Positions 1 through 64,000 of a stretch of 64,000 nucleotides of DNA are shown one piece after another. The translations under genes and the position numbers were made by a program. Under the pieces are notes generated by a model. That model ran no database searches. It was not told the DNA's origin and saw only the letters and a list, made by a program, of their open reading frames with translations. How positions within the stretch are numbered: the first letter of the stretch is position 1; the number at the start of each line of letters is the position of its first letter. The DNA is taken from assembly GCF_964355755.1 (NCBI RefSeq), contig NC_092674.1, positions 24,206,001 through 24,270,000 of the forward strand, written 5' to 3'. This DNA comes from Antedon mediterranea (lineage: Eukaryota; Echinodermata; Crinoidea; Comatulida; Antedonidae).

Positions 1-429
1 CATATTTTTAATTATATTATTGAAAACACCCAGATGGTATTACATTTTATTTATACATTTTGTTTATTCATATTTGAATCACTGTCATTGTTAGTGTTGT
101 TTTTATATTTGCATACTTTTTATTTCAAAATTACGCATCTTCTTTAACCACTAATATCAATTATTTGTTTATTAATTTGCCAAAGTAATTTATTAAAATA
201 TAATGTACCAGTGCATTGTGTTTATTCTCTGGTGAAATACTTTAATTAAAACTACGTCACTGTTTACTCTTATAACATAGCATACGCATGCAGTTTCAAT
301 TTATTTGTTTGTTATTAATTGTTTACGCCTCATGTTGTGATTGTGACGTGCCAAAATACAGTATTAAATAAATACCATCTGAAAATGTTAATAATACGAG
401 GTATAATACAAAGAATTACTTACGAAATG

Positions 430-456
430 ATATATATATATATATATATATATATA
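430..456. repeat. (TA)n microsatellite
   Basis: An uninterrupted run of alternating T and A, about 13 units. Confidence 0.9.
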
Positions 457-594
457 ATACAATTCCTTCACAAACAAATGACACTCAGCCGTTGCCAATC
501 TCTGGAAATATAATTGTCTCAGATTTAATTAATGTCTGTTTCTTGTGAAGCCTTTCTAAATGTTGTGTATTCTGGGATTTCGCTACTCTTAAAG

Positions 595-935
595 ATGTAA
601 TGTCCCCCAAAAACATGAAAAATGAAGATTAATAAAATCAGACTTTGAATATGTTATTTTGTAGTTTTAATAAAGTTAATCACTTCCATAGAAAAAAAAA
701 AACGAAAACAAACAATGTTTTCACTTGTAAAATGACAAAATAAATGATTAAATTCAACCAAAAATCCATTGGCTGGCAGCCAATTTGACAATTTTTTTGC
801 TTTAAACTACATTTTTTTTCAGGTAAATACATTTTTTTTCGACCATTAAAATGGAATATCTGTACAACAACATCTGTAAAGTATACCACAAAAGCGCTTA
901 TTATAGGCTTGACCCACGTCTTGGTTATTGCCATT
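595..935. repeat. Dispersed repeat family R1, copy 1
   Basis: This segment contains CCCCCAAAAACATGAAAA, then TTGTAGTTTTAATAAAGT and TCACTTCC. The same order of words recurs at about 35510-35760, in weaker form at 56095-56260, and partly in reverse orientation at 8040-8125. It is a non-coding dispersed repeat; the class is unknown. Confidence 0.6.
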
Positions 936-1559
936 TTTTGTGAGGCAATTCCAGTCGGCGTTTGTGTACCAACATGTTTATCTTTACCAAATCAAATTGA
1001 ATGGCCGTAATGGCAGTACATATAGGCCTATGGTTCACAATTCCTTAATTCTAAAAGCAGATATCTTACTTTAAAAGATATCTTCGTTTTCAATAGAGAT
1101 ATCGTTTATTTTAGTACAGGTATCGATAAGGTAAAGGTATTTAATTTCTTCCCAGAGCTTAACTAACTGAAGAAACTCGGATTAGGCCCTCTATAGCATT
1201 GCAGCACCTACCCAGATCAGCACACCGGGGGCATAGGCATACGTTACCAACGGCTAGTAGTTTCAAAATAGAGATGTTTTAGTTCGACAAAATCCTCAAT
1301 ATTGTATTGAATAAAATAGAGATACTCGATTCTTTTTATAGAGGTCCTCTTGCTGTCGGTCTACTTCGGCTTTATGTAAACATTATCTTATCGTTTTTCC
1401 TAAAAATATCTTTTTTAATTGAAAATATTAATTTTAAATTGTGGAGATTCTTAACCCACATGGCTACATACAGGTTTGAAAATGAACCGTTGAGCCGACG
1501 TTTTTTGAGTTGAGCTGAATGTTTGGTCATGGTCATCATCGTTAATAAACAAATTATAA

Positions 1560-1692
1560 AGCCCTGTCTACACCATCAAACTGTATTTGACAACAAAAAA
1601 AGTGATTTGTCCATATGGACGAAATGACTTTATATCACTACCATGTTTGAGCATATCACTATCATGTTTGATAGTGTAGACAGAGCTGTATA
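1560..1692. mobile_element. Small hairpin MITE with GTCTACAC termini
   Basis: The left end reads GCCCTGTCTACACCATCAAAC and the right end GTTTGATAGTGTAGACAGAGC, so the ends are imperfect inverted repeats of about 20 bases. Inside are ATATCACTACCATGTTTGA-type words that recur at 2810-2870 and 42815-42880. No coding capacity. Confidence 0.65.
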
Positions 1693-2052
1693 TACTAAAT
1701 ATTAAACCAACACAAAAATTATGATGCAATATAATTTAATTCAATCAAAAACAAGATTAAATGACATTTGATATTAATTACTTCTTCTAAATGATTTGTT
1801 GGTGTTCATCATTATGGTACGGTAATCGTTTCAGGATCATTGATTAAGAAAAGCAAAAACAAGAAAAATCAATTTTGTAAGATAAATATTCATGATTACA
1901 TGAAGGCCTATCTTCTCTCTCAATCAAATTGTATGTATTGCCCAAATTTCCGTATAAAACGGTGCATTGAAACTTGTTGTTAAAGTAAAATTAATTGTTT
2001 TGAATGCCTAATGCATATTCTACTAGGTTTAAAATATGTTGACCACTCGAAT

Positions 2053-4663
2053 TTATGCCGTACATACAACGCACGATAGCTCGTTGTTGGCGGTGTACGG
2101 TGCACACGGGAGTGAGCCGCAAGTTGAAACAACTGGATAGAGCAGGAGCCCATCTTTGTTTGCGGTGGAACCCGGTATCATTTCGGGATTCTCATCGACA
2201 CATAAGTAGTTTATTCCATAATGGCCACTATTACTACCCATCATTAAACCTTCATACTCTTTTGTCCAATCTTCAGGGCAATTTTGTTTAGCTGGGATGG
2301 TCAGAGTTGCTGATTTGCCTCGTGCACGACACACCGCACATACTGCATCTCCGTTGTTTCTTGTGGAAAACGCAGAGACATAACTGGCAGTTTCATATTC
2401 AGCACCGTATATATAACCCCGGGAACCCCCGGTTGATTGAAGTGCGGCATTGTATTCAGGTACCCTTGGCATGCATTGTGGATTTGTTCCAGCCCCTTTG
2501 TGGCTGTAGAGCCCTCCGCCGATATATCCTAATAATCAAATTGACGAGATAAACTATATTAAAATCATAAATGTATATATAAATGAACGGCATCTTCGTG
2601 AAAACGATAGTGAAGTGAATTATGTATCTAATGCTCGTGTGGTAATATGGACCTGAAGTTTAAAATATTATAATTTAGAAATGACATGATTAGTACAATT
2701 ATGACGAGTTATTCATCATGATGAATAATAAAAAAACAACAACATAACCAAGAACATCTAAAAGCTTGTATACAATGTCTAGACTATTAAACTAGTTTGA
2801 CAAATGTACCCAAATATGGTAGTGATATCTCCATATATGGTAGTGATATCTTCAAATATGGTAGTGATTATGATGTCATTGTGTCCATATATGGGAACAT
2901 CACCTTTTTTTGTCACATAAAGTATAGACAGAGCCCAACAGATTGAATTGGTGGATTGAAGGCCGAATGAATCAGTGAATGTAGACTGTTTTACAAGAAC
3001 AAATGTATAACCATCTTTAAATAAGAGTATCATTAATAATATTCAAGTGGTAAGAAAACTTGACTATAGGCCTAATAGATAAGTGTTCTAACCACTCGAA
3101 TACCGCTATTTATACAGACCCGGACATGAAGAATGAAGAACTCCCAGTCCACTGGATTTTATAGTGTTAAGATATATATTTCCGTTCATCCATTTTACAA
3201 AATAGAGTCCCGAAAGGAGGGATTGCACTGTATGTTATGAGAATATTGGTAAAGAAATTGAAAAGAAAATGAATAAATTCACACACCAGAATATACTAGG
3301 TCTGCAGACTCTGGACAGGTATTTCTACCCCACCGTGTATAAACAGTGCTGATATTGTTCATTAGCTTCAGAAACTCCTCTTTTAAACCTCTACATGGCC
3401 CATTTCCTGTGAAAAAAGCGACAGTTTAATTAATGGATCTGTAATGACGAATATAAGAAAAAACATATAATTTATAATATACCGTACACTAAGGCCCGTA
3501 TGCTTGGGAATGGGCGGTGGCAACCAAACTGGAAAAACTGAACACTTGCGGAAATGTGTTCCCCTTGTTCAAACCAGAACGCGCGTCTTAAAGGCCAGGT
3601 GCGGGCAAACAATTTCTATTGATCATACATTCCAATAAATATCGATCTATAGTTTGCACTTATATGTTTCAGAATTTTTGGGATTTTATTTGTGTTACAC
3701 GAACTTGTTGAAAATAAGCACTTTTTTATCAGTGGGGGATAGCTCAAATTACACAGTAAAATCTCTATTCTTTTGTACACAAATTTTGTAAATAGAGAGG
3801 CATTTTAAAAAGCTATGAAAAATAAACGGTGGGGTAAAAAATGTTATCAGAGCTGTCTGATTGGCCTTTAGCGGCAACATAACACCCCATCCAAAAGCAA
3901 AATGCATTTTGTTCAAAAATGAACAATGGACATTTCAAAGTGATTATCTTCCTATAATTATATTACTACTCTAAAGGCCAACTCAGACTGTGTCGTATGA
4001 AACATGTTTAATGTTTTGCCAAAAGCCAAAAGCAACGCCTGACGCTATCTCGAGACGATTCGTATCGTCGGGATCCAACTCGGACAGCACCGACGAGTCA
4101 AGACCCTTTGTCGGGCCTCGTCGTGCGACGCAGTCTGAGTTGGCGTTAATATCTAATAAATTATATACAAGGTTTAGTAATCTTACCCCTATAGCCGCCT
4201 GTAATGATGTTCCATATGTATTGCCCAACAGTGTCGATGTCCTTGCTCTTAATGGAATAGAAACATAACATAACGTTAACTTCATTGAACTAATACACTT
4301 ATTTTATGTTATTATAAGTATTATTTATCCGGAAAAGTAGTACAAACCGTACCCACTAGTGCCGGATTATCACTGCTGCTGACAGTTTTGTCCCTGCGTA
4401 CCAGATATATAATAATATAATTTTATATATATAAAAACATCAGGTAAAGAACATTAATTCTAAACCGCCCGGTGATGTACTGAAATTTAATTAATTTGAA
4501 AAAAAAAACTTTTGAAAAATAAATATATTTTTGAATAAATTGTCATTTGTTGATATTTGTAAGCAGAAATTATGTTACAGTATATACATACCTTTCTAAC
4601 ATCAGCTTCACTTAGGGCAATCATACAACAGACAAAAACCACTGCGCAACTGAATATCTTCAT
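2053..4663 (-). CDS. Gene A: short-chain collagen C4-like secreted protein, divergent paralogue
   Basis: Four coding exons on the minus strand: 4592-4663, 4187-4241, 3287-3406 and 2053-2528. All have GT-AG junctions and join in one frame of 240 codons plus TAA. The first exon is a hydrophobic signal peptide (MKIFSCAVVFVCCMIALSEA), so the product is probably secreted. Exon 2 has YIWNIITGG, the counterpart of NIWNFFFGG in the sister genes. Exon 3 has VYTRWGRNTCPESADLVYSG. The last exon carries the family domain: GYIGGG, YGAEYET, CAVC, LTIPAKQNCP, EYEGLMMG, CGSLPCAPY and the terminal SCVVC. This domain matches the C-terminal region of sponge short-chain collagen C4 and its invertebrate relatives; there is no Gly-X-Y helix. 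Unlike B, C and D, exon 3 lacks the GCP...TC pair and has instead a leucine-rich stretch (LKEEFLKLMNN). An upstream in-frame ATG at 4690 is possible; 4663 gives the cleaner signal peptide. Molecular function is unknown. Confidence 0.85.
2779..3010. repeat. MITE-related repeat in gene A intron 3
   Basis: Three near-identical tandem pieces of about 24 bases (ATATGGTAGTGATATCT-type) occur at 2816-2866, followed by sequence like the 1560-1692 MITE and ending near CAGAGCCC. It lies in the intron 2529-3286. Confidence 0.5.
3490..3960. repeat. Dispersed repeat family R2 in gene A intron 2
   Basis: The section 3620-3830 recurs in reverse complement at about 8565-8770. Shared words include ACACAGTAAAATC, AAATAGAGAGGCATTTT and ATCGATCTAT. 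It is non-coding and fills much of the intron 3407-4186. Confidence 0.6.
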
Positions 4664-4727
4664 TGTCATTCGAAGTTTGGTTTCGCACATTCAAAGTAAT
4701 GTGAATGTTATCTATTCATTTTCTAGT

Positions 4728-4740
4728 TTATATATACTAA
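4728..4740 (-). promoter_or_regulatory. Possible TATA box of gene A
   Basis: The minus strand reads TTAGTATATATAAAC about 65 bases before the ATG at 4663, similar in spacing to the clearer boxes of genes B, C and D but different in sequence. Confidence 0.4.
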
Positions 4741-4767
4741 TTGATAAAAAAACAGGTGGTGTCTTTT

Positions 4768-5328
4768 AATTATAAATGTTAATTGAATGTATACATATTA
4801 ATATCATTGTTGATCTTGTCAACATAAATTGTTTACGATTGTTTTGCCACGTGTATTTAAATATGATAACACGAACAAATAATAACAATAATTAATATCA
4901 CATAGTTACCTGTTGTTCATATTATATGTGAAATATAGTAATATTAAAGGTTAATATATAAAGTTTGAACACAGATGGTTATAGACAATGCAACTAAAGA
5001 ATTAATTATTACTTTATTTACAGTTGTTATTAACTAAGTATGTATTATTTTCCACCATAAAGTAAACACAGATAACACATTTAGATTGCTATCGTAGATA
5101 TGGATAAACATTCCCATAAAAAAACAAGGTTACATTATTTCTTGAAATGTATGTATGACGACGATGTAGATCGCCGCTGATGTATCGTATTTTTTTATTT
5201 ATAAAAGATGTATTTTCCCCCAAACCGTAAGGATAACTATACTTAAAGATACGTTGTCCCCATAAAAAAATATTTTGTTTAATGTTTTTTTAAGTATGCC
5301 ATCTTAGTTATTTACTTTGACAACAATT
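4768..5328. repeat. 561-base direct repeat flanking a LINE, left copy
   Basis: This matches 7429-7989 base for base except three substitutions, with no indels. The left edge abuts the LINE poly(A) in the right copy and the right edge (ACAACAATT) abuts the LINE 5' end, so the pair behaves as a very long target-site duplication. The segment is the 5' flank of gene A, starting about 105 bases upstream of its ATG. Confidence 0.9.
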
Positions 5329-7269
5329 ATGATGTAATAGAATATGCAGAAATGCACAACAAGCCAAACTTACTATTTTTTGTATATTTCGAAAAGGCTT
5401 TCGATAAGGTGAAATGGGACTTCCTTGATATGTGTCTTAAGAGATTTGGCTTTGGTAAAAATAGGATAAATTGGATAAAAATATTATATAAAGACATTGT
5501 TAGTTGCGTTATAAATAACGGGGTAACATCAAAATTCTTCAATTTAAAACGAGGCCTGCGTCAAGGATGTCCCTTATCCCCATATCTTTTTATAATTTGT
5601 GCAGAAACACTAGGTAACATGGTACGTCAATCAGACACATTTAAAGGTATAGAGTACAATAATGTAGACATAAGAATTAGCCAATTTGCAGATGACACTG
5701 TGTTTTTTCTCAAAGACCAAAACTCAATTAAACCGATTATAGATATACTGGATGAATTTTCTATATATTCTGGACTCAGAATTAATTATGAAAAAAGTAA
5801 CATTATGAGAATAGGATCGTTAAAACTGCGACTATAAAACGCCATCTGAGAAAAGTATTTCATGGACCAAAGGCCCAGTAAAATACTTGGGTGTTAATAT
5901 TTCTTGTAATTTTAATGATATTTTCAGACTCAATTTTCCAGATAAGGCTAAAAATGCTGAACAAGTATTAAATATGTGGAAACAACGCTCACTTACTTTG
6001 TTTGGAAAAGCAACTATTATTAAGTCACTGTTTCTCCCGATATTCACGTATGTTTTCTCAAATTTACCAGACCCACCCGATTGTTTCCTTCAAGATATTC
6101 AAAGTAAAATTTTTAAATTTATATGGAACGGAAAACCCGATAAAGTCAAAAGAAAAGTCATGCTTAACAATTTTGACGAAGGAGGGTTAAAAATTCCCCA
6201 TATTAAGAGTTACTGTACATCTCTCAAATCATGTTGGGTGAAAAGATATCTTGATGGAAATCAATCCAAGTGGAAAGTGTTTTTAAAAAGTAAGATTAAA
6301 GAGGTTGGAGGAAATATTGTTTTCGAAACCAACTTTTCTAAATCTTCAAAAATATTAAAACAATTTGAAAGGTTCCATAAAGATATACTCTCTGCGTGGA
6401 GTGAATACAATTTTGTAGAACCGTATACGATAGAGGACATCTTAAATCAATCTTTATGGAACAACTCATGTTTTGATAAAAGAGAATTTAAAGTTGAAAA
6501 AAATTGGTTGGTTAAAAATGTAAACTATGTAAAAGATATCGTGAACAAAGAAGGGAAAATATTAGAACTAGACGAATTTAACCAAAAATATAATTTTAAA
6601 CCAGACTTCTTATTATATCACCAGATTATAAATTCAATTCCAAAGCTCTGGAAACAGAAATTAATTGAACAAGGTATAAACACAACTAATGAAGTTGAAT
6701 CCAAATTACAGATATTCATTTCTGTGAAAACGAGAAATTGTCATTATATCTATAAACACATTATATTAAAAAATGTTGAAGAGCCAATTGGAATTGAATC
6801 CAAATGGGAAAAGGAGTTTGACAACAAACTTAATTGGAAAAACCTTTTCTCAAATTTACACGCCTGTACAAATGACACTAAGCTAAAAAATGTTCAATTT
6901 AAATTTATTCATCGTATAATTTATACAAATACAATGCTCTTTAAGATGTCAAAGGTCGATTTACCAATGTGTAGTTTTTGCAAGGAAAAGCAGGAAACAC
7001 TGCTACATATGTTCTTTGAATGTGATCTGGTAAAGAAAATTTGGGAAAATGTAAAACAATATATGTATCGAAATATCAACAATAACTTAATTATCACCAA
7101 AGAAAGTATATGTTTTGGTTTTGGAAAAACACACAGTGATGAAAACATTTTAATTTTAATTACAAAGTGGTACATATTTAGTTGCAAAATCAAAAAACAA
7201 TTACTTAATTATAATCATTTATTTCACATTTACCAAAAATACAAGGCAACCATATTATTAGCAAAATGA
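5328..7269 (+). pseudogene. LINE reverse transcriptase and C-terminal zinc-knuckle region, broken
   Basis: Two open segments (5328-5837 and about 5822-7269) belong to one protein split by a one-base-type frameshift near 5822-5840. Visible RT motifs are FEKAFDKVKWDFL (motif A), GLRQGCPLSPYLFIICAE (motif B) and FADDTVFF (motif C). The C-terminal part has CSFCKEKQETLLHMFFEC, the CCHC-like zf-RVT motif usual in L1/Tx1-group ORF2. In motif A the residue before FEKAFD is Tyr where the family has the catalytic Asp, so the enzyme would be dead even without the frameshift. The endonuclease and the N-terminal RT part are missing. Confidence 0.85.
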
Positions 7270-7430
7270 TTATTATTAAGTGTATTTTTGCGATACATTA
7301 TTTTTTTTCTTTAATTTCATTACTCTCTTATTTTTGAGAGTATTATATCGTTTTAATAGTTACGTTGCCTTTATATATTAATTTTGTATTATGTATGTGA
7401 TGAAATGAAATAAAAAAAAAAAAAAAAAAA
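5329..7430 (+). mobile_element. 5'-truncated L1/Tx1-like LINE insertion
   Basis: The sequence enters inside the reverse-transcriptase domain, runs to a stop at 7269, then has a short 3' UTR ending in an A-rich tail (about 7410-7430). 5' truncation plus a poly(A) tail is typical of target-primed reverse transcription. Both sides are bounded by the 561-base direct repeats. Confidence 0.85.
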
Positions 7431-7989
7431 TTATAAATGTTAATTGAATGTATGCATATTAATATCATTGTTGATCTTGTCAACATAAATTGTTTACGAT
7501 TGTTTTGCCACGTGTATTTAAATATGATAACACGAACAAATAATAACAATAATTAATATCACATAGTTACCTGTTGTTCATATTATATGTGAAATATAGT
7601 AATATTAAAGGTTAATATATAAAGTTTGAACACAGATGGTTATAGACAATGCAACTAAAGAATTAATTATTACTTTATTTACAGTTGTTATTAACTAAGT
7701 ATGTATTATTTTCCACCATAAAGTAAACACAGATAACACATTTAGATTGCTATCGTAGATATGGATAAACATTTCCATAAAAAAACAAGGTTACATTATT
7801 TCTGGAAATGTATGTATGACGACGATGTAGATCGCCGCTGATGTATCGTATTTTTTTATTTATAAAAGATGTATTTTCCCCCAAACCGTAAGGATAACTA
7901 TACTTAAAGATACGTTGTCCCCATAAAAAAATATTTTGTTTAATGTTTTTTTAAGTATGCCATCTTAGTTATTTACTTTGACAACAATT
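7429..7989. repeat. 561-base direct repeat flanking a LINE, right copy
   Basis: Right partner of 4768-5328. It begins directly after the LINE poly(A) and ends ACAACAATT, followed by unique sequence. The three differences (for example ATACATATT versus ATGCATATT) suggest a recent event. Confidence 0.9.
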
Positions 7990-8034
7990 TTTATTTACTT
8001 GAAAAACTGTAGTTTAAAGCAAACAAATACTGTA

Positions 8035-8140
8035 GTAACAATGATTTAACCGTTTATTTGGTCTTTTCATACGGAAGTGAAACTAATCTTCATTTTCATG
8101 TTTTTTGGGGATAGTACATCTTTCCTCCGTGCTTAAACAA
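8035..8140. repeat. Fragment of repeat family R1, reverse orientation
   Basis: The words CGGAAGTGAAACTAATCTTC and TTTTCATGTTTTTTGGGG are reverse complements of the R1 words seen at 595-700. Confidence 0.4.
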
Positions 8141-8164
8141 AGCCCTGCTAAACAATTTGCTTTT

Positions 8165-8345
8165 ACATTTTTAACCTTGGTTTCCACTAGAGAGAGATGA
8201 AACGAAAAGGCGTAGACGAATTTAAAACGAATTTACCAATGACAAGCGACAGTTCAAATAATCCATCTTTTGTGATTAGTCAAATCACTTACGTCACGCT
8301 TACGTAAGCCTACGTCCCTGTGTTGCATCTCCAGTGGAAACCAAT
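8165..8345. mobile_element. Hairpin MITE, family HP1, copy 1
   Basis: The termini are CCTTGGTTTCCACTAGA and CAGTGGAAACCAA. The interior has ACCAATGACAAGCGACAGTT and GTGATTAGTCAAATCACTTACG. Related hairpins occur at about 31765-31930, 36970-37085, 42431-42613, 45352-45465 and 54370-54495. Confidence 0.6.
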
Positions 8346-8559
8346 AATCAAAGCTTGGGCACAGGCATGAATTTTAAATATAATATGTATTACAGACATC
8401 ACAACGAAAAAACATGAATTGTAATTAAAATGGCCAAATACACAATTTGGCAAAAGTCTGCTATGAAAGCCAGACTTTCTTTTTTCAGTAGTTGGGTAGT
8501 TTAACCAATGTATACCATATTTGGTGACTCCCTAGAAAGTAAAATCAAATTTGAAAAAA

Positions 8560-8770
8560 GGTGGTGGGTATTAGTGGATACCGTTTATTTTTCCTAATTG
8601 TTTCAAAATGCCTCTCTATTTACAACGTTTATGTACAAAAGAATATGGATTTTACTGTGTAATTTGAACTATCCTCAACTGATAAGAAAATGCTTATTTT
8701 CATCAAATTCATGTAGAATAATAAAAATGCTCAAAACAATAGATCGATAATTATTAGAATGTATGATCAA
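8560..8770. repeat. Dispersed repeat family R2, inverted copy
   Basis: Reverse-complement match to 3620-3830 with scattered differences (for example AAAATGCCTCTCTATTTAC and GATTTTACTGTGTAATTTGA). Confidence 0.6.
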
Positions 8771-8889
8771 ATGTTTTTCCCTCACATTGCATTTTTAAAA
8801 GAGGTGTCGATGGAACAAACATACACAAAATCTCACATAATAATGACTTGGATACCTGGTATTATTGCTTTTTCAATATTTAACATCTG

Positions 8890-9180
8890 GAGCACTAATT
8901 GCTCCAGGAAAACTTTCCTGATAATCTGTTCATTTTTGTTTGGAAAACAGATGAATTCTTATAATTCGAAGGTATGTTAATGGGGTGAGGATTTAGATCG
9001 TTTTGCAGTCTAGTGTTATATATATGAATATGTTGAATCTTTAGGTGTTTTGGGAGACTATTCCATGTTGTTAGTCCTCTGTAAGTGATCGATTGCTGTG
9101 GTGTTGTGCTTTCTTTCTTGGAAGATTGGAAGTCAGATTTTAAATCTAGTATCATAATGATGAATAGAACTATTTCGATA
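8890..9180 (-). pseudogene. LINE 3'-end remnant
   Basis: The minus-strand translation contains SITYRGLTTWNSLPKHLK, the pattern near the C-terminus of jockey/CR1-type LINE reverse transcriptases (…YRG…WNSLP…). Stops and missing domains show it is a fragment. A second diverged copy lies at 10205-10470. Confidence 0.6.
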
Positions 9181-9339
9181 AAAAAATAACAGATGTGTCG
9201 TTCTTATATTGTTTTCGCATTGTTATTAATAATCTGATTTTACATTACTGGTGATCTTGATAAAATAAATAAAATCAATCAATTAATTATATAGAAACTA
9301 TACCATTTCAAATATAAGATCTCTTTACAATTGTGTATA

Positions 9340-9500
9340 ATTAAATAATAACAAATGAACAAATAATAATGGTAATTAATATCACATGGTTACCTATGTT
9401 CATATTATATTTAAAGTAAACTAATATTAAAGTTAATATACAAAGTTTCAACACAGATGGTTCTAGACAATACTAAACTAACTAACTAAAGAATTAATCG
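9340..9500. repeat. Older diverged third copy of part of the gene A upstream segment
   Basis: The words ACAAATAATAAT, AATTAATATCACATGGTTACC, GTTCATATTATAT, CACAGATGGTT and TAGACAAT appear in the same order as in 4870-5010 and 7530-7670, with clearly more divergence. Confidence 0.6.
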
Positions 9501-10204
9501 AAGTATATTGATCAAAACGTCCAACTAAATATACATTGTGTACCGCAAACATTATATTAACATACCTAACGATTGTTTATTAAATATTTATCAATTTCTG
9601 TTTGCTGTTGTTTTGTTTATTATTTAAATTATTTTGCATTTGCAATTATATTAACGTAAACATGGACAAGTCTGCATAACTTTTATAATTATGTAGAACA
9701 ATGCTTCGTGTCGCTCTTTCGTTAACAACATTTTTTACAATTTTTAGATTTTTTGGACGAAAGAAGCTTTTGGCCTCTTTTGGCATTTCTTGGCGCAATC
9801 AAGCCATTTGATGTTGTCCGTGTTTGTAATTGTAATTGCCAAAATTAATAAAATATAAAGAAATAAAATCAACTATAGATATCTATTATCTATGTATTAC
9901 AATATGTACCGTACGTTATGTTGCATATACCGATATAAATTCAGCTCATTTATTCAAATATCGAGAAATAATAGTATATAAGATGAATAAATGTTAAAGA
10001 GGACCAATAATGCATTAAATATATACAGTCAGTCGGTAACATGATATTAACAATAAGATATTTGAAGAAGACAAAAAGGCAGCCAAAATATAAATTAAAT
10101 GCCTTCAGGAATTCAGCCCTTTAACTTAAGCTACAATGAAGCAGGATTGGAGTAGTAATGATAATGTAATAAAAAACAATAAATAAATAGTAGTTTTTTT
10201 TTAC
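9501..10204. other. AT-rich intergenic sequence
   Basis: I see no coding exon, RNA gene or well-defined repeat here. Confidence 0.5.
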
Positions 10205-10920
10205 TATGGGAATGTATTATATTGTGAATTCTTATTATTTGAAGATATGTTAGTAGGGTGAGGATTTAGATCGTTTGTAGTTTAATGTTTATATTATAAT
10301 ATATTTTTGATTTTTTAAAGATGAATAATGGTTTGAAATCTTTTAGATGCTTTGGGAGACTATTCCATATTTGTTAGTCCTCTGTAAGTGATCGATTGTT
10401 GTGCTTTTGTGGTTTTTTTCTTGGAAGATTGGAAGTCAAATGTAAATCTAGTATTATAATGATGAAGAGAACTATTTAGATAAAAGTGGATGAGAGAGTT
10501 CTATTGAGAAACTTAAACATAAACTCAGCAATTGCTTTAGCATAAAGCTTAAACACGTTTAGCGAATTAGATTGGTTTTTAGGTTTTGAGAAATAAAGTT
10601 GATGGGCTTTGAAAATTATACGCATATAGATTTCTTTTGAAGTTTACAAATTTTATCAAGATAAGTAGTACACGCAGATCCCCAGATTTCAATGGCGTAC
10701 GTAATGAAGGAGATATTGTATAAAATATTGTATGGCAGATTATGTTAAAGTTTGTTTTTTCGTAATTCAAATAACTTTTGATATTTTTAATGCAGTTACA
10801 TTAATGTGATAGCTAAACGAAAGACATTCATCAAAATAGACAAGAAATTTACATTTGTCAACTTGTTCAAGGATATAATAGTACGCTTGCCCCTGAGTTA
10901 ATACGTTTAAATAGTGTAGA
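10205..10920 (-). pseudogene. Degenerate LINE reverse-transcriptase remnant
   Basis: The minus strand at about 10620-10700 translates to AIEIWGSACTTYLDKICKLQ, which fits the …WG…L..L..LQK… segment after the RT palm in jockey/CR1-type LINEs. Frames break repeatedly. The lower part matches the 8940-9180 remnant. It fills most of the gap before gene B. Confidence 0.6.
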
Positions 10921-11363
10921 TTCTATACAATTATAGGTATTTAGGTCTATATGTAGTCGTACTTGTTTCTATGTGGGTATTGACAAAAGAACTTTAATGA
11001 AATGAGATACAGGTAGGTACTGTAGTAGATACAGTATAAATCTTTATTGATTTGAAGAATATTGACATTTCGTGGAGATTACATCCACTTCTACTTCGTC
11101 CATACAATCCAATTTAAAACATGTTAAAGTTATTAAATCAAGTAGACTAGTTGTTTAAGAAAAAAAATGCTATAGCTCTTATTACAGGAATTTATATTTT
11201 TCTTATTGTAGCGCCACCAGAATGTTTACCTTTGATAAAACAAACAGCTTTTACAAAAATAGTGGTGCCATTTGCATATAGATACTTTTTAAACAATTGA
11301 AATGCCAATCAGTACAATATAATTCGGTAATAAAGAAAATTAATTCATGATTTTTACTAGTAT

Positions 11364-14312
11364 TTACCATGTACAAACAACGCATGACAACTCGCGATTT
11401 TTGTCATATGGAGGACATGGAAGTGACCCGCAAATGCCTATGACAGCGAAGAACAACATACCATCTTCGTTTGCAGAGGAACCATGTCTACTTTGGGGTT
11501 TTATATTGATGCAAAGAGACTTATGTCCCCCTGCGTGACCATGGTGTCCTCCCATTAATAGGCCTTCGTACTCCTTTATCCAGCCTTCAGGGCACGTACG
11601 CTTAGCTGGGATCATCAGATTTGTTGATCGGCCTTTTGCAATACACACAGCGCAGAGGGGATCTGTGTCGTGAGAGTGAGACCACGGGCTGTAAGTGTTG
11701 GTTTGCAATTCAGCGCCGTATATGTTCGACCTTTCACCGCCATTAGTTGTCAGTTCTTCATTGTATTCGGGTTCATCCGGTAAACATAGGGGGTTTGTAA
11801 TACCTCCATGATGTGAAAAATGACCACCGCCAATGTATCCTATAGCATATACAAAATAGAAACTAGAATTTAAATCGTCACTTTGACAAATTATAGGTGA
11901 TGATTTTTATAATTTTACTGACATTTAATTTTTGTTAAACATGCACGTAGCTAGGCCTATGTTAAAATAGTATCGCAAAAAGTTGATGTATGCCCATGCA
12001 TCCTATAACCTGATGCAAGTTAAGCTTATACTGCTGAGTTGTGCCTATTATGTGACGTGTCATATAGACTATGTACAGTATACTGTATATTTATATATAC
12101 GAGACCCACATCATGTTCTAATTTTTGGGTATGATGACGTTTTCAAAATAAACTTGAAGATGACAATTTTGGAAGATAATGAATTAAGTGAAAAAAATAG
12201 TAGTAGTTGAAATTCGTAAAACTTTGACGAAAGAGGTGAAAAAAAAAACCTTTTTAAAATTCAACTAGCCATATGATAACGTTACAACATCCGATAGGCT
12301 TAATTTTGATATGATTTCATATCTATATTTCATCAGCATTCATAATAAATTATAAACATCAAGGTCACCCAGCTTTTATTTTTAAGATTTAAGATATTCA
12401 AATATACGGTGTAGGTGAAATTACACGGACTATGTTACTCATGTTTTTACGCGTGATGACATCATAAAAATGAAAGTGATGGCAAATCATGAGAAAGCAC
12501 AAATTTGAGGAAATATCGAGTCCAAATAAACAAGATGCGCTCTGTTGAATGTGATAATCTAATGAATCTAATGAAAAACCCTTATTTTTAAATTCAAGTG
12601 GCCATTTGATGATGTCACAACATTTTGTACGCCAAATGTGTACATTAATTCATATCTACAACGCAATGGCTTCCAGAATATTTTTTTTTTAAATGGGGAT
12701 AATTGTGCATTCTGAAGAATTATTTTCATTTTAAAATGCCCTATTTATTTTTTAAGTCGAAATGAACTCAAATTCGTAATTTTTACGTTTAAGTTTATTT
12801 TTAATCCTCGACAACACTGACCGTTTATTTTGCCAGTGTTATTTCTTATTTCAGTATTATTTAGAGAAAAAAACTCACCAGTATACACGAGCTCTGTTGA
12901 CTCTGGTCCGCATTCTGTACTACCCCAATGTGTGTAGACAACTCTGGATTTTCTTGTGCCACAAGAAACAGCCGGGCAACCAGTTCGGTGGTTCATCGCA
13001 TTTTCTGGAGTTATTAAATCTTAAATTAAAGTTAAAGAAATATTTAAAATGGTATTTTTGTTGGTCTGTTTTGAACAATATGCAATAAAAAATGAAATAG
13101 GCTAAGCTCTTGAATATCATATACTACACCGTATCCAAATGTAATAATGCATATTTAAAGTAATAATGCATACCGGTATTCAAAACTAACAATGAATAAT
13201 TAAAACTGATAATGCATATTCAAAACTAATAATGCATATTCAAAACAAATTATGCATATTCAAAACTAATAATGCATATTCAAAATTAATAGGGCATATT
13301 CAAAACTAATAATGCATGATCAAAACTAATAATGCATATTCAAAACTAATAATGAATATTCAAAACTAATAATGCATATTCAAAACTAATAATGCATATT
13401 CAAAACTAATAATGTATATTCAAAACTAATAATGCATATTCAAAAGTAATAATGCATATTCAAAACTAATAATGCATATTCAAAACTAAGAATGCATTCT
13501 CAAAACTAATAATGCATATTCAAAATTAATAGGGCATATTCAAAACTAATAATGCATGATCAAAACTAATAATGCATATTCAAAACTAATAATGAATATT
13601 CAAAACTAATAATGCATATTCAAAACTAATAATGTATATTCAAAACTAATAATGCATATTCAAAACTAATAATGCATATTCAAAACTAAGAATGCATTCT
13701 CAAAACTAATAATGCATATCTAAAACTAAGAATGTATATTTAAAACTAAGAATGTATATTCAAAACTAATAGTGCATATTCAAAACTAATAATGCATATT
13801 CAAATCTAATAATGTATATTTAAATCTAATAATGTATATTTAAATCTAATAATTCATATTAAAAACTAATAATGCATATTCAAAACTAAGAATGCATATT
13901 CAAAACTAATAATGCATATTCAAAACTAATAATGCATGTTCGTAGCAAAATCTATAGCTTACCTCCATCATATTCACCGCCAAAAAAGAAATTCCAGATG
14001 TTGCTTTCATCTTTGTCTTTATATTGTATGTCTTGTCCCTAATTTTAAAGAATGACAAACAATAAAAACACTAAATAATCACTTTTGTATGATAACATAT
14101 AACAAAAGACTATATTAGCATAAATTGTATCTGTGGTGAAAGCGCATATAAGCAAAAAAATTACTAAGAGTCTTGATACAAAGGACATTTTTAATATCAA
14201 AAGCTAATTTGTAATATTTATTCTAACCCTAATTTTATCTTAGAAATCGACTTACCGTAACCAGGATAGGAAGAATAAGCAAAACAGCGATTACTTTATG
14301 AGATACCATCAT
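11364..14312 (-). CDS. Gene B: short-chain collagen C4-like secreted protein
   Basis: Minus-strand exons 14256-14312, 13963-14038, 12879-13004 and 11364-11839 have GT-AG borders and sum to 735 bases (244 residues plus TAA). Exon 1 encodes a hydrophobic signal peptide (MMVSHKVIAVLLILPILVT). Exon 2 is an acidic linker ending NIWNFFFGGEYDG. Exon 3 has GCPAVSC and VVYTHWGSTECGPESTELVY. The last exon has GYIGGGHFSHHGG, NIYGAE, CAVC, STNLMIPAKRTCPEGW, EYEGLLMGGHHGH, ICGSLPCPPY and SCVVCTW. The cysteine set suggests a disulphide-bonded extracellular domain related to the C-terminal half of short-chain collagen C4; no Gly-X-Y repeats are present. It lies head-to-head with gene C, with a Kolobok element in between. 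Intron 2 is mostly minisatellite. Confidence 0.9.
13134..13942. repeat. 20-base minisatellite in gene B intron 2
   Basis: The unit is CAAAACTAATAATGCATATT. From 13201 to 13940 every unit is exactly 20 bases with no indels, giving 37 units; a less regular lead-in begins near 13134. Variant units recur in order: the series at 13261-13500 (12 units) reappears at 13501-13700 with two units fewer, a higher-order duplication. Confidence 0.95.
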
Positions 14313-14363
14313 GTTGATCACTTATTAAGCAATAGTCAACTGATATTTAATTACTAAATTTCA

Positions 14364-14376
14364 GGACTTATAACCG
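14364..14376 (-). promoter_or_regulatory. TATA box of gene B
   Basis: The minus strand reads CGGTTATAAGTCC with the box about 62 bases before the ATG. Downstream are CAGTTGACTATTG and AAGTGATCAACATG, shared with gene C and nearly with gene D. Confidence 0.7.
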
Positions 14377-14935
14377 AATAAGGAGTGCGAGAAAACGGGA
14401 AACCCGATTAAATATTATATAATAATTTAAATGAAAATCTGCCGGCACACCTCATGTATGGTGGATTACGACTTTTATTAGGTGTGTCAGTACCCCAGGG
14501 ACACAACAAAAAAAACAAATCAACAAAAATAATATAGAATGTCATTGAAAACAGAACAGGATTGTGTTTATAAATGGTTTTCAAAATACGCCTACTGTAC
14601 AATGTTGAAAGTAAAAACTTTCCTTCTTCAGTTAACGTTTTTACCAATTAATTGTATATCTCGGTATCTTTATTAAAAAACAATGACATACAAAGGCAGC
14701 TGAATTGATGTATTCTTTACACATAAAAGAGAATCAGAAATTACACAATTAATTAAGATATCTCAAGGGTAAAATGTATATAAATATAATATGTCAATAA
14801 AAAAAAGGTTCTAATTGGTGAACCCAATTCAGTTGTTTACTTACTACTATAGGACTATTTTTAAATCTTTCAGTTTTTGCGATAGGGATTTTGTATTTCT
14901 TTTATTTCTAAGTTGCATTGATGAAACATTTTTTT

Positions 14936-15100
14936 TTCATTTTCGTAGCCAGTGATTAAAACATTCATTTTTGCTTATTTTTTTGCAAAACTTATGCACA
15001 GGTTTCTCTTGCGTTTAAAAAGGTTCTCTAAATTTAATTCTCCAAGTGCCTGTTGGTAGTTATCATATAGTTTTCGCAATAATAAACCTACAGATAGGTT
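14936..15100. repeat. Local direct duplication, copy 1
   Basis: GTAGCCAGTGATTAAAACAT, a T-rich run, TTTGCAAAAC, AGGTTTCTC, CCTGTTGGTAGTTATCA and GCAATAATAAAC occur in this order here and again at 16395-16560. Confidence 0.7.
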
Positions 15101-16394
15101 TCTGCACCCTTTCAATCGAAACATCGAGTTTTATCCAATACATTCTAAAATCACTAAGGATGTCACATCCACAGCCTAATCCATGTCATCGCATGTCTTA
15201 CCAGTCAAATGCAAAAATGAATGAGAAGTTACAACATTGCGATTGATACGTTCCAAAACTATAATGCAGTTCCACTTTTTCTTTTAAAATCCATCCACCA
15301 CCACCCCCACGCCTTCTTCTTCCTCTTCTCTTCCTTCCTGCCCCCCCCCCCCCTCCTTAAAATAAAATATAATATCATAACAATAAAATTAAGATTACAC
15401 TGCTGTTAATAAACCTATGGTTTTAGTATATGATTTACACTTACTTAGCGATATCCACATACAAGAGAGGTCTCTTCTACTCCGCCGTTTTAAAATTGCA
15501 CATTTCCTGAATGTGACACTCACATTAGTTTATTGTGAAACGAAATATGTACTGTACGAATTCAATCATCTATGTGCGCGTTTTGTATTACATAAGGATT
15601 TGGCTTAATTGGATCTTAAGCATATTTATGTTTGAGATGCCTGGCCACTAACTTGATCCCCACTGTCACAACAATAAACTATACGTTCCCAATATTCACA
15701 TTGTTCTATGGTGTCATTTGTAAAAAAAATCCATTTTTTTTGTCTTGTGTGGGGTCTTCCCACTTTTATTATAATTCTCTGTTTTATATGTATATATATA
15801 TTATATATAAAAGTTAAGGTACATTTGTAACAATTAATTATTTGTATGAATATTTCTCTTTCTATTGTATATTACTACGATTGTTACAGTGTTAAAAGTA
15901 GTTAAAATATTTACATAAAGAGATGATTGATTTCAATATAAAACCATATGCTTTCATTTACAATTTTAAAAAGATGTTAATTTAAATATAAAGAAAAAAC
16001 ATGGTAATAAATAATGTCATTAAAATCACATAAAAAACCCAGTTTTTACTAATGTACACTATCAATTTCCCCAAGACTTTTCTTAAGGTCCCTAAGGTCC
16101 CAATCGGTTTTTTACCATTAACAACACATTGAAATATATTATTATCATAGTATTGAGTTTTTAACCATAAATGTGTGCATAAGCGGAAATGGCTTTAGAT
16201 CTATTCATTCATTCACTTTCAATTGAAATCACTGTTGGACATTTGACACCTGATCTTTGTTTTTATTTTATTTTTATTTACAATTAACCATTAATTGTAT
16301 TTAGAAAGATGTAGCACATTGTTTCTTGCATTAATTTAACTGTTGTTACCATTTGTCTTTAATACTTTTTCAATATTATTATACGCTCTCTTCC

Positions 16395-16560
16395 CCATAC
16401 ATTTTTTTTGTTTTGGTAGCCAGTGATTAAAACATTAATTTTTGATTCTTTTTTTTTGCAAAACGTAGGCATATGCATAGGTTTCTCCTGCGTTGAGAGC
16501 CTGTTGGTAGTTATCAATAATAATAGTTGGCAATAATAAACTAAACAGATACGTATATAA
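16395..16560. repeat. Local direct duplication, copy 2
   Basis: Same word order as 14936-15100, with an internal deletion between CTCCTGCGTT and GAGAGCCTGTTGG. Confidence 0.7.
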
Positions 16561-16959
16561 TAGAGTAAAGAGGGCGCCAAATACAGTATTGAGGGCGCCA
16601 ACTGATTTGGTACACTTTTCAGTATCATCGTGTAGGCCTACAACTCAGGAAGAAGCATTCTAGCCCTTTTATACCAGCCAAATACAACCCCCAGGACCTA
16701 CTTTAATCTCTGTTTGATAATTGTCTTAGTGTGATTGATTCAATTAACTATCTTAAAATTATTATAGTTTATATCATATGAGGAACCATTAAATATTCAG
16801 TTCAAAATACATTCGTCCAAAAGACAATAAGGAAATAAAAATCAGTAATTACAGATTGAGATTATTGAAAAAAAGTAACGGACGAAGGCAGAATTCCATG
16901 AAGATGAAAATCTTTTGTCTTGACAAATTAATAATTAATAATATAAACAAGGCCAACAG

Positions 16960-17031
16960 CCATTAAGTCGCGTGCTACAATGCATAGTGATACCGGACCA
17001 ACAGACAGACCGACAGACCGACAGACAGACC

Positions 17032-17062
<31 letters not shown>

Positions 17063-17730
17063 CGACCGACCGACATAGTGAACTATACTGACCGAAATTA
17101 CTGAACATGTTTAGAAATGTTGAAATGTTTAAAAACATTTATATTTTTTTAATTTACACGTGCGTAGCCTGTCACTTTCGACGTGCTCGTATAACGTAAT
17201 TTCGAGTTGAAAAGTAAGTCAAGAAAACAGAAATCGGGCAAAAAGAGTGCGCAATAACATTTAACGCGCAGTCATGGCAATTTTGTAAACGCTTAAAATT
17301 GCCTGAAATGTACTCTTATTTCATAGAAAATAAATTTTGAAAATTTTAAGCGCGCGTACGCATGCGTTACATGCGCTACGCACGTAATTGTATTGCCATA
17401 TGATGATTTATGCCCTGAAATTTATGAGTACCAAATTTTATTTAATTGTGATTCATGGTTGTGAAGATATGATTACAAACGTGATTTCGTTAAATCGTGC
17501 GTAGACCGCGTAATTTTTTATTGCGCACCGTGAAAACATAACCACATTGATTCCTGGCCATAAGGAATATACTGTGAAAAATTGACCTAGCTAGATTAAA
17601 CTGATATCAAGATAAGGTCAGAAAGCGATAAAACGCATAGTGATACCGGACCGACAGACAGACAGACCGACAGACAGACCGACCAACCGACCGACATAGT
17701 GAACTATAGAGTCGCTTCCACGCGACTAAA
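16960..17730. mobile_element. Possible non-autonomous repeat with GACA/GACC arrays and hairpin end
   Basis: Two arrays of GACAGACAGACC-type units (16999-17074 and 17650-17696) are each preceded by AGTGATACCGGACC and followed by CATAGTGAACTATA. The right end has GAGTCGCTTCCACGCGACT, a perfect small hairpin; the left end has TTAAGTCGCGTGC. This suggests one element or two tandem copies. Confidence 0.5.
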
Positions 17731-18305
17731 AATATAAACAAGAACAATATAACAATTTAGATTATACCAGTAGATAAAAGTTGAGAAAATAAAGTATAAA
17801 TGATGAGCAGATAAATGTACAGCTGTTGGGAATATTTATAACGAATACAACAATTCAAATGACGAAAGAATAAGTTAATCTAGAAAGTCATGGAACATGA
17901 AACAACGACCAAGAAGATGTCGAACATATCGATACCAAGAGAATCTTGCAGATTGAGCAGCGGGTGGCAGAACAAGAATTTGAGGGGATGGAGGTGGACG
18001 GGAGGCGGTGTTGTGGTAAATTGTTATATATGAGTGGCCTAGAATATCTGATTGTGTTGACAAAAGTTGGTGTTGTTGATAGGAAATTAATTTTGAGCAG
18101 AAACATGTTTACAAATGGAACAATGTCACTTTTTAGTTGAAAAAAAAATTCTATTTTATTTTTTTCAAATTCTATACCTTGTCCATTTCAATTTATGAAA
18201 GTTTGAAAATAATTACACTAATAATAACAATAAAATGTGTAGTCTGTCAATTTAAGTACTCTATCCTTTTGGATACTGCATTAACTTGGTTAAAACCCTA
18301 ATATC

Positions 18306-18309
18306 TTAA
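18306..18309. repeat. TTAA target-site duplication, left
   Basis: TTAA directly precedes the left terminal inverted repeat and is repeated at 27175-27178. Confidence 0.85.
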
Positions 18310-18786
18310 AGGACAACTGTACCGAGGACCATATTTTAAAAACGTATTAGGGGTATACATATGATTTCAGAACCATCGCGAAATCGAGGATATCGCCGCA
18401 CGCGCTCGCCGTACAGCCGTCGCCGTAAATTGCTGTGACGTCACAGGTGCATCGCATAATCTACTTAATGAGTTTTCGCTGTTGTTACCATACAATAGAA
18501 TAGGTACCGTCACTTCAATTGCTTATTTAACCTTTTAAATTACTTAAATTTGCCAAAATGTTTTCCTGGTATTTTGAAGAAACACTTCAATATCCAGATA
18601 GACAAAACAAACAATAAAACAATTCAACTTTTATATTTTTTACGATTTATTTAAAAAGTGTGTTTACTAGAAATGTTCGCGCTTTGCGAGACTTGTCTAT
18701 GGGACCCGAAGAGTAGCTAGTAGAAACATGACGTATGACGTTCTGGAATCATTCAACCATATCGGACTCAAAACTTTTTCTCTGCT
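18310..18786 (+). repeat. Kolobok terminal inverted repeat, left
   Basis: 477 bases, the reverse complement of 26698-27174 with equal length. I noticed one mismatch (GCGAGACTTG versus GCGAGAGTTG). It contains TGCTGTGACGTCACAG, a CRE-like palindrome, and CG-rich sequence near the tip. Confidence 0.9.
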
Positions 18787-19495
18787 GCTGCTGTGTGGTG
18801 TGGTGGTGGTGTGTATGTGACGTGTGGTGATGTGGTAAACTGTGTGACGTGTGTGAGATAGTTGTAATTTTTCCAGACAAGTTTTTTAGCATTGATCGTG
18901 GGCTTATCACGTAAGTTTAAAAAAAAAATTAGATTATGTTTGTTTTTGTGTCAGGGTCTCGTAATTTCAATTTTGGAAAACAAAACTAGGCCTAACCTAG
19001 GCCTAGGTCCCCTCTGGCTCTGCTGCCGCTGTTTTCTTTTATATATATGCCTAGCCTAGTCCTAGTAGGAGTCTGGGTAAGCCTATTCTACTACTTGGCT
19101 AGGCCTATAATAAATAGGCTACTAATTGATATGCGCAAGAGCCTAGTATAGTACTATGCCTACCTAGTACCAGCCTAGGCCTAGTAGTACTCTACTACTA
19201 GCTTAGAGTGGGTCTGATTATTTTGGGCCTTTGGCCATGGCATGGGTGGGGCATGGCCGCCGTTTATGAACGCCTACAAATTCATGAACTTATTATAATA
19301 ATATTAATAATATTTTACTCGAAATCCTCACTCATAATCATATTGTGCCCAGCTAGAGGAAGGGTTAGGCAGATGGATTGAATACTACTAGGTAGACCCA
19401 GGGCCTACTAGGCAGTGCATATCAAATCGGTATTTAATATAGCCCAATTTAATACTCTCATTTAATTTCATCATAGACACATATAACGATAAAAC

Positions 19496-20471
19496 ATGGC
19501 TGAAGTGCATGAAACAGAAGAAGAAGAGTATGGAAGTGACGACGATATTTTTTATTCTGTTCCAAGACCATATTTATTTGAACCACAATACTCACCAACC
19601 GAGATAGAGCGCAGAAGAAAGGAGAAGAATAATAGTGCAGTTGCACCCCTGCCAACAGCTTTAGTAAGTAGACTGAATGACAGTTTTTGGTGTACATGTG
19701 GTTTTTGTACACCAATGGCAACGGAAGACGAATGTGTATGTTGCAATGAAGTTCAACAAACATGTCTTTGTTAGAGAGAGAGAGGCCTACTACAACTCCA
19801 ATGGAAAAAGATGACGATTTATTATTACGGTGCATTACATCTCATTGTGATCTTGAAGCACACTTAAATACAAGTGTTTTGACAACATTTTTTCGAAGTC
19901 ATCGACACAACTGGAAACAATTTCCGAAACCAAGGGGCCTACATGGCCAACTAAATAATGAGTAAGGCTTTTGGTTTTTTATTCAAGATATCTTTCTTCC
20001 TTTATTTATTTTTTTTATTCTTTCTACATAATACATTCATTTTGCCGCTAGTTCCATTGTGTTAAACTCAAGAGAACTACTCTATAAGCACAAGAATATG
20101 TTTTGTTTTTAAAAATACATTTGACCACTAAATCTGTTTTGCATGACCATGTTTTCAAAAGTCACTCTAATAACCATTTACTATATAGAATACTAGATAT
20201 CAACAAGCAGTGAGTAAAACAAAATATAGAAAACATGGCACTTTTTATTTTTAACAGACTTAGCTAAAGTCATTCATTTTTTTAAATTATCAGACAATAC
20301 CGCCTTGTAGCTTACAGAGTTGTACTACAATGGATTCTACAAGGTGAAAAACTAGGCTACAAGAACAGAATGGTATTGCCAGCTTGTTTGGTCAAGAAAA
20401 TTAGAGAAAAGTTTCCTTCACCTGATGGAACATACAAAGGTTTTTCTTGGCCTGCTACTGATGATGCATAA
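19496..20471 (+). CDS. Transposon-borne P2X7 C-terminal (ballast)-like domain protein
   Basis: Exon 1 runs 19496-19961 and exon 2 20294-20471, with a GT-AG intron; the junction restores NNEQYRLVAYRVVLQW. A 5' UTR intron is likely (GTAAGT at 18911, AG at 19476). After an acidic N-terminus comes WCTCGFCTPMATEDECVCC, then CITSH, then GYKNRMVLPACLVKKIREKF and YKGFSWP. This order of Cys clusters and motifs is that of the zinc-binding cytoplasmic C-terminal domain of P2X7 and of stand-alone relatives. There is no channel region. A frame change is needed between about 19755 and 19790: frame one stops at 19774 and the other frame, open from 19762, carries CITSH. So this copy is frameshifted, or the model misses something. 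The gene converges on the transposase, 69 bases apart. AATAAA at about 20490 may be its poly(A) signal. Confidence 0.7.
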
Positions 20472-20540
20472 TTTGTTCGATTAAACTGAAAAATAAACTT
20501 TGTATAACAACAGTATTTAAATCATCACCATCATAATCAT

Positions 20541-23500
20541 CTACTGATTATCCATAATTTGCTCGGTTCTTTGACAATATTCATTTATTAATAAATCTTT
20601 AGAAGGTTGTTCCTGCTTTGAGATGTTTTTTGGTAATTCTGGAAGAGGCACTGCAGATTCTGTATATCTGTACCTTATACCTGGGTCCATTCGTCTCTGT
20701 AGCGTCTTCTCAACCAGATCAACAACGTAATCATATTTTTTAGCTTCATAAATTTTTTTGGCAGACCATGATCCATCGCCCCGTTTTGGGCAAACCATTT
20801 TGTATCGAAGATCACCTACAATTAAATTCAGAAAAACAAATCATTTTTAATAGGCCTATTATGTAGCTGGACTAGACAGTTTAGACATGGGTGAACAGAG
20901 AATATAATAAAATGTTGTATATTAACTTAAAGTGTCTTATTATTTTATTACATGCATTATAAGTATTACCTGCAATTGTTTGTGCCTGTTTCCTGCCAAC
21001 ATTAGCATTATGATCTATAACTGCTAGCTGAGTCCTGCCTTGCATAGAACCATAATGAAAGTGAATTCGTTTTGGGGCAAACTTGGTGTACGAGGCATGA
21101 TAGGACTCTAAGGTACCTGAATTGAAGAATTGAGCAGTGAGTAAGTAAAATGGGTTTTACACTAACGTTTAATTCTTATTGTCTACACAAAAAACATTTC
21201 ACACCCACCAGTATGCTTAAATTCTCCAAGTTGACCAAGATCATTATCTAATCTTTTATCCAGTACAATTTTTTTCAAAGCATCATAGGCTGGCGAATCA
21301 TATTCTAGCCATATCTTGCTTTCTGCTTCTTCTTCTGTTAGGGCACTGTGTGCACAGGTATTCTCAATCCCATCTTCCTCCCATCTGTGAACATTTACCA
21401 CGTGATTTAAAATTGATTTCCACCTGTTTTTGAGTACCTAAACATTAGTAAAAAAATAGTGTAAAGCTCAATTTAGAGAATGATGATGATGGTGCTCTTT
21501 TTTCTTTTATACTAGTATAAGAGCAGTTTATATAGTACTGCAATATTTTTTATTGGACACAACTTTATTTTTATTTCTGTATTAATTATATAGTACTTAT
21601 TAATAATAAACACAGTATAAAGCAGAACTGATTTTTTAATTTTGAGTATTTTATATATCAATTATCAATATGATGATGTACATAAATATATATTTTTGTT
21701 TTGTTTACAGTATATTGACAGGGCTTGTTAAGCACATCACAAAAATTAATGGATATAACTAATAACCATTTTCTAACACAAATTATAACTGAACCGACAA
21801 GGATAACAAACCAAAGTAAAACTCTGATTGATCATTTTTATACATCCTTTCCAAACCGAATTTCTTCCTCGGGTGTACTTAACACAGGAATTAGTGATCA
21901 TTCAGCTATTTACGCTGTCATTGGTAAAGAAGAAAAACCAAAACATAACCATAAATATAAAACAAAAAGGAACTATAATAACCTTGATGAGGAAAAACTA
22001 CAAATTGATATGTTAAATGTAAATTGGCATGAAATAACTTCATATACAAATGTGAATGACGCTCTGCAGTTTTTTGAAGACAAGTTTTTACAAATTGTTA
22101 ATAAACATGTACCTTTAAAGAAAAAACGGGTTCGAAATAAAGATAGTCCATGGCTCACAAAAAATGTAATATTACAAATGCGAAAACGTGACTCAATGAA
22201 AAAAAGAGCGAGTAAAGAAAATTGTCCTCAATTATGGAACGAATACCGTGAATTAAAAAACAAAGTAAATTACAATATCAGGAGATCAAAAAAAAAATTA
22301 TTTCTCTGAACAATTAAATACAAAAGATTCCAAAATAATCTGGAAAAACATAAGATATATTGTACCATCTAAGAATAAAAAAAGTGTTATAAGTAGTATA
22401 AATACAATAAATGGCCTTGAAACAGATTCTTACAAGATAGCTAATACTTTAAATGAGTTTTTTGCAAACATAGGACCTAACCTAGCTAAACAAATTCCTC
22501 AATTTGAAAATAACCATGTAAATTATGAATACCCAAATCAAGGTGAAGACAAAATCAATTTCACACTTGTTGACGAGGAATATGTATATAAACAAATTTT
22601 ATCATTATCTGACAAAAAGGCTACAGGAACTGATGAAATTCCTGCTAAACTAATAAAATTAGCAATCAACTCAATTGTACAACCCATTACATTTTTAATT
22701 AATTTATCTCTACGAACCAGCGACTTCCCAAGTAAATGGAAAAATGCACGAATATGCCCAATTTTTAAAAATGGCGACCGAAGTGAACCATCTAACTACA
22801 GGCCAATTTCTGTACTACCAATTTTATCAAAAATTATTGAACGCGCTGTCTTTGACCAACTCTATCCACAAATCAACCCTAAATTATACAATCAACAATC
22901 TGGATTTAGGCCAAATTACTCGACATCATCGGCATTAATAAATATAACTGAAGATTGGATTGACAGTATTGAAAATGGTAAATACATAGGACTAATAATG
23001 CTTGATCTCAAAAAAGCTTTCGACACTGTTAATCACCAGATACTAATAAAAAAACTACACAATTTTAATTTTGCTAATCATGTTATCAAATGGTTTGAAA
23101 ATTATTTAACAAATCGTACACATATTACTAATATTAACAATGTTGATTCGGTAAAGTCTAATAGTGTTTGTGGAATCCCTCAGGGATCAATATTAGGGCC
23201 CCTTCTATTTATCATGTATATTAATGATCTACCTAACTCAGTTTCTCATGTAAATGTAAGCATGTACGCAGATGACACTGCGTTATATTATGCATCTAAA
23301 GACATACACGATATAATAAGCAAAGTAAATACTGATCTAAAACATGTACAACTATGGTTAGCAAGTAACAAATTAAGTCTAAACATTAAAAAGACTGAAT
23401 ATATGATTTTAGGAACTCATCAAAAATTAAATAAATTGATTAACATGGATATTAATATTAATATAGACGGTACAAAACTTGAAAAGGTAAATAACTGTAA

Positions 23501-24125
23501 ACATTTAGGTGTTATTATCGATGAAAATTTAAAATGGCATAAACAAATAGATCAGGTGAAAAATAAAGTAATATCAGGTCTGTACTATCTAAAAAAATGC
23601 AGCAATATTTTCCCTCAAAATATTCAATCATTAATGTACAAATCTATCATAGCCCACCATTTTGACTACTGCAATGTAGTATGGGGTCGTTGTAACCAAA
23701 CCCTCAAATATAAACTCCAAGTACTCCAAAATAGAGCGGCTAAAATAATTACACATACATCTAGGTATGACTCTAGCTCACAGGCGCTCAAAGATTTAAA
23801 TTGGCCTAATTTAGAAGAAAAACAATATTACAACGAAGCAGTCACAATGTATAAAATAATGAATAACTTGACACCATCCTACTTAAGAAACAGATTCTAT
23901 GAACGCAAACAAACATATAATACTAGATCAAAAGATATTCTAAGTTTACATAAGGCAAAAACTGAGTATAAAAAGAAAAGTTTCTCGTATTCTGGCGCAA
24001 AGCTATGGAATAGTTTAAATGCTATAAACTCAAATGCAATTACAGCTCCTAATATACATATATTTAAAAAAATGATAAATGACCAAAGATAAAATATACT
24101 TGAAACTCTATATTTTTTCATGAAA

Positions 24126-24159
<34 letters not shown>

Positions 24160-26594
24160 TAATTGATAACTTGTGTAATAGTATAAATAGTTTTGTAGTA
24201 AGTAACGGCCTTGTGAAAAACACCAATATGGTGATTCAAGTGTTGCATCCGTTTTAAATAAAGTTGTTATTATTATGAGAGTTTCATTACTTTTGCTTTT
24301 CCTCTTCACCCCTGTCGATTGAAAAAAAAATTCACTAGTGGTCATACCTGGATATCACCTTTACAAGTTGCACAACAGAACCACAAATGGTTTGTTATGC
24401 TCTTGGTCCACAATAATAGGTGCTCATTTCCCTTCTTTTTACCACTTGCCAAGACTTTCTTTTTAATGCCTGAAATATTTGATAAAATATACAATATAGT
24501 ATTAGTAAAACAATTTATGAACTTTACAAACATGATTACAGTATATACTGTACTCGCTGGTGCTACACTAGTAGACTAGAAGAAGTGTCAATTGAAATTA
24601 CACTGTGCGAGATGAGATAGATTAGAGCAAACTCATATAATGCTCATTTGTACAATATGTATATGGTGCTTATTTATATACTGATGAGAGTAAAAAAAAT
24701 GAAGGATTTAATTTGGTTTTAGTTTGTTAGAAAATTATTTTACTGTATCAATCATACCTTTACAAACATGCCAGCAATCAAGCTGATGTGATATCTCCCA
24801 GTATTCGTCCTTCATAACTTTTCTGATTGATGGTGATCTGTCAGTTGTGATTGTTTTGATGTTGATGCCATGACCCAACAAAAACTCTAAACTTCTGATG
24901 AAACCTTCCTTTTCCATTGCTACTGAGCTGGAACATTCCGTCACTTGTATCAGCCGAGCATCAACAATTTTGTCACTTTTCTCTTCAATAAAAGAGTACG
25001 TAGAATATTTTGCGGAATACCCTGGCGAGTCTGACCGGGCGTCCCCCAAAATTGAGATAGTCTCATTATCCAAACTTCTTAAAATGAGTTCGGCAATCAT
25101 CACATCTTGTTGTTCCTTATATGCTTCATTTATGACTGGCAACAAATAACATTTTTGAATTTGATAAAAACTTGATGATGATAAAAAATGCATATCAAGA
25201 ATTTTAGCAAAATTATTAATTGCTTGATATGTGTTTCCACTGTACAAAATAGCAGAGGCTGTAAGTAAATTGATTTCTGCCATTCCACGAACATCTGGAC
25301 AGCTTTCCCATTTGCCAAAGTGATATTCAGTACATTGCCAATGTACAATTATTTTTGCTCCCCTGTATAACACATTTGTTGATATTATCTTCTGACCGCA
25401 TTCTTGGCATCGCTTAAACATTTCAAGCACACTATCAACATTGACTATCACTTTTCCTGTAACATTATCATCTACTACTTCTATTTCTTCTTCAGAGGAA
25501 GAAGAACTGTCCTCTTCTGGTATCCATCCCATCAACTCATTTCCATGTGATGATGAAAAGCTTACATTTAAGTCCTGTAAAATTATAATATTATATAGTT
25601 TACAGAATTTGATATTACATACACTACGCATTCACAAGTTGGTGAAGATAGATAAACCATAAATAATCATACCTCATCATTGCCATGTACTGATTTTTTT
25701 TCTTGGACATCATGTGATGTATGTGATGATTCTGAGCCTGTGAAAAACTAAATATATTTATTTTTCTTTAATACCATTTCTACACAGTAACAAAAAATAG
25801 AATTGTTTTTTTAAACTATAGTTAGTGTTAATTGTTGTTGTTCTCAATCACCAAATGATGGCTAGTAGTTAGTAGGCCTAGTTAGTAGTAATCATCATTA
25901 TAGCATTTTTCATTTAAAAAAAATAATGCACTAAGAAAGGGCCTATCTCTAGCTAGTAGTAGTAGTAATACTATCTAGCATAGGCCTAGGCTATATTTTT
26001 TCTTGTTTGGATTTATAGGCTAGGCATAGCCTAAAATCCCTAGGCCTATATCATAAATGTAATATTTTAATAATGTACAGAGTAGTAGGCCCAGTGAATT
26101 TTTAATTTTTTTTTAGGCTTAGCCTAAACATAAAAAGAAAAAAAAACTTATTAGGCCTATAATTTACTTTGATATATTAGGCCTAATTATTAATATTATT
26201 GTTCTGGTGGTAAATTCATCATTGTTCTTACCGATTCTTGATTACCAGCCTCCTGTCTTTTTTTAAATGCACTTCTCATAGTTGTACTACTAGGTTTGTT
26301 AAATGCAAATATACTTGGTACTGCGTCAGGTTTCAGGCGGTGTTTTGGCTTGTAAAGATGCGGAGCTAGATCGTGTTTTGGGTCAGGTAGGTAATCTGAC
26401 TTCATGAAGTGCTTTCCACAAACTCGCAAAGTTCTGTATGTCGACGGCTTACAGCCGGGATTCAAATTAGCGTTTCTAATAACAGTTAACCATCTTCTGG
26501 CCAACGCCTTATCATTTGGAAAGGTATGAAAGGGTATTCCATCTAATCGGGCTTTTTCGTATTCCCGACAATTTGAAACAATACACGCCGGCAT
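20541..26594 (-). CDS. THAP-domain Kolobok transposase
   Basis: Minus-strand exons: 26246-26594, 25673-25737, 24758-25574, 24348-24469, 21209-21437, 20970-21116 and 20541-20815. Lengths and phases close exactly to 2,004 bases (667 residues plus stop). Residues 1-90 form a THAP zinc finger: MPACIVSNC with CxxxxC spacing, FHTFP, RRWL, VCGKHF and the final P of the AVPSIF element. Next come an acidic linker, a CQECG/HWQC zinc-binding pair and a DDE-type core. Candidate acidic residues are the Asp in LGDARSDSPGYSAKY, the Asp in ITTDRSPSIRK and the Glu in GTLESYH. Other conserved blocks are LDCWHVCKGIKKKV, SITNHLWFCCATCKGD and KFAPKRIHFHYGSMQGRTQL. No internal stop or frameshift is seen, so the gene could be functional. 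For exon 1 the donor at 26245 fits the phase; a better-looking site at 26231 does not. Confidence 0.9.
21700..24265 (+). mobile_element. Jockey/CR1-group LINE nested in the Kolobok transposase intron
   Basis: It lies in the intron between transposase exons 4 and 5 (21438-24347), antisense to the transposase. It is 5'-truncated inside the endonuclease, has a full reverse transcriptase, and a 3' region with a long T run (24127-24158) and AATAAA near 24257. Exact ends were not resolved. Confidence 0.75.
21725..24092 (+). pseudogene. LINE endonuclease C-terminus plus reverse transcriptase, one frameshift
   Basis: The first open segment (21725-22309) has ITEPTRITNQSKTLIDHFYTS and GISDHSAIYA, the end of an APE-type endonuclease. 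A one-base length change in the A9 run at about 22289-22297 shifts the frame; the other frame is then open to 24092. RT blocks are NYRPISVLPILSKIIER, QSGFRPNYSTSSAL, LIMLDLKKAFDTVNHQ (motif A with Asp), GIPQGSILGPLLFIMYINDL and YADDTALYY. The tail has YCNVVWG, LQNRAAKII and SYSGAKLWNSL. Apart from the frameshift and the missing 5' end it looks intact and young. Confidence 0.85.
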
Positions 26595-26697
26595 TTTCAG
26601 TTCCCTCTCTCTACTACTACTCTACACAATGTTGATCACACCACCGTCACACACACGAGGAGGAGCAAGCTCGCACACGGCCCAAAAATCGCTAGCT

Positions 26698-27174
26698 AGC
26701 AGAGAAAAAGTTTTGAGTCCGATATGGTTGAATGATTCCAGAACGTCATACGTCATGTTTCTACTAGCTACTCTTCGGGTCCCATAGACAACTCTCGCAA
26801 AGCGCGAACATTTCTAGTAAACACACTTTTTAAATAAATCGTAAAAAATATAAAAGTTGAATTGTTTTATTGTTTGTTTTGTCTATCTGGATATTGAAGT
26901 GTTTCTTCAAAATACCAGGAAAACATTTTGGCAAATTTAAGTAATTTAAAAGGTTAAATAAGCAATTGAAGTGACGGTACCTATTCTATTGTATGGTAAC
27001 AACAGCGAAAACTCATTAAGTAGATTATGCGATGCACCTGTGACGTCACAGCAATTTACGGCGACGGCTGTACGGCGAGCGCGTGCGGCGATATCCTCGA
27101 TTTCGCGATGGTTCTGAAATCATATGTATACCCCTAATACGTTTTTAAAATATGGTCCTCGGTACAGTTGTCCT
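26698..27174 (-). repeat. Kolobok terminal inverted repeat, right
   Basis: Partner of 18310-18786. It contains the transposase upstream region, so each terminal repeat probably supplies the promoter of the gene nearest to it. Confidence 0.9.
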
Positions 27175-27178
27175 TTAA
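27175..27178. repeat. TTAA target-site duplication, right
   Basis: TTAA follows the right terminal repeat and is then followed by GGGACACTTGC. Confidence 0.85.
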
Positions 27179-27491
27179 GGGACACTTGCTTGTGAAACGA
27201 ATAAGGAGAACTATGAACACTATATGGCCCGTCAACCTATTCAGGGGACTCCTATATTAAAGTTTCAAAGGTTCTACTAATGTCTGTAACCTGCCACACT
27301 ATTTTAGTTTTCGAGAAAAAAAAAACCGGTTACGTGATTAGAGAAAGGTCGTATACCACCAAGATTTGCCTTCGATTCGTAATGTCCCTGAATACTGACG
27401 CGCCTAAATATATTGGGTGTGCCGTAAGATTGTTGAATTTGTTGTTATATAATATTTAATCTGTTTTCCTGCTTTCTCACACCCAAGTCAG

Positions 27492-27499
27492 TTTATAAG
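27492..27499 (+). promoter_or_regulatory. TATA box of gene C
   Basis: TTTATAAG lies 61 bases before the ATG at 27553, followed by TTAGTTGACTATTGG and AGTGATCAACATG as in gene B. It is about 320 bases from the Kolobok right end. Confidence 0.75.
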
Positions 27500-27552
27500 T
27501 CCGACAGTTAACCATTAAATGTTAGTTGACTATTGGTTGATTAGTGATCAAC

Positions 27553-30500
27553 ATGATGGCTTTTGCACATAAAGTACTCGTTGTTTTGCTTATTATTCCT
27601 CTGAGCCTGGTGGCGGTAAGTCAATTTTTTTTAAAAGCTAGGTCTATCGTTAAATGAATCAAAGATTCTGTTTATTGCCTATATTACAGATATGTTGTCA
27701 TACCCTTTTGTATAATGTAGAAAATTACGGCAGAGTATAGAAAAATAGGGACTTTTCGATTTAGACGTCTACTATGTCGACTGGTACGTCGACTGCCAAA
27801 TTTGAGAACTTGTTTAGTGTCGTTGCCGTTTGCTTTCTGACATGAGTACTAGACTCGACGTCACAACACAAAGTTACAAAGGAGTTCGTAGGCTACATGA
27901 GTACTTAATTACAATTTTATACCTTCTATGAAATCTACCGATTGCTGTTATCCACCAAAAAATAGAAAATTCTAAAAATGTTTCTATTATTTTCCAAAAC
28001 TTATTATAGGGAGAAGGAGAAGAAACAAATATACAGGAAGAAACAATACAGTATAAAGATCAAGAGGGCAACAATATCTGGAATTTTTTTTTTGGTGGCG
28101 AGTATGATGTTGGTAAGACGGTTATTTTGATACTTTTTATGAACTTAATTAAGAATGATTCTAATTGGCAATCTGCAATCGAACTTACAGCGAAAACATA
28201 ATCGGTTTGTTAGTAGTAGTAGTGGTAGTAGTGTAGTTTCTGTAGTCCAAAAAAAGAAAATGAATTTTTATTCTTTCTCTTTATTTATTAATAATAATAT
28301 ATATTGTTCTGTTGAATAAACCATTTCACATAATAGTAATTCACTTTACTTTAAAAATTGGATAAAATATATATAATTTCAGATAAAAAACGTAATTTAA
28401 AGATTTTCTGATTATTTCACTTTTATAAGCGAAATCATTACTTTGAATAAATTTATTAAAGTACAAAATTACCTATTTAAATTTTGATTTTATACATCTT
28501 TATTTTTCATGGTTTTGAGTACAAAATACATCTTCAAGTTGACTTAAATTAGAATCAATGATATTATAGCCTTCGGCTTATTACATCTCTCTGATTGGAA
28601 TGAAGAGTGAATCGTTAGAGCGCCACCACTCGAGCGCCACTGATAAATGAGCTGTTGTTTGAGTACCACTTAGTTTTCTTTTTTTGTTATATTCTATTTA
28701 TATTATATTTGGATCAATCAAGATAGTATGAGTCACCGGTTTAACATTTAGTAGCCAATACATAAATAATGATAATATAAACACTCGAGTACCACTGTAA
28801 GATAAGCATTGAAATGTTTGTGAGAGCGCCACCACTGTGTTCTACTGTAAAATGAAAACACGGTTGAACGTTTGAGCGCCACCACTTGTCGATTTCTAAT
28901 AAACACTGAATTCAATAATATAGTTGTTCATATTTGGCGGGGAAGTCATCAGACTATCTGGCGGACCGGCAATAAAACAAACTAAACCAACTATATTTAG
29001 GAATATGAAATGTTACGTGATATAAATATGTTACCGTTTTGTTATTAGTTAGTCATATTTTTAGTGTCTTAAGCTTCGTGTTCATTATAAATAGTTGAAA
29101 CAAATGATATAGGCTTTGGTAAAAGTGTATTAATGAAGAATAGCACTATTAACATTATTCATAATGTATACGTAACTTTTTAGGCACTCAACCAGAGAAC
29201 TATCGTCGCGCTGGTTGTCCAGAAAAACCAATGACTTGTAAAACAGGAAAAACTAGCGCTATATACACACACTGGGGTAGTCAAGAATGCAATCCCCAAT
29301 CCACCGAAGTATATAGAGGTAGGATACGATTTTACATTATATATTAATGACAGACTTTGTGAATTGAGTAATAGAGTAAAACATGTGACATCCTATTAAG
29401 CGGACACTTTCCCGTGAAACAATAAGAAGAGTGTGTTTCAACACTACGGCCAACCCCTATTTAGGGGACGGGTGTCACGAAACCTAAGAACACGAAAGCT
29501 CAGACCCCCTAAGACCTAAGATCACGAAAGCTAAGACCCAACACCTAAGATTACAAATACTAAGATATACTGCAGCTTAAAAACAATACTTGTTTATCCA
29601 TACATAATTTTAAACACAGTAGGTTTAATTTATTACCATAAATATAATTTAATACTACCGCAAAACATAGATAAACTCACATTATTTTCGCCCGTTGAGT
29701 AATGTATATTTTTTCTTTACAACAAACAAACTTGACGGGTTGTTTGTTGGTATATATTTACTCCATTGTGTTGGTTCAGAGGATGTTTTTCTTACGCACC
29801 TGCCTTTCTTGTATTTTGACTCCAAATTTGTTGACTAACTTTATCCTGAACACCACACTTTAAAATTAGGACTTATAAGTACTTTCAGAAGGAGAAACAC
29901 ATAATAACAAATAAATAAATCCTTTAAATTGATGATTTTACAGATGTGTTTCTTTGTATACTGTAATGTAACTCCTCGAGCTCCATGCTCAATGTTTTTG
30001 TTTCTATGGAGCGCCAAAAGAGCAACAATAATAGTACAAGTATAAACACAGAAAGAAAACAAAACAAAAATTAAATTAAATTAAAATTTATTTGCCAGTA
30101 TTTATTTCTTCGTACTTGCATGATTATACTATTATCATTACAATTTTAATTTTACATTGTTCCATCCACACTGTAGATGGACTCCACAGAGTTTTCAGCC
30201 CTCTATATAATGTTTGCTCTTTTGACGTTCCATAGAAACAAAAACATTGAACATGGGGTAGGCCTACTGTACTCTGGGTCCACCCTGTACTGTAGGCTAG
30301 TCATTTTGGGTGCAAGAAAAACGTCTGTAAAATCATCAATTTAAAAATGTATTTGTTACTTTTTATGTGATTCTTTTTCATGAAAGTGCCAATTCTAAGG
30401 TGTGGTATTCAGAATAAATGTTTGGAGTTAAAATACAAGGCAGGTGCGAAAGATAAATATTTGTAATCTTAGTGTTGGGTCTTAGCTTTCGTGATCTTAG

Positions 30501-31209
30501 GTCTTAGGGGGTCTTAGCTTTCGTGGTCTTAGGTTTCGTGACACCCTTTAGGGGACAAGTATAAGTGTCAAAGGAAAGACAATTTATTTTATTAGTGCCT
30601 CTTGAAAGGAAATCGTTTCGGTTTGCTTACACCGCTGTGTGCGTTTACATTTATTTTGTACGTTGTAGCTATAATGGTCTAAATCAACAAATTCATTTTT
30701 TTCACTGATCTTTCTTATTTGATTAATTAGGATACGTCGGCGGAGGTCATTTTTCACATTTTGGGGGTATCAATAACCCCCTCTGTTTACCAGATGCACC
30801 CGAATACAACGAAGAACTTACAACTGATGGTGGCGGTGAGAGGTCTAACTTATACGGTGCGGAGTACCAAACCAACACGTACAGCCCGTGGTCCAGCTCT
30901 CATGACAAGGATATGATTTGCGCTGTGTGTCTTACAAAAGGCCGATCAACAAATCTGATGATCCCAGCTAAGCGTACGTGCCCCGAAGGCTGGACCAAGG
31001 AGTACGAAGGTTTATTAATGGGGGGTCACCACAGTCACGCAGGGGGACATGAATCGATTTGCGTCGATATAAATCCTGAGGGTAGACCAGGCTCCATGGC
31101 AGACCTAGACGGTATGCTGTTTTTTCCAGTCATAGGAATTTGCGGTTCATTACCATGCACTCCATATATTGCTAACCGCGAGTTGGCGTGCGTTGTATGT
31201 ACACGGTAA
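27553..31209 (+). CDS. Gene C: short-chain collagen C4-like secreted protein
   Basis: Exons 27553-27615, 28010-28112, 29184-29318 and 30731-31209 join to 780 bases (259 residues plus TAA). Exon 1 is a signal peptide (MMAFAHKVLVVLLIIPLSLVA). Exon 2 is an acidic linker (GEGEETNIQEE…) with NIWNFFFGGEYD. Exon 3 has AGCPEKPMTC and AIYTHWGSQECNPQSTEVY. The last exon has GYVGGGHFSHFGGINNPLC, YGAEYQTNTYSPW, CAVCLTKGRSTNLMIPAKRT, EYEGLLMGGHHSHAGGH, ICGSLPCTPY and CVVCTR. It is closest to gene B by eye: same exon phases, same promoter, HFSH and TNTYSPW in common. It is probably a secreted cysteine-rich protein; the ligand is unknown. Intron 3 contains a foldback transposon. Confidence 0.9.
29470..30546. 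mobile_element. Foldback DNA element in gene C intron 3
   Basis: The element starts GGGTGTCACGAAACCTAAG and ends with its reverse complement. It is flanked by the 10-base duplication TTTAGGGGAC (29460-29469 and 30547-30556). The two halves form one long imperfect hairpin: CGCACCTGCCTT, CACAC(C)TT, TGATGATTTTACAGA and ATGTTTTTGTTTCTATGGA in the left arm all have inverted partners in the right arm. Each end carries several CACGAAAGCTAAGACC subrepeats. There is no coding capacity. The 10-base duplication is compatible with a MULE-like element; that is inference. Confidence 0.8.
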
Positions 31210-31374
31210 AAACACTGGCACTTTGGTATAAACATTACATTTCATGTATTTAACTTTCCTTTTAGGCCTATCCATTACATTCTACTTTAATTGATACTTG
31301 TAATCTATTCAATATAAGTTGTATATTTCTTGATTGTGTTATGCAATACGATACACAGTGGTAATTCTCATTCT

Positions 31375-31380
31375 AATAAA
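31375..31380 (+). terminator. Polyadenylation signal of gene C
   Basis: AATAAA lies about 165 bases after the stop of gene C. Confidence 0.5.
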
Positions 31381-33065
31381 AGCAAAAATATTATAATACA
31401 TATTATTATTGATAATAATTATGCCTACTCTGAATCTCATCATCTGAATATATCTAATCTCATTTGTAACTTTTATGTATTTTTGTGCGTACGCCGTTTG
31501 AATGAATTCCAACATTTTTGATGGACCAATAATATCTTATTATCTTTTCTACTTCTTACTATAATAACGTTTCTCCAAAATCAATTAAAAGGGCTAATTT
31601 TTAGTAAGAATGTTTAGCCGAAGTTCACAAGACTATTAGGTGCCTAAACATGTAACATTATCCAACAAACATTACAATAAATCAAATGAAATAAAAACAT
31701 ATGCTTGTGAGTGTTTTTTTTTTCATTTTTTAAAACTTCAATCATGCTTTGAGACACGTGATTAAAATCGAGGTTAATGATTGGTTCTCATTGGAGACGC
31801 AATATAACATAACGCAACGTAAGTGATTTGACCAATCACAAGCGATGGATTATTCGAACTTTCGCTTGTCATTGGTCAACGCGCTTGATTTGCATCTACG
31901 TTTTTGCGTTGCGTCTAGTTTTGACTAAGAAAAATAGGTTTTGGCATACCTGCTCCCCTAAGTACATGCATATGATTGGCCGAGCAGATTCAGATTCAAC
32001 ATTTATTTCTTTCATCTATAATGTTTAAATATCGGCACATGTAACCCTACCGTAACATCCTCTCTTTCTTCTTGTTGGGTCTTGCATTTCTTAGTTTTAG
32101 TTCTAAAAATATCAATTATTTCTTGACTTATGTTTGTAAATAAATTATTACTCTCTTTATGCTGCTTATTTTCACACTCATGTTATGTCATGTTATTATG
32201 TCTATTGACTGAGAAAACATTGACAGAGAAAATGACATCGCCATCATCGTTGACGTCGTCGTCGTCGTCGTAGCTTAATATTTTGATGTCGCATTTGAAT
32301 TGATCTCTAAAAGTGGTGACGTTAGCAGTAAAAAGAAAATAAACTAAACAATAATATATTTCTTCACTAAATGTATTTTATTGTTGCATACAACTTTAAT
32401 AACAATATATTTGGAATTTGGTATCAGAAACATAGGTGTAGACACCATTTTTAACCTGCTATTTCAATTAAAAGTCAAGCTATACGTCAAAATAAATCTG
32501 AAATGGTAGCCATTTTGTTTTTCGCGTTTTTAGGATGAAGGACTAAAATTGCCTAGCCTATACTAAAAAACTTGTTAAAAAAATTGGAATTAAGTTGATT
32601 TTTTTTCGACTTTATGGGCTATCCTTGATTTCTTATTTAATGCATTTGCTTGTAAGTTGTTTGTATTCATTTTGTCGTGTAATCTTATGTTGAAACCGAA
32701 AAATCAAATCAAATACAATATTCAATTTTTCTCAAATCTGGTAGTTGTGAATAATAGTATTATTGAATCTATCAATACAAATAATTCTTGTAAAAATGAT
32801 GATTTACGTTAGACTATTAGTTGTTATGGTTAAAGGGTGACTCCGGTTTACACTAACATCCATATCTTATACAATTATAGGAAAGTCCTATAAGCACCAC
32901 ATTATTTAGGTTAGGTGTTATTTCACGATGCTCGTTCGGCTTACAGACGAAATATAAGCGGGGTTACTATCAATGTTTTGGCAAATGTTTATATTTTATA
33001 ATAAACTAGAAATTCCATACCCGGAGCTACCTTAAGTAACAGATAATGATGAACTGAAAATACAT
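31381..33065. other. Intergenic sequence between genes C and D
   Basis: No gene is seen. It contains an HP1 hairpin MITE (31765-31930), a GTC trinucleotide run (32254-32270) and AT-rich sequence. Confidence 0.55.
31765..31930. mobile_element. Hairpin MITE, family HP1, copy 2
   Basis: GATTTGACCAATCACAAGCG and CGCTTGTCATTGGTCAACG form the inner stem; ACGCAAT…ACGCAACG and TTGCGTTGCGTCTAG form the outer stem. Confidence 0.65.
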
Positions 33066-33071
33066 TTTATT
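33066..33071 (-). terminator. Polyadenylation signal of gene D
   Basis: AATAAA on the minus strand, about 95 bases after the gene D stop. Confidence 0.45.
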
Positions 33072-33163
33072 AAATACTTTCTAAAAAGAAAGTTTTAGTT
33101 ATATAGTAGTAAGTTTTTCGCTGGATAATGAAAAAAAGAGGAAATGAAAAAACGTTGAGTTGT

Positions 33164-35046
33164 TTAACGTGTACATACAACGCAGGCTAGCTCTTGGGTA
33201 TTGACATACGGTGGACATGGCAATGATCCACAAATTCCTACGACGGGATAGAGCAACAAACCATTGTCGTTTGCCACGGAACCATGTCTGCTTTGGGGAT
33301 CTCCATCAATGCAAAGAGATTGCTGCGCACCTGCGTGAGCCTGGTGGCCACCCATTAATAAACCTTCGTATTCCTTTTTCCAACCTTCAGGGCACGTACG
33401 TTTAGCTGGGATCATCAGACTTGTTGATCGGCCTTCGGCAAGGCACACGGCGCAAAGGGCATCTTTGTCGTGGATGGTGCCCCATGGAGCATAGGTGCTG
33501 GTTTCGTACTCAGCACCGTATATATTAGACCTAGAACCCCCAGCAACAACCAGTGCGTCGTTGTATTCTGGCTCATGTGGCAAACAGAGTGCGTTTGAAA
33601 GACCCCCAGCTTGCGTATAATGACCTCCGGCAATATATCCTGAAAAATAATAAAATCTGGATATAAAATAGTTGTTTGAAGGCCCCTTTTTGTATCACAA
33701 ACGAAAACGAGCCGAGGTTAAACAATAAAATAAAGCATTGATTAAGATTTTAAACATCATTTTCTCACCAGTATAAACGATGTGCACGTTTGGATTGCAA
33801 TCTTGGCGACCCCAGCGTGTGTAGACAACAGTCGATTTCCTCGTTTCACAAGTCACCGGTACTTCCGGGCAACCATTATTTTGGTTATCTACAAAAAGAA
33901 GTTTTTACAATTGATTATTGCCTCTAAAGCCGATTTTTCATTTGGCGAATTTGTTTGCGCGAATCGAAAGCTTCAGCTTATACGCATGCGTCTTCGTGTT
34001 TACATCTTCCAAATCTTTTTCCACGCATGCCTATAAGCTGACGCTTTCGATTCGCGCGAACAAATTCGCCTAGTGGAAAATCGGCTTTAATATTTGAATA
34101 GAAGTTTAAAAGTAGAAAAAAATTATTGAATAGTCGTATGGGTAGTTTAATAGCATTAATCATTAACGTACTATATACCCTTCTGTCCATTAGTTAAGTG
34201 ATGGATTTAGTAGAATAGCATGCTTCGCATCCCACGCCTGCCTCCACCACAGGAATCATTATTTAATTGTTGTACCTCCTAGACCTTATACTCGCCACTG
34301 TGGAAGTAACTTTCTAATTTTTTAGGTATCATTGTAGGCCGTGTGTGAATAACCCGCTTCGTTGTTTGGTGCAGCTATAAGAATATAGAAATAGTGCAGA
34401 AACCAATCATACCATCACCGTATCCACCGCCACCAAAAAAGAAATTCCAAATGTTCTTTCCCTCACTGTCTTTAAACTGTTTTTCTTCTTCCTTTAAATA
34501 ATCGTTAAAATAATGACAATGTTGTTCTTATAACAGAATATGGGGACGATTAGAGTTCATGACGTACCGCGACGCGCCGCAATTTAAAGCTGTCTATAGT
34601 CGAAAAGTCTTCGTTAAGAGCTTAAATCTTAGATCCAAAAGCTTTGCAGTCGCATGGCGCGTTGTGAAAACGAAAGGCTGCTAATGCGTCAAATCATAAT
34701 GATCATCATAATCATCATGATCATGATCTTCATGATCATGATCATCATCATCATCGGCGCATCATCTGTAAGATCTCTGCAATATTCTATGTAAATATTT
34801 AAATAATATATTGCTGAATAAATGTGTGAGTGAACATTATACATGATACCATCATCTTAACGATAGCGATTATCATCATACTTAAATATTCATTATTTAC
34901 TTTTTTTTTAACACGTGTGATCAGCATCCATCCATTTTGACATAAGTAAGGAGAAATATTGTAAAATAATGATTGCTACTTACCATGCACTGGGTAACAT
35001 GAAGTATGCACAAAGCAAAGATTACTTTGTAAGTCAAAACCAACAT
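33164..35046 (-). CDS. Gene D: short-chain collagen C4-like secreted protein
   Basis: Minus-strand exons 34984-35046, 34413-34491, 33769-33888 and 33164-33639 sum to 738 bases (245 residues plus TAA). The signal peptide is MLVLTYKVIFALCILHVTQC. Exon 2 has KNIWNFFFGGGGYGDG. Exon 3 has NGCPEVPVTCETRKSTVVY and TRWGRQDCNP. The last exon has GYIAGGHYTQAGGLSNALC, SNIYGAEYETSTYAPW, CAVCLAEGRSTSLMIPAKRT, EYEGLLMGGHQAHAG, ICGSLPCPPY and CVVCTR. It has the same gene structure as A-C and is transcribed toward gene C's 3' end. A hairpin MITE sits in its intron 2. It is probably secreted; the role is not known. Confidence 0.9.
33925..34089. mobile_element. Hairpin MITE in gene D intron 2
   Basis: The ends are TAAAGCCGATTTTTCATTTG and, inverted, TAAAGCCGATTTTCCACTAG. 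About 68 bases on each side pair, including GCGCGAATCGAAAGC and AGCTTATA. The TA dinucleotides at the edges fit a Tc1/mariner-type target duplication; this is inference. Confidence 0.75.
34690..34757. repeat. ATC/ATGATC-rich microsatellite in gene D intron 1
   Basis: A simple-sequence run of ATCATC and ATGATC units between exons 1 and 2 of gene D. Confidence 0.8.
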
Positions 35047-35100
35047 ATTGATCACTTTTAAGATCAAATTATCAACTAACGTTTATTGATTAATTATCTG

Positions 35101-35108
35101 CTTATAAA
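35101..35108 (-). promoter_or_regulatory. TATA box of gene D
   Basis: The minus strand reads TTTATAAG, 62 bases before the ATG at 35046. The downstream GTTAGTTGATAATTTG and AAGTGATCAATATG match the same places in genes B and C. Confidence 0.75.
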
Positions 35109-35509
35109 CCGAATTACAAATCGGATTGGGAGTGTTAGGAAGCAGGATAGGACATAGATTATGTTATTAAAAGTGATATCCCGATGGCACACCTCAGACC
35201 TAGTTTACTTTATGAGTTCGCGAAATAGTATAGTGTGTATCTATAATATTCTGAAGTTATCCGCCACTTCCATCTTAAATCATCAAGGCCAGACTGCAAG
35301 TCAGGCAATGTGAACAGGCGGTACTAACGTTTAATCAAGTAGCTACGTAAACGGAACATTCTAGGTTGATTGAGTATTGCGCGCTAATGTGAACTCCTGG
35401 TAGTTGTGACGTCATTTTTGTTATGTTGAAAGATAGAGACTGCCACTGGACACTATTTTACTCGGTTGTACGGACGGCTCCGCCTCGTTAAAATAGAGAA
35501 GTCAATCTT

Positions 35510-35760
35510 TCAACTTAAATATGCATTATCCCCCAAAAACATGAAAAGTAAAGATAAATTATATCAGACTTTGAATAGGTTATTTTGTAGTTTTAATAAA
35601 GTGAATTACTTCCGTAGAAGAACAAATAATTTGTTCACCTTTTGACAATTTCTTTGCTTTAAATTACAGTTTTTCAGGTAAATATATGTTGTTTTCTGAT
35701 AGCTGAGACATTAAAATGGCATATTCAACAACAAAAATTGTAAGAATTTTTTTTCAGGGG
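35510..35760. repeat. Dispersed repeat family R1, copy
   Basis: CCCCCAAAAACATGAAAA, CAGACTTTGAATA, TTTTGTAGTTTTAATAAAGT and CACCTTTTGACAATTT occur in the same order as at 603-790. Confidence 0.65.
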
Positions 35761-36969
35761 GACAATACATCTCCATTCAACAAATACAAAACAGTCATCA
35801 TCAATAGTGTTCTATTCTACATTAGTGATTTACTATTTTGCCCAACGTGCCAACGTTCTGGAAGAGTGCATATTCCTCTTCGTCTTACACTTTCCTTTTT
35901 GATTTTATTCAATTTTTCAAGTCAGGGGCGTCGGAACGATTTTGAGCATGGTCAAATGCATTGAAAGAAAGATGATGGAGTGGAAATATGGTGTAGTGTT
36001 TTCGTTCATTTGGTAGTTCGTTGAGTTAGTAGTTCACTCCATTTAACTTCTGCAACTATTAATTAAAAAATAATCGACAACAAAGTATAAGTAACAAAAC
36101 ATAAGCAACGTTTATTAATCATTATCATAATATACAGTATACTTTAAATAAAATTGTACATCATCTTCACTGAATATTGGCATTGAAAAAAAAATCCTTT
36201 CATATATTCATGTCAAAATAACTCTTTACTTTAAATATTGAATAGAGCTGCTTTAAGAGAGGGCTATAATACGGTAATATGCAGATTAACCTATTAGCAT
36301 AAAAAGTATACAATTTTTATAGCCCAAGAGACATAAACATTACACAATAATATACATTTACAAACAACACCAACGGTATATTTTTAAAGGTTAGATTATA
36401 CATTCTGAGGAAAGTCGATATGTTCTACTCCAAAACCTACCATGCAATACCTTATTAATTTATATATTTATAGTATTTATAATAATGTACAAATAGTAAA
36501 TAATATTTTATTAACAGTACTCAGTCATTCGTCAATAATTGTTGCAAAAAGCTTTAGAAAAATACAGTGCGCATTTATTATATTATTTTTTTTATATATT
36601 AACTTCATACTGTTAATACTTTCCAAATGGAAGACCAAAACGGGAAGACTAATCACTCTTGTTGATTGCCTACTTAATTGTACTTATTATTCACTAAACC
36701 ATCACATATCGATTTACCAATATTATATTTTTAAACTATACACAATATACATTATTTTCAACAAAATGTTAAGTATAAAACGGCAGCAATAATTTACAAA
36801 GTACAATAAATACCCGCTCATTTATTAGTTATTTTTCTGTTCGTTATAAAATAGCAGCATACAGTATAATCAAGACTTGTTTATTTCCAATTTTACAGTA
36901 ATTTTTCCTCATAAAAACCAAAAATGTCAAATTAAGTCATTACGTCACTGTTACCATTAATTTAATATA

Positions 36970-37085
36970 AGCTTGGACTTGGACGCATCGCAAGTAATTT
37001 GACCAATCACGAGCGATGGATTATTGAAAGTGTCGCTTGTCATTAGTCAACTTATTTGCGTTACGTCCTAGTGGGAACCAATTTT
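36970..37085. mobile_element. Hairpin MITE, family HP1, copy 3
   Basis: GCAAGTAATTTGACCAATCA, TCGCTTGTCATTAGTCAAC and TTACGTCCTAGTGGGAACCA match the other HP1 copies. Confidence 0.65.
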
Positions 37086-37767
37086 TACCGAGTCGTAATG
37101 TTGTTGTAGCACAACAATACCTTCTCCCAATAATTACGTTACGTTAACTTAGTCAATATAATAATAGGCCACACATCGTGCATAATGTGACTCTTTTAGC
37201 GTTTATAGGCCTATTGAAGTTTTGTATTTAAAATTCCAAACATACTCCTATCAAAGAAACAACTCGTCGTTAACATTTCGAAGATAACATAATAAGTTCA
37301 ACTTAAAATTAAATTGTAAAATCTACTACGTAATCAGAATATGTCAGGACAGTCAAGACACTTTGATAATATGGTAATACGTAAAGTTAAAATCATTGAA
37401 TAAATAACAAGCATAATATATTGGCCAATCAGAAAGTTTTGATTATTCTCTCCATGATTTAGCCAAACGAGGAACCAATGTTCAACAACGACAATTAGAT
37501 CGTAGTTTAGCCCTAACATATTTAATAGTAAAGCTATAAAAAGGATTGTTGAAGTTCATTAAAAACGTATATGTAAAATTAACTTAATACTAAATTAATA
37601 ATAATTATTAATAAATAAATCATGCAATATTACGGTTTTCCCATAAAAGTATAACATAACGGTAATTACATTGATAAGTATGACACTACATGGCAACTTG
37701 TAATTATATAATAATATAACTTATATTGTATTGCAGCAGTTACCAATTGAATATATAAATTAATCGC

Positions 37768-40700
37768 CTAGTTTCTTTTGACAACATTTGCTTTTTGTAC
37801 GTGCGATTGTAACTTACGACCACTTAGCCTTTCAGTCTTTCCAGCAGGAAATCCGAAGCGAAATTGTGATTTAGATGTATTTTTATTTTGAATTTTCTCT
37901 TGACTTATTGGTCTTGCAATAGCCGGAGCTTGTAGTTTGGAAACCGGAACGTGAGAAAGAGGTTCACCAACTTCACAATAAACAACGTGGTTCTGTTCCG
38001 ATTCCCTTGACCACAAGTCGTCGAAAGAAGATGAATTTGGGGTCTTAGTTGCAGAAGATCGTCTGCCAAACTTACTCATAAATTTACTGAGTTTGCCTGG
38101 TTTTGAGATCTTCTTAACACTTTCTGGCACGCCGGATTTTCTTGCAGCTGGTGGTAAAGAATACGTGGTGTTGTTTCTCTGGAATTGTGATTCTGGAGAC
38201 GTCTGGATTGAAGCACATGATGAGCTTTGTATTGACTGCATTGTGCTCTTCAGTAAGTCTGGATCTGAGTTGCTGCGCAGATAGGAAAATGATCTATCTG
38301 TTCTGATACTGTAGTCGTCGCAAGAGCTATCTAGGGATCGTTCAGAATCAAGGCTATCAAATGAATCGCGTGTGTCAGGCACTTTCGGACCTCTGTGAGG
38401 TGGTAAAATAAATCCAGGTGCTGGAAGATGTGATGCTGGTAACATAGTTGTCGGTGACGTTGGGCTCATCGACATTGGACTCCCTGTGATTGGAATTACA
38501 CGTTTTCCCATTTGCGGGGTCGCAACTTTTGAGAACGGTGGAGGGACAGTATGAGAGGCAGATGTGGGAGTTCGCGGACTATTCATACCAAGGCTTGCGG
38601 TTCCCATCCTTATTGTTACTTTTGATCGTGGAGATGGCGATTTTGGTGGCCGGCCTGTACTTGTAGTTGATATGGTTCTAACAGTTGCTGGTGATTGCGG
38701 TATACTTGTGTAGGATTGTACAGAGCGAACTGGTGATGGGGGATTAGAATAGGTAGCACTTTGTGGACGAGTCATTGAAGAAGAAGGTGATGCTGTTAAA
38801 TGACCTGACACGTCAGAGGTATTTCCATAACTGCTGTTACTTTTCTTTGATTCCATACTTTGTGTTCGTGTACGAGTTTGAATAGGTCTCGTTCGTGGCT
38901 GTGCCTCTGGCTTTGGCGGCTTTTGTTGTGAGTGTACAGTCTGAACGGGTTTTGGTCGACTTGATGATCCAGAACTTCCTTGAGGCGCTCCACGTGGACG
39001 GATATTTGAAGGTTTATTCAATTTTGTATTGGTTTGTTTTGGTCTATGTGAAAGACTGCTTTTCGTAGGCTGAGTATCTGTCCGAGGAGATGGTATTGCC
39101 TTCTGTGTACGCTTTGGGGCACCTACGGGTGATTTTAATGAAGATGCCGTCTTGTTTACTGGAGATTGTTTACCTGATACACCTTCAATATCAAGATCCA
39201 GTTTGGACCGTCTGTCTACCTGTGCTTTTGATGTAGTTTGTTTTGTAGTAGAACCTCGAGTGGATGGAGTTCTCCTTAGTTGGCTACCTCGTCCACTTCC
39301 GCGGGTTTGATCACCTGGTTTAGTTGATTTTATATCTGGTGATGGGGAACTCACTCTTCCGGATTGTGAGCGTCTGAAGCTGCCTGTGCGTGGAAGTCTA
39401 GATGTGGAATTAGTTTGTAAAAGTGAATCATTTTCTTTTTTGTTTGTGGTTTTATTGGTTGCAACTTGTGAAGGTTTTGATTTTTTATTAGCCGACATGG
39501 ACGACTGTCTGCTACTTGTCGACGATATGCTTACAGTTGACGTTGTACTGTCGACAGATCTACTTCGCACATGACGAACGGGACTAGGTTTGGCAATTTC
39601 CTTTTTTGGAGATGGAGGAGTGTTTTTTCTAGAAGTTGGAACACGTAGTCTTGATTGTTTTTTATCTGGTTTCGCTGTTGTTTTGGTCTCCTGTGAAATG
39701 CTTATATGATTTTCATTTTCATCGCTTACTTGCCTCCTTGACGGTTGTTTAAATGAATATGTTCGTTTTAAATCTTCAATATCCTCATTGTCCAGTTTCT
39801 CAAATGTAGTACTGTTTACTTTTCGTGGAGCCGATATTCTATTTTGTTGCGTTGTCCTACGTGGGTGAACAATATAAACATCTTCGTCAGCGATTTGGTA
39901 AACGACATCTTGTTCTTTCTCTTGGTCATTCCCGTAATTAATTTCTTTGTTTTGATCCCCTGTATTTTCATGTTTCGTTATTCCTTCATATTCGTCATTT
40001 TGTATAGTAGTATTGTTATTTTTACTGAGTAAAGAAGAAATATCTAATTCATTGTCATCGTCTGAATATATGCTTTTGGCGCGTAACGCTTGCAGGCCTT
40101 TAGCTCGCCTATTTGACAGCGTAGGTGATTCAAGTTCCGAATGCGTTTCATTATCTGTTGTTTTCCTATCTTTTTCAATGGGTTTGTTGAGTTGCTCAAT
40201 ATCGTGTTCATTGGATTCATGCCCTTCTTTCATATTATCATCATCTACAGATATCGAGATATCGATACTATTTACGGAAACAATTTCTTCTTTTGATTTT
40301 GTTTGTTTTATGTTACGGTCGGAATCTCTAAGTCTGCGGTATCGAGGTCTGTAACTACTTTGTTTCGCATTTTCCTTATTTGACAAAGTGTGTTGCTCGT
40401 GCTTATTTACAGAGGACTCTACGACATCTAAAGCCTTTTCAATGTCAATATTTTCAATCTGTTGACGAAGAGTATCTTTTTGAACATTGGAAGTTTCATC
40501 ACAATGTTCACTCTTTTGTACCACACATTTGGTGCTGACGTCTTCAACAGTGACGTCACGCAGTGCGCTTTCTACTTCAGATGGAACTACGGCGCTTCGC
40601 GTTCGTCGAAGAAATCTTGATCGGCGTGGAGATGTCGGTTGACCACTATTTACGTCATCTGGTGTATCTTCTTTCAATAAAGCATCAGTATCACTCTCTC

Positions 40701-43700
40701 CACTTATTCCACTGATAGTTATTTTCCTTTCATTGTCGCATTCTATTTCGTCGAATACTGCACTATTATTTGCACCATCGGTAGAGATAGGCGTATCGGC
40801 GGAACTACTTTCGTTCGACAGTTTTTCATTACGTTCTCCGAGTATTTTAACAACATCTACACTTTCAATATTACTCCATGGTCGTGATATTTTAGGTCTC
40901 TGCTCTCGAAGCGTTACACCAGCATTGTCAGTTGAGATGTCATCTCCTAATAACTCCTTAAGGCGTTGTCGTCTGCCCATGACTCTAAGAGCTAAGTCGT
41001 TTTCAACACCTTCTACTTTGTACCGTCTTCGCGCAGGCGGATCTCTTAACTTTATCTGAGTCTTCTCATTATCGTTTTTCGTATTATTCTCCTCGTTCAA
41101 TTTGTTTTTCTCATTGTTCTCCTCAGTTTTCTTATCCTGTAATTTACCCGTTCTTTCCCGACTGTCAGTCGCTTGAATTTGTGCTTGAGTTTTCTTTGTT
41201 CGTTTTATGCTGCGTCTAAAACTACCATCTCGTCTAAAGTTTCCGATTGCCGACTCTTCTTCATTCCCTTGCATCAACAGATCAATAAGAGATTCTTCTG
41301 CAGAGGCACTGCTAGAAGATCTAGTTCTTTTGTTTCCATTCATTGGCGCAGTATCTTCATGACCACTCACAGAGCCAACGTTACTGGCTGTGTCAGAAAA
41401 AATACCGCTCGAACCACTACTGATATTATCTTGATCAGTAGTATCAATCGGATCTGTTGAGTGTCTACCATCTGTGTCTGATCCATTTTCAGAAATGGCA
41501 TTTAAGTTTTTTTCAAACTTTTGCCATGAGCGTCGGATTGAAGACGCCCGTACAAAGTTTCCTTGTTGTGCAGCGTCTTCCGCTGTCGAAGCAATTGTTA
41601 TCGGTGACGATGGTTCACTTCCAAAATCACTGGTATCGGATTCGTCAGCTTGAGAGGATCCGATGCTTCGTTTGTGGAAACCCTCTCGAATATGTCCTAA
41701 TAAGCGATCTACAATGGCGCCAGATTCTTTGCCAGTTGGAAGACTTTTTGTTTGTCGAATTTTCTTTTTGTCTTTGCGTTTATTTTTTTCTTGTTCTTCG
41801 CGTTGTTGTTTACGAAGTTGAACACGTTTTTCCTGGATCCGGCGTTGTTCATTTTCCTAAAAGATAAATAAAGAGAGAACAAATGAATTAAAAAATGTTT
41901 TAAATAAGTACATGAGTGCTATGCTAAACAATCAAAAAGTTGAAATGTGATCCTGGTATCAGTATTTATATAATTTAATTCATCATAATATGATCAAGGA
42001 CAACCCTAGCGGCACATTCCTTCATGTCATTCAATAAATCAATCCGAAATAACATTTCATTCTGTTTCTTTTTTAAAGTAAAAAATGAGATTGTAAGTAT
42101 AAAGAGGAAAAATCCTGAAAGTATTATATTATTTGAATGTCTCTAATTAAAATCTAGTTTAAAAAAGAAACCAGTCACGTTACTCAGTTACACAGCCAAC
42201 CGTCTGACAGCCTAGTTAGTGCATGCTGATGAAGAATTTTGTTGCGTGTGTGAATCAGTTTAAGTTTATCTTATATTTAAGCTGTAATCATGTTATTAAC
42301 ATATTTATATAGTTCACAAGAAAAAAATGTTTATTAATCTGTGTCAACAATTCAAGGTAAATTATTGGATCAGTTCTCATATATTCCACCTGTCTAATAA
42401 ACGACCCGATTTTAGTTTACATTTATTGTTTAAGCTTGGTTCCCACTAGAACGTAACGCAAGGACGTAAACGCAACGCAAGCGTTTTAACTAATGACAAG
42501 AGATGTTATAGACAGTTAACAATCACAAGCGAATAAGCCATCGCTTGTGATTGGTCAATTCATTTGCGTTGCGTTACGTCCTTGCGTTGCGTCGCTAGTG
42601 GGAACCACGCTTTAGTGCACCCTGCGGAAAAACTACTACCCTTATTAAGAACACAACAATAAGGAGGTAAAAAGTTGGTCATAGTTAAAACATAATATAT
42701 TGCCACTCCCCTGAATGAGGTATTTTCCAAATGAGAGATTATACCGTAGTTTTTAACCAAATACACTACCAAAGTGTATGACAAAAAATATGATGTGCCC
42801 ATGAACACGATGTCTTATCACTGGCATATTTAAGCATATCACTACCATATTTGAGCACATCACACAGAGTCAGAGCTTTAGTTAGGTCCATGAAACTCAC
42901 TCACCTCAATAGCTTTTTTAAATTTGTCACAGAAAACTTTAAATACACCGAAACAGTCTTCAAGTTTAAAAGTTGTAGTATCCTCGCAAAGGTACTCGGC
43001 TAGTTTAATCCTTAGCTTCTCTACATCTTCTAACATCTCTTGTAGTTCTTTCAGATCTTCTTTTGCATTCTAAAAAAAGTAATTGAAAACATTATTTGTA
43101 CACGACGAGAACTGGTATCATGCTAGCCCAAGTTATTGTCTATATGGCTCTGGTATTCATTTAAAACGAGCGCCACCAGTGGGCGTTTTAATTATTGTTC
43201 ATGAAGGTCGCGTAAGTATAGGTATGGCACGCCAAAATTCATTTTTTAAAAATTTAACTCAAATGTACACTTTACAGAAATATAGACCCACAAAAATTTG
43301 AAATTGAAAAACAAAATGGTGAAATGTTAATGTTTCATTTAATGTTGATGGAGTAGGCCTATCTGGACTAAACCGTTCTCTTCCGATATTTATAACAATA
43401 TCATCTTTCCGTCTCCTTTTTTTGTAGCATTGGTTAGTTTTTTTGGAAGCATAACTTAGTGAGATGATAATTATATTTCGGTAGACTTTCTTGGCAGAAG
43501 TTTAGAATACTTTTGCTTACCAGTAAAAACTCCACCATTTGTTCCTTTACTTCTCGCGCACCTTCGTCCAACTGCTCGCCTATCAATTTCACCTTTTCTT
43601 GTAAGGCTACAACTTCACTGCTAAGCTGGTCGATTGAAAGCCTACAAAATAAAATTGTACTGCATTTGTTTAACTTTCTCTTTTTCGTCATTGCTTTTTA

Positions 43701-46700
43701 AAAATTTCGATGGCGCCGCTGCGGATTTAGTATTAACGTTGCAACGTATACAAAATATTAACCAAAAGTATCGTTGTGTGCCTTCCGTGACCAAAAGCGA
43801 ATGTTTTTGAAATATTATCAGGTTGGATTTATAGAAGGCAAGATGAAGGAAGTTCAGTAAACATTTTTGTCAAGGTGACTGTAGTCATGGTTCGAAACTT
43901 GGCACTTGTTGTGTTGTTTAGTAGCTGTACAAAGCCACTAATTGATTATATGATACATATCAAGTACATCAAGCAATTAATATAATTAGCAATCATCAGT
44001 AAGTTGTAAGGAGATATAAGTTGAAATGTTTGAAATATGTACGTGTAAATTGACCTTGTAATCTCGGTAAAGTAAGGTAGCGAACCAAAATGTTAATTAC
44101 AGTTATTATTAAATTAGTAATAATTGGCATAATTACCTTGAACTACGGTAATAATTTTTAATAAAAATATTTGAATATGAAACTCATTAGGTAGGTAATT
44201 TTAAAAATATATTTTATTATAACTGGATATCCTGTTTGTTTTGTCAATTATGACCTCAACATTTTTAAAACAAAACAAAATCACTATAAAACATGTTCTT
44301 TATTTCATGCAAAATCTTTATAATAGGCCTATAATTCATTTTCATTTGTTTTTCTGTTTTAACATTTATAAGGTGCTTATTTTCTTTTACACATTTTATT
44401 AAAGCGTCAAATTTGGTATATTTTGCTGGAGATTTTTTATCGGAGTTGATTTTATTTTTAAACGTGTTTATTGATTCTGTTATCGCTTACTTTTCAAAGT
44501 GTGTTACTATTTATTGATCAGGCCTAATGGAGCGGTAAATAAAAAAGAAAGTGGATGTAGAACACTATAATTTGGAACCATTATCTTTATTGATGTATCC
44601 TTGAAGTTGTAAAGACTTTATGCTGTATATTATTATTTGTCTCATAAGAAAAAACGGTCCTAATAACATCTGCGCATGCCTAAATACATACACATCGGCA
44701 CATTTTTTCCCCTAAGAAACGTTTAAGAACACAACATTTGTTGAATTATTTTGATATAATAACAAACGCAGCAGGTTTTGATAACCTTAGAAACTAACCG
44801 AAATACAAATAAAATGCAGAGAAATCAATAGAGGACATGCTATTTAATATTTCGGTCCATACTAAAGATAGAGATAACTCGAGCTTTTGTATAATCTTTC
44901 CCTCGATTGTCCTGAAATTCATCAGGCATGGTTGTCGGTGTATGTTTTGCAAATGATGTAACAAATGAGACCTTTGTTAGGTTTGAAAAAGTATTTTTTT
45001 TTGATAAAATAACGACGATAACATACCTGGAGGCTTCCTCTAAATTCTTCATTTCATTCGGAAAGTTGAGCAATTTCTTTTCCTTCTGTTCAGCAAGCTA
45101 ATAAAAAAAATGTGAATAAAAAGCTTACTAAATTTATACATTGCATTTACAGGTGGTGATTTGGCAGCTTTGATGACATAAGCGAGGTGAAGAAATTACA
45201 TTCTACATCAAGGTTAACATCATTAACTACAGGTAATTCATGTCTTTTATGACACCTTCAATAAATATTTACCACCAGTGCGTACCAGTAGTGCGTACCA
45301 GTATATAACAGTGCGAGGATTTTTATATTAGCAGTGATTTGTTGGGCCTAATTCTTGGCTTCCACCAGAAACGTAACACAAGACGTAACGAAAACGTAAG
45401 TGATTTGACACTTTCGTTGCGTCTACGTAATTGACTAGCGTCTCTAGTGTGGGAACCAAGCCCAAAGCGTACGACACCTATACAATACAAGTTAATGTGC
45501 ATAACGTAGGCATATTGCAGTACGTTTATTTTAGCCACGATACCCGCGGTCTGCAGTAGCCTAGTTCACATTACATAAGTGACAGTATTTTGCTAATGTA
45601 GGCCTACAGTACAATTTAAAAGCAAAGAATTTTATTGGTAAAAGCCTGCCTCGTTTACATGCATAATTTAAGTTCTGAAGAGTTAATTATACTTCATTTG
45701 GAACACAAATATTTAAAACTTGTATAATATAATACACTTTCGAATGCATGTTTAGTAATCCGATAACGTTGAGTAACGCTGGCGTCGTGTAATGTTGGAC
45801 GGATAAATTACATCAATGTGCTTAACAATGAATTTAAGCATGCAACCAAAGAATTTACAGCCTCTAAAATAGTTTTTGTGTGGGTCCTGATTCAGTAAAT
45901 AATGTAAATTAATACCAGGTGGACGATGTAAACGACCGGCGAAGCTTCTAGATTACGTCTTAATGTTAAAAACATTTTAACTAATGATTATTTTTGTTGT
46001 TCGTTTATACAGTTAAAGGGTAGCTCCGAGCTTCAATTTAAACCGACTCGTTTTGTGCAATCAATTGACACGTGGACATATAGTACCAAAATAATACTTG
46101 AATAGCCTACATAATAAAATAGTGCATTTTCTATTTTTAAAAAATGTGTTCGTTTATGAAGAAAAATAGTGCTTACCGTAACAACGTGATGAAGCAAATT
46201 CATCCGCGGTTTGTTCGCTCGAGTCTCTACCAGTTTCAACAATGATGACATTTTAAAACCATACGCATTTCCAGCATAGCCTCCCTGTAAAAAACACAAA
46301 TATTATACTACTTTCAAAGAAGCGAATATCAACAGCATACCTTCATGTATTTCCTGATCCTTTATTTAATGCTAAAACGTATCATGATATTTATTTATTT
46401 ATTCCTGTATAAATATTTCGATGCGTGATGTATTCATTAGTCCAACGTTAAGTTCAAAGTTTCGGTTTCGTTAATGTGTGTATTAGTACGGTATGCAAGC
46501 TCGGGCTAATCCATTACCTAATCCAAGGAAATAGAAATAGGCCTATATGTACAAATAAAGTTACCCGAGGTCTGATGAAGACGATATGCATTAACACGAT
46601 ATAAATAGAATATTATTAGTATTATTAACATTATATTTAATTCGAAATTTCTTTACCTGTATTCCTTAAAAATTAATACTATTATTATTAATAACTCAGC

Positions 46701-49700
46701 AGAAAACCCATGTTTCGTGTGTCGGTGTATTTGGAACCATGGCTTTTAAGTACTTTTAGGTTTAACAAAACATTTGCTCTAAGCGCAAGCAAAGATGCTA
46801 GATAGAAGGATGTACTATGATAGTACTGACGTCACAAAGTTAACTTACCGAATTAAGGAAGTTGCCCGTTAACAGTATAAGATAGAGTATTTCCTTTAAT
46901 GACTTACACTTCAGAAGTGCTAAATAGAGGAGAGAAGAAAATTGAAATTAATAATCAATTTACATAATAGTGTAACTTGAAACTTATTGGGTGTGGGTAT
47001 ATATAACATAGGCTAATTTGCCTCTTGTATCCCACAATCAGTTATGCCTCGTAGCTCAGAATGGTATGTGACCAATACTTGTCCAATTTTGCTTCAAACA
47101 CTTGCACGTGTCCATAAAGACAGACGCAGCGCAACGACGTAGGCGCAGCAATGTTCCATCCAATAGGCCTAAACTTACCTAATGAAGCTTCAATTACAGT
47201 GTCTAAAGACGGATGAAGGTACTCGATGTTCGCCTCGAATTCTGCTTTTAACAGCATGCATTCAATTCGAAGTTTATATCTAAACAAAACAGTTTCAAAT
47301 TAGTATATAGGCCTACATCATTCGCTAAGGTCGACGTTACCATCAATATACTAATAAATGCACATTTGAGTGAGTTGAGAAGGATTGTTTCCTCGTTTTC
47401 AAAATCGTTATCCAGTGGGTGAAGTGAAACCTGTACTTACGAAGGTATACCAAGTAGCATCAGATAAAATTTCTCAGCCTGACCTAACTTTTCACGATCA
47501 CCGTCAAATGATGTAAGATTCTCAATCTAAATAAAAATAATAATAATAATATAAAATTAATTTATCCGCTCAGAGCAGAGCAGTTATTTCCGGCGGTTAG
47601 TTTTCTATCTCATAAACAAGCGTCGCACAAACTTTTCAAAACAGTCACAAAAAACTGACAGTAACAATATACCGAAATAAATGAAAGAAATTAATGGCTA
47701 TATACAAGGATATATTTTGGCATCATAAAATGATGTGTCCTAAAATATCAATGATACCTGGTGATGATATTATGATGATGATAAACTGATTATGATAATG
47801 ATGGTGGTGGTTACAGTGATTATCTTACCTCATCTGAATCTGGTAACACTTTTAATAAACCCTTCAGTTTTTCTGTTCCAAATTCTGCACTTTTTCCTTC
47901 ATGGATGATTTGGATCAACTTCTCATTGGTACTGGAAAAATCAAGAAGCAAATTAAATTAAATCCGGTGGCATGGTGGCAGGTAGCCTTATATATGTTTC
48001 ATAACCGTATTTAGGCCGATTATCAAAACAAACTATTGTAAATATTGTATTTCGTGTTTATTCAAGATTATTGTCACGTTCAAATAATGAATGGATGGGA
48101 TGTAAAGCCGTTGTTCCCGTGTACTTAACAGTGCACGTTAAAGAACTTGGTACACTATTCGAAAAGAGTAGGGTAGGGGATCGTCTCCCGGTGTGCTCCT
48201 GGCTGCCGTGGGTCCATGGAGGGCCTAATCCGAATTTCCTCAGTTTCCAGTTAAGCTTGAGGACAAATATAAATACCTTTACCTTTACCTTTTAATGTAG
48301 GCCTAACTGTATTGTATAGGCCTACAAATTGTTTTGGAAATTACAACAAAATTATAAAACACACAAATGCATTTAAACATGACAGCAAAATCATGTTGTG
48401 TCTAACTCAAGATGTGCGTTTATATTTAGTGTGTATATATTAATATTATTAAATATTATTTTTTCATTATCGGATAAATATAGATGTTGTGATATACTTC
48501 CAGACTAATAAATTTACCCAATATCATAGTCGAATTCCATGATACAGCATAATTATGTGAAACACATGTGATATTTTATATCATGGAATATTATATTTCG
48601 GAATTTGCCGATGGTACTCAAATATTGTAATGTGGAGATAAAGCACTAAATAACGGGTGCGGGAGAGATGAATAATAGGGACGTTTATGGTAACATGGTT
48701 TGGCTTTTTTTTAACGAGAAAGTAACAAAAGTTGCACAACGTGACAACAGTTTACTCCCTAGCGAGTTGAAAGTAATCCTACAATAGCATAATCAAGGTT
48801 AAAAAATTACAAAATTAGCACATTAAAATTGTAATCTTAATGAGACTTGACATTATTAATATACGTTCTTCCATCATTAGCAAACATCTTGATTCATCAC
48901 AAGTGTAGGCCTATTATAGTTTTCATAACAATCATTATTAATAGTTAATTTATATCATAATTAATATTATTTCCATGGCTTCAAACAAGTTTTCATAATA
49001 AGGGTCTTATGGGTATATCTATACACGTGGGTATAATTTATAACTTAAAGGCGAGTGTCCTCTTTATTTTATAGGGTTGTCCCCTGAATATGTCTTGGTC
49101 TGCAGTATTAAAACGAGTATTGCTCTCACTTGTCGTGTACCCTGGATGCGGGTTGGCTGTGATAGAGTGTTAAAACATATATAGGCCTAGCCTCCTTTGG
49201 TTTCACGGAAAGGTGCTGGAGTCCTAGAGTGTCCTCTGGATAATGTTGTTTTCTGAATAGGGTGCCGCAAATGTGTGATTTTATTTAAAACATGACTATA
49301 TGACGAGGCTTTAAACCATTTTTAAAGATATGTATTTTTCTTACCTTCGAAACTGCTTTAAGAAAATGTTGACGTTTAAGCTTTTTCGTCCATCCAGAAG
49401 ATTTATTTCGGCTGATTCCTTCTTTTTCTTCTCCTGAACTTCTTTTCCTTTTTCTCCCGTAACACTTTTCTGACAAAATAAAGCCTCTACGTCCTCCCAA
49501 TTTGCGTTGATGCCATTTGATAACTAAGTAATTAAAAATGAATAGTTAGGCTACAATATAGTAGCAATTCTCGATTCATTTATGATGTCAACAATGCCTG
49601 TAGGAAGTACCGATCACGCTACCGATATTTCCAAAACAAATTAAACCAATCGTGACGCGCCAATCTGGGTAGACTTACTTGGGCCAACTCCTGGAAAATT

Positions 49701-52700
49701 GGTAATGATTTGTCGACAGCTATTTAAACTGAATAAATAGTTTATAGTTGTGACGACCATGGAGTAAAACGTGCGACCAATAGGACTAATAATTACCAAG
49801 GTTGACTGCCGTTTACAATTAACATATATTTATCCGGAAATGAAATCGTCCTGGGATTCTCAAAGCATGTTGTTTCCGTGGTAATACGCACGCGCGTACG
49901 AGAATTTTATGAATAAAAATGTCCGATCAATTATTTATATTAAAAAGGTTTGTAACAGGAAGCCTATATTTATAATATTTAATGCCGAAGGGAAGAGATT
50001 GTATGTTGCTATTTGTCTTATACACTAAGTCTTAACACATGAGTACAATTGTGTCTTGACAGTGGGCACGTTCCACAGAACGATCAGATATTTACGACTA
50101 CAGCTCAGAAATATTAAATTAGAAAGTACAAATAACCGTCTGTGATGGTTATATAATTATTACATGTGGCCAAATTTGGTGATCAGGTATTGGTTTAGCC
50201 GTTAATACACCGTATATTCGACAAAATACCGTAACACGTTTTAGGACCATTATCTGTAAAATCATTATTATATTAATTAATGTAGAGGGCCCTGACTGTC
50301 AGTTAACCCGGCCCACTGGGCTAAATTAGAAGGGTTACCGCACCCTTGAAATGGAAACAAAATATATCAAGCATCAGAGAAAATTTACGGAATGCTGAAT
50401 TGGTATTACTAGACTGATATTAGGCCTACACGTCACATAGAAGACATTAAGCGCTGTAACTTGCAACCCATTCGAGTAAATAGTTTGAATTTACACCCCC
50501 ATTTCCCCCACCCCCAAAAGAGAAAAAAACAGTTACCTTATTTACTCGATTCCATATGTTGTCGGTTGAAGCTGCTCTCTGTGGTGGAACTTTACTCCAA
50601 TTCAAAGTTTTCATCTTCGCTTTAGGTTTTGTTTGTGGTATGGCAGTTGCAACTGGAATTAAACTATTGACGCCGTTCATCGATGGTGGAGGTGGAATAC
50701 CTGACCCTGGAAATGGTGGTGGTGGCGGTGGCATACCGGGACACCCTGGAGGTGGGGGCGGAGGTGGCGGCGCCCCCGGGGGAGGTGGTGGTCCCCCTGG
50801 AGGTGGGGGTGGCACCGGTAAAGAACTAGGGACAACGCCCTCAACTGTAGGCACATCTGGCTTTGAATTGTTTGCATTGATATTTTGAGGTAGGTTGTTA
50901 CCCGATGAATTTGAGTTCGTGACGTCATCACTGGATTTCAGTTCTAATGTATTGAGTTCGTCTGTGTTTATTGCACTTTTTGATTCATGTGTGTCATTGT
51001 TTGAATGTCCTTCCACATCGTCCAAGACATTTAATTTATTATTTCCGTTTCTATTTCCACTACCATGTCTCCCGCGCCGATGACGACACTCTTCACAATG
51101 CGTGCTGGACGCGGGAGATTTCAAATCACGGACTGCCTTACGAAGGTCGTGTTCGCCCTGTGTAACAAGTTTTTCAGCATGTTCACGTCTGTCAAGTAAC
51201 GTGGCCCGGTGCACTAATTTTTCAATTGTAGTCCAAATGACGCCACTTATATTGTCCTTTGGTTCTATTCTAAGTAGATGCTGTAGAATTGTTAAAAATA
51301 CTGTCGATTGTGGCGTGTCAGAAACCTAAAACATAATAAATAATCGATACTATTCAATTCGATAATCGATTCTCATGCAATATTGCCTTATCATTCACAC
51401 ACACACACTCACATGGCACCATACTGCCTTTCGAGTCGAATAGAAAGTCTTTTAATCTGTTAGAGTAGGCCTATTGTTATTACAGTCTTTTCACTTTGTC
51501 AATGGTACCCTGATTAGGCCTACAACCCACGTTGTATTATTCGTGCGAAACGCAAAGCCCTGTATACTTATTCAGTAGTTAAACATGATGAAGATTTCGA
51601 CAATCGGGTCGAGGTATCACTACTAGTGATAGTTAAAATTGACAAAACTTAAACCATGCAATTATGGTTTGTAAAATTCCGGGTTTGTATTATCTGAATT
51701 TAAGACGACATAGATACGTCCAATCACATTCATTCCCGTGACTCCCTTACCATTGTCTCACTTACATAATGTTAGGGATAGTTAGGGGCCTAGAGCATTA
51801 CAATTTATTGTTGAAAAGCAATGTGGCTGGCATGGAGAAAATATATATCTCCGACCAGGGGTTACTGTAGGTTACAACAGGGTACACAAACAATTAGATT
51901 CGTATAATTGTGTGAAAATATAAGATATAACGACAAGTAGACGATTTAAAAAAAAACTGACCTGGCCGAAGACCGCATGGTAGACATCGAGGTGGCTGTT
52001 TAGATCAACCCCTGACGTACCACTTAATTGGTCTTCATCAGCTACTTTATTGTCGTCAAACACATCTAACTGAACGTTTAGTAAATCTGTTTCGTCCGAG
52101 TCCTCTCGCCTAAAAGAACAACAGAATCGATGAATCAATTAAAAATGTAGGCCTAATGGGTCATTTTCATCAATATTAAAGGGTGTGGTAGTGACAAGTT
52201 TTATATTTTTTTTTTTTAGCCAACGTAGGCCTACGGTAGGTCTACACCATAGAATACAGAAATCAACATTGATAGTGCTGCATAGGGCATGCGTTATATC
52301 CAGAACAAATACAGATAGGGAGTTAATTTGGGACAAATTTATTTTAAAATGTTGCCTATATCCTGTACCCAGATTGGCGCGTCACCAATAATGAAAAATA
52401 AGCAGGAGTGAGAATAAGGCTAAAGCATAAACAGATTCTGCACTCACTCCATATATTGTGGCAATATTACTGTACCTTTGTCTGTGCTTTTTTATTTGAT
52501 ACCCAGCATGGTACCTTTTTAATAAGATATACAAAAAGTAAACTACAAAAGTATATACAAATTTACCTACAATAAACCTCATAAATACATGTTATACAAA
52601 TAGTTGATATTTTTAGAAATGTACCATGCCAAGATGGTAGACTTACCAACTACAATTCAATTCCTTCTCGTCCACACTAAGAATGTAGTCTAAATAACAA

Positions 52701-55700
52701 CTAGTCGTCGACGTAAGGCAAAAATACGTCATAGTCACATTAACAATTTAACCATACATAAATCTTATACAAAGTGGTTAGCTATAGGTAGCATTCGTTC
52801 AGTCATCTATAGCATTAATGTTTACGGCAAATATAGCTTCCATTGGCGTGTACACAACAGACCCAGTTAGGCTTAGAATTAACTGTGAAACACCTAGGGT
52901 AAAGTGAATTCATTTGCATCGCCTTTTCATAGCAGCGTAAATAGGTGTGAACTCTCAAACAAGTAATTTATACAATACCATATTTTCTAAGTACCTATGA
53001 GCAGTGATGTTTCTTTGTTCAGGTTTAGGGGAGTGGAACTGTTGGTTCAAGCTTAAATCATTAGGACCAAAAAGTGCCTAATTAAAATAAGAATCCGTTC
53101 TTTTGTGAATCTCTAACTTTTTTGATAACCATAAGAAGTAACGGTGCACCACGTAATATTATTGATTGATTAATTGGTGTCAACATGCTATAGCAAATAT
53201 ATTGTATTTGTTTATTATATTTTTGTAAACGTTATTTATTTATTTTATTTTATTCTGGTAGGCCTATATATAAAAACAACTTGATATTGCAGTCAAGAAC
53301 TGAATTTCATCAACATTTACAAGTAAAAAGAATATTAAAATGTACATATTATCAGACGTACATAATAAAGTAACTACTGTACTACAGTAGGCCTACTGAT
53401 TTTAAAAGTGTGTAACAGATACAGGCACCCATACAGGCCTACGTTACAAAAAAAAACATTATTCCTAAGAAAACTTGTTCAAAAAATATTGACCATATAA
53501 TCAATTTAAATTCAAACAACAAGAAAAAAAACCATAATAATTAAATGGAATGTATTTGTTTAAACATTCGATTTATAGTAGATAAATTGTAGAAACTTTG
53601 TTTAAAATGTCTCTTTTCAACTCCGTAGTTTGTTATAAATAAGCGTTGGTGGCGCACTGCGTAAAACATAGAATAAAATATCGGCCTTCCATACTTTGGT
53701 AAATGACATCTAAAATATTCATTCTTTGTTGGATTGTGTTTTACTGATTTTCTGAAATGAAAATATTTACTGTAGCATTGTATTGCATGGTTATCCCAGC
53801 AATAACAAACCCACCACTAAATATTTTTACTGTGACGAAAAATTCCTACAAGAAACCAAGACCAAAGAAAAGCCTAGGGCGAATAACGTTCCAAACTTGG
53901 ACGTATGCTAGCTGTCACAGGGCCAAGGACCACGAAAGTGATAACCTATTTAACACGTGAAACATACCTAAAAACAACAAACATGGAGAAAATTATCGAC
54001 GTCTAATCGGCCTGGTGGAATTCATTAACAAGTTCAGAAATCAACAAATAAGTTAATTTCATACTTCCGTTCAAATTTAATATAAAACGACATGCTATAC
54101 TTTATTGATTATGTTTGCTATTTTGTTATCGTCCATGACTATCATAGAAACACTTTCGACTGTAATAATATTTTTATTCGTACGGACGGAATAATAGGAC
54201 ATAGGACAATGTGGAAAGAAAAGTGAGTGCAAGTCGGAAAGGGACCACGAAGAAGAGTATAATATGTCAGTCAATCGATCGATCAATCAATCAAAGTTTG
54301 AATGCACTATAGGCAAAGCATATATCTATTATTTAGAGGCATACAAACTAGACATATATATTACATTATTTGATTTCCATTATGAACGCAACGCAAGATA
54401 CTTACGCGGCGCATGCGAGTGTTTTGACCAATCACGACAACGCCAACGTTGGATTGGTCAAATTGTTGCGTTGCGTTCACGTTATGTTGTATTGAGAAAC
54501 AAGTTACAATATTGTCCATTCAAAACGCAGGCTATGTGCCACCATGGAAGAAAAAAATTATTTTTTCCTCCATGGTGCCACCCATATCGCTTGAGCAATA
54601 TCTACTGTAGAAGTCTGGCTGCCAATGATCCTTATCCCTCCATTGTGTCACTAAAAAGTTCATTAACAGAAGGTGCAGTCTGGGTGAAATTTTAGCCGAG
54701 TGGAAGGTCCTAAAACAAACTTTCGACTGGGTGTATGAATGAACCAGGCGATCCTATGCTAACCGCCTCAAGTAGGCCTACAATGTGGATTATAAAGATT
54801 ATTTATTAAGCCAAATCAAGAACTTAACAATCATTGTTCAGGTATATTCCACATAAAATAATTAATCCAACATGGCGGTCTTAATTTCTGTTATGGTATT
54901 TTGATTTGTGTATACAAAATATCATCTCTTGTCACTGAATATCATGTCCCCATTGCTCCGCAACTGACGACGACGCCAAATTGACTTGAATGTGACGACC
55001 GCAAATTTCTCATCACAACTGTCGTTAATGAGTTCTAGGCCTTGTTACTAACGAACGTATCGCGCTCGGGCTCTCCGGGTGGGAGGTCCTCGTGCGTAAT
55101 GAGTTGTTTCCTTCGGGGCTGCAAGCCAACTGATCCCTGAGAAATACATCCACCCTAATCCTTGGCTGCAGCTGTGGGGTTTACACCAATTATGATAATT
55201 TCCAAATAATATTCTTCAAGGTGAGAATATTTTTTCATAATGTCACGTAGTGTACACAAAGTAAAGTCTATTTTTATAAACAATAATTCGAAACATGTTT
55301 GAAAAATGTTTATTGTGTAGTGTTGCTTTTTCTATTCATTGTAATTTAGGCCAATTTAAATAATTTGTATTAAAATACTACAGTATTATATTTAAAGAAA
55401 CTTTGTTTTAAAATATTGTAATAAGTAAAAGGGCAATACACAGATGATATAGACTGATAACAATTTGTGGTCGAATTTCCCATTTCCATTCTTAATAATT
55501 GTTAAATCAAATAGCCTACATAGCATAATTAGGCCTAATCAGAGCAGAGGGGGAAGAATTATGCTAAACTCCTCCAAAATGGGTTAAAACGCGGCGTGTC
55601 TCTGATCGAAGGAATTACAGTAATTAACACATGCCATACATCTTTAAATAGGCCTAGCTTAAAACAATTATAAAACAAATGGATCTATTGTTATAGGCCT

Positions 55701-57388
55701 ATTTCAATTGTTAAATTAAATTCGTCGTATTTGGGTCTCAGAATTGAGGTCACAGTGTTGAACGCACGGTCACACGGCCGGTCAAGTGCGATTACATAAC
55801 AGTACGGAAACTCATGTGCGCAGCATGTGCGCAGTGGGTTCTTAGTCTCCGACTGCGCGAACATTTCCCACGAATATATTTGGATAATGCAATATATTTG
55901 TAGTCGGATATGGGTTCATTATATCAAAAATACTCAATTGGAATCGTAAAGTGGAATACGATCTTATGAAACAAGTTCCCACACGTAAAAATATTACGAC
56001 CTTTTTTAAATTCCAGACTTTCAATAGCTATAAATACATTCGTATTGTGTGTGTTGGCAAACTTGATTTAAAGTTAAATAATATATGACAATGTTGAAAG
56101 ATTGAATTAAAACGAACCTTTGAATACGGCATTTTTAAAGTTTTAATAAAGTTATTCACTTCAGCACAACAGAAACATGATTTCACTTTAAAAAGACAAA
56201 ACAAACGGTTAAATTTAATCAAAACCCCCATTGCCTGAGAGACAATGACCTTCAATCTGGTGGACTATTTTTTATTTAAATTATGATTTATTTATATTTG
56301 TGTGTTTTCGTTCCAATTGTTGGTCAAACTGATCATTAACGTACTATTATGAGACATTACAACAAACACATTTTTACATGATTTTTAAGGAAAAATTATC
56401 GCTTTTAAAGTGAATTGTGGCAATTTTTGAAAGAACATTCTGAATAATATAAAATTTAATTCTTCTTAAGTCCTACTTTTTTAACCAGGTAAGAGATAAA
56501 TTAATTTCAATCTTCCTTGTTTTTTTAACCAAAATGTTAGTAGTATTTCATTATCAGTTAATTTAGGATTCTTCCATTACTGTTGATCGATATACCTAAC
56601 TAATTACATACGGTATAATTATCACACATCCTACTTTGCTAATTGAACTGATTAGAAATAGCAAATCAATTGTATGGTCTAATGGTTACAATAAACAATG
56701 TTTGCCTAGTCGTATGGGACGCCAAATCTGCAATAAACGGTATATAATTTAGCCATGACTTATTATTTCTCCGTGCTTCCAACGTTAGACCCAATCATAC
56801 ATTTAAGGTAATTGACCTATCTTTGTATTTAGTTTTTACCTTTTATTTCTACTCTTGTACTGTATTTAGTTATTAATATTAATTTTATTTATATGTTGTC
56901 AAACATATAATATATATAGCTGTGTTCTTCTGTTCCAAAAGACTTAACCATGGAGGTATAACAAATTTTATACCTCCATGACTTAACCAATACATTATTA
57001 TTATTATTATTTTTATTATCTGACATAACTATTTAGAGAGATTAACTGTTATAAATATACTAAAATTACTTTGAGAATAATTCATCCTTCGGTACTATGA
57101 TAAGGATGATTAAAAATTACCCATCCTCTCTCTATCTCCTTCCCCGCCCCTCATACACGTTAATCAACGCCAAAAATAATATTCTTGAATTGAGGTGGTC
57201 TCTCGTGAGAAGTAAACATCCTACAAGCCCAACGTGTCATTTAATTATTGTATTTAATATTGATGATGTTATGCGTTTGACTATTAAATCCATCAACAAA
57301 TATAATAACTAAATTTATATATTGTGCAATTAATAATAAAAAAAAGCAACTTACCGAAGTTTACTAAGAACGTCCAGAAGTTTTAAAC
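37768..57388 (-). CDS. Formin of the INF2/FHDC1 group, 5' end missing
   Basis: Thirteen minus-strand exons join in one frame of about 2,020 codons: 57355-57388, 51962-52109, 50537-51325, 49345-49523, 47829-47931, 47441-47526, 47179-47279, 46849-46919, 46177-46284, 45027-45097, 43521-43641, 42905-43069 and 37768-41856. The first three give [33 protein letters not shown] and a helical segment, matching the end of the INF2 DID/FH3 region. FH1 (about 50700-50830) has five or more proline runs for profilin. FH2 runs from [11 protein letters not shown] through [39 protein letters not shown] and [18 protein letters not shown] to LAEYLCED. It should nucleate and elongate actin filaments in the cytoplasm. 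The 1,362-residue tail is one exon, basic and Ser/Thr/Pro-rich, without clear domains; FHDC1 tails bind microtubules, so that is a possible role. The first exon and most of the DID are not placed. Confidence 0.85.
42431..42613. mobile_element. Hairpin MITE, family HP1, best-preserved copy, in a formin intron
   Basis: The ends are AGCTTGGTTCCCACTAG and CTAGTGGGAACCACGCT, bordered by TTA on both sides. The stem includes AACGTAACGCAAGGACGTAA and GCGTTACGTCCTTGCGTTGC. It lies in the last formin intron. Confidence 0.75.
42765..42885. repeat. MITE fragment related to 1560-1692
   Basis: AGCATATCACTACCATATTT, GAGCACATCAC and CAGAGCTTTA match the small MITE family. It is intronic in the formin. Confidence 0.5.
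45352..45465. mobile_element. Hairpin MITE, family HP1, copy in a formin intron
   Basis: CTTGGCTTCCACCAGAAACG and CTAGTGTGGGAACCAAG are inverted ends; ACGTAAGTGATTTGACACTT and TTGCGTCTACGTAATTGAC lie between. Confidence 0.65.
48095..48297 (+). mobile_element. Putative SINE or LINE 3' end with ACCTTT tail
   Basis: The body holds AAAGCCGTTGTTCCCGTGTA, CAGTGCACGTTAAAGAACTT and ATTCGAAAAGAGTAGGG, and the end is (ACCTTT)n. The core resembles a sequence common in interspersed elements of marine invertebrates; this is recollection, not a search. It is intronic in the formin. Confidence 0.5.
51840..51858. other. Possible degenerate mini-palindrome
   Basis: GGAGAAAATATATATCTCC sits after CAT and resembles the mini-palindromes described below, but I see no clear flanking duplication. 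Confidence 0.3.
54370..54495. mobile_element. Hairpin MITE, family HP1-like
   Basis: ATGAACGCAACGCAAGATA and GTTGCGTTGCGTTCACG are inverted; GTTTTGACCAATCACGAC and GGATTGGTCAAATTG form the inner stem. Confidence 0.65.
54544..54574. mobile_element. Mini-palindrome insertion P1 (31 bases)
   Basis: ATGGAAGAAAAAAA … TTTTTTCCTCCATG forms a hairpin with one mismatch, flanked by the direct repeat GTGCCACC (54536-54543 and 54575-54582). Confidence 0.65.
56095..56260. repeat. Repeat family R1, diverged copy
   Basis: AAAGTTTTAATAAAGTTATTC, CACTTC, AAAAAGACAAAACAAACGGTT and CCATTGCCTGAGAGACAAT parallel 660-785. Confidence 0.5.
56951..56979. mobile_element. Mini-palindrome insertion P2 (29 bases)
   Basis: TGGAGGTATAA and TTATACCTCCA pair perfectly, flanked by the exact 10-base direct repeat GACTTAACCA (56941-56950 and 56980-56989). 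Confidence 0.75.
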
Positions 57389-59693
57389 CTGCAAAATCGG
57401 GATGAAGAAGAATAAGAGTCATATTAACAACCAAGGAAAAATCTCTTCATATCACAAAATAAATATTTTTAAACTCTCAACACAAATGCACCATGTGAAC
57501 GCCGCATCAAAGATCACCACTGTCCAATATTTATATCTCTGTTTAACGACCATCAGCAGCAGGCCAGCTCACTGGCTACTACGCCTTCTTCCCGTCGTAG
57601 TCTGTCTCGTTATGGTCTTATCTTTGTGTTTTTATTCCCTGGTTGTTCGGTGTGTTTTGGAGCCAGAGCCTAATTGGTGATCGGTGCTCTGCGGGAGTTT
57701 GGGCTGGCGAGCAATACGATACGAAATAAGGGCGGATAAACTTAATGACGGTAATACCCAAATGACTATAACGGTTCAGTTATTAATTTGCTGCAGTTTG
57801 GTAACAAGCAACGGTGTTTTTACAGGTTAAAGAAAGCAATTCTGTGAAGATCTTTAAGATTGCATATTTCTGGGTATAAGAAACGAAACCATTACAAAAA
57901 TAATAGACTTATTAATATTGGAATGTTGTTCAATATTGCCCTGTATTTTATTGTTTTGTTTAGATTCTTTTTAAAAATTACGAACTTGTTAAAACCGTAC
58001 CGGTAACATTATCTTAGCACCTATATTTATTATACATTGCATAAAATCAGGATTTATATCTGGCATGCCTATTATTACAAAAAACACTGTGACCTAAATA
58101 ACTGTCAAAATAATGTTTTCCACCCTCGCTGTACGCTTTCATTGTATTTTGTTTCGTCAGTGTCCAAGTTATTGTTTTGCTTTGTTGTGTTTCGTCAAAA
58201 GCATTGTTGTTTTTTCCAATTGATAAAGACCTACACACCATATTCATTAGCATAGGCCTATTTGTATTTCTTGAGCTTGATAGTAAATAGACCTAGGGAC
58301 ATAAATATTATATCGCCTATAGAAAATCATGTGTGAACACAGTCTTAGACTGTTTAGTACTATCGTCAAATTGACGGATTGCCAACTTTATCTCCGAATG
58401 ACTGTGATATTAGGCTTATGTCTTTTTAGTCGTAAATCAGAGTTAGATTAATAAACATTTTCTTTAAAAAACACCTGTTCTACAACAACGTGAGAACATG
58501 AACTTGAAGGCCTATGTACTATAGTAGAAAAAATAAACGTATAGAAATATTTATTGACTGAGGATAGACCTGTTTTGTGAATGAAATACTGGCGTCTTCG
58601 TTTGGCGAATTTAGGCATATGTCGGAGACACCCCTTTCCCTATTCTGGATTCGCCTCAGATTTATATAGGCACACTAGTCGATAACGTACTTCGGTTGTA
58701 AGCGAAAAACATTGTTATTTTCCTGTCTGTTTTGACCTTACCGTAGCCTATAGTTTATATTTAAAATGGGAAAACTCACGGAAAGAAAAGCAAATTCATC
58801 GTACCTGAAGCTGTCTTATGCATGTCCGAAGTGTGGTGTCATGGCCTAGCGATACTTCAACTACCCTATGGTGTTCACATCAGAGCTATACTTTTACTAA
58901 TATGATACGTTTACCTTTAACAAAGACTTAGTAATAACTTAATAAGCAAACATGGTTGACCTAAACATAACCCATAAATTCCCTCGTAAATTGTGTTATT
59001 ATATTCGTTTATTGTTGTAAACAAAGGCTAATATTTCAATACTTTTGTTTAGACCCGTTAAATATATTATTACTACGTTACAATTGGATAATAGTTATGT
59101 AAATACACTCATTGTCCAATCATTTTGCAATAAACAATAAAGTTTAATTCGCTTAGTGGAAATAACTATTGTTCACGGCACAGATTTATTAATTTGTCAA
59201 GAAGTAGCCCTGTCTCTATCCCCTCAAGAGTGAAACAATAATCATGTACTTCCAGACAAACCGCTTTGATTGTTTGTTCTTTTTGATGGCCACTTGTTTT
59301 TATTAAATAGGTGAGAATATTTACAAATTCGCAACAGTTGTTGCAAGAAATAAGCCGGTAAAAGAAATAATTTCATGGATTTCTTAACATTTGAACGACA
59401 ACAAGCAATGACCTCTTGGGTGTCTGTAAGGTCAGTGAATATAGCACATCGTTGAAATTTTGATAATTGTTCGGAATGTGTTAATTTAGACCTATTTGAC
59501 ACTGATTGTTGTGAATGGTTAGTATTACGTTGGGATGTACTATCCTTTTATTTGAACGTAATTCACCCCAGACTAAACCAGTATAATGTTTTTAGATTTT
59601 TTTGATTTCCAGGCAAACTTCTATCTGTTGATTTAATTTTTTTTTAAACTTGAAATTGACCTCTAGTCTAGGTCTACCAAGTGAATGATTGAT
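57389..59693. other. Region upstream of the first placed formin exon
   Basis: AT-rich, no confident gene. Formin DID exons are expected upstream of 57388 but I could place only one weak candidate at 58805-58860. Confidence 0.5.
58805..58860 (-). CDS. Candidate upstream formin exon (weak)
   Basis: The minus strand reads VEVSLGHDTTLRTCIRQLQ followed by a GTACGA donor. CIRLLQ-type sequence occurs at the start of the INF2 DID, so this could be an N-terminal exon. The roughly 190 residues that should lie between it and 57388 were not found, so it may be chance. Confidence 0.3.
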
Positions 59694-60555
59694 AAACTTT
59701 ATTGTTTTGTTGAGCCAAATGCAATTGTTCGTACCTTTAAATACCTAACTAACATTATACATTAAATATATCTTGCAGTGTTTTGGTTTGTAGCAAAAAC
59801 TATAGTATAGAGTCCTATTATTGAAATCTCATTTACCGTCTGGCCTAGTTCAGTTTCTGCGAAATGCTTTGAACGCGTAAGTCAAAATGGGGTCGCCTTA
59901 TAAGGTCAAAACTTTATTGTTTTGTTGAGCCAAATGCAATTGTTCGTACCTTTAAATACCTAACTAACATTATACATTAAATATATCTTGCAGTGTTTTG
60001 GTTTGTAGCAAAAACTATAGTATAGAGTCCTATTATTGAAATCTCATTTACCGTCTGGCCTAGTTCAGTTTCTGCGAAATGCTTTGAACGCGTAAGTCAA
60101 AATGGGGTCGCCTTATAAGGTCAAAACTTTATTGTTTTGTTGAGCCAAATGCAATTGTTCGTACCTTTAAATACCTAACTAACATTATACATTAAATATA
60201 TCTTGCAGTGTTTTGGTTTGTAGCAAAAACTATAGTATAGAGTCCTATTATTGAAATCTCATTTACCGTCTGGCCTAGTTCAGTTTCTGCGAAATGCTTT
60301 GAACGCGTAAGTCAAAATGGGGTCGCCTTATAAGGTCAAAACTTTATTGTTTTGTTGAGCCAAATGCAATTGTTCGTACCTTTAAATACCTAACTAACAT
60401 TATACATTAAATATATCTTGCAGTGTTTTGGTTTGTAGCAAAAACTATAGTATAGAGTCCTATTATTGAAATCTCATTTACCGTCTGGCCTAGTTCAGTT
60501 TCTGCGAAATGCTTTGAACGCGAAAGTCAAAATGGGGTCGCCTTATAAGGTCAAA
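59694..60555. repeat. Four tandem copies of a 215-base repeat
   Basis: The phrase AAACTTTATTGTTTTGTTGA recurs at exact 215-base spacing four times, ending with GGTCGCCTTATAAGGTCAAA. The copies look identical except GAACGCGTAAG versus GAACGCGAAAG in the last. I see no open frame through it. Confidence 0.95.
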
Positions 60556-62104
60556 GTCAGCGTGAATGGACGACTGGTGACAGCAGCCTATCAACATTGT
60601 CATCAATCATTGTCGTCAATATGTTTGTGTCGTTAAGTTCCATAATTCATTGTTAATTAGACCGCAGCTCATTGTCAATTATGGCAAAGCAAACTACAAG
60701 GAGATAGAGAGTGTGAAAAGTGGAAATCGCTTCTTGTTGACACTTTCTTAAACATGGCTAAACAGCGATAATTTGTTGACCTTTCTGATCTATTTTTAAA
60801 TGTTTTGTGATATACTGATTTTATTTATGGCATAAATATAGAAGAAAGCGTAGTACACTATACGGTTTTGTTTTAAGGGATCTCATTTTAAATTAAAATC
60901 CAATTCTCAAACACTTTAAAAAAAATTAATAACTAAACCAACCTATAAAAGTACCGAAATCATTAAAACAACACTAAATTAAAAGTAAATTGATCAATAC
61001 TGCCGAAACCCAACTAATTGGACACGCCATATTTGGAAAATTATAAGTTTTAACTCTATGTTTAAAATATCTCTTTTTGACAAGTTAAAATTTGTTATAA
61101 GCAAGCAATGAAAAAAAAAGTGCATAAACAGTTAACGAGGATATAATGTCAGCAGTCCTAACAATAACTTTGTCTCGTATTATGATTATATTATTATTAT
61201 TATTATTCTACGTATAAACACTCACTGTGGTACCCAGCTAACTTTGTAGTTCAATGACTCTGTTTTCATAGCAAGTCGATCCTGAATTTGTAATATCGAG
61301 CCAAATCAACAATGGAAAGAAAATGTATCGAAAATGGAACGTGTGCAAAATTGCGCAAAATTTAATTCAGAAACGTCAACATAAATAGTCTAATACAAGA
61401 AAACATTCCACGGCAGTTTGATTAATTTCTTAATTGTTTTCATTACCAATCGATGCGGTAGTTTACCGATTTCAACCGGACATTTCCAACTTGAACAATT
61501 TTCAAAACCGTACAAAAGTTTTCAATTGATTTGCGTATAATAACTTCGATTTCAAAGGCGTTTCGTTCCATTAGCGCATTGACGCGAATTGGCGTGGTTA
61601 GATTTACGGGGCTAGATAATCGTGCGGTGTCTTTAAACTCGTGATATTATCTCTGAAGTCAGTTATGCAAGTTTAAATCATTTACGTGCGAACAACTTCA
61701 CAGATTTCTTCAGTCATATAGTGCATATCTTTTGTGTCTGTATTGTACAGGTAGTGTCACCAATATCTATCAATTCTATGGCGAATACATCACCTTTCTC
61801 ACCTTACAAGACTGTAAACAATCAACAAGTAATTGATCATAATATTATATAAAAACGTACTTTTACCAGATATTATTCGGTTAACTGGTTTTGTGAACAT
61901 TGAACTTTTGTTAAAAAACGTTGGTACGTCAAACTAACGAGATTTGGTAATCTCTTTATCAAAAGTTTTTTTTGCAAAAGTGTTGTAATCACTGCTTCTG
62001 CTTCTCAATCTTTTGATAAACATGTAGGGCCTCCAGTAAATGTTAAATTAATACTTTTTGAATTTAAAATATGATCCTCAACATCATAATGATTGTAATA
62101 CCAC

Positions 62105-62121
62105 GGAGCTATAGCTCCATG
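62105..62121. mobile_element. Mini-palindrome insertion P3 (17 bases)
   Basis: GGAGCTATAGCTCC is a perfect palindrome followed by ATG, flanked by the exact 10-base direct repeat GTAATACCAC (62095-62104 and 62122-62131). Confidence 0.7.
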
Positions 62122-63178
62122 GTAATACCACCATTCAATGATTATATAGTATTTTAAATTCAACCTGTAAACAGCAGAACGTAATTGACAAAAGCGTAAT
62201 TGATGTTTAACTTAAGAAAACAGAGCGTATTAATTGACGTAACGTAAACGTTTTAAATCAGCAGAACGTGCGTGATGGATAGGATTTTACTTCGTGCTTT
62301 TAAAATTCTAAGATTTGACCACCGTATTACTTTTCTTGTTTGAATCCGTTAGTAAGTCCCTTGTAATTAAGAAAATTGTTTTTGATTGAGTTCGACAAGA
62401 AGGGTCAGTGACCTATACTTCTTGTCCGAATACTGGACACTAATGTCCATTTGTCCTATAACAAGTGTTACCAACCAGGGACAAACTGACCGCAGTGCGT
62501 GCTCCTGGGGCAAATCCGTGAGATTTCCTAGCGGTCATACCTGAATTTAGGTCTGGTTTTCGTTTATGTCACACCCGTTGGCTAACAATCTGTAGGCATG
62601 GGTCTCTATAAATAATAACATTCTCTGGCCTAGTGCATTTCCCGAGGGTTTTAGGCTGTGTGTTTGTTCAGAGGAATGCTCGGAGCTAAAATACATCTTC
62701 TATCTGCCTATACAATACGGTATTAGGTTTTATGTCATCAAAGCAAACTGCCTTGCATATACAATTCAATTGTGTCAAAATTGGATGTCACCTCAAATAT
62801 TCTAAGCATATGAACTTAACTGGAACCAAACAGATTAAAAGAAAATAGATGAAATACCAGATTTACTAGCGCCAGTAGCTAATAGTAGCCTCGGTCACAT
62901 TAAGTTCATGACTGTCATTAAATCCAGTGGAATGTTATTGGCGTTTTTCATTTTCCACAATGTATTGTTCAACATTTTTTTTCATCAAAAAAAAAAAAGG
63001 ACAGTTTATATGTTTGCTTTTCGATTAGGTTTTTAGATTAAGATTGATTAGGATATACATATTGTATTTCACTGTAAAATAAAGACATACATTGTCATTA
63101 ATTGTTTTTATTGGGATGTAGCCTAGAGCTTTAGATAGAAGATTATCATGTATAGATGAAAAGAGAATTTATAACCGC

Positions 63179-63230
63179 GGAGAAATAAATAACTTACTTA
63201 ACTAACTAACTAACTAACTTATTTCTCCAT
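63179..63230. repeat. Hairpin with TTAACTAAC loop, possible mini-palindrome relative
   Basis: GGAGAAATAA and TTATTTCTCC pair around a run of TAAC units, followed by ATG as in P1 and P3. The flanks share only a partial match, so a target duplication is doubtful. Confidence 0.4.
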
Positions 63231-63563
63231 GTGGTATGACACAACAAGCAGTCTGCAGAATTTTGATTTAGACTTGTCAGGAGAGACCTCTGGCATATCC
63301 AGATACTATAAATGTTCATAAACACAACCATTGATCGTCTTGTTTCCAAGCCCATGAGGTTAAAAATGGGACAAAAATCGTTATGAACTTTAGGCCAATA
63401 ATACCATCACTTCCTCTTGTACTTTAGTTTGAAAAGAGCACTTAGAATCTTAAATGTTGTCTCGACATAGTACTTTTTGTTTGTACTTTTTAGATTCTAT
63501 AATGTATTAGTCATGATTTTGGTGTCTGAAAATAGTTTCGAAAAACGACGTCTAGTCTGGTAA

Positions 63564-63764
63564 TTATGTATCTATTATGTGCATATCTATTCTTGGAAGT
63601 AGGCCTACTATTCTTTCCACAATGATGTAGGCTTGCTGGGTTGCCGGAAAAATTGCCACAACCCCGGCGACGATCAGTGATCTCATTGCGGTTGAAACTC
63701 GTGTATCACCCGCCTGGCCACCCCATCGCGAATCTGTAACCATGTACATTGGGGTATGTTTCAA
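63564..63764 (-). CDS. Possible exon of unknown protein
   Basis: The open frame is GC-richer than its surroundings. It contains TDSRWGGQAGDTRVSTAMRS and a hydrophobic run (LIVAGVVAIF) that could be a membrane segment. I do not recognise it, and splice sites are not clear. Confidence 0.25.
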   Translation of the reverse strand: MKHTPMYMVTDSRWGGQAGDTRVSTAMRSLIVAGVVAIFPATQQAYIIVERIVGLLPRIDMHIIDT

Positions 63765-64000
63765 ATATCCAATGCGGTCAATGGCAATTGATATGTGAAT
63801 ACAGATGAAATCTGTCAGGTTTATTGTCTATGCCTGACTGAAAAACAAGCATCGAATTAAAATTGTGGTCTGGGAGCTATTTATTTTGTTGGTCGGTATT
63901 TTGTTGTGATTTTTATAGTTAATTTTCAGGAAAGTTATTGAGCGAGTAATAACCATCGTGTGTGTCAATCATCGGTGCTCATACATTGTCAGTGATGAGT

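Follow-up and report, generated by a model that had tools for sequence, protein, structure and literature searches.

Palindromic inserts in the window

A 64,000 nt stretch of the Antedon mediterranea genome, hereafter the window, contains three very short palindromes between exact direct repeats, all at the positions given in a preliminary description of this DNA. In 3/3 cases, the arrangement read directly from the sequence was a 7 bp duplication, an insert of the form CATGGAG...CTCCATG and the same 7 bp again. We refer to the inserts as scars, in anticipation of the origin proposed below; no strand is assigned to any of these features. Scar 1 (CATGGAAGAAAAAAATTATTTTTTCCTCCATG, tip type CATGGAGGAAAAAA) is a 32 bp insert at 54543..54574, with the left copy of its target-site duplication GTGCCAC at 54536..54542 and an exact right copy at 54575..54581. 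Scar 2 (CATGGAGGTATAACAAATTTTATACCTCCATG, tip type CATGGAGGTATAA), also 32 bp, lies at 56949..56980 between copies of ACTTAAC at 56942..56948 and 56981..56987. The 20 bp insert of scar 3 (CACGGAGCTATAGCTCCATG, tip type CATGGAGCTATA) occupies 62102..62121, and the GTAATAC duplication on either side (62095..62101 and 62122..62128) fits the GTANTAC preference reported for the Galileo element of the P superfamily (PMC4168063). The left tip carries one substitution in two of the three sites, scars 1 and 3.

The direct repeats had been described as 8–10 bases long, and the exact repeats in the window are GTGCCACC (54536/54575), GACTTAACCA (56941/56980) and GTAATACCAC (62095/62122). Once the insert is drawn from CATGGAG to CTCCATG, the duplication shortens to 7 bp, which is also the length across the whole set, occasionally 8 bp; the extra matching bases are end bases of the insert or identical to them.

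A genome search with an 18-mer (match G000:C5:24269214-24269231, minus strand) led to a further site at 63176..63231, judged by eye to be a probable fourth scar, decayed and of tip type CATGGAGAAATAAGTTAG. It has a repeated CTAA filler in mid-insert, two bases separate the tip from the right flank, and its flanks (TTATAAC and GTATGAC) match at 5/7 positions, so it fails the window tip scan, which allowed at most three mismatches in total and required flanks matching at 6/7. That scan recovered only the three sites, and in 30 shuffled windows it gave no match in 28 and one match in two. A generic scan for any palindrome within any 7–14-base repeat returned six rows in the window versus 0–5 in 20 shuffles, recovering only the second of the three sites, and three of the other rows were one ATC microsatellite. 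The window alone is therefore weak evidence, and the genome-wide counts decide.

Genome-wide occurrence and target-site duplication

The pattern CATGGAGN{3,33}CTCCATG matched 2,493 places genome-wide, compared with 13 for the reversed control. With CCATGGAGN{4,30}CTCCATG there were 1160+1121 strand matches, versus 1+1 for the reversed pattern. The excess has a length limit: gaps of 31–61 gave 100+93 matches against 43+43 in the control, and insert lengths in the scars that were read ran from 17 to 47 bp. The places are not all independent events, because some scars have been copied inside larger repeats. Among 50 positions listed on C1, which collapsed to 47 over 7.1 Mb, four gaps were shorter than 10 kb where 2.96 were expected (P 0.34), so there is no evidence here that the window's cluster of scars reflects a general pattern.

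Target-site duplications were assessed in 77 scars read in loci L001–L105, none of which was dropped. An exact 7 bp repeat was present at both edges in 60/77 and an exact 8 bp repeat in 4/77, and flanks matched at 6/7 positions or better in 67/77, against 0/308 in a control with shifted edges. In a subset picked without any constraint on the flanks, the repeat was exact over 7 bp in 23/31 scars and over 8 bp in 3/31. Ten of the 77 CATGGAG scars lacked a 6/7 flank match at 7 bp; four of these fitted 8 bp (one within an AT run) and six fitted neither length. Duplications of both lengths lean towards GT...AC.

The earlier view that the palindromes are insertions with target duplication was borne out, and other members of the set have paralogous empty sites. 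Compared with L016, the empty site in L087 lacks 27 bp, corresponding to an insert of 20 bp and a duplication of 7 bp, and L034 and L035 both lack 39 bp relative to L036 (32+7). Two further candidate pairs were dropped: L039 aligned poorly with the window near 29.95 kb, and the gap between L098 and L007 exceeded the combined length of insert and duplication by 5 bp.

Candidate parent elements and their transposases

The CATGGAG tips also form the ends of much larger elements, from 2.2 to 12.7 kb in size. Complete copies of 2.2–2.9 kb were found in 10/11 regions fetched, their tips lying within 31 bp repeats (CATGGAGTAAAGAATAAGAGGAGACACAACT, few mismatches), and exact 7 bp duplications flank 10/10 complete copies of this first family. 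Matching 31 bp repeats bound a 12,685 bp element at G000:C5:14656949-14669633, with CTACAAC on both sides. Its inner frame of 621 aa matched PF21787 at 7.9e-25 (over the cut-off) and PF12017 at 1.1e-4, and among solved structures the only match at E <=0.1 was P transposase (6p5a, E 1e-4). Other long frames are also present in this copy. L077 and the C5 copy share about 4.3 kb.

A second family is represented by a 6,324 bp element at G000:C11:13871856-13878179, which has another CATGGAG tip in a perfect 32 bp repeat (CATGGAGGTATAAAAATAGAAGGAGAGAGCTC), the duplication GATACCG and a 590 aa frame matching PF21787 at 4.9e-24 (over the cut-off). The two CATGGAG families differ in their terminal repeats beyond the tip, and both have a PF21787 frame between the ends. 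In the respects that define P-superfamily parents, we found the P-type RNase H domain, terminal inverted repeats (TIRs) of 31 and 32 bp and duplications of 7 bp. The terminal inverted repeats of the Drosophila P element are 31 bp long.

Scans of the transposase frames, limited to the sequence recognised as coding, gave no match to a THAP domain. The N-terminal matches in these frames were to zf-AD and RAG1_imp_bd, and transposases with such a putative RAG1/zf-AD-like N-terminal domain are unusual.

Eight P-transposase loci of ~3.4 kb each, drawn from 35 matches, initially showed no CATGGAG tips; wider fetches and a DNA search supplied them for two of the eight, L047 and L048. The element of L043–L045 has other ends, not CATGGAG. 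A place on C9 near a PF21787 match was rejected as an element end, being a scar with a single tip, bordered by ATTAGAC on either side; in its homologue on C1 the insert is absent, with local differences.

Tip retention and junctions in the first family

We identified 238 scars of the first family that keep at least 10 nt of the tip on both sides. Among the 50 of these that were listed, 0/100 tips kept at least 20 nt, and the maximum was 19 nt of the 31 bp repeat. Searched genome-wide, the left tip gave no matches with at least 20 nt kept, and 43+33 strand matches (70 loci) with at least 17 nt kept. A limit of this kind would place the stagger of the cut near 18 nt, an unusual feature.

At the 70 loci, the two tips overlapped in 18, were joined bluntly in 21 and were separated by filler in 31. 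Sixteen of the 20 fillers of at least 5 nt contained a 5-mer present in the tip or in its complement, whereas shuffling gave a mean of 8.1 and reached 16 in 0/2000 shuffles. When four fillers that may hold mutated tips were removed, the figures were 12/16 versus 5.6 in shuffled sequence, and 3/5000 shuffles reached 12. The first family bears the anatomy of a P-superfamily excision footprint, in that only the outer tip is retained, the junctions vary and the candidate parent element has the same ends and duplication length.

Other tip types

The preliminary description had noted a common tip and varied inner sequence, which holds with the refinement that there are several tip types and that scars of one type were joined in many ways. 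The unrelated tips CTGAGACA belong to a P-type element with the 7 bp duplication CGGACAC, which matches 6p5a at 1.5e-14. These tips gave 81 palindromes genome-wide and none in the control. Of the 20 fetched from the 81, half (10/20) had an exact 7 bp repeat, although seven of those ten share one amplified flank.

No intact element was found for tip type CATGGAGAAATAAGTTAG: among its 95 exact matches, no two faced each other at a distance between 60 bp and 30 kb, in a search confined to exact ends that misses elements with mutated ends. Both tips were present at 16/20 of the CATGGAGAAATAAGTTAG places fetched (L055–L074). On visual inspection, L055, L056 and L072 look like scars that have lost most of one tip, and L062 fell in neither group. 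A tip type for which no element was found is unusual.

Origin of the palindromes

We propose that each tiny palindrome is the scar left by one departed P-superfamily DNA transposon, a reading drawn from sequence comparison to which we assign a probability of about 0.95. On insertion, the transposon would duplicate 7 bp of target, occasionally 8 bp. Its transposase would then excise it by a staggered cut, which we infer from Drosophila P, severing one strand at the element end and the other ~18 nt inside the 31–32 bp repeat. Each side of the break would keep a 3' tail carrying the outermost ~18 nt of the repeat. Since the terminal repeat is inverted, both tails would have the same sequence, and joining them end to end would therefore yield a palindrome, mostly of 17–47 bp, between the duplications. 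The join may use a microhomology, be blunt or include a short stretch of copied filler, and is probably made by a polymerase-theta-like end-joining pathway. The four scars in the window have tip types unlike those of the two families with identified elements, and for them we infer the same origin.

MITEs are short, have inverted-repeat tips and target duplications, and occur in many copies. Minute non-autonomous transposons consisting of TIRs alone, moving at 17–47 bp and mobilized by a P-type transposase, would likewise explain inverted-repeat tips held in common with transposons, 7 bp duplications and ~2,500 places, as well as the recurrence of inner sequences, the 50 listed scars of the first family comprising 32 distinct sequences. 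However, a mobile unit should hold the whole terminal repeat, whereas at most 19/31 nt are kept, and the junctions vary widely, with fillers that resemble the tips. The complete TIRs and conserved length expected of MITEs were absent, since lengths in the 77 scars varied between 17 and 47 bp and the TIRs were truncated in the family measured; recurrent inner sequences could stem from reused microhomology or copied larger repeats. We therefore consider this explanation very unlikely, in agreement with the earlier remark that the palindromes are too short for ordinary MITEs.

Even less probable, in our judgement, is an origin that involves no transposon, in which slippage during replication, or a template switch, occurs at a quasi-palindrome and duplicates flanking bases as well. 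Such events can yield short palindromes with direct repeats, but they leave unexplained the fixed CATGGAG tip, the near-constant 7 bp duplication, the identity of the tips with the termini of P-type elements that reside in this genome and the stop at 18–19 nt. We give equally little credence to the scars having been left by transposons that an unrelated transposase moved and whose ends are common by coincidence. The wide size range of the CATGGAG elements and the other long frames of the 12.7 kb copy would suit such an enzyme, yet the PF21787 P-type frame is present in both CATGGAG families despite their differing repeats, and the 7/8 bp duplication leaning to GT...AC fits the P superfamily, as in Galileo. 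With excision scars of P-superfamily transposons as the preferred reading, the earlier suggestion of an undescribed mobile or enzyme-made class of insertion is apt in its second part, while an undescribed mobile class is not supported.

Comparison with known P-superfamily systems

The excision junction tables for Drosophila P in PMC2895639 show the same anatomy, with 17 nt tails (CATGATGAAATAACATA), and this kind of scar is already known from fruit flies; the number of scars is unusual here. In both systems the target is duplicated, the tips are fused head to head, the junctions include microhomology, blunt and templated-filler classes, and the first four bases, CATG, agree; single-strand 3' tails would be joined in A. 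mediterranea as in Drosophila P (PMC2895639). The duplication is 7 bp, sometimes 8 bp, in A. mediterranea versus 8 bp in Drosophila P, the kept tip is at most 18–19 nt versus 17 nt, and in place of the laboratory repair products of those tables there are ~2,500 standing genomic places (PMC2895639).

Galileo, a Drosophila element of the P superfamily, is described as having a 7 bp duplication, rare 8 bp cases and a preference for GTANTAC/GTATTAC (PMC4168063). It shares a P-superfamily transposase with the elements found here but has long terminal repeats and a THAP domain (PMC4168063), whereas the two elements measured in A. mediterranea have 31 and 32 bp repeats and the frames scanned gave no THAP match. 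A P-type transposase family is also the subject of a paper on zebrafish P-like elements and THAP9, which states that the Drosophila enzyme cleaves with a 17 nt stagger (PMC10983969); the putative N-terminal domain of the A. mediterranea transposases would differ in being zf-AD/RAG1-like.

A probable record of transposon departures

In most of the scars that were read, the target duplication is intact and the junction can still be made out. Thousands of scars in one assembly allow the departures of transposons to be counted, in addition to arrivals, and may permit the stagger of a transposase to be estimated from sequence. A germline end-joining signature becomes readable in a non-model organism, and transposon families that are possibly otherwise gone can be inferred from their scars. 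We tentatively suggest, as a possibility we regard as somewhat doubtful, that P-type departures are usually end-joined and not restored from a template, leaving a readable archive that includes 'ghost' transposons known only from scars, and that their transposases combine a P-type RNase H with a zf-AD/RAG1-like N-terminal domain, in which case the portion of RAG1 missing from Transib transposons may have come from P-type transposons. Among the papers listed in literature searches, none was by its title or abstract opening a genome-wide survey of P-type excision scars, and we found no paper tying the RAG1 N-terminal region and zf-AD to P element transposons.

For repeat annotation, such CATGGAG palindromes should not be taken for MITEs, as they resemble end-joining products with truncated repeats and not amplified mobile units. 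Such an archive would comprise ~2,500 exact-tip scars; in the only family for which a count was made, there are ~8 scars for each element that survives.

Short palindromes in the window and across the genome

The three palindromes that a preliminary description placed between exact direct repeats are present at the places named, with the common layout [7 bp] CATGGAG...CTCCATG [same 7 bp]. The repeats had been given as 8-10 bases; the true repeat is 7 bp, and the surplus is made up of the insert's own terminal bases, or of bases identical to these. Scar 1 (54543-54574) is flanked by GTGCCAC, scar 2 (56949-56980) by ACTTAAC and scar 3 (62102-62121) by GTAATAC; the left tip of scar 1 and that of scar 3 each carry one substitution. 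The genome search also met a decayed copy at 63176-63231, which we count as a putative fourth scar because its flanks match at just 5/7 positions. A tolerant-tip scan with 6-of-7 flanks found the three known sites and no others in the window; on 30 shuffled windows, it gave 0 matches in 28 and 1 match in two. The window alone is weak evidence, because a generic scan, open to any palindrome and any flanking repeats, picked up scar 2 alone. The window also contains a 215-bp unit repeated four times in tandem (59694-60555, 99% matches).

The window lies at C5:24206001-24270000 of a genome of 354 Mb in 18 contigs. A genome-wide pattern search bore out the observation: CCATGGAGN{4,30}CTCCATG gave 1160+1121 strand matches versus 1+1 for the pattern read backwards, and CATGGAGN{3,33}CTCCATG occurred at 2,493 places versus 13 in the control. 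Gaps of 31-61 yielded only 100+93 matches versus 43+43 in the control, many of them compound, so the palindromes mostly end near 45 bp; the longest among 70 loci keeping at least 17 nt of the left tip is 53 bp. These counts require exact tips and miss decayed scars, window scars 1 and 3 included. The places are not all independent events, since some are copies inside larger repeats, as with five scars of identical sequence spanning C1:8193689 to C1:8371511. Compound arrays were seen at three fetched loci (L015 1803-1878, L017 1626-1702 and L001 571-646), where adjoining scars lie between repeats like GTCAAAC, perhaps through re-insertion into an earlier scar's duplication and a second excision.

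Target duplications and empty sites

All 77 readable scars in fetched loci L001-L105 were scored, none being dropped. An exact 7-bp repeat bounds both edges in 60 and an exact 8-bp repeat in 4, one of these inside an AT run; 67/77 match at 6/7 flank positions or better, and neither length fits in 6. Moving the edges outward gave 0/308 exact matches. Part of this sample was pattern-biased towards duplications with C last or G first; among 31 scars picked without flank constraint, 23 were exact at 7 bp and 3 at 8 bp, and T occupied duplication position 2 in 72% (symmetrised). Galileo, a member of the P superfamily, is described in the cited part of PMC4168063 as making 7-bp and rarely 8-bp duplications with a preference for GTANTAC/GTATTAC; the GTAATAC of scar 3 fits GTANTAC.

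Empty sites were found among paralogues. L087 lacks precisely the insert and one copy of the 7-bp duplication relative to L016 (27 bp), as do L034 and L035 relative to L036 (39 bp). The fit of L098 to L007 is approximate, the gap being 5 bp too long, and L039 aligned poorly to the window near 29.95 kb. The L055 scar, with GTCTAAT on both sides (minus-strand reading), is absent from a homologous C1 stretch that has local differences there. L087 itself carries a CATGGAG-type palindrome, CATGGAGTTATATTTTTATACCGCCATG, at 5345-5372, ~850 bp downstream of a P-type transposase match (C3:12884054-12884500); with flanks matching at 5/7, it is a candidate P-type scar lying next to a gene for a P-type transposase.

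Probable parent elements

Upstream of a P-type transposase on contig C5, the tip extends past palindrome length. A 251-base query starting 20 bases before this extended tip gave 40 matches (40/56 candidates scored), ~30 of them left ends. Ten of 11 regions fetched hold complete 2.2-2.9-kb copies with a 31-bp terminal repeat, CATGGAGTAAAGAATAAGAGGAGACACAACT, that shows few mismatches; all 10 have an exact 7-bp duplication. The eleventh, L077, has one end visible inside the fetched stretch and shares ~4.3 kb with the C5 copy in three pieces, transposase frame included (94-98% identity); a short copy, L075, has a ~1.3 kb left end in common with both (88-90%). The C5 element (14656949-14669633; 12,685 bp) is bounded by CTACAAC at either edge, and its two 31-bp repeats are identical. 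The 621-aa frame inside it matches PF21787 (7.9e-25) and PF12017 (1.1e-4), and among solved structures that frame's sole match up to E 0.1 is a weak one to P transposase 6p5a (1e-4). Two further frames in this element might represent nested elements or genes that it has captured: one of 1,330 aa, stop to stop (G000:C5:14662251-14666240, +), and one of 355 aa (14667037-14668101, -).

A second family is represented by a 6,324-bp element on C11 (13871856-13878179). Its 32-bp repeat, CATGGAGGTATAAAAATAGAAGGAGAGAGCTC, is perfect, the element is flanked by GATACCG at either end, and its 590-aa frame matches PF21787 (4.9e-24). The tips of scar 2 agree with this family over the initial 13 bases on the left and 15 on the right, beyond which they diverge. 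No element was found for tip type CATGGAGAAATAAGTTAG, one of the window's own: no two of its 95 exact tips faced each other at more than scar distance and within 30 kb.

No THAP domain was matched in the P-type transposase frames scanned. A cysteine-rich domain begins the frames at L077 3203-4816 (-), L047 259-2121 (+) and L048 1303-3072 (-), matching RAG1_imp_bd over cut-off in L077 (1.7e-5) and below it in L047 (4.9e-3), and zf-AD below cut-off in L048 (1.9e-5) and L047 (1.2e-3). The Aplysia N-RAG-TP transposon is discussed as the source of the RAG1 N-terminal part in the portion of PMC8355894 cited here; a link to this domain is only a lead.

Excision scars or small transposons

Small transposons would be expected to bear complete terminal repeats; in the first family, what the palindromes carry is truncated, at most 19 of 31 nt, with varied junctions and tip-like fillers. 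First-family scars keeping at least 10 nt of end on both sides number 238, compared with the ~30 element left ends and 25 exact 30-nt tips. Scars outnumber elements roughly eight to one, a ratio in which the scar count includes exact tips only and 40/56 element candidates were scored. Among 50 first-family scars listed, 0/100 tips keep at least 20 nt and 32 inner sequences are distinct; a genome-wide search found no scar that retained 20 nt of the first-family left tip. At least 17 nt is kept in 43+33 strand matches, making up the 70 loci: 17 nt in 45, 18 in 13 and 19 in 12, the 19th base perhaps contributed by the partner tip. Because the repeat is 31 bp and kept tips stop at 17-19 nt, the break probably falls ~18 nt inside it. 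The junctions at these loci show an overlap of at least one base in 18, are blunt in 21 and contain filler in 31. A tip 5-mer or its complement occurs in 16/20 fillers of at least 5 nt (shuffled mean 8.1; 0/2000 shuffles reach 16), and, leaving aside four fillers that are perhaps partly substituted tips, in 12/16 versus 5.6 (3/5000 shuffles reach 12). From these sequence features, the palindromes are very probably excision scars rather than small transposons.

A precedent exists in Drosophila, where P cleavage leaves 17-nt 3' extensions (PMC10983969, in part). The junction table in the cited part of PMC2895639, acccagac CATGATGAAATAACATA / TATGTTATTTCATCATG acccagac, with microhomology, blunt or templated-filler joins, has the same anatomy as the scars here, and polymerase theta is active in that system. 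From the fillers at scar junctions, we infer that a theta-like repair pathway may act in the present genome. In listings of open-access literature, we found no genome-wide set of P-type scars in print.

Palindromes with the tips of another P-type family

Another P-type element, whose three copies are nearly identical and carry a 794-aa frame (6p5a match, 1.5e-14), has unrelated ends, CTGAGACAACAATC, and a 7-bp duplication, CGGACAC. If scars are general, CTGAGACAACAATC tips are expected to form palindromes too, and 81 were found genome-wide versus 0 in the control. Exact 7-bp repeats flank 10/20 of those fetched; 7 of these 10 share one amplified flank, so support for generality is moderate. 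At nine of the 20 fetched loci (L108-L112, L114, L117, L123 and L125), a CTGAGACA palindrome of 25 to 32 bp lies at the same spot of one host repeat, whose flank resembles gtagccctacat or the complement of gtagccctacat. The variation in length would reflect either several excisions that occurred independently or slippage at a later time, at a single amplified insertion site.
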